From: Terriglobia bacterium
GTDB lineage: Bacteria > Acidobacteriota > Terriglobia > Terriglobales > Acidobacteriaceae
NCBI GenBank assembly: GCA_020073015.1
Contig: JAIQFZ010000052.1
Location: 1 to 33,705 of the forward strand
Direction of reading: 5' to 3'
Length of the DNA: 33,705 bases
In this document: positions 1-33,705 of the stretch, piece after piece
Position numbering within the stretch: position 1 is the stretch's first letter
Layout of the letters: every line of letters starts with the position of its first letter
Made by a program: the position numbers and the translations under genes
Notes under the pieces: model-generated
What the model was told of the DNA's origin: nothing
The model's database searches: none
The model's input: only the letters and a program-made list of their open reading frames with translations

Positions 1-317
1 CAAGCTGCGATGCCCTTCGCAATCTTGTGGCAGGTCGAGGTCTCCACGTCGAACGCATGCACCTTGGGCTTGCTGTGCACCAGGTGCTGGATCAACTCGC
101 TGACCTTGGCATAATCCTCGCGGTTGTACCGTTCCGCATCTTCTTTCGTCTTCCAGAAGCTCAGGGCCAGAATGCCCTCTGCGTCGGACACGAGCACAAT
201 TTCATCCACAAAGCCGGTCTGCGCCTTCAACGTAGAAAGCACTTTGTCGTGGAGCGTGCTGCAAGCCTCCTTGGCCTTCCCCGGCTTCGTTTTCACTTCA
301 ACGAGTCGCACAAACAT
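1..317 (-). CDS. Dabb/ABM-type small protein (partial, C-terminus outside window)
   Basis: The minus-strand frame is open from ATG at 317 to the window edge (105 residues, no stop). It begins MFVRLVEVKTKPGK and contains 'GILALSFWKTKEDAERY'. This is the beta-strand, helix, then W-x-(S/T)-x-E-D-A-x-x-Y pattern of dimeric alpha/beta-barrel (ABM/Dabb, antibiotic-biosynthesis-monooxygenase-like) proteins. A good ribosome-binding site (AAAGGAG, eight bases before ATG) supports the start. Family members range from haem-degrading enzymes to small monooxygenases and proteins with no known activity, and no catalytic residue here points to one of them. It reads in the same direction as the crotonase gene to its right, about 220 bp downstream of it, so co-transcription is possible but unproven. 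Confidence 0.7.
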   Translation of the reverse strand, partial: MFVRLVEVKTKPGKAKEACSTLHDKVLSTLKAQTGFVDEIVLVSDAEGILALSFWKTKEDAERYNREDYAKVSELIQHLVHSKPKVHAFDVETSTCHKIAKGIAA

Positions 318-353
318 GGCAAAGACTCCTTTATCGGTTATGAAGTCTGTTAA

Positions 354-376
354 ACGGTTGCGAAAAAAGCAACCGT
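354..376. repeat. Perfect 8-bp inverted repeat (hairpin) upstream of the Dabb gene
   Basis: The arms ACGGTTGC (354-361) and GCAACCGT (369-376) flank a seven-base A-rich loop. It lies in the 217-bp gap between the crotonase stop (535) and the Dabb start (317). On the minus strand it could end crotonase transcription, but no U-tract follows, so an operator is equally possible. The 10-mer ACGGTTGCGA recurs exactly 100 bp away at 454-463. Nothing else stands out in the gap. Confidence 0.4.
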
Positions 377-534
377 CAGAGACGGAATCAACGTACACCT
401 GCTTGGACCGTGAGGTCAAACACCACGGAAATACGCTTGGGAAGGACGAAAGTACGGTTGCGATCTCCTTGGCGACCTCGGATGCAGGCCGTTGTCCAGA
501 TGTGAGCAATTAGGGAATAGCCGACGACCAGCGA

Positions 535-1338
535 CTAACGTCCCACCCAGCACGCCGGCCTTTTCTCAAGAAAAGCGGTCATGCCTTCCTGGGCGTCCGC
601 CGCCAACGAGTTCATGCTCATGACTTCCTTCGCGTAGGCATAGGCCTTGGGCTGGTCGAGATCAATCTGAGTGTAGAACGCCTGCTTCCCCAGAGCGATG
701 GTCAGCGTGCTGGCGCTGGCTACTTTCTGCGCCAGCTTCCGGGTTTCCTGTGCTAACGACTCTGCCGGGACGACCATGTTCACCAATCCCCAGTCAGCAG
801 CGGTAGGGGCGTCGATCATCTCTCCAGTGAGGAGCATCTGCAAAGCGCGTTTGCGCCCGACCGCGCGGCTGAGCGCTACCATGGGGGTTGTGCAGAACAG
901 CCCAATCTTGACTCCGGGTGTGGCAAACCCCGCTTTGTCGGAAGCGATGGCCAGATCACAGGTAGCCACCAGTTGGCAGCCCGCCGCGGTAGCGGTTCCC
1001 TGCACCTCAGCAATGACCGGTTGCGGAATGGACTGGATCTTCGTCATCAGGTCGGTGCAAGTATCAAAGATGTGCCGGTAGTCATTGATGTTCTTGCCAG
1101 TCATCTCGGCAAGATCATGCCCCGCGCAAAAGACGTTTCCCGCCGCCGCCAGGATGACGGCATGAATCTCGCGATCACGGCCGATGGCGGAAAGGCAGTC
1201 GATCAACTCGCGCATGAGATCGAGCGAGAGCGCGTTCCGCCGGTTCGGACGGTTGAGCGTGATCACCGCCAGAGTTCCCTCGCGTTCGACTTTCAAGTTT
1301 GGGTACGCAGCGACTGTCTCTACAGTCGAGGTTGCCAT
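535..1338 (-). CDS. Enoyl-CoA hydratase/isomerase family protein, ECHDC3-like
   Basis: This 267-residue crotonase-fold protein has an ITLNRP strand near residue 26, the first oxyanion-hole segment FCAGHDLAEM (70-79) and the second segment GTATAAGCQLVATCDLAIAS (114-133). The GHDL and 'ATPGVKIGLFCTTP' segments closely resemble eukaryotic ECHDC3 as I recall it. Notably, the two catalytic glutamates of true hydratases are replaced: the first by Gln122 (AGCQL) and the second by Gly142 (TPGV). A CoA thioester is still the expected ligand, but ordinary hydration is doubtful. The ATG at 1338 is chosen because the core domain starts soon after and an AGAGGGGGG tract precedes it; an upstream in-frame start at 1401 would add 21 low-similarity residues. 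Confidence 0.85.
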   Translation of the reverse strand: MATSTVETVAAYPNLKVEREGTLAVITLNRPNRRNALSLDLMRELIDCLSAIGRDREIHAVILAAAGNVFCAGHDLAEMTGKNINDYRHIFDTCTDLMTKIQSIPQPVIAEVQGTATAAGCQLVATCDLAIASDKAGFATPGVKIGLFCTTPMVALSRAVGRKRALQMLLTGEMIDAPTAADWGLVNMVVPAESLAQETRKLAQKVASASTLTIALGKQAFYTQIDLDQPKAYAYAKEVMSMNSLAADAQEGMTAFLEKRPACWVGR

Positions 1339-1620
1339 GGCCACCCCCCTCTTTCCGCAGGAGAATCTTACACCCGAGAACGCGATCTCCGGTGGTGACA
1401 AGTCTGCTGAACGGGCCTACGGCGCCCCCGGCCTGTGCGTCGTCAGAACGTATTCCATTTCTCAAGGAATGGGAGGCAACCGCTCTTGCAATGCTATTGT
1501 TGGTCATGTTCTTGTTCTCATACAGGAAGCCAGACTACATAACAAAAAGAGTCAAGACGGGCGGACAAGAAGAGATGAGCGTAGTAAAGTCCATTTCGGT
1601 TGGTGCTGGTGACACGTTTT

Positions 1621-2439
1621 ATGGGACACCTGCAAACTAACCGAGCAACGCACAAACCGCAGCGCACTCGCGCGGACACGTTCGAAGTCACGGTCCAGGG
1701 CCATCACCTTGAAGTGCAGCGCATCCCCGGCTGTGGGCATCATGCCACTGAGCTTGTATTTCTCCACGAGGGCTTGGGCTCGATCTCTCACTGGAAGACT
1801 TTTCCGGCGCACGTCGCAGCAGCCACTGGATTCCCGGTGGTGGTCTACTCCCGCTACGGTTCCGGTCACTCCGATTTGCTCGAAGAACCTCGCCCAGTCA
1901 CCTACATGCACGACGAAGCCCTCAAAGCTCTCCCCGAACTCCTCGCCAAGCTCAACCTTGAAGCACCGATCCTCATCGGCCACAGCGACGGTGCCTCGAT
2001 CGCACTGATCTACGCTGGTGCTCACAACCGCGTGCGCGGCCTTGTGCTGCTTGCTCCTCACGTCTTCGTCGAGGACCTTAGCGTCAAAAGCATCGCCGAG
2101 GCCAAGGTAAAGTTCGAAACCACGAATCTCCCCGAAAAGCTCGCCCGCCATCACCGCGATGCAGCCAGGACTTTCTGGGGCTGGAACAATATCTGGCTCC
2201 ATCCCGATTTTCGCCGCTGGAACATCGAAGAATATCTGCCACGCATCACCTGCCCAATTCTCGTCATTCAGGGTCTCGACGATCAGTACGGGACGATGGC
2301 CCAGCCAGAAGCCATCGCCCGCCAATCCCGCGGCCCGGTCGAGATCCTCCGCCTGGCAGATTGCCACCACTCCGCTCATCGCGATCAGCCCGACGCGGTG
2401 CTCGAACGGATCGCACAGTTCGTCTCCGTCTACGGGTGA
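1621..2439 (+). CDS. Alpha/beta hydrolase
   Basis: This 272-residue soluble alpha/beta-hydrolase has an oxyanion strand LVFLHEGLGS (45-54), a nucleophile elbow GHSDGAS with Ser122, a likely acid Asp220 or Asp221 in 'IQGLDDQYG', and a likely catalytic His250 in 'CHHSAHRDQP'. The glutamate in HEGLG (instead of the common HGxxG) and Asp in GHSDG are typical of a family subgroup of hydrolases and C-C bond hydrolases; the substrate cannot be read from sequence. The start is uncertain: the frame is open back to TTG at 1600, and neither start has a strong ribosome-binding site. It diverges from the crotonase gene; the 282-bp gap between them must hold both promoters, but I see no convincing -35/-10 pair there. 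Confidence 0.85.
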   Translation: MGHLQTNRATHKPQRTRADTFEVTVQGHHLEVQRIPGCGHHATELVFLHEGLGSISHWKTFPAHVAAATGFPVVVYSRYGSGHSDLLEEPRPVTYMHDEALKALPELLAKLNLEAPILIGHSDGASIALIYAGAHNRVRGLVLLAPHVFVEDLSVKSIAEAKVKFETTNLPEKLARHHRDAARTFWGWNNIWLHPDFRRWNIEEYLPRITCPILVIQGLDDQYGTMAQPEAIARQSRGPVEILRLADCHHSAHRDQPDAVLERIAQFVSVYG

Positions 2440-2556
2440 AATTGTGGGGCGAGGATATTGTGCTGCGAAGATCGCATCAAGCCGGTTCCGGACAGTTGGT
2501 CGGTCACTTGGGAACTGAGCCGGAACCGTTCCTTTCTCAACCAGTCACGCCCTGCG

Positions 2557-2570
2557 GTGATCTAAATCAC
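2557..2570. promoter_or_regulatory. CRP/FNR-type palindrome GTGAT-N4-ATCAC
   Basis: The sequence GTGATCTAAATCAC is a perfect inverted repeat with 5-bp arms. It matches the shared CRP/FNR-superfamily half-site TGA and sits 52 bp before the ATG of the cyclic-nucleotide-binding-domain gene. A similar and longer palindrome precedes the kinase gene. The regulator that binds it is not identified: the adjacent cNMP-domain protein has no DNA-binding domain. Confidence 0.5.
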
Positions 2571-2621
2571 TGAATTCCGGCCCCCAAACCTGAAGAATGG
2601 CTCCTAATCGGAGGGGGATGG

Positions 2622-3092
2622 ATGTCGACACCTACACCTAAAGGTCAACAGATGGGCCCAAAAGCGCGCAACAGGTATCCCGCCCTCTGGGCGGCACTTG
2701 AAGGAGTCTCGACTCGAATCGCAGTTGCGAAAGGCAAGGTTCTGTTCCAGCAGGGAGAGGCGGGGCGCGGTGTGTTCCTGCTGCGCGAAGGGAAAGTAAG
2801 GCTGTCGCTGCATGCGGCTGGTCGTAAGAAGCTGCCCTACCGGATAGCTGGGCCAGGAAATATTCTGGGATTCCCAGCCACCATCTCCAATGCGCCTTAC
2901 AGCCTTACGGCCGAGAATCTAGCGGACTGCGAGCTCGGATTCGCCCCTGCTGAAGATGTAATTAATCTCCTCAGCAAGCGCAGCGATCTTTGCTTTCAGG
3001 CAGTGGAGATTATGGCCCACGAAGTGAAGAAACTACGAAAAAGGCAAGCAGCCCTCCTCTATCTTCCTGTCAACTCTGCCAAACAGCTCTAA
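2622..3092 (+). CDS. Stand-alone cyclic-nucleotide-binding-domain protein (Crp-like, no HTH)
   Basis: The 156-residue product contains the cNMP-binding beta-roll: 'KGKVLFQQGEAGRGVFLLREGKVRLSL' is the classic glycine-punctuated start, then 'GPGNILGFPATISNAPYSLTAENLADCEL' in the phosphate-cassette region. It ends with the long dimerisation helix ('AVEIMAHEVKKLRKRQAALLYLP'). Crp/Fnr regulators are usually 210-240 residues, with a winged helix after this point; here translation stops and no helix-turn-helix is visible in the next 150 bp in any frame. The usual phosphate-binding Arg-(Ser/Thr)-Ala is replaced by YSLTA, so cyclic nucleotide binding is uncertain. The start has a strong GGAGGGGG site. 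The protein lies just ahead of the kinase-activator pair, so it may act by protein contact or by heterodimerising with a full-length Crp elsewhere. Confidence 0.8.
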   Translation: MSTPTPKGQQMGPKARNRYPALWAALEGVSTRIAVAKGKVLFQQGEAGRGVFLLREGKVRLSLHAAGRKKLPYRIAGPGNILGFPATISNAPYSLTAENLADCELGFAPAEDVINLLSKRSDLCFQAVEIMAHEVKKLRKRQAALLYLPVNSAKQL

Positions 3093-3156
3093 TTTTAGCC
3101 GTAGAATGGGTCGCGGAACGCGATGCGGTCACGCCCGCGCGCCACAACCACTCCCT

Positions 3157-3172
3157 TGTGATGGGGATCACA
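3157..3172. promoter_or_regulatory. CRP-type operator TGTGAT-N4-ATCACA
   Basis: TGTGATGGGGATCACA is a perfect inverted repeat of 6-bp arms and fits the CRP consensus TGTGA-N6-TCACA at all ten defined bases. It is 78 bp upstream of the chosen ATG of the histidine kinase, a normal distance for an activator site. This placement argues that the kinase starts at 3250 and not at the earlier in-frame start at 3106, which would put the operator inside the coding region. Confidence 0.6.
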
Positions 3173-3249
3173 GCGAAGGGTTATTCGCCCGGATACGCTT
3201 TCAGCCATCAGGATGGGGGGATCTCAGACCGCCGCAGCGCGGTGGATCC

Positions 3250-4566
3250 ATGAGCGACGACTTTCCCGAGCGGCGGTGGTTTTGGGCCACGCTGGCGCTT
3301 TCGAGCATCAGCATTGTCGGATTTGTGTTCGCCGTCTGGGAACTGCTGGAATCCCGCTTCTTTCGAGACGTTGATTACCTCACCCTTCACTACCTGTACG
3401 TAAGTCGCGGGGTGGTTTCCTCTTTCCTGCTGGCGTTCTGGGCTGCCTGGTTCGTGTTACGGGAGCGCCGCACCAGCGAGCATCAACTGCGGCGGTCGCG
3501 GGCGCGCTACCGCGGAATTCTCAACTGCTCTCCCGCGGCCATTGCACTTTTCGATTCCGACCTCGTGGTCGCGGAGTGGAATGCCGCCGCTGAGGACCTG
3601 TACGGTTACAGCCGCGCTCAAGTGCTGGGGAGCAAGCTGCCCACCGTCCCCGCCGAAAAGCAAAGCGAAATGCAGACGTTTCTTGCGCAGGCCTTCCAGG
3701 GCAAGCCGGTGTTGGATGTCGAAACGCGCCGTTGCGCAAAGGATGGCGCTCTCATCGATGTGCAAACCAACGTGCTTCCCTACCAGGAAGAAGAGCCTGG
3801 CCGTTACTTTCTGGAGGTAAGCGTTGACATTCGAGAACGCATCCGTCTGCGGCAAACCTTACTGCAGGTCGAAAAACTGACCACCATGGGTCAGATGGCA
3901 GCAGGAACGGCGCACCACCTGAATACGCCGCTGGCCTCCATGCTTCTGCGCGTACAACTCGCCCGCAAGCATGCCCAGAACGCGAGCGTGGACGTCGATC
4001 TTGGTGATCTGGAGGGCAGCATCCGTTACTGCGAGCAGTTTGTTCGCCGGTTGTTGGACTTCAGCCGCCGCCCACAACTTACGCGGCGTGCGGAGGCCAT
4101 TAAGGACACGCTGGATTCGGTGTTGAGTTTCTTAAGTCCCCAACTGGTCGCGAAACAGATCCATCTGACGCTCGACATGGATCCGGCGAACGGGTCTGCG
4201 GTCATGGCGGATCGGAACCAGATTGAGGCTTTGTTCCTGATCCTTATCACGAACGCCTTGGATGCTGTTCAGCCCGAGGGGCATATTACCGTTCGCTGTC
4301 ACCCGGCCGACGATCGCATTCACGTCTCCATTGAAGACGACGGCTGCGGCATTGAACCAGTGAACTTGCCGCACATTTTTGAGCCGTTTTTCACGACCAA
4401 GCCAGTGGGCAAAGGCACGGGGTTGGGGCTGTCGATTGCCGCTACCATCTTGCAGGAACACGAAGGCTCCATCCGTATTGACAGCGTGCCGAACCAGGGA
4501 ACAGCGGTGCGAATCGAGTTGCCGCTCTCGCCGAAAGCAGCGGCACCGGAGAAGGTCCTGGTATGA
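3250..4566 (+). CDS. Membrane-bound PAS sensor histidine kinase
   Basis: The 438-residue product has two N-terminal membrane helices (about 12-33 and 55-75) around a short extracytoplasmic loop, a PAS domain (about 85-200, starting 'YRGILNCSPAAIALFDSD'), a phosphoacceptor segment 'GTAHHLNTPLAS' with His222, and a HATPase domain: N box LITNALDAV, G1 DDGCGI, F box FEPFFTTKP and G2 GKGTGLGLSI. The residue after the phosphoacceptor His is another His, where most kinases have Glu. Its stop overlaps the start of the response regulator (ATGA), so the two are surely co-translated and partner proteins. The ATG at 3250 is preferred: upstream residues look non-coding and contain a CRP-type palindrome. 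The signal is unknown; a membrane PAS kinase next to respiratory genes suggests redox or quinone status. Confidence 0.92.
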   Translation: MSDDFPERRWFWATLALSSISIVGFVFAVWELLESRFFRDVDYLTLHYLYVSRGVVSSFLLAFWAAWFVLRERRTSEHQLRRSRARYRGILNCSPAAIALFDSDLVVAEWNAAAEDLYGYSRAQVLGSKLPTVPAEKQSEMQTFLAQAFQGKPVLDVETRRCAKDGALIDVQTNVLPYQEEEPGRYFLEVSVDIRERIRLRQTLLQVEKLTTMGQMAAGTAHHLNTPLASMLLRVQLARKHAQNASVDVDLGDLEGSIRYCEQFVRRLLDFSRRPQLTRRAEAIKDTLDSVLSFLSPQLVAKQIHLTLDMDPANGSAVMADRNQIEALFLILITNALDAVQPEGHITVRCHPADDRIHVSIEDDGCGIEPVNLPHIFEPFFTTKPVGKGTGLGLSIAATILQEHEGSIRIDSVPNQGTAVRIELPLSPKAAAPEKVLV

Positions 4567-5942
4567 ACGAAGCGGACACAAAGTGCACGGTGCTGGTGGT
4601 GGACGACGATCCCAGCCTTACCCGGACGCTGAAGGAGTTCCTGGTGGAAGAAGGATACGAGGTCGAAACCGCCCATGATGGCGAACAAGCCCTGGCTGTC
4701 CAGCAGAGGAACCCCGGCATCTGTCTGGCGCTGTTGGATTTGATGATGCCCGCGACGGACGGAATTTCGCTGATGGAGCAGTTGCGGCGCCACAACCCCG
4801 ATCTGCCGGTGATGATCATGACCGGCTTTGGCACCATTGAAACTGCGGTCGAGGCAATCAAGCGCGGCGCCGAAGACTATCTGACCAAGCCGCTGGAACC
4901 CGATGCGGTGAAGAAGAAGGTAGGGCGGATCCTGGAGGTATTCCGGCTGCGAAACCGCGTCTCGCAACTGGAGAGCAATCTGCATCGCTACTGTCCCTCC
5001 TTCGACTCCCTCGTGTACGTGTCGCCGGTGATGCAGCGGGTCGTCGAGAAAGCGCGAGCGGCCGCGGAGTCCGATTCGCCGGTACTGGTATTAGGGGAGA
5101 CCGGCACCGGGAAGGAACTGCTGGCGCGCGCCATTCACGCTGCCAGTGGCCGGTCGGCAAACCAGTTTGTTCCGGTGAATTGTGCCGCGCTGCCGAGGGA
5201 ACTAGTCGAAAGCGAGCTGTTTGGCTATCGCCGCGGCGCCTTCACCGGCGCATTCGCCGACGGCGTCGGCATCTTTGCTTCCGCGGCGCGCGGGACAGTG
5301 TTCCTCGACGAGGTCGGCGAAATGCCGAAAGAAGTTCAGGCGAAGTTGTTGCGCGTGCTCCAGGATAAAGAGGTGCGGCCGGTGGGCGGTACGCGGGCGA
5401 TTCCCGTGGACGTGCGTATCATCGCCGCTACCAATCACACCAACGCCGAGCTTCGCAACGATCAGCTTCGCCAGGATTTCTATTTTCGAATCGCCACGGT
5501 CGTCATCGAGATCCCTCCCTTGCGCGCGCGGCCCGAGGATATTCTGGTGTTGTCTCAACACACGTTACAGAAGCTCGAACAACGCTATGAACGGCCGATC
5601 GCCCTCCAGCGTGGGGCCGTGGAATTGCTGTTGAAGTACGCGTTTCCGGGCAACGTCCGCGAACTGGAAAATCTGCTCGAAAGCCTGGCCGCGCTGTCGC
5701 ACGATGATCCGCAGACCATCACGGAAAAAGATCTGCGGCCGTTACTCGATCCGGCGGGACTGGCAGACCTGCCACCCGCCAAGGGTGTCGAGCAGACGGT
5801 GGCGATTGAATCGCTGGAGCGGATGGCAATCGAGCGGGCACTCCGGCTCGCTGAAGGGAACCGGAGCAAGGCCGCAGTCCTGCTGGGCATCTCTCGCGAC
5901 ACGCTTTATCGAAAGTTAAAGGAGTACCGTACGGAAACATAG
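4563..5942 (+). CDS. NtrC-family sigma-54-dependent response regulator
   Basis: The 459-residue protein has three domains. The receiver (1-120) has acidic residues Asp14-Asp15, phosphoacceptor Asp59 in LLDLMMP, Thr87 and Lys109. The AAA+ domain (about 145-380) has Walker A GETGTGKE, the sigma-54-contacting loop GAFTGA (225-230, intact) and Walker B VFLDEVGEM. The C-terminal Fis-type helix-turn-helix is 'ALRLAEGNRSKAAVLLGISRDTLYRKL'. All residues for phospho-activated ATPase and sigma-54 activation are present. It overlaps the kinase stop by 4 bp. Directly downstream, palindromes of the TGTCCGA type and -24/-12 promoters precede two transcription units, so this regulator most likely activates the neighbouring cytochrome/NrfD locus. 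Confidence 0.95.
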   Translation: MNEADTKCTVLVVDDDPSLTRTLKEFLVEEGYEVETAHDGEQALAVQQRNPGICLALLDLMMPATDGISLMEQLRRHNPDLPVMIMTGFGTIETAVEAIKRGAEDYLTKPLEPDAVKKKVGRILEVFRLRNRVSQLESNLHRYCPSFDSLVYVSPVMQRVVEKARAAAESDSPVLVLGETGTGKELLARAIHAASGRSANQFVPVNCAALPRELVESELFGYRRGAFTGAFADGVGIFASAARGTVFLDEVGEMPKEVQAKLLRVLQDKEVRPVGGTRAIPVDVRIIAATNHTNAELRNDQLRQDFYFRIATVVIEIPPLRARPEDILVLSQHTLQKLEQRYERPIALQRGAVELLLKYAFPGNVRELENLLESLAALSHDDPQTITEKDLRPLLDPAGLADLPPAKGVEQTVAIESLERMAIERALRLAEGNRSKAAVLLGISRDTLYRKLKEYRTET

Positions 5943-5955
5943 CCCGGGTCGGGAC

Positions 5956-5972
5956 TGTCCGATTTTCTGACA
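5956..5972. promoter_or_regulatory. Putative upstream activator site, TGTCCGA-N3-TCTGACA
   Basis: A 17-bp inverted repeat of 7-bp arms (TGTCCGA and TCTGACA, one mismatch) around TTT, 14 bp after the stop of the sigma-54 activator gene. The same element with perfect arms occurs at 7347-7363. It ends about 100 bp before a -24/-12 promoter, a normal enhancer distance for NtrC-type activators. Confidence 0.6.
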
Positions 5973-6071
5973 TGTACCGGGCATACGACAGTTCCGGTCA
6001 GCCGCTCTTCACCACCGCGAGCGCTAAATGCTGCCATGACCGGAGTTTCCAAATACGTTGCCCGCCAGCTG

Positions 6072-6087
6072 TGGCCAGGCGATTGCG
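6072..6087 (+). promoter_or_regulatory. Putative sigma-54 (-24/-12) promoter for the tetrahaem cytochrome
   Basis: TGGCCAGGCGATTGCG matches the sigma-54 consensus TGGCACG-N4-TTGCA at TGGC, G and TTGC, with the invariant GG-N10-GC spacing. Transcription would begin near 6098. That leaves a short leader holding the GGAG at 6101-6104 and the GTG start at 6112, and excludes an earlier in-frame start at 6058. Confidence 0.6.
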
Positions 6088-6095
6088 GACGTTTC

Positions 6096-6112
6096 CAGTC
6101 GGAGACCGACTG
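6096..6112 (+). promoter_or_regulatory. Hairpin covering the ribosome-binding site and start codon
   Basis: CAGTCGG (6096-6102) and CCGACTG (6106-6112) form a perfect 7-bp inverted repeat with a three-base loop. It includes the GGAG ribosome-binding site and reaches the first base of the GTG start, so it could limit translation. It may be only a chance palindrome. Confidence 0.35.
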
Positions 6113-7344
6113 TGTCCGCTAGCCAGGGTTCCGATGGGCGCGTGCCGCTGCATTTGATGGCCTGGACGTTTCTGGCTGCAGTCGCTGTTCTTGCCTTCAC
6201 CGGAGCCCTCGTCACCCAAGGCCGGCGATCGCGCGAACGCTGGTCCGTCTTTCTGGAGGGCAGCCCCCAACAAGGCAGCGTGGTGTTCCGCGACAAAGGT
6301 TGTGTTCGATGCCACGCGGTGAACGGCAAGGGCGGCAAAGTGGGGCCCGACCTTGGCCGCGGAAAACCCGCCCAATCGAGTCTGCCTCAGCTCGTCACGG
6401 CCATGTGGAATCACGCACCCCAGATGTGGGAACGCATGCGCGCCGACGGAGTTTCCTATCCCACTCTCAGTTACGACGACGTCGCCCAGTTGCTCGCCTA
6501 CCTTTCCATGTCCCGCCACGTGGATGATCCGGGTGATCCGGCCCGTGGGCACGAGCTCTTTGCAAGCAAAGGCTGCATCCGTTGCCATGCTGTGGGCGGC
6601 GTGGGTGGGAGAATTGGACCCGACCTGGCGGCAGCAAGTGATCTCACCGGGCCTATGGAATGGACCGAAGCCCTTTGGAACCACGCCTCGCGCATGCGTC
6701 TGGCCGTGGAGCGGGAAGGCATTCCATGGCCGCAATTTCAAGGTCATGAACTGCGGGATCTGTACGCGTTCGTGCGGCAGAACACCGCGCGCGGCTCGGT
6801 ACCGCACGGCGATCCCGCACGCGGATGGCAGATGTTTCAGCAGAAGTCCTGCACTGGATGTCACTCCATTCGCATGGCCGACCAGTTGGAGGGACCAAGC
6901 CTTGGACCAGAGCGCCAGCTGCCTGAGACCTTTACCGAACTGGGCGGCGTCATGGTCAGCCATTCTCCGCAAATGGAGCAGGCGATGACGCGCCAAGGCA
7001 TCGCGCGCCCGCAGCTGTCAGCGCAGGAGATGACCGATATTTTTGCGTTTCTCTACAGCCTGCGATACGTCGATCCCACAGGCTCGCCCCACGTCGGAGC
7101 CAGCGTGTTCATGTGGCGAGGTTGCAGCCGCTGTCATGGTGAAAACGCCGAAGGGACTGCGCGCGCGCCCACGCTCCGGGGACGTACTTACAATTCCATC
7201 AGTCTGGCGGTCGCGCTCTGGCACCACGGTCAGAAGATGTATGCACAAACTCGCCGCGTCGGCGTTGCCTGGCCCACCTTAGTTGAAAGCGATGTCGGCG
7301 ATTTGCTTGCCTTCCTGAATTCGCCCCCGAAAGAACAGCACTGA
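6112..7344 (+). CDS. Membrane-anchored tetrahaem cytochrome c (four tandem monohaem domains)
   Basis: The 410-residue product has one N-terminal membrane helix (about 14-36, 'LHLMAWTFLAAVAVLAF') and then a periplasmic part with four CxxCH haem sites: CVRCH (64), CIRCH (155), CTGCH (247) and CSRCH (338). They are spaced 91, 92 and 91 residues apart, so the protein is four tandem class I-like domains. Each ends with a related block, WNHAPQMW, WNHASRM, VSHSPQM or WHHGQKM, whose Met is the likely sixth haem ligand, then a terminal 'DLLAFL'-type helix. Start: GTG at 6112 has GGAG eight bases upstream and follows the predicted promoter. It may form an electron wire between the neighbouring quinol-interacting complex and an acceptor; that role is inferred. 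Confidence 0.9.
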   Translation: MSASQGSDGRVPLHLMAWTFLAAVAVLAFTGALVTQGRRSRERWSVFLEGSPQQGSVVFRDKGCVRCHAVNGKGGKVGPDLGRGKPAQSSLPQLVTAMWNHAPQMWERMRADGVSYPTLSYDDVAQLLAYLSMSRHVDDPGDPARGHELFASKGCIRCHAVGGVGGRIGPDLAAASDLTGPMEWTEALWNHASRMRLAVEREGIPWPQFQGHELRDLYAFVRQNTARGSVPHGDPARGWQMFQQKSCTGCHSIRMADQLEGPSLGPERQLPETFTELGGVMVSHSPQMEQAMTRQGIARPQLSAQEMTDIFAFLYSLRYVDPTGSPHVGASVFMWRGCSRCHGENAEGTARAPTLRGRTYNSISLAVALWHHGQKMYAQTRRVGVAWPTLVESDVGDLLAFLNSPPKEQH

Positions 7345-7345
7345 A

Positions 7346-7364
7346 GTGTCCGAGTATCGGACAC
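7346..7364. promoter_or_regulatory. Putative activator site, perfect palindrome GTGTCCGA-GTA-TCGGACAC, plus half-site
   Basis: The 8-bp arms are perfect and the spacer is 3 bp, the same architecture as the element at 5956-5972. A further half-site TGTCCGA lies at 7369-7375. The cluster begins immediately after the tetrahaem cytochrome stop and ends about 140-150 bp upstream of a -24/-12 promoter. A dyad plus a half-site is typical of enhancer sites for NtrC-type activators. A hairpin terminator is less likely because no T-tract follows. Confidence 0.65.
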
Positions 7365-7515
7365 AAACTGTCCGATCGCCTCCAGCGGTAGCGCCACCAT
7401 GATCTGTACAACCTTCCTCAAGTGGCCCAACCGCGCCCTGGCACCGTCATCTTCGGTCTGAGTTTGCAGGCAGTTAGCGCCGGTCCGGACGAAGGAGGCG
7501 TTCTTGGCATCGGAC

Positions 7516-7531
7516 TGGATTCCAGATTGCA
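7516..7531 (+). promoter_or_regulatory. Putative sigma-54 (-24/-12) promoter for the CuA-FeS-NrfD-cytochrome operon
   Basis: TGGATTCCAGATTGCA has the required GG-N10-GC spacing, a TGG -24 element and a perfect TTGCA -12 element; the CACG part of the -24 box is not matched. Transcription would begin near 7542, giving a leader of about 30 bases before the start at 7571. Confidence 0.5.
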
Positions 7532-7570
7532 CTCTGCTAGGCCGAGGGGAAGTGGAAGGAGAGGTGGGTC

Positions 7571-7984
7571 TTGTTAAGAACTAATCGAATCTTGCTGCCA
7601 GTTCTGATTGTTTTCGTGCTCGGCATCCTATCCCAGCTCGCCATGGCTGGCGGTCCACCACGGCTGATCACGGTGATCGCCGACAAGGACAACCTGTTCA
7701 AAATCCAGGGCCAGAAGCTCCCGGTGATCACTTTGAAAGCCAATGAGGTGGTGCACCTGCGGATCACCGCCAACAAGAGCACCGAGTGGGACAAAGATGG
7801 CACCATCCATACCTTCACCGTCAATGCGCTCAAAGACCAGGGCTGGGACCTGCGCCTGAAGGAAGGCACGCAGGACTTCACGTTGGTGGCGCCCGCGGAG
7901 CCGGGCAGTTACGTGGTGGAGTGCACGGTCAAATGCGGCCAAGGCCACGACGACATGAAGATGAGGCTGGTCGTCATACCGTGA
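7571..7984 (+). CDS. Secreted CuA-type cupredoxin (cytochrome oxidase subunit II-like domain)
   Basis: The 137-residue product has a signal peptide or N-terminal anchor (about 6-26, ending AMAGG) and a single cupredoxin domain. The ligands of a binuclear CuA centre are visible: His80 in 'DGTIHTF', then Cys118-x3-Cys122-x3-His126-x2-Met129 ('ECTVKCGQGHDDM'). The glutamate between the two cysteines in oxidase subunit II is Val here; that residue binds through its backbone, so a CuA site remains plausible. CuA domains normally belong to terminal oxidases or N2O reductase, but no such catalytic subunit is in the window. The TTG start has AAGGAG about ten bases upstream. First gene of a tight operon (28 bp to the next); probably an electron acceptor or carrier for the complex. 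Confidence 0.85.
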   Translation: MLRTNRILLPVLIVFVLGILSQLAMAGGPPRLITVIADKDNLFKIQGQKLPVITLKANEVVHLRITANKSTEWDKDGTIHTFTVNALKDQGWDLRLKEGTQDFTLVAPAEPGSYVVECTVKCGQGHDDMKMRLVVIP

Positions 7985-8012
7985 GCAAACGCAACATTTC
8001 CTGGAGTGTGCC

Positions 8013-8855
8013 ATGGCATTAACGCGGCGTGGTTTCGTGCAGTTTTTGGCACGTGGGACAGGGGCCGTCGTGGCGGTGGGAGTGGCCTGGACGGCGAGTG
8101 TCTCGAAGGTATTCCGCGAGGTGCTTCCTTCCCGGTCGGTTGCTCCCGGTAACCAGAAATGGGTCATGGTCATTGACCTGGCCAAGTGCGACGGCTGCCG
8201 GGACTGCACCAAGGCCTGCACCGCGATGCACTTCGTCCCACCCATGCAGGAGTGGATCAAGGTTTTTGAAATCGCCGATAACGAGGCGGCCGGGCCTTAC
8301 TTTCTGCCCCGTCCCTGCATGCAGTGCGACAACCCGCCGTGCGTGCGCGGCTGCCCCGTGGGCGCCACTTACAAACGCACCGACGGCATTGTCATCCAGG
8401 ACGACGATCGCTGCATCGGCTGCCGCAACTGCATCGCTCAATGTCCTTATTCCGCGCGCTCGTTCAACTGGGGAGAGCCGCCCCACACCGCGGAAGAGAT
8501 GGCCCGTCCATACAACGTGGAATACAACTACCCGCACCGCAAAGGCACCGTGGAAAAGTGCATCTTCTGCCCCGAGCACCTCCGGGCGGGCAAACTTCCC
8601 GCCTGTGCCGCGACCTGCAAGATGGGTGCGATTTACTTCGGAGACAAGTTTGAAGACGCAGTGACCAACGGCAAAGGCGAGACCATCCAGTTCACCAAGA
8701 TCGCCAAGCGTGGAGCCAGTTTTCGGCTGATGGAAGAACTGGGAACGGAACCAAGCGTTTACTATCTGCCTCCCGCCAGCCGCAAGTACCCGGCTCCGGA
8801 CGAGAAGGCGCAAATCGAAGCGGCCCATACCGACATGGCGGGAATGGCGCACTGA
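8013..8855 (+). CDS. Tat-exported 4x[4Fe-4S] ferredoxin subunit (NrfC/ActB-C-terminal-like)
   Basis: The 280-residue product begins with a twin-arginine-type signal (TRRGFVQFL followed by a hydrophobic stretch to about residue 30). It then has 16 cysteines in four clusters: C59/62/65/69, C102/105/110/114, C134/137/140/144 and C183/186/198/202. This is the DmsB/NrfC/PsrB ferredoxin family, which relays electrons between an NrfD-type quinol site and a periplasmic partner. The next gene is such an NrfD protein, 9 bp downstream. No molybdopterin catalytic subunit accompanies it. The start has GGAG nine bases upstream. Confidence 0.93.
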   Translation: MALTRRGFVQFLARGTGAVVAVGVAWTASVSKVFREVLPSRSVAPGNQKWVMVIDLAKCDGCRDCTKACTAMHFVPPMQEWIKVFEIADNEAAGPYFLPRPCMQCDNPPCVRGCPVGATYKRTDGIVIQDDDRCIGCRNCIAQCPYSARSFNWGEPPHTAEEMARPYNVEYNYPHRKGTVEKCIFCPEHLRAGKLPACAATCKMGAIYFGDKFEDAVTNGKGETIQFTKIAKRGASFRLMEELGTEPSVYYLPPASRKYPAPDEKAQIEAAHTDMAGMAH

Positions 8856-8864
8856 GAGGTGAGC

Positions 8865-10991
8865 ATGGAAGCTCGTGAGCAGAACCTCTTGCGTTCTGTG
8901 CTGGAAAACACCTGGCGGTTCTATGTCTGGGTGGGATTCCTGATCGTCATACTCTTGTGGGGACTCTACGCCTACATCCATCAATTGCGGGACGGGCTCA
9001 TCGTCACGGGCATGCGCGACCAGATCTCCTGGGGACTGTACATTACCAATTTCGTTTTCTTCATCGGCATCAGCCACGCTGGCACGCTGATCTCGGCCAT
9101 CCTGCGCGTCACCGATACCGAATGGCGGACGCCGATCACGCGCATGGCTGAGGCCATCACCGTGTTTGCCCTCTGCATCGGCGGCCCCATGGTCATGATT
9201 GACATGGGACGGCCCGACCGCATGCTGAACCTGTTCCGCTACGGCCGTATCCAGTCGCCCATCATCTGGGATGTGCTGGGCGTGAGCACCTACCTGACCG
9301 GATGCATCCTGTATTTCTACATCCCCATGATTCCGGACTTGGCGTTCCTGGCCGTGCAGCCCCGGCTCGCTTCCTGGCGCCGCCGCCTCTACAGTACGCT
9401 GGCCATCGGCTGGACCGGAACCCCGCAGCAGAAGGCATTACTGGAGAAAGCCATTTCCTTCATGGCCATCTTCATCATCCCGCTGGCGGTCTCCGTTCAC
9501 ACCGTGGTCTCGTGGATCTTCGCCATGACCCTGCGCCCGGGATGGAACAGCAGCATCTTTGGTCCCTATTTTGTGATCGGAGCCATCTACTCCGGAACGG
9601 CGGGCGTGATCTTCTCCATGTACGTGCTGCGGCGCGTCTTCCACCTGCACGACTATGTCGAAGAGTTGCACTTCCGCAAACTGGGCCTGCTCCTGCTGGC
9701 CTTCTCGCTCATGTACCTGTACTTCAATATCAATGAATACCTGACCGCGGGCTACAAGTTAGAGGGAAGTGAACGCCTGCTGATGCAACGGCTCTTCGTC
9801 GGTGACTATGCCGTGTTGTTCTGGGTCGCGCAGAGCCTGTGCGTGTTCATTCCGGCCGCCCTCATGATCGCCGTGCTCGGTATCAAGCGCTATCACCGCT
9901 ACACCATCCCCGGCGTGGTGCTCTCTTCGGCACTGGTGATTGTGGGCGCCTGGGCCAAGCGCTATATCATCGTTGTTCCCACCCTCCGCAGCCCCTATCT
10001 GCCCTCGGGACAGAGATTGCCTTGGGAGTGGACTCACTACCATCCCACCTGGGTGGAGTGGTCCATCACCGGGGCCGCGGTTGCAGGCTTTGCCCTGATT
10101 TACACCTTGATGGCCAAGCTGTTCCCCATCGTCTCGATCTGGGAGACGCGCGAGCAGAGAGAGAAGGTTGCCGTGTCCGAACTACCCGACGAGTTTGTGC
10201 CTTCGCGCTGGTGGAAACCAGGGACCGTGGTTCCAATCCTGGCCGTGGCGGCGCTTTTGTTGTACGGCAGATCCGCGAACGCCGCCGGCCCAGCCAAGCC
10301 TAAACTACCGAAGCCAACCGCAATTACTGTGGAATGGAAAACCGTCCCGGCGGCGCAAGCAATCCGCGAATCTGTTCCCGATGAGAGTACGCCTCTGCTT
10401 CCGCGCGCCCGCGTCTTCCTGTACACGGGCGGGCTTTTCAGTCTGCAAATGCCCCACGACGGCTCCACTGAAGACGACTTGAAACCGTCGCCGGCGGTGG
10501 CCGTCACGGCCACCTTGCGGGATTCCAGCGGCGCGCCCATCAGCTTCAAGCCGATGGAGTTCTCGGCCAAGACCGGACTCGGCACTCTGGCCTTCGGCAG
10601 CCGTCCCACCCTGGCGGATGGCAAAGCGCAACTGGTCATCAAGGACCGGCGCTACGGCATCTATCCCGTACAGGTCGTCTTCCACGGCGACGAGGAGTAT
10701 GCTCCTGCAACCTTCGATGTCGCCGTCGATTTCGGCGCCCGGCCGGCACCTGCACTGCCAAAAATCGGTGTGTTGATCACTCCCTACGCCACTCCGACCA
10801 TTGCCGTTCCTTTCCTGGCGTTCTACGGCGCGATGTGGGTGGCGTTTATCTACGCTTTTGGATACTTGATCTTGTGGAAAATGCGCGGGTTCCCCCGCGC
10901 CGCGGATCCAGTTTCCAGCAAGACACCGTCGGCCGCATCCCGGTTGCCTAGCGTGCACCAGGGCTTCCAGTCCAATTTTCCATCCAAGTGA
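8865..10991 (+). CDS. NrfD/ActC-family quinol-interacting membrane protein with C-terminal Ig-like domain
   Basis: The 708-residue product has two parts. Residues 1 to about 440 are a polytopic NrfD-type protein of about ten helices. It carries the 'GISHAGTLISAILR' and 'WRTPITRMAEA' segments and the 'SPIIWDVLGVSTYL...IPDLA' pattern that I associate with ActC of Alternative Complex III. After a cytoplasmic-looking linker and a helix (VVPILAVAALLLYG, about 447-460) comes a ~150-residue hydrophilic, beta-rich region ('VAVTATLRDSSGAPISF', 'GKAQLVIKDRRYGIYPVQVVFHGDEEYAPATF') resembling a bacterial Ig-like domain, then a final helix (about 640-665). Ordinary NrfD proteins are 300-450 residues, so this is a fusion. 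ATG 8865 has GAGAGG just upstream; GTG 8859 is possible. It should exchange electrons with quinol via the preceding ferredoxin. Confidence 0.9.
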   Translation: MEAREQNLLRSVLENTWRFYVWVGFLIVILLWGLYAYIHQLRDGLIVTGMRDQISWGLYITNFVFFIGISHAGTLISAILRVTDTEWRTPITRMAEAITVFALCIGGPMVMIDMGRPDRMLNLFRYGRIQSPIIWDVLGVSTYLTGCILYFYIPMIPDLAFLAVQPRLASWRRRLYSTLAIGWTGTPQQKALLEKAISFMAIFIIPLAVSVHTVVSWIFAMTLRPGWNSSIFGPYFVIGAIYSGTAGVIFSMYVLRRVFHLHDYVEELHFRKLGLLLLAFSLMYLYFNINEYLTAGYKLEGSERLLMQRLFVGDYAVLFWVAQSLCVFIPAALMIAVLGIKRYHRYTIPGVVLSSALVIVGAWAKRYIIVVPTLRSPYLPSGQRLPWEWTHYHPTWVEWSITGAAVAGFALIYTLMAKLFPIVSIWETREQREKVAVSELPDEFVPSRWWKPGTVVPILAVAALLLYGRSANAAGPAKPKLPKPTAITVEWKTVPAAQAIRESVPDESTPLLPRARVFLYTGGLFSLQMPHDGSTEDDLKPSPAVAVTATLRDSSGAPISFKPMEFSAKTGLGTLAFGSRPTLADGKAQLVIKDRRYGIYPVQVVFHGDEEYAPATFDVAVDFGARPAPALPKIGVLITPYATPTIAVPFLAFYGAMWVAFIYAFGYLILWKMRGFPRAADPVSSKTPSAASRLPSVHQGFQSNFPSK

Positions 10992-10999
10992 GGGATACC

Positions 11000-12025
11000 A
11001 TGAACCGGTTCTGTGCTGCTTTCGGATTCGCCGCAACCCTGGCGGTAACTGGGTTACTGGTTTCGGCTTCGGCTCAAAACATCCAACCCACCAGGGAACA
11101 AGGGACTGCGCAGCAGTTCGCAAAGATTTCAGTCTCGGAAGTGAAAGCGGTTGACTATCCCATTCCCTCCGCCCAAGGGCCAAGCTGGCTGAAACATCTC
11201 GGGCTCGCAGTCTCACAAACTCGGATGGGGCAGGTGGGAGGAACCGACTCTCTTCCGGCCAGCACGCATGGCCAGCAGCAACCTACCACCGGAACTCCCA
11301 CGCCAACTGGCAACTTGAACTCGAGCATTCAGAGATTCCTCGCGACCTTTCACTCTGGCTCGAAACCGGCTTCAGAAATCTTGGACGAAAAATTCGTTGT
11401 GGCCGGATCTGATCTTTACCGCTGGAATTGCCAAGGGTGTCATGGCCCCACTGGTCAAGGGGCAACGCCGGAAATCAACTCGGTGCTGGGCCCGGTGCAG
11501 GGAACTTCCCCAGCGCTGACACGAAAGCGCATGGAGGCGAGAGGTCTCGATGTGGATGATGACATGGTGCAGCAAGTGAGCGAACTGGCGGAGGGCTCCC
11601 TGCGAGACCGGCTGCAGCATGGTGGAAAGAGCATGCCGTCGTTCGAATATTTGCGAGCCGATGAAGTGGAGGCTTTGTTCGGATATCTGGAGAAGCTGGC
11701 CGAGGTCCCGCCTACAAAACGCGACGGCCTGCTTGTACCCGAATCCGCGGCTCGCGTCGGCGAGCACATCGTGAGGGGGACCTGCCACATCTGTCACGAC
11801 GCTACCGGCCCAGGAAGCGGGCATATGGCCATGATGCAAGGGACCATTCCGTCACTGGCCAGCATCCCCAAGGAGCACTCTCTCAGCGGCGTCGTTCACC
11901 AGGTGCAATATGGCTCCAGCGGCATGATGAAAATCACGGGAGGCGAGGTGATGCCCGCCTACCCGTATTTCACGGAGGAAGAAATCGCGGCAGTATACCT
12001 TGTCGCATACTCGGCTCGGCCATAA
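11000..12025 (+). CDS. Secreted dihaem cytochrome c
   Basis: The 341-residue product has a signal peptide (1 to about 26, ending VSASA-Q), about 110 residues with no recognised fold, and two cytochrome c domains. The first has CQGCH at 144 and likely Met ligand in 'GKSMPSF'; the second has CHICH at 262 and Met in 'GEVMPAYPYFTEEE'. It is the last gene of the CuA-ferredoxin-NrfD operon, 8 bp after NrfD. This is the position of the small cytochrome in Alternative Complex III-like clusters, so it probably accepts electrons from the complex. ATG 11000 is preferred over GTG 10988 because the signal peptide starts there. Confidence 0.9.
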   Translation: MNRFCAAFGFAATLAVTGLLVSASAQNIQPTREQGTAQQFAKISVSEVKAVDYPIPSAQGPSWLKHLGLAVSQTRMGQVGGTDSLPASTHGQQQPTTGTPTPTGNLNSSIQRFLATFHSGSKPASEILDEKFVVAGSDLYRWNCQGCHGPTGQGATPEINSVLGPVQGTSPALTRKRMEARGLDVDDDMVQQVSELAEGSLRDRLQHGGKSMPSFEYLRADEVEALFGYLEKLAEVPPTKRDGLLVPESAARVGEHIVRGTCHICHDATGPGSGHMAMMQGTIPSLASIPKEHSLSGVVHQVQYGSSGMMKITGGEVMPAYPYFTEEEIAAVYLVAYSARP

Positions 12026-12234
12026 AGGCGAGGCTCACACCGACCAGCTCCGCACGCGACGTTTCGGTTCGATTGCCTTGCTTCGAAGTCACCTCACAAG
12101 ACTAAATCGATACCTCGAGGGAACCATTCGACTCCGTTGATGGGACGAACCCAACCGTTCTCGGATGGACATCAGTCCTGAAAAGCCGCCCGGTAGTTTG
12201 CCGATAGTTCCTCGCACGAAAGAGTCGATTGGGT

Positions 12235-13203
12235 CTATATCTGTCCCCGGCGCGGTCGCCAGCGGTCGCCAGCAATCAGACTGCGCACGGTGTCGACTAA
12301 CTCTGCTTCTCGATCCGGTTTGGTGAAGCTCGTCGACAGGTGCGGCGCGGGTTTGCCGAGGCGGGAGTAAACGGCTAGCCCCAGGGGGTTATACGGCAGC
12401 ACTGACAGGGTGCTCGCTCCCAGGTCGTAGAGACGGTTTACAACTCGACTCAAATTCATGCGCGTATCGGTTATGTCGGGGATGAGCGGAACGCGAGGCC
12501 GGACCTCGACTCGCCCCGCCCTCCGCGGCTCAGCCAGCAACCTGCGGAGATTCTCCAGGATTTTTTCATTGGACTGACCCAGGTAGCGTCTGCTTTCGTC
12601 GGCGCCCATCAGTTTCAGGTCGAAGAAGATGAGATCCAAAAATGGCAGGATCTTTTTCGCGAAGACCTCGTAGTCGAACCACCCCGAGGTTTCAATCGCA
12701 ACGTGGACGCCGAGCGCTTTGAGTTTTAGCAACAGAGTTTCAACGTATTCGGGAAAAAGCGTGCACTCGCCACCCGACAGAGTCACGCCGCCACCGGAAT
12801 GGCGGTAGAAGGACACATCACGCAGCAGTAACTCAACCAGGCTATCCACCGGCCAATACTTGCCGACGATGCGCAGCGCGCTGGTTGGGCAAGCATCCTC
12901 GCACGCGCCGCAAAGATCACACCGGTCCCGGCCGATGCGTGTGGGCGAAGAGAGGTCAAGGGCAGCCTGCGGACACGCCTTCACGCAACTCCCGCAGTGA
13001 ATGCACCTCTCTTCGGTAAAGGCAATTTCAGGGCAGATTTCTTGCGTCTCAGGGCTATGGCAGAACACGCAACGCAGTGGGCAGCCCTTGAAAAAGACCA
13101 CCGACCGAATGCCGGGTCCGTCATCGAGACTGCCGCGCCGAATGTCGACGATCAGCGGCCGGCGAGATTCGCGCGGCTTGGTGCGAGCAACTGCAATGGG
13201 CAT
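12235..13203 (-). CDS. Glycyl radical enzyme activating enzyme (radical SAM, PflA family)
   Basis: The 322-residue product has the radical SAM cluster motif GCPLRCVFCH (Cys41, Cys45, Cys48). It is followed by an inserted pair of ferredoxin clusters (C67/70/73/77 and C95/98/101/105) that is typical of activases for eliminase and decarboxylase GREs but absent from PflA itself. The SAM-binding 'GGVTLSGGE' loop and a C-terminal barrel are present. It installs the glycyl radical on the GRE two genes upstream. The frame is open back to 13365, inside the neighbouring gene, but ATG 13203 has GAGGTGG upstream and begins family-like sequence. Last gene of the minus-strand operon; the 209 bp beyond it, up to the convergent cytochrome gene, show no clear terminator. 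Confidence 0.93.
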   Translation of the reverse strand: MPIAVARTKPRESRRPLIVDIRRGSLDDGPGIRSVVFFKGCPLRCVFCHSPETQEICPEIAFTEERCIHCGSCVKACPQAALDLSSPTRIGRDRCDLCGACEDACPTSALRIVGKYWPVDSLVELLLRDVSFYRHSGGGVTLSGGECTLFPEYVETLLLKLKALGVHVAIETSGWFDYEVFAKKILPFLDLIFFDLKLMGADESRRYLGQSNEKILENLRRLLAEPRRAGRVEVRPRVPLIPDITDTRMNLSRVVNRLYDLGASTLSVLPYNPLGLAVYSRLGKPAPHLSTSFTKPDREAELVDTVRSLIAGDRWRPRRGQI

Positions 13204-13223
13204 CGCCACCTCGCTACCTCGAT

Positions 13224-13706
13224 CTACGCAACGCCCAGGCGGCGCGTCAGGTCTTTGGCCAGAAAGCCGAACCGGTACAAATAGTTCAAGTTGCCGTCCA
13301 CATCCACCGTGTTCGCCAGGATCGAGTCCAGAATGTCCTGGTTTTCCGACAACAGGAACGACCACAGCGCGTGCACGTCCTGAAAAGAGACTCGAACGTT
13401 GTAGGTGTAACGCGCCTGATGTTCTACGCTCATATGCCCGTCCTCGAAGACGGCGGTGGTGGACACCTTGTTATCGAGCGTCCGGAACACGCAAATGCCG
13501 CAGAAACCGTCGATGTTGCGCCGGTAACTGCCCGACAGCAGGAAAGCCCAATCCATTCCCCGCAGCAAGGCTTCCAAGAAATCGTCGGTCATCTTTTCAC
13601 ACAGCTCGGCTTTGAGTTGCCGGGCTAGCCGGCCCACGAGAAAGTTCTGGAATGGCTCCGGAAAGGCTCGGGACGCTAGCTGCAACGCGGATCGTCTAGT
13701 TGTCAT
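13224..13706 (-). CDS. SCP2-like small protein in GRE operon
   Basis: The 160-residue product has no signal peptide or membrane segment. An N-terminal helical half (with 'FLEALLRGMDWAFLLSGSYRRN') precedes an alternating beta pattern, 'GICVFRTLDNKV...AVFEDGHMSVEHQARYTYNVRVSFQDVHALWSFL', and a final 'DVDGNLNYLYRFGFLAKDL'. The order of strands, the DG turn, and the late 'V-x-G-N-x-x-Y/L' strand followed by a helix resemble sterol-carrier-protein-2 domains, but I assign this from pattern only. Its ATG overlaps the GRE stop by 11 bases (ATGACAACTAG), so translation is coupled. Such coupling suggests a partner: a substrate-binding, lipid-binding or assembly protein. Confidence 0.7.
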   Translation of the reverse strand: MTTRRSALQLASRAFPEPFQNFLVGRLARQLKAELCEKMTDDFLEALLRGMDWAFLLSGSYRRNIDGFCGICVFRTLDNKVSTTAVFEDGHMSVEHQARYTYNVRVSFQDVHALWSFLLSENQDILDSILANTVDVDGNLNYLYRFGFLAKDLTRRLGVA

Positions 13707-16242
13707 GGTCGGCTCCTTTCGTCAGCGCAAACGGTTCGTAGGGAACGGCGTCGCCGCTGGACAGCCGGTATTCGGTGCGATCAATGATCTCTTTCTGCAT
13801 CTGAGGATTGAGGTCTTTGAAATACGCGGTGTAGCCGGAGACTCTCACCAGCAATTGATCGTAGCGACTCGGATCTTTCACTGCCTCGATGAAGTCTCGG
13901 TGCGAAGTCACATTGAACTGGATCTCCATTCCACCGGTCCCGTGATCGGCGGACGCGTCAAAATATCCGGCAACCGCGGCTGTAAAGTTGTCCAGCATGC
14001 GCGTGCGGTCACCATCGTCGGGAGTGAACTTCAGGTTCACCGCCATTCCATTCGATATGCATTCCGCCGGCAAGTTGGCCACCGCGTGCAGGGCAGCGGT
14101 CATGTGCGGCGTCACGCCCGAGCAGGGTGTCAGTCCACTGGAGAAGTTCTCGCCGTCCTTGCGGCCGTTCGGGGTGGCGCCGATGAAGCGGCCAAAGCCG
14201 GCGTGGTTGGTCATCGACCAGTAGCCCACACGGTAGTAGCCACCGCGATAATTGCGCCGGGTGTGCGTTGCTTCGTGCAAAACCTCGGTCAGCCAGATTG
14301 CGTTCTTCTCCCCGTTGACTTCGTCGGCCCCGAAGCGCGGCACTTTCTCCGGATTCCGCACGCGCGCCAGGAGTGCTTCGTAGCCCTCGTAGTTTTTGGC
14401 AATTGCGCGGAACAGAGTGTTATCGGATGGCTGTTGACCGTACACCAATTTCTCGATGACGTTTAGCGAATCAACCACATCGGCAAACCCTATGATCGCA
14501 ATCCCTGACGCATTGAGGGTGGCGCCACCTTCAATCAGATCTTTGCCGCTTTCCATTGGACCTTCAAACAATGCGGAGAGAATGGGCGTGGGGTAGAACT
14601 GTTGGTGAATGCGTCCGAACAACTCGTTCAGGGCGATGGCTTGGTCGAGCACCCAGTGCAGTTGCAGGTTGAAGGCTCCCTGGAACTCCGCAAAGGACTG
14701 AAACGTGTAAGGGTCGCCGGTCTCCATGCTGATGACGTTGTCCAACCCGAAATGCCGATGCCTCCCGTTGAACAGAGTGAGTTCCAACGCCGAGGGCAGG
14801 TTCAGCAGGATTGCTCCGGAGTGGCCATAGAAACGGCCGTTGCTGCCCGGCTCGACGCACCCGATCACTCCATAGTCGCGGGCTTGAGCCACTGTGTGTC
14901 CGCTGGCGGTCAGGGCGCGAATGACGGCACGGTCGTTATGCAGCGCCGGTGTCGCCCCGGTATTCACATTGGCTTCGCACAGCCGGCGCAGGTAGTCTTT
15001 GCCATTTACGCCCGGATAATAGCGCGCATTCAGGTTGGGATCGCGCAGTTTCATCAACTCGATCGCCCGTAACATGACATAGGTTAGTTCGTTGACCGCA
15101 TTGTGGCCTTCGCTGTCCACTCCGCCAATGGTGATAGCCTGGTTCGAACCGGTTCCGCCGAAAAGCTGCTCGCCGGCGGCCGGCACCATGGGAACGTGGT
15201 CACCGATCTTGAGCCAGACATAGCCGAGCAGCTGTACGGCATCCTCCACGGTCATGCGCCCAGCGTCGATGTCCCTGCGATAGAGATCGTAGAGAACCTG
15301 GTCGAGGCGTCCCAGGCTCAGGCCGACATTCGGATTCTCCAGGTGAATCGCGGTCCAGCAGAGCCAGATGGTCGTCAATCCTTCACGGAACGTCCGCGCT
15401 GGCTGCTCGGGGACGCGGCCATAGATCTTTGCGATCTCTGTCAGGTGAGCTTTCTGCTTCGCATCCGTCGCCCGCGTGGCCATACCCGCTGCTGCATCGG
15501 CCAGGTTGTGAGCGTAGGCGATGATGCCCTCCAGCACCTCGGCCATCGCTTGATAAAAGTCCTGTTGGCGCTGGTCCGTAGAGCGCTCCTGTCGCTCCAG
15601 TGCATCATTAATAACCGCGCGCAGGCCTTCGCGCACCGCCCGGGAAAAGTCCGGGATGGTGTGCGAAATGCAATTGGGCTTGCTGGCCAGGAAGAACACG
15701 AACTTCTGGAGAAGCTGCATCCGCCGCCGGTCTTCCTCGGTGCCGCGCGCTCGTGCCAACTCAGTGATGTTGTGATCCATCCAGAACGGGAAGACCTCAA
15801 GATTCAGTGCCTGAATCTCCTCTTCACTGATGTAGTACGGATTGCTCTGCCGGCGCGACATCGTCCACAACTCCGGCCACAGCGCGAGCGCCATGAACTC
15901 CGGATAGATCGGCACTCCCTTGAACTTGGACGTCGTCGACCCGGCAAAGGGCGAACTGTCGTCGAAAGAGAACTCTTCCAGACCAGTGGCGGTTCGCTTA
16001 TGCCCCTGCTTGTGCCACACAACGGGAGTCCGGTGTTGCAGTACTCTTCTGTAGAGGCGTGCCTTCTCCAGTACGGTAATCCGCTCGCGCTCGAATAAAC
16101 CCGCTTCGACGCTGAATTTGGTGATCAGCCGCGGGCGCTCGACGCAGACCTCCGGGATAGCCTGAAAATAGGCCTCGCGGAGGGCCCGGAGTGCGGGGGC
16201 AAGTTTCACTTCTTGTAGCGGGACCTCTTGGGTGGCAATCAT
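13696..16242 (-). CDS. Glycyl radical enzyme, GCVEP (eliminase/decarboxylase) type, substrate unknown
   Basis: The 848-residue protein is a full-length pyruvate-formate-lyase-like GRE. The C-terminal radical loop is RVSGYTAYF with Gly803. The thiyl-radical loop 'GVIGCVEPG' has Cys462 and Glu464. A single Cys followed by Val-Glu-Pro is found in dehydratases, choline trimethylamine-lyase, hydroxyproline dehydratase and arylacetate decarboxylases, and excludes pyruvate formate-lyase, which has two adjacent cysteines. Family hallmarks 'FGGTGSNQAITIGGVD' and 'GATPNGRKDGE' are present. Exact substrate cannot be read. A phenylacetate decarboxylase (PhdB) GRE is known from an acidobacterium, so an aromatic acid is one candidate. 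No microcompartment shell genes are nearby. The start has AGGAGG at good spacing. Confidence 0.93.
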   Translation of the reverse strand: MIATQEVPLQEVKLAPALRALREAYFQAIPEVCVERPRLITKFSVEAGLFERERITVLEKARLYRRVLQHRTPVVWHKQGHKRTATGLEEFSFDDSSPFAGSTTSKFKGVPIYPEFMALALWPELWTMSRRQSNPYYISEEEIQALNLEVFPFWMDHNITELARARGTEEDRRRMQLLQKFVFFLASKPNCISHTIPDFSRAVREGLRAVINDALERQERSTDQRQQDFYQAMAEVLEGIIAYAHNLADAAAGMATRATDAKQKAHLTEIAKIYGRVPEQPARTFREGLTTIWLCWTAIHLENPNVGLSLGRLDQVLYDLYRRDIDAGRMTVEDAVQLLGYVWLKIGDHVPMVPAAGEQLFGGTGSNQAITIGGVDSEGHNAVNELTYVMLRAIELMKLRDPNLNARYYPGVNGKDYLRRLCEANVNTGATPALHNDRAVIRALTASGHTVAQARDYGVIGCVEPGSNGRFYGHSGAILLNLPSALELTLFNGRHRHFGLDNVISMETGDPYTFQSFAEFQGAFNLQLHWVLDQAIALNELFGRIHQQFYPTPILSALFEGPMESGKDLIEGGATLNASGIAIIGFADVVDSLNVIEKLVYGQQPSDNTLFRAIAKNYEGYEALLARVRNPEKVPRFGADEVNGEKNAIWLTEVLHEATHTRRNYRGGYYRVGYWSMTNHAGFGRFIGATPNGRKDGENFSSGLTPCSGVTPHMTAALHAVANLPAECISNGMAVNLKFTPDDGDRTRMLDNFTAAVAGYFDASADHGTGGMEIQFNVTSHRDFIEAVKDPSRYDQLLVRVSGYTAYFKDLNPQMQKEIIDRTEYRLSSGDAVPYEPFALTKGADHDN

Positions 16243-16254
16243 CTCAACCTCCTC

Positions 16255-16989
16255 TTATTGGCGGCCGGCACGCCGTCCGCCTGAGAAGACGGATCTGGGC
16301 ATATCGACCAACTGCCCCGCGTTCTGGCGCCGGAACCAGATGGCCAGCGCCGCGGTGCAGCCGAAATAGATCGCGCTGTCGATCAGCAGGGGAATCAGAA
16401 ACCGAGGATTGAGACAAGTAATGAGGTTGTGCCGGGCCAGGATTTCACGGTCCGCGACCCAAGGCATACCAAGCGTCCAGGGGCCGATTGACACAATCCC
16501 GTACTTGGACGGATCGCCCGAACTCAGGGCGGCGCTGGTGTACGCACGGTAGTCGTCGAGATGCCCAACGAACATCGGCGCGGACGGCGTTACCAGCACC
16601 ACGCCAACGCTCAGCGCAAGGCCCAACCCAAGTCCCACGAGCACGCGGCCCGGTTTGCCGGCCCGGATCCAGCGATGAGCGAGTAGAAACCCAGTGCCCG
16701 CAGCGATCGCCAGAGTGATAAGAAACAACGGCACAAACAGGGCCAGCAGCGGGTTTCCGAAATTTGCCGTGTCCATGCGAATCGGCCTTAACCAGTACAT
16801 CGTTTCCCACTCCGTCCAGCCGGAGTAGAGATACAGTGCACAAGGACCGATCACCGCCAGCGCGTAGGCCGCCGCTACCACGGTATACCTGCCGAGGATG
16901 GCAGGTTCTTCTTGTTGTAGCCGTTTTCGACCGCACCAGGCAAAGAGCTGTGCAAAGGCAAACGCAGCCGGGATGTCCATCTGGACCAT
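16255..16989 (-). CDS. Integral membrane protein of GRE operon
   Basis: I do not recognise the family. The 244-residue product has about four or five predicted membrane helices (about 33-55, 78-103, 113-133 and 203-222, perhaps one near 5-18), a loop with 'GWTEWETMYWLRPIRMD' and a basic C-terminal tail. It is the first gene of the GRE operon, 12 bp before the GRE, with GGGAGGA upstream of its ATG. A transport, anchoring or sensing role for the GRE substrate is possible but unsupported by any motif. Confidence 0.7.
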   Translation of the reverse strand: MVQMDIPAAFAFAQLFAWCGRKRLQQEEPAILGRYTVVAAAYALAVIGPCALYLYSGWTEWETMYWLRPIRMDTANFGNPLLALFVPLFLITLAIAAGTGFLLAHRWIRAGKPGRVLVGLGLGLALSVGVVLVTPSAPMFVGHLDDYRAYTSAALSSGDPSKYGIVSIGPWTLGMPWVADREILARHNLITCLNPRFLIPLLIDSAIYFGCTAALAIWFRRQNAGQLVDMPRSVFSGGRRAGRQ

Positions 16990-17309
16990 ATAGGCAGTCC
17001 TCCCAACCGCGAAACGGATGATTAGATTCTAGTGCTAAGTCGAAGCGCCAGTGCTTATTTGTAGTTCTTAGTGAAGAAATCGCCACCGACTTTTCCCGAA
17101 ATGGAACTACCCCGGGGGCTCAAAAGCAGATAATTCCGTCTCGCGGACAACACTTTGTGAACATAATTCGTTAGCACCGTGTCGGCGCCGGACTACTGAC
17201 CCAGGGTCCCAGTTCGCATCAGTCCAAGGGCGCTTGACAGCCGCTCTGCTTTTTTGCGGATGCAGGTCTGGGTGCGCGACGAGACGCTCGCCGCGGAATC
17301 GAGGACACC
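16990..17309. other. 320-bp divergent intergenic region, GRE operon and duplicated-protein gene
   Basis: It must hold promoters for both directions. On the plus strand TTGACA (17234-17239) is a good -35 box, but no matching -10 follows at 16-18 bp. On the minus strand no convincing sigma-70 or GG-N10-GC element is visible. A TGTGA half-site near 17156 lacks its partner. The TGTCCGA element of the cytochrome locus is absent. Confidence 0.5.
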
Positions 17310-19136
17310 ATGGCTGCTGCAATACACCCACCACTGGGAACACTCAACAAACTGAAAACGCTGACTTGCCTGGCTGGCAAGCAAGGCACTGACCCGCTGC
17401 TCGATGAGATTCAGAGGGAGGTCGAATCCACTTCCGTTCTGGACACGATGAAGAGCTACATCAGCGCACTCCATGGGAAGCTTGACAATAACGCTCGGCC
17501 GTTTAAGCAACTCGCTGCGCTTTTTGCGGCAGGGATCACGCCGGCGCGAGTCGAGGGCCATCACGACGGCGTCGCCCTCGGAATACGCACCGGGGACGAA
17601 CCCGGACTGCTCGCATCCTATGGAAACTTTATGGGCATGTTCTGGAGCACGGCGATCGGGCCCGTGTCGCCCTGGGTGGGCAAGTCCTTTGGGACCACCG
17701 ACCCTGAGACCATCCGCCGCTACAGCGGCGGCTTTGAACACGGTGAGACTCCCACCTACATCGGAATTAATCACTTCAACAGACTGGAGGAGTCGGTGAT
17801 GAACCGGCTGAGCCTGTCTGCGCTCACATTCTGGATGGGGCTCAAGGAGGTCACGCCGGAAGAAAAAGAACTCTACGGCCATGATCGCGATGGCGGATTA
17901 TTCCTCGCGCGAAAAGCACACTCCGTTTACAGCGGAACCGACCGCGAAGTGTTCACGCTGAACTACCGCTGGTCGAATCTCTCCAACCTGCCTCCGTTTC
18001 GCTATCTGATCGACGAACTGGTTGAGATTGCCGATGGCGTCTACCTGGGCCAGCTTTTGTTGGCCACTCAGCATCTGCTCAGTCATTACGATCCTTCCCG
18101 TCCCCCCGACGAATACCGCTACCAGCACTTCGGCTACTTCCTGCTCATGGATGACAGCTGGGCGGCGGAGACAAGAAGGGTTTTCTCTCACATCGAACCA
18201 GGACGAATCACCAGCACACCGCGCCCAAGTGGACCTATCGCGGTGCCATCTGCGGGCCGGGCGGTGTCACCGAGTACATCGAAATATACGACGTTGACTC
18301 TCGCCGATCCGTTGGATGGAAATTGCAATGACGTTCTTTTCCAGGAAATACGAGCTGAACTGAGCCACTACCCCACCATCCTCGATCTCCTGAAGTTCTA
18401 CTCGACGGAACTGATGGAGCACTATGACAACTCTTCTCCTTACTTTCTGAAGCTGCGCGAACTCTTCAACCGCGGCCAGGGACCCGAGCAGGTTCGCGGC
18501 TACCTGCGTGGGGCGCTCGTCTCGTTCCATGCCGAGGGGTTCTACAAACTGTTCGACCTCAACACCCTGGACGTGGCTTGGAAGGTTGGACGGCTCTTCA
18601 CCCCATGGACCGGAAAGACGTTTGAGGACATCGCGGCGGACCGACTGGCGGAACTCACCGATGGATTTGAGAAAGGCACCGTTCCGACTTTTTGGGGCTC
18701 GAACACGGTGTCTTTGAGGACCGTCAAGCAGAAGTTCGTTGGACAGCTTATGAACCTTGCCGGCATGTGGTCGGAACCGGTACCCAAGGAGGAGTCGCTC
18801 AAGTATGGTTACGACCGGAAGAGTTTCTTCTTCATCGCTCACCAGGCGCGCTCCATCAATGACGAGAATCGTGGTAAGAAAGTGTTCCAGTTCAACTATC
18901 GGTGGCCGGGGCTGCGCACATTTCCACCGGACAACTACTGTATCGACGAACTCGTGATGCTTGCCGATGGCCTTTACCTGGGCCAACTGATCTATTCGAC
19001 AGAAATGTTCGCGAAGTATGACCCCGCCAGGGATCCCTCGGCATACAGCTACCGCGTGTTTGGCTATTTCCTTCTGATGGACGAAGATTGGCAAAAGAGG
19101 CGGCTGGAGATTGGTTTTGACCCCTATGACGTGTAG
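17310..19136 (+). CDS. Unrecognised protein with two ~245-residue tandem repeats
   Basis: The 608-residue product is an internal duplication; I do not recognise the family. Repeat 1 is about 41-287 and repeat 2 about 353-597. Shared blocks include F-x-x-L-x-x-LF-x-x-G, PW-x-GK-x-F, GFE-x-G-x-x-PT, an NYRW motif, 'IDELV-x-x-ADG-x-YLGQL', 'YDP' and a closing 'FGYFLLMD-x-x-W'. The linker (288-350) is Pro/Ser/Thr-rich and low in complexity. No signal peptide or membrane helix is seen, and charge is spread evenly, so it is probably cytoplasmic. The strongly conserved Trp, Tyr, Asp and Asn residues suggest a binding or catalytic pocket in each half. The metallophosphoesterase gene follows after 14 bp, so the two are probably an operon. 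GAGGA precedes the ATG. Confidence 0.8.
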   Translation: MAAAIHPPLGTLNKLKTLTCLAGKQGTDPLLDEIQREVESTSVLDTMKSYISALHGKLDNNARPFKQLAALFAAGITPARVEGHHDGVALGIRTGDEPGLLASYGNFMGMFWSTAIGPVSPWVGKSFGTTDPETIRRYSGGFEHGETPTYIGINHFNRLEESVMNRLSLSALTFWMGLKEVTPEEKELYGHDRDGGLFLARKAHSVYSGTDREVFTLNYRWSNLSNLPPFRYLIDELVEIADGVYLGQLLLATQHLLSHYDPSRPPDEYRYQHFGYFLLMDDSWAAETRRVFSHIEPGRITSTPRPSGPIAVPSAGRAVSPSTSKYTTLTLADPLDGNCNDVLFQEIRAELSHYPTILDLLKFYSTELMEHYDNSSPYFLKLRELFNRGQGPEQVRGYLRGALVSFHAEGFYKLFDLNTLDVAWKVGRLFTPWTGKTFEDIAADRLAELTDGFEKGTVPTFWGSNTVSLRTVKQKFVGQLMNLAGMWSEPVPKEESLKYGYDRKSFFFIAHQARSINDENRGKKVFQFNYRWPGLRTFPPDNYCIDELVMLADGLYLGQLIYSTEMFAKYDPARDPSAYSYRVFGYFLLMDEDWQKRRLEIGFDPYDV

Positions 19137-19150
19137 GGAAAGGAGTACCT

Positions 19151-20764
19151 ATGGCCGACATCAGTACTTTCCGGCAGGCATGCAAACCTGACCAGGACTA
19201 CAACCTTCTGATCGTCAGTGATCTTCACCTGAGTGAAGGCCGCCATCCGCAAACCAAGAAGTTTTCCCGCAACGAGGACTTCTTCTTCGATGAAGAGTTT
19301 TCCCGCTTTCTTGACTATCATCAGCAGCATCCTCAGGAAAACGGCAAGCCTTGGCATTTGATCATCAATGGTGATTTTCTTGATTTTCTGCAGGTGACCT
19401 CGACCGATCTCGACCCTGTGCTCGACGCCGAGTTTCTGAGATACCTTGATGCAGGCACGGTCGAGGAAGCTCGCGCCAAGCTCAGCTACGATCGCGCGCA
19501 CCTCGACTACGGTTACGGCTGTGGTCCCAGGGAGGGCGTGTACAAGCTGTGGCGGATCATGGATGGCCACTGGAGATTCTTCAAAGCCCTGGCGGACTTC
19601 CTGGTCAATGGCAACCGTATAACCATGATCAAGGGCAACCACGACGCTGACTTCTTTTACCCAGAAGTGCAGCGCGCATTTGTTTCCAAGCTCCGTACGA
19701 TCTATGAGGAAGAGATGAAGCGTGCCCACGATCCTGCCATCACTCAGAAGATGCGCCGGCTCGCGAATACGTGCGAATCGGGAGAGCTCCGCTTCAGCAG
19801 TTGGTTCTATTACGAGCAGAATCTGCTCTGGGTCGAACACGGCAACCAGTACGACAACCTCAACTGCTTCCGGAACTGGTTGTCTCCGATGCTGCCCAGG
19901 ATTCCAGGGTACGATCGACACCAGGATGAATTGGACCTGCCGTGGGGCTCGTTATTTGTCCGTTACCTGTTCAATCAGGTGGAGAGTTCCGATCCCCTTT
20001 CGGACCACGTCAGGCCACAGACGAAATTCATCTCCTACTTCCTGGCACATCAGCCGTTCGCCGCGTTCAAATTCCTGGTGACCAGCGGCCGCTACATGCT
20101 GAAGAAAATGCGCCGGTCCTGGAGCCAACTGGTGCCCGGCGCGTACGCCGAACGAGACGCAGCGCAGGCTGTAGCGATGGAGGACTTGGCACGCCACTCG
20201 GATGCCTCACTCGACCAGTTGCGCGAGGTTTACAATTTGCGAGCCCAAAGCGTGCTGAAGGAAGATCCCGGGAGCACGCTGTGGCGGACCATCCGGTTCC
20301 TGACGCGCTCTCGCTTCATGTTGCCGGTGTTGCTGATCGTCTGTCCGCTTGCTTCGCTTTACCTGTGGGTGAGGAGCTTCTTTCCACCGGCTGAGGAATA
20401 CGACACCCTTGGTCATAAAGCAGTAGAGATTGCTGAAAAAATGAAAGTGCGTTACGTGGTCATGGGGCACACCCACGACACCGACCTGCAACCGCTGGCA
20501 ACCCATGCGGGAGAATATTTCAACACCGGAACCTGGACGACGGTCTTCAGCCAGGAAGAGTTGCTCATGGGTGACGAGAGCGAATTGGTGTTCGCCTGCG
20601 GCATCCGTGAAAACAACGGAGCAGATCTGAAAATGCTTCTGATGAAGTGGAACGATCCGGCTGGGGAGCCGCGCCTGGTCAGACTGCTGGAAACAGGAGA
20701 GGAGCGTGCCGCCAGTCTGGCTCGCGCGAAACCCGCTCCGCCAGCCCATGCCGTTGCCGCCTGA
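19151..20764 (+). CDS. Membrane-associated calcineurin-like metallophosphoesterase
   Basis: The 537-residue protein has all metallophosphoesterase motifs: SDLHLS (Asp24, His26), GDFLDF (Asp75), GNHD (162-165), 'EHGNQYD' (about 229) and GHTHD (about 437). These ligate the two metal ions. The family hydrolyses phosphomonoesters or diesters of nucleotides, lipids or nucleic acids; the substrate is not evident. Unusually, a ~200-residue helical insert lies between the fourth and last motifs and contains a membrane helix (about 388-410), so the last motif lies beyond the membrane segment. That suggests a hairpin insertion or monotopic attachment. AAAGGAG precedes the ATG. Co-transcribed with the duplicated protein gene upstream. 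Confidence 0.88.
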   Translation: MADISTFRQACKPDQDYNLLIVSDLHLSEGRHPQTKKFSRNEDFFFDEEFSRFLDYHQQHPQENGKPWHLIINGDFLDFLQVTSTDLDPVLDAEFLRYLDAGTVEEARAKLSYDRAHLDYGYGCGPREGVYKLWRIMDGHWRFFKALADFLVNGNRITMIKGNHDADFFYPEVQRAFVSKLRTIYEEEMKRAHDPAITQKMRRLANTCESGELRFSSWFYYEQNLLWVEHGNQYDNLNCFRNWLSPMLPRIPGYDRHQDELDLPWGSLFVRYLFNQVESSDPLSDHVRPQTKFISYFLAHQPFAAFKFLVTSGRYMLKKMRRSWSQLVPGAYAERDAAQAVAMEDLARHSDASLDQLREVYNLRAQSVLKEDPGSTLWRTIRFLTRSRFMLPVLLIVCPLASLYLWVRSFFPPAEEYDTLGHKAVEIAEKMKVRYVVMGHTHDTDLQPLATHAGEYFNTGTWTTVFSQEELLMGDESELVFACGIRENNGADLKMLLMKWNDPAGEPRLVRLLETGEERAASLARAKPAPPAHAVAA

Positions 20765-20850
20765 CGCAGGTTGCTGACGGTCGGCGAATGCTCGGATGAC
20801 TTTCTTGTCCAGACTCAACCCTGGCTTTGTTTCTTCTTCCCCGCACGAAC

Positions 20851-20869
20851 TCACGCCGGTAGGGCGTGA
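20851..20869 (+). repeat. Hairpin between phosphoesterase and PLD-like fragment
   Basis: TCACGCC (20851-20857) and GGCGTGA (20863-20869) form a perfect 7-bp stem with a five-base loop. No T-tract follows, so it is at best a weak terminator or an RNA-processing site. Confidence 0.35.
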
Positions 20870-20900
20870 ATCGAAATCATTTCAACTGGAGTGATGACCT

Positions 20901-21341
20901 ATGCCGTTCATGGTGAAGAAAAATGGCGCGACTGCTGAGAATGCAGGCTTTGAAGGCGTCGAGCACAGCTTTGAGATCGGGCTCAAGATGGTTGGGCGGA
21001 ATTGCGGCCTGCAGCCCTATACGAAGGTGAAAGTGCCTCCCTTTTCCGTGGGTGGAGAGATCACCGCTTTTGCCTCCCCGGAATCGACGTTTGCCGTCAC
21101 GAAGCGTCTGCTGGATGGCGCCAAAAAGACAATCCAGATTGGCATCTACGATTTCACCGCCGGCTATGTCTCCGACCTTCTCAAGAATGCGATGACCCGC
21201 GGAGTGAAAGTCACTCTCATGCTCGATACCGATCACGTCAAGGGCGAGGACGAAATCTTTCAAGGACTCCAGGAGGCCGGTGCGACCTGCGTACCCGCTC
21301 CCTCCTGCGCCAGCAAGAAGGTGCACTACTTCCCGTGCTGA
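20901..21341 (+). pseudogene. Phospholipase-D-like protein, truncated before its HKD motif
   Basis: The 146-residue frame contains the start of a PLD-superfamily domain. 'VTKRLLDGAKKTIQIGIYDFTAGYVSDLLKNAMTRGVKVTLMLD' is the usual first strand-helix unit, followed by 'QEAGATCVPAPS' and 'KKVHYFPC', after which the catalytic H-x-K-x4-D is expected. A TGA comes just there, and neither other plus-strand frame carries an HKD motif in the following 120 bp. The gene is therefore probably broken, with its 3' part replaced, or is a non-catalytic domain. GGAG nine bases before the ATG shows it may still be translated. Confidence 0.6.
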
Positions 21342-21365
21342 GCGCTGCGACAGCGCATGCTTTTT
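21342..21365 (+). terminator. Putative rho-independent terminator after the PLD-like fragment
   Basis: GCGCTG-CGA-CAGCGC forms a 6-bp GC-only stem (21342-21356). After four further bases comes TTTTT (21361-21365). The stem is short and the T-run is slightly distant, so strength is uncertain. It begins right at the truncated gene's stop codon. Confidence 0.45.
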
Positions 21366-21464
21366 GTCCGGGCTTCTAAAGCGGCTGAGGTTTCGATTCA
21401 ACACCCTTCGCGACTAAGGCTCTGCCGGGTCGATCGTTCGACACCGGGCATAAACTCTCTGAAG

Positions 21465-24400
21465 TCAAGACTGGTTACGCGATCCCCGAAACAGGTCAAG
21501 AAGCTTCAAGAGTGTTGGTATTCCGGCGGCGGCGGCTCCAATGAATGCTGTGGAGTAGTTCAGCAACTGAGGGACCGCCAAGTAGACAACCAGGGCCGCC
21601 CCGATCATCAGGGCTAGCAGGACACCTCGAATCACTCTCCAGTGACTCCACTCTTCTTGTCGCGACGCCGTTACCTCCTCCCTTACGCCGGTCTCCACTA
21701 CAAACCGCCCGAAGCTCTCGTTCATGGGCTGCAGATCGGGTCGGCGCACGGCCAATCCCCGTTCCAGCAGCCGCCGCAGGCCCGTACTTTTCGCGTTCAC
21801 GAAACCGTCTTGTGCCAGGTCAAACAGCGCCGTTTTCTCCGCCTTCGAGCAGGTGGTCCACAGCGCGCCATAGTAAGCGCGCGCGCGGTCAAGGATCTCG
21901 GCTACCACTTGGCCGGGGCTGAACTCCCGGCAGTCAGGAAGTTCAGCGACATCCATGCCGATGTGGAGCAGTTGCTCTTGACGCAGTTGCTCCTGACTCA
22001 GTTGCTCCTGACGCAGTTGCTCCGCGGGGAGACACTCCTGCAACAGCTTGTCGGCTACGGCCTCAGGCAATTTCGCCCGCGCAATCGCCTTTAACTTGTC
22101 CTCTAACTTCTCCTCGTCCCGTGCGGGGTCTGCCTCCTTCATGACATAGACCCTGCGGGTAAAGGTGCTCCATAGCGTCGCCCAGCGGTCTGCATCCAGG
22201 GAAGACCGGCATTTCGATTCCTTCGTCGAAGCCTTCCCCTCTTTCTCGGCGGCTCCGTCCTTATCGGGAGCTTCCTTCGCATCTTTCTCTTCCTTCGAGA
22301 TTTTGACGGAAAAACTCAAGGGGTCGGCGGTGGATGCGACCAGCAGTATGCGGTTGGAGTAGAGGAATGTTTCCAGCAGCCGTAACTTCCGGCCGTTGCA
22401 CTCCGGGTCGCCCATCCCGTATTCGAGATGGTCGATCGCCAACACCGTGTCCTTTGGCAACTCTTGCTCAAGCGCTTCCGCCCATTCCCCCGCGGCGGCA
22501 ATCTGCCCAATGTCCACCCGATGAAATGCGGTCCGAGCCAACAGCATGCTCTTCCCCGAGCGCGGCGGCCCCAGCAGAAGCGTATTCTCGCTGACCGCGC
22601 CCAGATGCGTGGCTCTTACCCGATCAGCGTCAGGCACGACTAAGTCCAGAAGAAAGGCTGTCCTCGCCACGGAACGAAGTAGGAGGTAGATGCCCAAGAG
22701 GAAGGCTGCCGTCGTCACCACCAGGCCGGCCCACCACCAGAAGCCGTCGGGCCAGCGCAACGCGGGAACGTTTGAGCTCATCGGCAGGAAGGCCGCGGCT
22801 TCCTCTGGCGCATGCACGAGCTGAATCTCCGCTGTCGAGGCTATCCACCGGAAAGAACCGTCCGCAGTCTCGTCGCGCACCAACTCATGGGGCTGGACGC
22901 CCGCTTCGTCGTAGAGAGGCCGGATCTTCTCCATGGCAATATCGAACCGATGCTCATTGGGCGCAGGGTCCAACGCCTTCGTGTTGAATCTTGTGTGGTA
23001 GAAAAACTCGGCATAGATATCTGGATTGTCGCCCAGCCTTGCCTTCACGTAGTCAGACGGGGTAGGCACTTCCTGGTACTCTTTTTTCACTCTGTGTTGG
23101 CGTTCCACCAGCGCGTGTACGAGACGAAACTGTCCATGCTTGACCAGAATTTCCATTTCCGTGTCATGGGCTAAGCGGAAGAAAGCCAAGGCCGGGAGAA
23201 CACTCAGAATCACCACCAGCGAAAACGTGGCTAGCAAATACGTGGCGCGAGAGCCCATCGGCCCTTTCCCTGACCTCTCGATCAGACTCACAAGCCCTGG
23301 CGGCAACGAGCGGCTCGGATAGAAAACGAAGAAGAACACAGCGCAAAGTAACGAGACTTGCAGGAGGCCGCCGAACAGAGCCCAGCTCGGCGTCGGTGAT
23401 CCTATAGCTGCCCGATTCCACCAGGCCAAACCCAACAACACAATGGGCAGGACCAGCAGCACGAGGAAGGAGGGGTGCTTCTTCCACAGCAAGGGATCCG
23501 CTCCCTTCACCTTCAAGCGATTCAACAGCAGCGCGAACGGCGGCAACACCAAGGTCGAAACCGGGACGTGGTGATGGGGCACAAAGATAAATTCCGTCAG
23601 CAAAAGGACAACGATGAGCGCAAGATTCGCCGCCAGCAGCAGGCGATAGTCAGCCCGGCGGCGGTCATCGGGCCACATCCACTCCGGACGCCGCAGACAA
23701 AGAAAAAGAACCGGCACGACAAAGACCACACCGTAGAAGATACCGAGGATCAAGGAGGCGGAAAGCAGCTCCAAATTTGCGGTTTGCGCAACCTCCCACT
23801 CCTTGAACACCACCAGCGTCCAGGGCAGCCCGTTGAGCGGCTTTACGAACATCCGGTGTTCTCGCCCTGCACATTGCACGTCGATCGCCTTGCTTGCCCG
23901 GGCGAAGACCAAGGCCTGTAGCTCGAGATCGTTGCCACACTCCTGGAAAAAATCAGCCCCGGAAAGAGTGGGATCGGAGTGGAACATTATCTTCCCTCCG
24001 CGCTCAATGACCGCGTAACCAAAACCTGGTGGTATCGCCGTGTTCTGCAGTGAGATCAGTTTCGCAACCACGGTGGTAACCCACCTGGGAGATCCGTTCT
24101 GATTGGGGCCGGGGATCGAGAGCATGGCCTGCAGCTCTCCCGAATTCCATGACAGGATTGGCTCTAGAAAGAAGCGGAACTGTCCGTCCGTGGACGGCCT
24201 CCAGCCTGAGGGCAAGTTCCAGCCTCGCTCTTCCATGATGTTGCGGAAGTAAGGTCGTTCAGCCACCGAGACAAACCGGGTGGTACTGAATTTCTCAATG
24301 GTCCACTTCCCAACCTGATTCCCGTCGGGCATCACCATAGCGGTCATATCGAAATAAGGGTCATTCGGCTGCAGCCAGGAAACATGGCTACAATCCTTCC

Positions 24401-25712
24401 CCTGACAGAGTATCGAAGTCTCCATGATCTTCTTCTCAGGAGGCACGGGCTTCTTTGTCAGTTCGTTGTTCATCCTATCGAGCAGTTGGCTGAGTTGTTG
24501 GACCTCCTGGGAAAACCTCGTGGCCATGGTGTCAGCAAACCCGGACAGCTGGTTATCGAGTTGCCTTCGCAGTTGCTGATAGGCGTAGAGATCCACCAAA
24601 GAGAAGGTCAGGAGGCTGCTGACCGTCAGCACAGAAACGTAAACGAGGCGGGCGTCGGCTAGCCGCAGTTCGTCTCCCGGCCCCAAACTCCAAAGCTTCA
24701 ACAGCGGCGAGCTCGCCATGAGCAGGACGAAAGCGAAGAGAAACAGCAGCAGTTCCGGGTTGGAGAGGGCCCAACTTTCGTCGTGGAACCGGCCCGACTG
24801 CACCAATCCGCAGAGGACCCACTCTGTGTCCGATTCCGTTTTTTCCGTCAAGCTCTTCGTCGGGGTTCCGGGCGAGATCAAAAGCCGTAGGGGCTGGACG
24901 AACAGCTTGTAGCTGCTTCCCGCCAGCTCAACCGGGAAGACGCCCGAGGCTGTGACTGTCAGAGGCAGGAGTGGTTTCGGCTTTTCCTCCTTTCCCGGTT
25001 CGGTCTTTCCGGCTTGGTCCGTTGGGGGTGGAAGCTCATCCAGTCGGAGGAGACCCGAGCGTTCCCGCTGGAAGATCACCCTGTTGCCCGTGGCGCCCGA
25101 CTTGGCGATGAAGACGTCGTCGAATACACCGCCCCGGCGTCCTCGCATGAGGTCTTCCATCCGTAGGACAGCGCGGAAGCTGACGACATGGTCTGGGTCC
25201 GGGCCGGGGCCCTTGTAGTCGACGTAGATGTCGAAGGCGTCTCCTTCCTGTTTTGGATCCAGCGACACAGGTGGCAATTCACTTTGGCTGGAAGTGGTCG
25301 TCCGCTTGCTGACCGCCTCGATCGTTACCGTCTTGCTGACCAACCTCAGATTAGGAACAACCGTTGCCGCACGATCCAGATAGCAAGTGAATTCCCCGGT
25401 CATGTCAGAGGTCTGTTTTCTGGAATGAGCGTCACCTTTGACTGAGCAAGGATCAGATTTTTCTTTCGGGTAACCCTGATAATCCCCAGCCGCTTTGTTG
25501 ACCAGGTTGGGAAGGACTTTATTCGTGTAGTTTTCGATTCTCTCCTTGAGGGCAGAATCCAAGCGGTTCAACTCCCGCAGATTTCTCTCCGTCAGGTATT
25601 GCGATTCCTTCGAAACATGGAGGTAGAAGAAGATGCCGAAGAAAATCACCAGCGCCATGAAGACCATGGCGACGACTCCAAAGGTGCGCGCGCTGGCTCC
25701 TTTTTGCTTCAT
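21465..25712 (-). CDS. Very large membrane sensor with Cache-like domain and P-loop NTPase domain
   Basis: I do not recognise this 1415-residue protein as a named family. In order: membrane helix (11-31); first extracytoplasmic domain (about 32-320); helices about 325-390; second extracytoplasmic domain (about 395-640), resembling dCache sensors ('ERPYFRNIMEERGW', 'FGYAVIERGGKIMFHSDP', 'FVKPLNGLPWTLVVFKEW'); several helices (about 655-860); third soluble stretch (about 870-1005); a helix (about 1010-1030); P-loop LLGPPRSGKSMLL (near 1047) with a Walker-B-like 'TVLAIDHLEYG'; a charged linker; a Gln/Leu repeat (near 1229-1249); two C-terminal helices (about 1355-1400). There is no kinase, GGDEF or methyl-accepting domain, so the NTPase is the likely output. 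Its own 'ILLVASTADPLSF' resembles AAA+/STAND sensor-1 strands. CGGAGG precedes the ATG. Confidence 0.8.
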   Translation of the reverse strand: MKQKGASARTFGVVAMVFMALVIFFGIFFYLHVSKESQYLTERNLRELNRLDSALKERIENYTNKVLPNLVNKAAGDYQGYPKEKSDPCSVKGDAHSRKQTSDMTGEFTCYLDRAATVVPNLRLVSKTVTIEAVSKRTTTSSQSELPPVSLDPKQEGDAFDIYVDYKGPGPDPDHVVSFRAVLRMEDLMRGRRGGVFDDVFIAKSGATGNRVIFQRERSGLLRLDELPPPTDQAGKTEPGKEEKPKPLLPLTVTASGVFPVELAGSSYKLFVQPLRLLISPGTPTKSLTEKTESDTEWVLCGLVQSGRFHDESWALSNPELLLFLFAFVLLMASSPLLKLWSLGPGDELRLADARLVYVSVLTVSSLLTFSLVDLYAYQQLRRQLDNQLSGFADTMATRFSQEVQQLSQLLDRMNNELTKKPVPPEKKIMETSILCQGKDCSHVSWLQPNDPYFDMTAMVMPDGNQVGKWTIEKFSTTRFVSVAERPYFRNIMEERGWNLPSGWRPSTDGQFRFFLEPILSWNSGELQAMLSIPGPNQNGSPRWVTTVVAKLISLQNTAIPPGFGYAVIERGGKIMFHSDPTLSGADFFQECGNDLELQALVFARASKAIDVQCAGREHRMFVKPLNGLPWTLVVFKEWEVAQTANLELLSASLILGIFYGVVFVVPVLFLCLRRPEWMWPDDRRRADYRLLLAANLALIVVLLLTEFIFVPHHHVPVSTLVLPPFALLLNRLKVKGADPLLWKKHPSFLVLLVLPIVLLGLAWWNRAAIGSPTPSWALFGGLLQVSLLCAVFFFVFYPSRSLPPGLVSLIERSGKGPMGSRATYLLATFSLVVILSVLPALAFFRLAHDTEMEILVKHGQFRLVHALVERQHRVKKEYQEVPTPSDYVKARLGDNPDIYAEFFYHTRFNTKALDPAPNEHRFDIAMEKIRPLYDEAGVQPHELVRDETADGSFRWIASTAEIQLVHAPEEAAAFLPMSSNVPALRWPDGFWWWAGLVVTTAAFLLGIYLLLRSVARTAFLLDLVVPDADRVRATHLGAVSENTLLLGPPRSGKSMLLARTAFHRVDIGQIAAAGEWAEALEQELPKDTVLAIDHLEYGMGDPECNGRKLRLLETFLYSNRILLVASTADPLSFSVKISKEEKDAKEAPDKDGAAEKEGKASTKESKCRSSLDADRWATLWSTFTRRVYVMKEADPARDEEKLEDKLKAIARAKLPEAVADKLLQECLPAEQLRQEQLSQEQLRQEQLLHIGMDVAELPDCREFSPGQVVAEILDRARAYYGALWTTCSKAEKTALFDLAQDGFVNAKSTGLRRLLERGLAVRRPDLQPMNESFGRFVVETGVREEVTASRQEEWSHWRVIRGVLLALMIGAALVVYLAVPQLLNYSTAFIGAAAAGIPTLLKLLDLFRGSRNQS
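21969..22028. repeat. Four 15-bp tandem repeats coding a Gln/Leu segment
   Basis: Units of CAGTTGCTCCTGACG begin at 21969, 21984, 21999 and 22014; the last is intact for 10 bp. They are in frame with the large membrane protein and encode EQLRQ/EQLSQ-type pentapeptides. Copy number could vary among strains without breaking the frame. Confidence 0.8.
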
Positions 25713-25824
25713 GGTCGCCTCCGGAGGTCCGCCCGGACGCCTCGCACCGCTCCCGGGAGGGGGGAGGCATCGGCAAACCTTGACTGTTCTTTTGGCGCTA
25801 CCTCCGCCCTCGCAGGAGAGCTAC

Positions 25825-25861
25825 CCGCACGGCCAGCATGCATCCCATGCTGGCCGTGCGG
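25825..25861. repeat. Perfect 16-bp-stem hairpin between two minus-strand genes
   Basis: The arms CCGCACGGCCAGCATG and CATGCTGGCCGTGCGG are exact complements around CATCC. The hairpin starts 6 bp after the peptidase stop, so it probably terminates or stabilises that transcript, and lies about 110 bp upstream of the large membrane protein. No U-tract follows on either strand, which is unusual for an intrinsic terminator of this strength. Confidence 0.7.
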
Positions 25862-25866
25862 CGTTA

Positions 25867-26805
25867 TCAGATTCCCATCAACGACACATATTCGGCGGTA
25901 ACAAGTACCCAGAAGTCATCCGCCATCCCTTTCTCGATGTACTCGTAAGGCAGTGTGCCGTAGCCGCCGTCTCCCCAGCTCGGACCCCAACTGTTACGGA
26001 TTTGAAGCCGGCGTGCTTTGTCGTCGTAGCCGACGGCCATTACGGCGTGTCCGCCTTCAAGCCGATCTCCGTCTTTGGGCACAGGAATGTCACCGGTCCG
26101 CTGCACATCCGGATCCCAAATCGAACTGTAAACCGAGAATCCGAATGCAAACGGAAGCCCATTGGCCAAGCTGCCTCTTAGCTGGTCGAGCAACCTGGTG
26201 GGATCGGCGTCCCACAACCTATAGTAGTTGATCGCTTTGTAGCTCTGTCCGAAGGCGTAGCAAAAGGAAGTCGGTTCCTGATCGAAATCCTTCGTTTCAT
26301 ACGGCCAATATTCTTCGGGGCAGACGCCGAAGATCCTTAGGGCCCGGATGGTCCCGCGGATATAAGCGCCAGTGTCCCCGTCAAACCCGTAGAGCTTGCG
26401 CGTGGTCTTGTACAAGAACAACCGCGAGGCGTCGAGAAATTCGCCCATCGCGCGATTCTCGAAGTATTCGACAAGCCCGGCCACTGCCTGGGCGGTGCAG
26501 GACCCGAGGTCTTGCTGGTCTTCGACCGGGGAACAGTATGCTCGCAGGTCGGAGACATGGTCGGGCAGAGCGGAGGTCTTGATCGGTCTCCCTGATTTGA
26601 ACAATCCTTTGACCCCCGGTGACTCGACGGTATGGTCGCGATAATCGGGGACATCGGGCAGCCATCCCAGTGTGAAGTCTCTCCTCATGCGTAGTGACGG
26701 CGCCGGTCCGACAGCAGCCACCCGTGGTGGCGTGGGCATCTCCCTCGGCTCCCGAACGATCACACTGACTGGATTGCGGACAATGGCTTTAGCGGAACGT
26801 GGCAT
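25867..26805 (-). CDS. Papain-like (C1 family) cysteine peptidase
   Basis: The 312-residue product has the papain catalytic set: Gln and Cys in 'VEDQQDLGSCTAQA', His in 'GGHAVMAVGYDD' and Asn in 'RNSWGPSWGDGGYGTLPYEY'. About 85 residues precede the catalytic domain. They include 'TLGWLPDVPDYRDH', a sequence common before bacterial C1A peptidase domains, and a basic N-terminus without a clear signal peptide, so the protein may act inside the cell. Two adjacent ATG codons (26808, 26805) follow AAGGAGGTTC; the second has the better spacing. An earlier in-frame start at 26916 is unlikely. Targets are unknown. Confidence 0.9.
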   Translation of the reverse strand: MPRSAKAIVRNPVSVIVREPREMPTPPRVAAVGPAPSLRMRRDFTLGWLPDVPDYRDHTVESPGVKGLFKSGRPIKTSALPDHVSDLRAYCSPVEDQQDLGSCTAQAVAGLVEYFENRAMGEFLDASRLFLYKTTRKLYGFDGDTGAYIRGTIRALRIFGVCPEEYWPYETKDFDQEPTSFCYAFGQSYKAINYYRLWDADPTRLLDQLRGSLANGLPFAFGFSVYSSIWDPDVQRTGDIPVPKDGDRLEGGHAVMAVGYDDKARRLQIRNSWGPSWGDGGYGTLPYEYIEKGMADDFWVLVTAEYVSLMGI

Positions 26806-26951
26806 CATGAACCTCCTTCGATTTGTTTGGCCGGAAATGCCGCTGATTCGGGCACGCTCGGCGAGGGCCCAACGAAATGCGGGCGTGACCTGCGCCTTTC
26901 CGGTGCAAAGTCTCACCCGTTCTGACGGCAGTTCTTAGAGTTCGCTGGAGA

Positions 26952-27029
26952 TCAGCACGCCGACTCCAGCGCGGCTAGGACATTGTGTTTGGGAAGTAGA
27001 GTTGGGGTGACTTTTGGTGCTGTCGCCAT
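26952..27029 (-). CDS. Possible 25-residue leader or precursor peptide
   Basis: A minus-strand ORF starts at ATG 27029, five bases after a strong AAGGGGG ribosome-binding site, and ends at TGA 26952, 143 bp before the peptidase start. The peptide begins MATAPKVTPTLL and ends LAALESAC, with a single C-terminal Cys. An 8-bp inverted repeat spans its stop codon. It could be a regulatory leader peptide, a small secreted-peptide precursor for the adjacent cysteine peptidase, or chance. Only the ribosome-binding site and position support it. Confidence 0.35.
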   Translation of the reverse strand: MATAPKVTPTLLPKHNVLAALESAC

Positions 27030-27218
27030 GATGTCCCCCTTAGATACATCAGCAGTGGTGAGCGCGGGATATTCGAACTAACATTTTCTAACTCAGGTGT
27101 TGGTTATTCCTTGCTTGAGCCTTCGCCTCAGGGAGTATGCATTTCCTCCCCCTCGGTGGGAACTGCTCTTCGGAGAAGCGACGCAACAACAGGTTAGTTA
27201 AGGGACATTTCGTAAATC

Positions 27219-27234
27219 TGTGATTAGGGTCACC
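27219..27234. promoter_or_regulatory. CRP-like site TGTGA-N6-TCACC
   Basis: TGTGATTAGGGTCACC matches nine of ten defined bases of TGTGA-N6-TCACA. It lies about 190 bp upstream of the small ORF on the minus strand and 110 bp upstream of the HAF remnant on the plus strand. Relevance is uncertain. Confidence 0.3.
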
Positions 27235-27332
27235 AATCTACGTGAGCCTAGCAAGCTGCTCAAAAACTACCCCCTTCAACAAGCCCGTCCGCGCGGGTCA
27301 CTGCGAGGAAGGTGAGGATGCCGCTAATCTAA

Positions 27333-27693
27333 CCCAAGCCTATTGTGCAGGTACGGCCGCACCAGGCGACAGGAAATCAGGACGAGCACGGCTATGCATC
27401 CGACACAACGAATGGCTCGTTTGCTTCCTTCGATCCACCAGGTTCAAAGGCCACCAAGCCGCAATCCATCAATGCCCAGGGAGAGATTGTCGGGACCTAC
27501 TTCTTACACCACGAACTCCAACCGATCGGCGAGTGCCGCGACAAGGACGGCACCATCAAGACTTTCTCTTACCCCAGGCGCGCAATACACGTGCTCGTTC
27601 GGAATCGATGCCTCGGGGAGCATCGTCGGCGGCTGGTTCAATGGCAGCCGGTGGCAAGCGTTCGTTGCGGATAAAACGGCGCTGATGCCGTAA
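27333..27693 (+). pseudogene. HAF-repeat extracellular protein remnant, frameshifted
   Basis: One frame (from GTG 27345) reads '...GSFASFDPPGSKATKPQSINAQGEIVGTYF...RDKDGTIKTFSYP', and the next frame continues 'GAQYTCSFGIDASGSIVGGWFNGSRWQAFV' to TAA at 27693. These are typical HAF/YD-like repeats (INA-x-G-x-IVG-x-Y/W...DGTI-x-TF). Removing one C from the run at 27572-27575 restores a single frame. Full-length members usually have several more repeats and a signal peptide, and neither is present, so the gene is also truncated at its 5' end. A sequencing error could explain the frameshift but not the truncation. Confidence 0.65.
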
Positions 27694-27726
27694 CGGAGAC
27701 TCCCAGGGATCGAGCCACCGGGGTAG

Positions 27727-30700
27727 TCAATTTGCATGCTCCGCGAAATTGACTTTCACGGTCTTGATCTCGTAGGGCTTCGTATGGATGAGGACGGTCC
27801 CTTGCTTGACTGGAAGATCTGCAAGGGACCTCTCCATCAAGTCCGTCTCCGATGCCGAGCGGGCACCGGAAGGAACGTGCAAAGTAACGTCGCCTTCCCT
27901 GCCCGCCCATTCATAAAAACGCAGCACGAGTGCGCTGTCATCTTCGGCCTTCTTGACTGCCGTGAGCACAACGTTTTCCGGTTCGATCTGCACGAATGAA
28001 TAACTGGGTGGCAGCGTCCCTTCATGCCTTCCCGTCTGCGTCGCGAACAGCCGGTAATTCAACTCATATCCGCGACGTACCGTCTGCGCCTCGCGCCAGC
28101 CACCGCCATGCGGGTACAGGGAGTAGGTGAACTCGTGTTCGCCTTCATCGGCGTGCGGATCGGGCCACTCGGGGGAACGCAGCAGCGATAACCGCAGCAC
28201 GTTGCCTTTGGCGTCATATCCGTACTTGCTGTCGTTGAGCAGGCTGAAGCCGTGTTGCGCATCGGAGATGTCCGCCCATTGCAGGGCTGGCACCTCAAAT
28301 TGGGCCTGTTCCCCCGGCGTGCTGCGGCCGGTTGGCCGCTCCACCGAACCGTAGGGGATCTCATAGGTCGCCCTCGCGCTGTGCGCACTGAGCGGGAACG
28401 CGACTTTCAGCAGGATGTGTTTTTCATGCCAGTCGGCATGCATCTTCACATCGACGCGGGGCACTCCGGCGTACAGGGTAATGTCTTGAATAAAGGTAGA
28501 GTGCTGGAAGTGCTTCCTGACGCGGATGACCGCGCGCAGCGGGCCATGTTCCACCAGCTTCACTTCATCGGCATGGTCCAGATCCCAATGCTGTTTCTCG
28601 AAATCCGCATCGATGTTCCATGCGTCCCACTGCTTGGGTTTGTCGTAGAAAGCCTGGAGCAGATTGCCACAGACCATGTTCTTCGGACCACCGGTGTCGG
28701 TTTCAGCCGGAGCCAGCGCTTCGGTGCGGCTGCGTTTGTCGAACAGGCTCGTGATGCAGCCGGATTGCCGGTCAATCTTGAGCTGGACGAACTCATTTTC
28801 CAGTGTGTCGGCGGTAGCCTTCACGGCCGCAGAATTCGCCGGAGGTGTGGTCGTGGCAGCCCCAACAAAATAGGTCTGGTATCCCATCGCCGGCACGGTG
28901 GCCAGCAGCAGGAAGCGCGCGCGATGCGTTTCCGCATCCATGGAAAGAAACTCCGATTCCACCGGCTTCCCCTTGGAATCGACCACCTGAATCTGCCGGA
29001 CGGAAGTTGGCATCTGCAATTCGGCTTCGATCACCTCGGTGCGCGGCCAGGAGAGGGAATTGAAAACCACGAGGGGCGCTTTGTCCGACTGCGTGTTGAT
29101 GCGGGCTGCAATCTCGGCGAGCGAACCGTCAATCACTTCGCGGCCTGCCCGTTGCACATCGTCCAGGTTGCGCTTCGCGTCCAGATAGTTCACCGCGATT
29201 CCCGAGCCTGGCATGATGTCGTGGAAGTGATCGAAAAGGAGGCGTTTCCAGGCGCGTTCCATTTCTTCCTGCGGATACGACCGCCCGTAGACGGACGCCA
29301 GCGACGCAAATTTTTCCGCATTCAGAAGGGTTTCTTCGCTGCTTCGGATGCGTTGTTTCGTGTCGGCCTGGGTCGTGAACACGCCGCGGTGATACTGGAA
29401 GTAAAGCTCATCTTTCCAGGTGGGGACTTGCATGGTGGGTAGTTTCTTGCCGATGTCGTCGAAAAACGCCGTCGCCGTGCTGAACTGCAGCTTTGGGAAC
29501 ACCGCATTGGGCGCCATCAAACGAACGGCATTGTCGAGCATGGCGCGGGTCGGGCCGCCGCCGTGATCGCCAACGCCATAGAGATGCATCGTCTCCGGCG
29601 CACCCTCCAGTTGGGGGCCATACATCGATGGAGCCCACTCCGACAGATCTTTCGCCATGCCCTCGGCGTCAATCGGGCTGGCGTAATCGTGCGGGAAATA
29701 GGTGAGCAGGCGGCTGCCATCCGGCGCTTCCCACCAGAACAACTTGTACGGGAAGGTGGTGTACTCGTGTGCCCAAAGCAGTTTCTGGGTCACGAAATAG
29801 TCCATGCCTGACTTCTTGTAGATCTGCGGAAGCTGCCCGTTGTATCCGAAGGAATCCGGGTTCCAGCCGATCTTCACATCCACGCCGAATTTCTTCTGGA
29901 AATAGCGTTTCCCGATCAAGATCTGTCGCGTCAGCGACTCACCCGCCGGCATGTTGAGATCGGGTTCCACCCACATGCCGCCGACAATCTCCCAGCGGCC
30001 TTCTTTGACGCGCTGTTCGATCTCGTGGAACAGGTCAGGATACTTTTCTTCCATCCACGCGTACGCGCGGGCCGACGACATGGTGAACTTGAAGTCGGGA
30101 TACTCGCGCATCAGGTCGAGCACGCTGCGAAAGGTGTCGCGCACGACCTCGACGGTCTCAGTCCAGGGCCACAGCCAGGCCATGTCAATGTGCGAATTGC
30201 CCACCGCGCGAATGGTGAATTGCTTTAGCCACGGATTCAGCGCTTCCAGTTTGTGTTGCGCGCGGAGCAGCGATTCATCAAAAGCAGCCTGGTCGCCGTG
30301 GTCGAGAGTGGAAAAGTCGATGGCCTTCACGGCCGCGTCGAGTTGCTGTTCGCGCTCGGCCTTGCCCTCTGCATACGCCGCGATCATCGGCCTCGCCACC
30401 AGAATTTCTTCCCGGAGCAAACCGGGGCTCGGACGGCTACTGGGAGATTCAATCAACAACCGGCTGCGGGCAATCCTGGTTGGGACGGGCGGCACGTCCA
30501 ACCGAACCGCCACTACGAATTTCTGACCCGGCTGAGCACTTTGAGTAAGCGGGATCGGCTGCTCTGAGGTATCGCTGCCGTGATAAACCAGCGAGCCGTT
30601 CGAGAACACGCTGATCATGAGCGGGCCCTCGCTGTCGAAGACCAGGTCGAGTTTCACACTCGCGCCCCGCAGCGCATAGCCGTTCAGTTTCTCGGGAATC

Positions 30701-30975
30701 TCGATCGTTCGCCGCACGACGCGCGACCCGGTGGACCATTTTTCGTCGAGCTGGATGACCTCCCATGAGGAATCGTCCAGCGACGGATCCTCCGGGTGCG
30801 GCACGTCGGCATGAAAGCGCCAGTCCGGCACGGGCACAACCGTGAACGAAGCGAGCCGGTCAAGAACAGGTTTGTAGGGATCGGGCCTTTCCGCGGTTTG
30901 AGTCGCGTCCGCCGAAAAACTCAAGGCCGTTGTCAGGAGAAGGAAAAGCGCGAGCAGTGCCGAGGATCGCTTCAT
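27727..30975 (-). CDS. Secreted GH38 alpha-mannosidase
   Basis: The 1082-residue protein has a signal peptide (1 to about 22), an N-terminal beta-sandwich region, and the GH38 catalytic domain. Its zinc-binding 'GNSHIDMAWLWPW' is near residue 262, the companion 'PDFKFTMSSARAYAWMEEKYPDLF' follows, and the nucleophile Asp is in 'WNPDSFGYNGQLPQ' near 371. The C-terminal half has the usual GH38 middle-helical and beta-sandwich domains. GH38 enzymes remove alpha-mannosyl residues with retention of configuration, so this is probably a periplasmic or extracellular enzyme for mannose-rich glycans. GAGGG precedes the ATG. No glycan transporter lies nearby, so it looks like an isolated glycan-degrading gene. 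Confidence 0.93.
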   Translation of the reverse strand: MKRSSALLALFLLLTTALSFSADATQTAERPDPYKPVLDRLASFTVVPVPDWRFHADVPHPEDPSLDDSSWEVIQLDEKWSTGSRVVRRTIEIPEKLNGYALRGASVKLDLVFDSEGPLMISVFSNGSLVYHGSDTSEQPIPLTQSAQPGQKFVVAVRLDVPPVPTRIARSRLLIESPSSRPSPGLLREEILVARPMIAAYAEGKAEREQQLDAAVKAIDFSTLDHGDQAAFDESLLRAQHKLEALNPWLKQFTIRAVGNSHIDMAWLWPWTETVEVVRDTFRSVLDLMREYPDFKFTMSSARAYAWMEEKYPDLFHEIEQRVKEGRWEIVGGMWVEPDLNMPAGESLTRQILIGKRYFQKKFGVDVKIGWNPDSFGYNGQLPQIYKKSGMDYFVTQKLLWAHEYTTFPYKLFWWEAPDGSRLLTYFPHDYASPIDAEGMAKDLSEWAPSMYGPQLEGAPETMHLYGVGDHGGGPTRAMLDNAVRLMAPNAVFPKLQFSTATAFFDDIGKKLPTMQVPTWKDELYFQYHRGVFTTQADTKQRIRSSEETLLNAEKFASLASVYGRSYPQEEMERAWKRLLFDHFHDIMPGSGIAVNYLDAKRNLDDVQRAGREVIDGSLAEIAARINTQSDKAPLVVFNSLSWPRTEVIEAELQMPTSVRQIQVVDSKGKPVESEFLSMDAETHRARFLLLATVPAMGYQTYFVGAATTTPPANSAAVKATADTLENEFVQLKIDRQSGCITSLFDKRSRTEALAPAETDTGGPKNMVCGNLLQAFYDKPKQWDAWNIDADFEKQHWDLDHADEVKLVEHGPLRAVIRVRKHFQHSTFIQDITLYAGVPRVDVKMHADWHEKHILLKVAFPLSAHSARATYEIPYGSVERPTGRSTPGEQAQFEVPALQWADISDAQHGFSLLNDSKYGYDAKGNVLRLSLLRSPEWPDPHADEGEHEFTYSLYPHGGGWREAQTVRRGYELNYRLFATQTGRHEGTLPPSYSFVQIEPENVVLTAVKKAEDDSALVLRFYEWAGREGDVTLHVPSGARSASETDLMERSLADLPVKQGTVLIHTKPYEIKTVKVNFAEHAN

Positions 30976-31085
30976 GTGTGCCCTCGCGAAGGTTCGGGAT
31001 AAAACGCATAAGTGTACCGCGCCGCAGTCTACCGGTCCATTTTGTCGGCGACCTTAGCCAGACGTCGCGCCGGATTGCCCCTTCG

Positions 31086-31114
31086 TTGACAACTGTCAAA
31101 CCCCAGCCTAGTCT
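31086..31114 (+). promoter_or_regulatory. Putative sigma-70 promoter with overlapping palindrome, DUF1579 gene
   Basis: TTGACA (31086-31091) and TAGTCT (31109-31114) are 17 bp apart. The -35 box is the first half of a palindrome TTGACA-AC-TGTCAA, so a repressor could bind there. The -10 box matches poorly (three of six). Confidence 0.4.
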
Positions 31115-31178
31115 CTCCACGGTTAGGGCGCACTGCGCCGGCCTGCTCCTGATTTAGGACAATACGGAGACATAGGAA

Positions 31179-31652
31179 ATGCAAATGCCCAAACCCGCTT
31201 CCGAACTCAAGAAGGTGGACTATTTTGCGGGCAACTGGACTTCGGAAGGCGACATGAAGCCGAGTCCGATGGGTCCGGGCGGCAAAATGACCATGACCGA
31301 GCACAACCAGTGGATGGATGGCGGCTTTTTTCTGACGATGCACTCTGAGTTCAAGATCGAAGCCATGGGGAGCGGTTCCGGTGTGGCCTACATGGGGTAC
31401 GATCCCGACAAGAAGGTCTATACCTACGATGAGTTCAACAGCATGGGAGAAGCGGTGCACTCCACCGGCACGGTGGACGGTAATACCTGGCAGTGGAACG
31501 GCGAAAGGCACGTGGGCGGTAGCACCATGAAAACACGCTTCGTCATAAAGACACTCTCACCGACCTCGTACACCTTCAAGTTCGAGATGTCGCCGGACGG
31601 AAACAATTGGTCCACCGTGATGGATGGGAAAGCGACAAAAGACCAGTTCTAG
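31179..31652 (+). CDS. DUF1579-family protein
   Basis: The 157-residue soluble product matches the DUF1579 pattern: 'ELKKVDYFAGNWTSEGD' near the start, 'MTMTEHNQWMDGGFFL', 'GSGVAYMGYDPDKKVYTYDEFNSMGE', and a final 'FEMSPDGNNWSTVMDGKATK'. The fold is predicted to be a lipocalin-like beta-barrel; no catalytic activity is established and I assign none. No signal peptide is seen. ACGGAG precedes ATG 31179; ATG 31185 is also possible. Its stop codon overlaps the stop of the convergent HypF gene by 4 bp (CTAG). Confidence 0.85.
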   Translation: MQMPKPASELKKVDYFAGNWTSEGDMKPSPMGPGGKMTMTEHNQWMDGGFFLTMHSEFKIEAMGSGSGVAYMGYDPDKKVYTYDEFNSMGEAVHSTGTVDGNTWQWNGERHVGGSTMKTRFVIKTLSPTSYTFKFEMSPDGNNWSTVMDGKATKDQF

Positions 31653-33705
31653 CTTGAGCCGTGAAATGCCGCTAGTGCCGCCTGGCCGAGACTGATGCCG
31701 CCGTCGTTGGGGGGCACGGCCTGGTTCGTCCAGAGATGCAGTCCTGTTTCCTCCAACGTGGCCTTAAGGTCTTCGAGGAGCATCTCGTTCTGGAAAACGC
31801 CTCCGGAGAAGACCACCGTGTCCAGTTTTGCCGCCGCTGCAAGGGTCTTCACCGCATCGGCAACGCCGTGTGCGACCCCGAGCTGAAACGCGCGCGCAAT
31901 TTCTTCCGGATTGCGCCGGTTGGATCGATCGGCGGCCACGGCATGGAGCAGCGGACGAAAATCCAACTCTCCATCGCGATAAGGGAATGGATACGCCTCG
32001 GTCACCGATGCGCTGCGGGCCAGATGCTCGAGCCACATCGCAGCCTGACCTTCGAACGTGATTTCCCGTGTAAAGCCGAGTAGTGCAGCCGCGGCATCAA
32101 AAAGCCTTCCCGCAGAAGTCGTCGCAAACGTCCGCACGTTTTTGTGGACCAGTTGCAGCGCTGTCTGGTAGCGCGCCGGAAAAGAAAACGGCGGGCGAGC
32201 TAGATCCGGAAGCCCCTCCACTTGCGCGAGAAATCCAGCGGCAGCCTGCACAGGATATTGCGCCGCCGCATCCCCGCCTGGCAGTGCGGCTGGCCGCAAG
32301 TGTGCCACGCGTTCAAAACCGTTCCGCAGGCTGCCCGTGAAAAACTCTCCGCCCCAGATGCCGCGATCGTCTCCATAGCCAGTGCCGTCGAAACTGACCC
32401 CGAGAACTCGTTTCTCCCACTCGCCGCGCTCGGCCAGCACCGACGCTACGTGAGCCCGGTGATGCTGAACGGCGCGTTTCTCCGAAGCCGGCAATTGCAG
32501 CGCGTGGACCGTCGAGCGGTATTCAGGGTGGGCATCGTGAACCACCAGCACATCCTGCCAGGCGATCTCATACATCGCCATGAGGTCGCGAATCGTTTCC
32601 TCAAAAGCGCGAAATGCCTCGTAGTGTTCGAGGTCGCCGATGTACTGACTCACAAACGCCTGCCCCTGAACCACGAGTGTGACCGTGTTCTTCAGATCGG
32701 CTCCGACGGCGAGAATCGGCCGTGCCACGGGTCGTTCAAGCGGAAAGGCAGTCACAGCGCCGGGCGCGTAGCCGCGCGAGCGCCGGAGAATGACAGGGCC
32801 AAACGTCCCGGCACGCGCCACGGAATCCTCCACGCGGCGGGCGATGGGACGCTCCCCGATCAGGAACGCATCGGCGATGCCGGAAAGACGGTCGAGCGCA
32901 TCCTGATCGTCATAAGCAATCGGTTCGCTGGAGCGATTCGCGCTGGTCATCACGAGAACATCCGGCGCCCCCGCGTCAAACAACATGTGCTGCAGCGGTG
33001 TATAGGGCAGCATGATCCCAAGCTCCCGATTGTCAGGAGCGACGCCGGCCAGGTCCACCTTGGCGGGCGCCAGAACGATAGGCCGTGCCACCGAGGTCAG
33101 CAGCGCCTCCGACGCTTCCGAAAGTTCCACCAACTCGCGGGCGCCAGCCACATCGTTCACCATTACGGCGAATGGTTTTTCCTTGCGAAACTTGCGCTCC
33201 CGCATGGCACTCACGGCGTTCGTGTTGCGTGCGTCACAGGCCAGGTGATATCCGCCGAGCCCTTTCACGGCAACGATCTGTCCCGACTTCAGGAGTTCGG
33301 TCGTACGGCGAATCACGCGCTGGTCGCCAGACACAATTTCATCGCCGAGGCGCAGAGAGTAGTGCGGCCCGCACTCGGGACAAGCCACCGGCTGCGCGTG
33401 AAACCGCCGGTTGGCGGGATCGTGATATTCACGGTCACAGTATTCGTCGAACGGCCACGCCTTCATTGTCGTATTCGGACGATCGTAGGGCAGGGCGAGA
33501 ATGACGGTGTAGCGCGGTCCGCAATGGGTGCAGTTGATATAGGGATATTCGAAACGGCGATTCGTGGAATCCTTGAGTTCCCGCAGGCAGTTGTCGCATA
33601 CCGGCAGGTCGGGCGAGATGCGCACGGTAGGACGTTCGTTGCGTTCGCTGGCCTTGATGACGAACTCCTGGAGCCCGAGTACATCCGCCCCCTGCACTTC
33701 GACAG
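31649..33705 (-). CDS. hypF: HypF carbamoyltransferase, hydrogenase maturation (partial, N-terminus outside window)
   Basis: About 684 residues are in the window; the frame is open to the edge, and only the end of the acylphosphatase domain is visible ('VEVQGADVLGLQEF'). Next come the zinc-finger motifs (CDNC...CTHCGPRY, then CDREYHDP...CPECGPH), the YrdC-like domain with 'SGQIVAVKGLGGYHLACDA', and the Kae1-like domain with 'VQHHRAHVASVLAE', 'GVSFDGTGYGDD' and 'FSGGVFQN'. HypF uses carbamoyl phosphate and ATP to pass a carbamoyl group to HypE, which makes the cyanide ligands of [NiFe]-hydrogenase. The organism therefore probably has a [NiFe]-hydrogenase, with its genes likely to the right of this window. 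Confidence 0.95.
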   Translation of the reverse strand, partial: VEVQGADVLGLQEFVIKASERNERPTVRISPDLPVCDNCLRELKDSTNRRFEYPYINCTHCGPRYTVILALPYDRPNTTMKAWPFDEYCDREYHDPANRRFHAQPVACPECGPHYSLRLGDEIVSGDQRVIRRTTELLKSGQIVAVKGLGGYHLACDARNTNAVSAMRERKFRKEKPFAVMVNDVAGARELVELSEASEALLTSVARPIVLAPAKVDLAGVAPDNRELGIMLPYTPLQHMLFDAGAPDVLVMTSANRSSEPIAYDDQDALDRLSGIADAFLIGERPIARRVEDSVARAGTFGPVILRRSRGYAPGAVTAFPLERPVARPILAVGADLKNTVTLVVQGQAFVSQYIGDLEHYEAFRAFEETIRDLMAMYEIAWQDVLVVHDAHPEYRSTVHALQLPASEKRAVQHHRAHVASVLAERGEWEKRVLGVSFDGTGYGDDRGIWGGEFFTGSLRNGFERVAHLRPAALPGGDAAAQYPVQAAAGFLAQVEGLPDLARPPFSFPARYQTALQLVHKNVRTFATTSAGRLFDAAAALLGFTREITFEGQAAMWLEHLARSASVTEAYPFPYRDGELDFRPLLHAVAADRSNRRNPEEIARAFQLGVAHGVADAVKTLAAAAKLDTVVFSGGVFQNEMLLEDLKATLEETGLHLWTNQAVPPNDGGISLGQAALAAFHGSS

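Follow-up and report, generated by a model that had tools for sequence, protein, structure and literature searches.

Predicted enhancer dyads of an NtrC-type regulator at an acidobacterial respiratory locus

Introduction

A cytochrome locus in the genome of a Terriglobia bacterium holds two palindromes of the form TGTCCGA-N3-TCGGACA directly downstream of a gene for an NtrC-type activator, which raises the question of which protein reads them and what they control. An initial annotation of the window (the whole stretch of DNA that was analysed, 33,705 nucleotides) took them to mark the probable regulon of the adjacent sigma-54 activator. The comparison described below supports that reading, in which binding is predicted. 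In particular, the dyads appear to be enhancer sites by which the adjacent regulator would activate both respiratory units of the locus via sigma-54, and we assign this reading a probability of about 0.87.

Organization of the locus

Seven genes occupy the plus strand between positions 3106 and 12025, from a histidine kinase gene to that of a cytochrome with two CXXCH motifs (Pfam, translation). The first (3106-4566, plus strand) encodes a sensor histidine kinase with PAS, HisKA and HATPase_c domains, as seen with Pfam and in tblastn comparison with relatives; its hydrophobic stretches, judged by eye, suggest that it is membrane-bound. Because most close relatives align only from approximately residue 36, the kinase probably starts near 3247 and not at 3106. 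The second gene (4563-5942, plus strand) encodes an NtrC-type response regulator that consists of a receiver, a sigma-54 AAA+ domain and a Fis-type HTH (Pfam, translation, alignment).

Predicted enhancer dyad 1 (5956-5972) begins 14 bp past the regulator stop. Direct reading gave TGTCCGATTTTCTGACA, one mismatch away from a perfect dyad, and the site is kept in relatives. It is followed, about 108 bp from its centre, by a predicted sigma-54 -24/-12 element, TGGCCAGGCGATTGCG (6072-6087, plus strand), located by alignment and a core search. The next gene, cytA (6112-7344, plus strand), encodes a c-type cytochrome with four CXXCH motifs (Pfam, alignment, CXXCH count). Its open frame extends back to 6058, ahead of the predicted promoter, and its probable start is the GTG at 6112 behind a conserved GGAG.

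Predicted enhancer dyad 2 lies between cytA and the cupredoxin gene. Its core, TGTCCGAGTATCGGACA (7347-7363), is perfect, and one extra pair extends the dyad to 7346-7364 (direct reading, alignment). The additional half-site that had been reported, TGTCCGA at 7369-7375 on the plus strand, was likewise read directly; it lies 22 bp after the first half-site and is identical in four aligned genomes. A second predicted sigma-54 -24/-12 element, TGGATTCCAGATTGCA (7516-7531, plus strand), was found by the same two approaches; the centre of dyad 2 lies about 161 bp before it.

Downstream of this element, four genes follow on the plus strand. The first (7571-7984) encodes a CuA-like cupredoxin (CX3CX3HX2M) that has no Pfam match and reaches only 25.6 bits with CoxB (cut-off 147.7); besides this weak match, the assignment draws on conservation of the pattern, which is complete in 12 of 15 aligned sequences and deviates in L056, L130a and L131. 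Profile matches relate the second product (8013-8855), a 4Fe-4S protein, to DsrO/QrcC and the third (8859-10991), an NrfD-type membrane protein, to DsrP. The latter carries a C-terminal Ig-like extension, whose match to Big_1 is under its cut-off. The fourth gene, cytB (10988-12025), encodes the c-type cytochrome with two CXXCH motifs (Pfam, CXXCH count). The operon product is likely a quinone-to-cytochrome electron-transfer complex. As in DsrMKJOP and Qrc, the Fe-S protein is nearest to DsrO and the membrane protein to DsrP. Unlike in those systems, all matches are below cut-off, the NCBIfam equivalog scores being 183.5 bits for DsrO (cut-off 200) and 123.6 bits for DsrP (cut-off 350), and a CuA-like protein and an Ig-like extension are added. 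Other Dsr subunits were not found among the locus proteins scanned with Pfam and NCBIfam.

A gene for a protein with a cNMP-binding domain (2622-3092) directly precedes the kinase gene; the protein has no DNA-binding domain match, and no counterpart was matched in L048 or L049. On the other side, the cytochrome operon is adjoined on the minus strand (12235-16242) by genes for a PFL-like glycyl radical enzyme and a radical-SAM/ferredoxin protein, which is probably its activase. The nearest named relatives carry the labels Solibacter, Terriglobia, Acidobacteria and Bryobacterales.

The regulator

The annotation of the protein encoded directly before dyad 1 as an NtrC-type activator with an intact GAFTGA loop proved correct. 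Response_reg, Sigma54_activat and HTH_8 all exceed their Pfam cut-offs, and the phosphoacceptor D59 is invariant in six aligned sequences; a distant relative, in L052, has GSFTGA in place of GAFTGA. The recognition helix reads SRDTLYRKL (translation, alignment). Pfam matched a DNA-binding domain in the regulator and in none of the other seven proteins encoded between 2622 and 12025, and RpoN is encoded in the genome (PF04552, 205.2 bits).

The regulator scores 359.4 bits against the NCBIfam ntrC equivalog TIGR01818, too low for membership (cut-off 558.6), and its best NCBIfam match, AtoC, is also under its cut-off (375.3 against 714 bits). According to the part of PMC8743547 available to us, the E. 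coli NtrC (NR-I) box is TGCACCAnnnTGGTGCA, that is, TGCACCA-N3-TGGTGCA in a 7-3-7 layout. The system described here resembles NtrC, as presented there, in its REC/AAA+/Fis-HTH architecture, its 17-bp 7-3-7 site and the position of its sites upstream of sigma-54 promoters; it differs in the word TGTCCGA, in its respiratory targets and in the low score on the ntrC profile.

Rarity and conservation of the dyads

A genome-wide search for TGTCCGA-N3-TCGGACA had been proposed as a check against random occurrence. Only two copies with 0-1 mismatch were found in the 5.5-Mb genome, both at this locus and hence not a random scatter, and the reversed control gave none. Counts at looser thresholds say less. 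In the window, two matches were found at up to three mismatches where 1.85 were expected, so that this count is uninformative; in the genome, 25 sites with up to two mismatches compare with 12 for the reversed control, a twofold excess. Of the 23 two-mismatch sites among them, only four had a TGG-N9-TGC core up to 260 bp away in either direction, so that a promoter link was not seen, and 18 are spanned by stop-free frames of at least 200 codons (frames, not shown as genes). No targets outside the locus were found at these 23 sites, surveyed with flanks of at most 1.5 kb.

In the genome itself (G000) and in G008, G010 and G189, which share 95%, 95% and 88% regulator identity with the window, all eight dyads with 0-1 mismatch belong to this locus, two per genome. 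Across 32 genomes there are 22 such sites, 13 of which lie on the contig of the regulator and within 5 kb of it. The evidence lies in the position of the sites and not in their number, because the reversed control yields 111 sites over the 32 genomes, or 26 when three genomes rich in it are set aside, and thus outnumbers the dyads. In these three genomes, G157, G259 and G392, the control palindrome ACAGGCT-N3-AGCCTGT (at most one mismatch) occurs in 61, 13 and 11 copies, as if it were a dispersed repeat or the site of another factor in that family.

When four genomes (the window, L048, L049 and L090) were aligned, conserved islands in the variable DNA coincided with the dyads, with the third half-site and with the cores downstream of them. 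The promoter blocks conserved in this alignment are TGGCNARGCGATTGC and CTGG-N10-GC. In seven loci, the window among them, the first site is accompanied by another half-site or dyad at a distance of 17-22 bp.

Association with a regulator subfamily

The search for relatives of the regulator covered 61 near genomes, 399 genomes of the class and 396 of the phylum (overlapping sets that include the genome itself). At E 1e-108 or better, 38 regulator places, including that of the window, were examined; two are cut by a contig end, and the 36 that offered 497 bases or more around the activator stop were scored. The initial annotation had named orthologous activators without the motif beside their targets as an outcome that would speak against it. 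Of the 36 relatives, 23 have a dyad with up to three mismatches between -150 and +500 bp relative to the activator stop (19 at up to two mismatches), and these 23 span nine families (f1, f6, f7, f10, f12, f20, f37, f59 and f75). The same interval holds no dyad in any of 40 paralogous NtrC-type genes, none was found at six further paralogue loci, and first-order shuffles contained one in 29 of 720 cases at up to three mismatches and in three of 720 at up to two.

The 13 relatives without a near dyad are of several kinds. In L096-L099, a dyad lies further downstream, behind a cytochrome gene; the recognition helix is altered in L108-L110, and SRE replaces SRD in L111; L114 and L115 probably do not hold orthologues of the regulator. 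L104, L117 and L118 are exceptions: they have an SRD helix yet lack a dyad nearby.

Sigma-54 promoter cores downstream of the dyads

TGG-N9-TGC is the heart of the sigma-54 consensus. Its occurrence was scored around 35 hand-picked related dyads from 28 loci, which include three variant-word sites and one site with four mismatches; most tandem pairs are represented by their first site only, the L050 pair upstream of a kinase gene and the named loci were left out, and the TGG-N9-TGC form was adopted after a first promoter list had been seen. Within 250 bp downstream, 30 of the 35 dyads have such a core, against one on the reverse strand, one upstream and 3.65 expected from shuffles; a core was present in 14.7% of 250-base stretches drawn at random from the same loci. 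At a fixed distance of 40-200 bp downstream, the count is 27 of 35, against one on the reverse strand, none upstream and 2.4 expected. With the pattern fixed, a held-out check of six dyads (L122, L127 twice, L128, L131 twice) found a core in the expected direction for five, the exception being the dyad behind the regulator in L127. The looser GG-N10-GC, which had been proposed as the promoter criterion, does not discriminate because the DNA is GC-rich: it is found downstream of all 35 dyads, on the reverse strand of 23 and upstream of 31, with 21.9 expected. A graded sigma-54 score was also tried and set aside; it separated the sites only partially, 11 of the 35 reaching at least 4, compared with 7.8% of shuffles and 5.4% of random stretches.

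The initial annotation noted that NtrC-family activators bind such dyads 100-200 bp upstream of the promoter; in the window, the predicted cores lie 108 and 161 bp downstream of the dyads. These distances bear on whether the dyads might serve repression or a mixed circuit in which the sigma-54 promoters are weak or idle. Sequence does not reveal the direction of regulation, and TGGATTC, the -24 portion of the second core, matches the consensus TGGCACG poorly; nevertheless, dyads placed 108 and 161 bp ahead of a core fit activation at a distance and not occlusion, and the GAFTGA loop is intact. We regard a repressive or mixed role as very unlikely and activation as the better reading.

The site follows the target gene

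Dyads also occur at respiratory genes other than those behind the regulator. L127 and L131 each have an additional dyad upstream of the cytochrome gene that precedes the kinase gene, and a perfect dyad is placed likewise in L128; a TGG-N9-TGC core faces the cytochrome gene in each case, and another lies on the opposite side. These sites (L127:6208, L128:2197 and L131:9845) are situated between divergent genes and flanked by cores in both directions, an arrangement in which a single enhancer might serve two sigma-54 promoters. G370 has a perfect dyad whose start is 138 bp upstream of a Rieske-type frame, itself followed by a cytochrome b-type frame (both under NCBIfam cut-offs), and TGGCTGTCCACTTGCC lies 99 bp away. 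Since the dyads of L127, L128, L131 and G370 precede respiratory genes, the site, as far as sequence comparison can tell, tracks the target promoter and not the gene of the activator.

The same four loci weigh on the suggestion that the palindromes act as terminators of transcription, or form RNA hairpins, at the ends of the regulator and cytochrome genes. Both dyads of the window do lie just past a stop codon, a hairpin is possible, and one terminator-like prediction (5945-5961) overlaps dyad 1. However, such predictions are no more frequent than in shuffles (one found, 1.7 expected), dyad 2 has no T run, and the dyads of L127, L128, L131 and G370 precede a promoter-like core and a gene with no activator stop before them. 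The terminator reading was rejected, and we give it next to no weight beside the enhancer reading.

The regulator type is linked to other gene sets as well. In L100, it precedes several cytochromes as well as a molybdopterin protein that is Qrc-like (332 bits, cut-off 440), a further likeness to Qrc, and in L121, a more distant relative, it precedes cytochrome b and c genes. L055:5-6632 (G056) carries the NrfD-type gene in three tandem copies. In L050:14598-14633 (G026), two dyad-like sites 19 bp apart lie upstream of the kinase gene, where self-regulation is possible.

Nine sites with 0-1 mismatch lie away from the regulator in relatives, and seven were examined (G193:C3 and G566:C42 were left out). 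At L244:1501-1517 (G417), a one-mismatch dyad is found 84 bp before a frame for the small subunit of a [NiFe] hydrogenase, with no TGG-N9-TGC core. The L252 dyad has a core 191 bp away on the reverse strand, beyond which lies an unidentified frame, and the dyads of L241, L243, L249, L253 and L254 have no core. A survey of 79 named loci gave single dyads (up to two mismatches) also at L160, L174, L175 and L198, all without the regulator; three of them have a core on one side.

Recognition helix and DNA word

SRD stands at the helix start of every regulator in the set that has a TGTCCGA-type site and a readable helix. The regulators of L108, L109 and L110 have SRG, and no TGTCCGA dyad is present there; L109 and L110 carry TGTTCAA/TGTGCAA-type dyads and L108 only a weak one. 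Among the 40 paralogues, the helix is readable in 23, none of which has SRD. No new SRG case was found in 95 genomes of that order. The covariation of helix and word is suggestive of direct recognition, in a small number of cases, the SRG shift comprising three loci.

This covariation has to be weighed against the possibility that the dyads bind another factor, encoded elsewhere, and that the NtrC-type regulator uses other sites. Binding of the regulator to the dyad is a prediction. A similar dyad, TGTCCGACATCCGGACA (L175:8987-9003, a Desulfobacterales contig), lies near a DsrO-like gene and 157 bp past the stop codon of another sigma-54 activator, which is of a membrane type and has the helix SRS, not SRD. 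TGT and ACA half-sites are, moreover, common to several Desulfovibrio activators, as far as the available part of PMC4641369 goes. Against another factor stands the distribution of the dyad, which accompanies the regulator subfamily in nine families, is missing beside all 40 paralogues and, at up to two mismatches, is absent from all seven acidobacterial cupredoxin/Fe-S/NrfD loci without the regulator in their flank (L123, L124, L126, L129, L132, L133 and L137; the L123 flank gave one weak kinase match, 25%). The position of the dyad upstream of sigma-54 cores and the change of its word where the recognition helix changes also argue for the regulator. We therefore consider a different binding factor unlikely and retain the adjacent regulator as the probable reader of the dyads.

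The available part of PMC4641369 describes most regulons of the Desulfovibrio sigma-54 regulome as comprising one to four operons and frequently adjoining the activator gene, with motifs whose TGT and ACA half-sites are 9, 11 or 12 bp apart and with one three-half-site operator. The present system, with its small regulon beside the activator, TGT/ACA half-sites and three-half-site operator, is similar to this description; it differs in that it belongs to another phylum and has other regulators. TGTC is absent from the main text of that paper, whose motif logos are figures and lie outside that text search.

Proposed mechanism and implications

The sites, their conservation and their link to the regulator subfamily and to oriented sigma-54 cores are direct observations, and from dyad conservation, the oriented cores and the covariation of helix and word, the kinase-regulator pair probably drives two sigma-54 promoters. 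In the mechanism that we propose, the PAS kinase would phosphorylate the regulator, a phosphorylated dimer of which would bind TGTCCGA-N3-TCGGACA; at site 2, the third half-site, about two helical turns away, may assist binding. The bound regulator would then assemble an AAA+ ring and remodel the sigma-54 polymerase waiting at 6072-6087 and 7516-7531. The predicted outcome is activation of the four-haem cytochrome unit and of the operon for the CuA cupredoxin, the Fe-S protein, the NrfD-type protein and the di-haem cytochrome.

The type of switch is classical, and the regulator and its DNA word have, as far as we found, not been described previously: no description of the regulator, the word or the complex was found among the matches listed in openly licensed PubMed Central texts, figures aside. 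A match to the TGTCCGA motif in a sigma-54 paper, PMC10162802, is in the part available a primer and not an operator.

More tentatively, and with slightly less than even confidence, a dedicated Acidobacteriota regulator-enhancer pair may travel as a module and control different quinone- or cytochrome-linked complexes according to lineage: the CuA/NrfD complex here, and elsewhere a Qrc-like molybdopterin complex, a Rieske/cytochrome b pair and perhaps an uptake hydrogenase, with a word that would have shifted when Asp in the helix became Gly. If real, this shift would provide a natural variant pair for how Fis-type HTH domains read DNA. The locus offers a testable operator and promoter map for an acidobacterial respiratory switch, and the dyad may serve as a sequence tag for seeking targets of the regulator in metagenomes.
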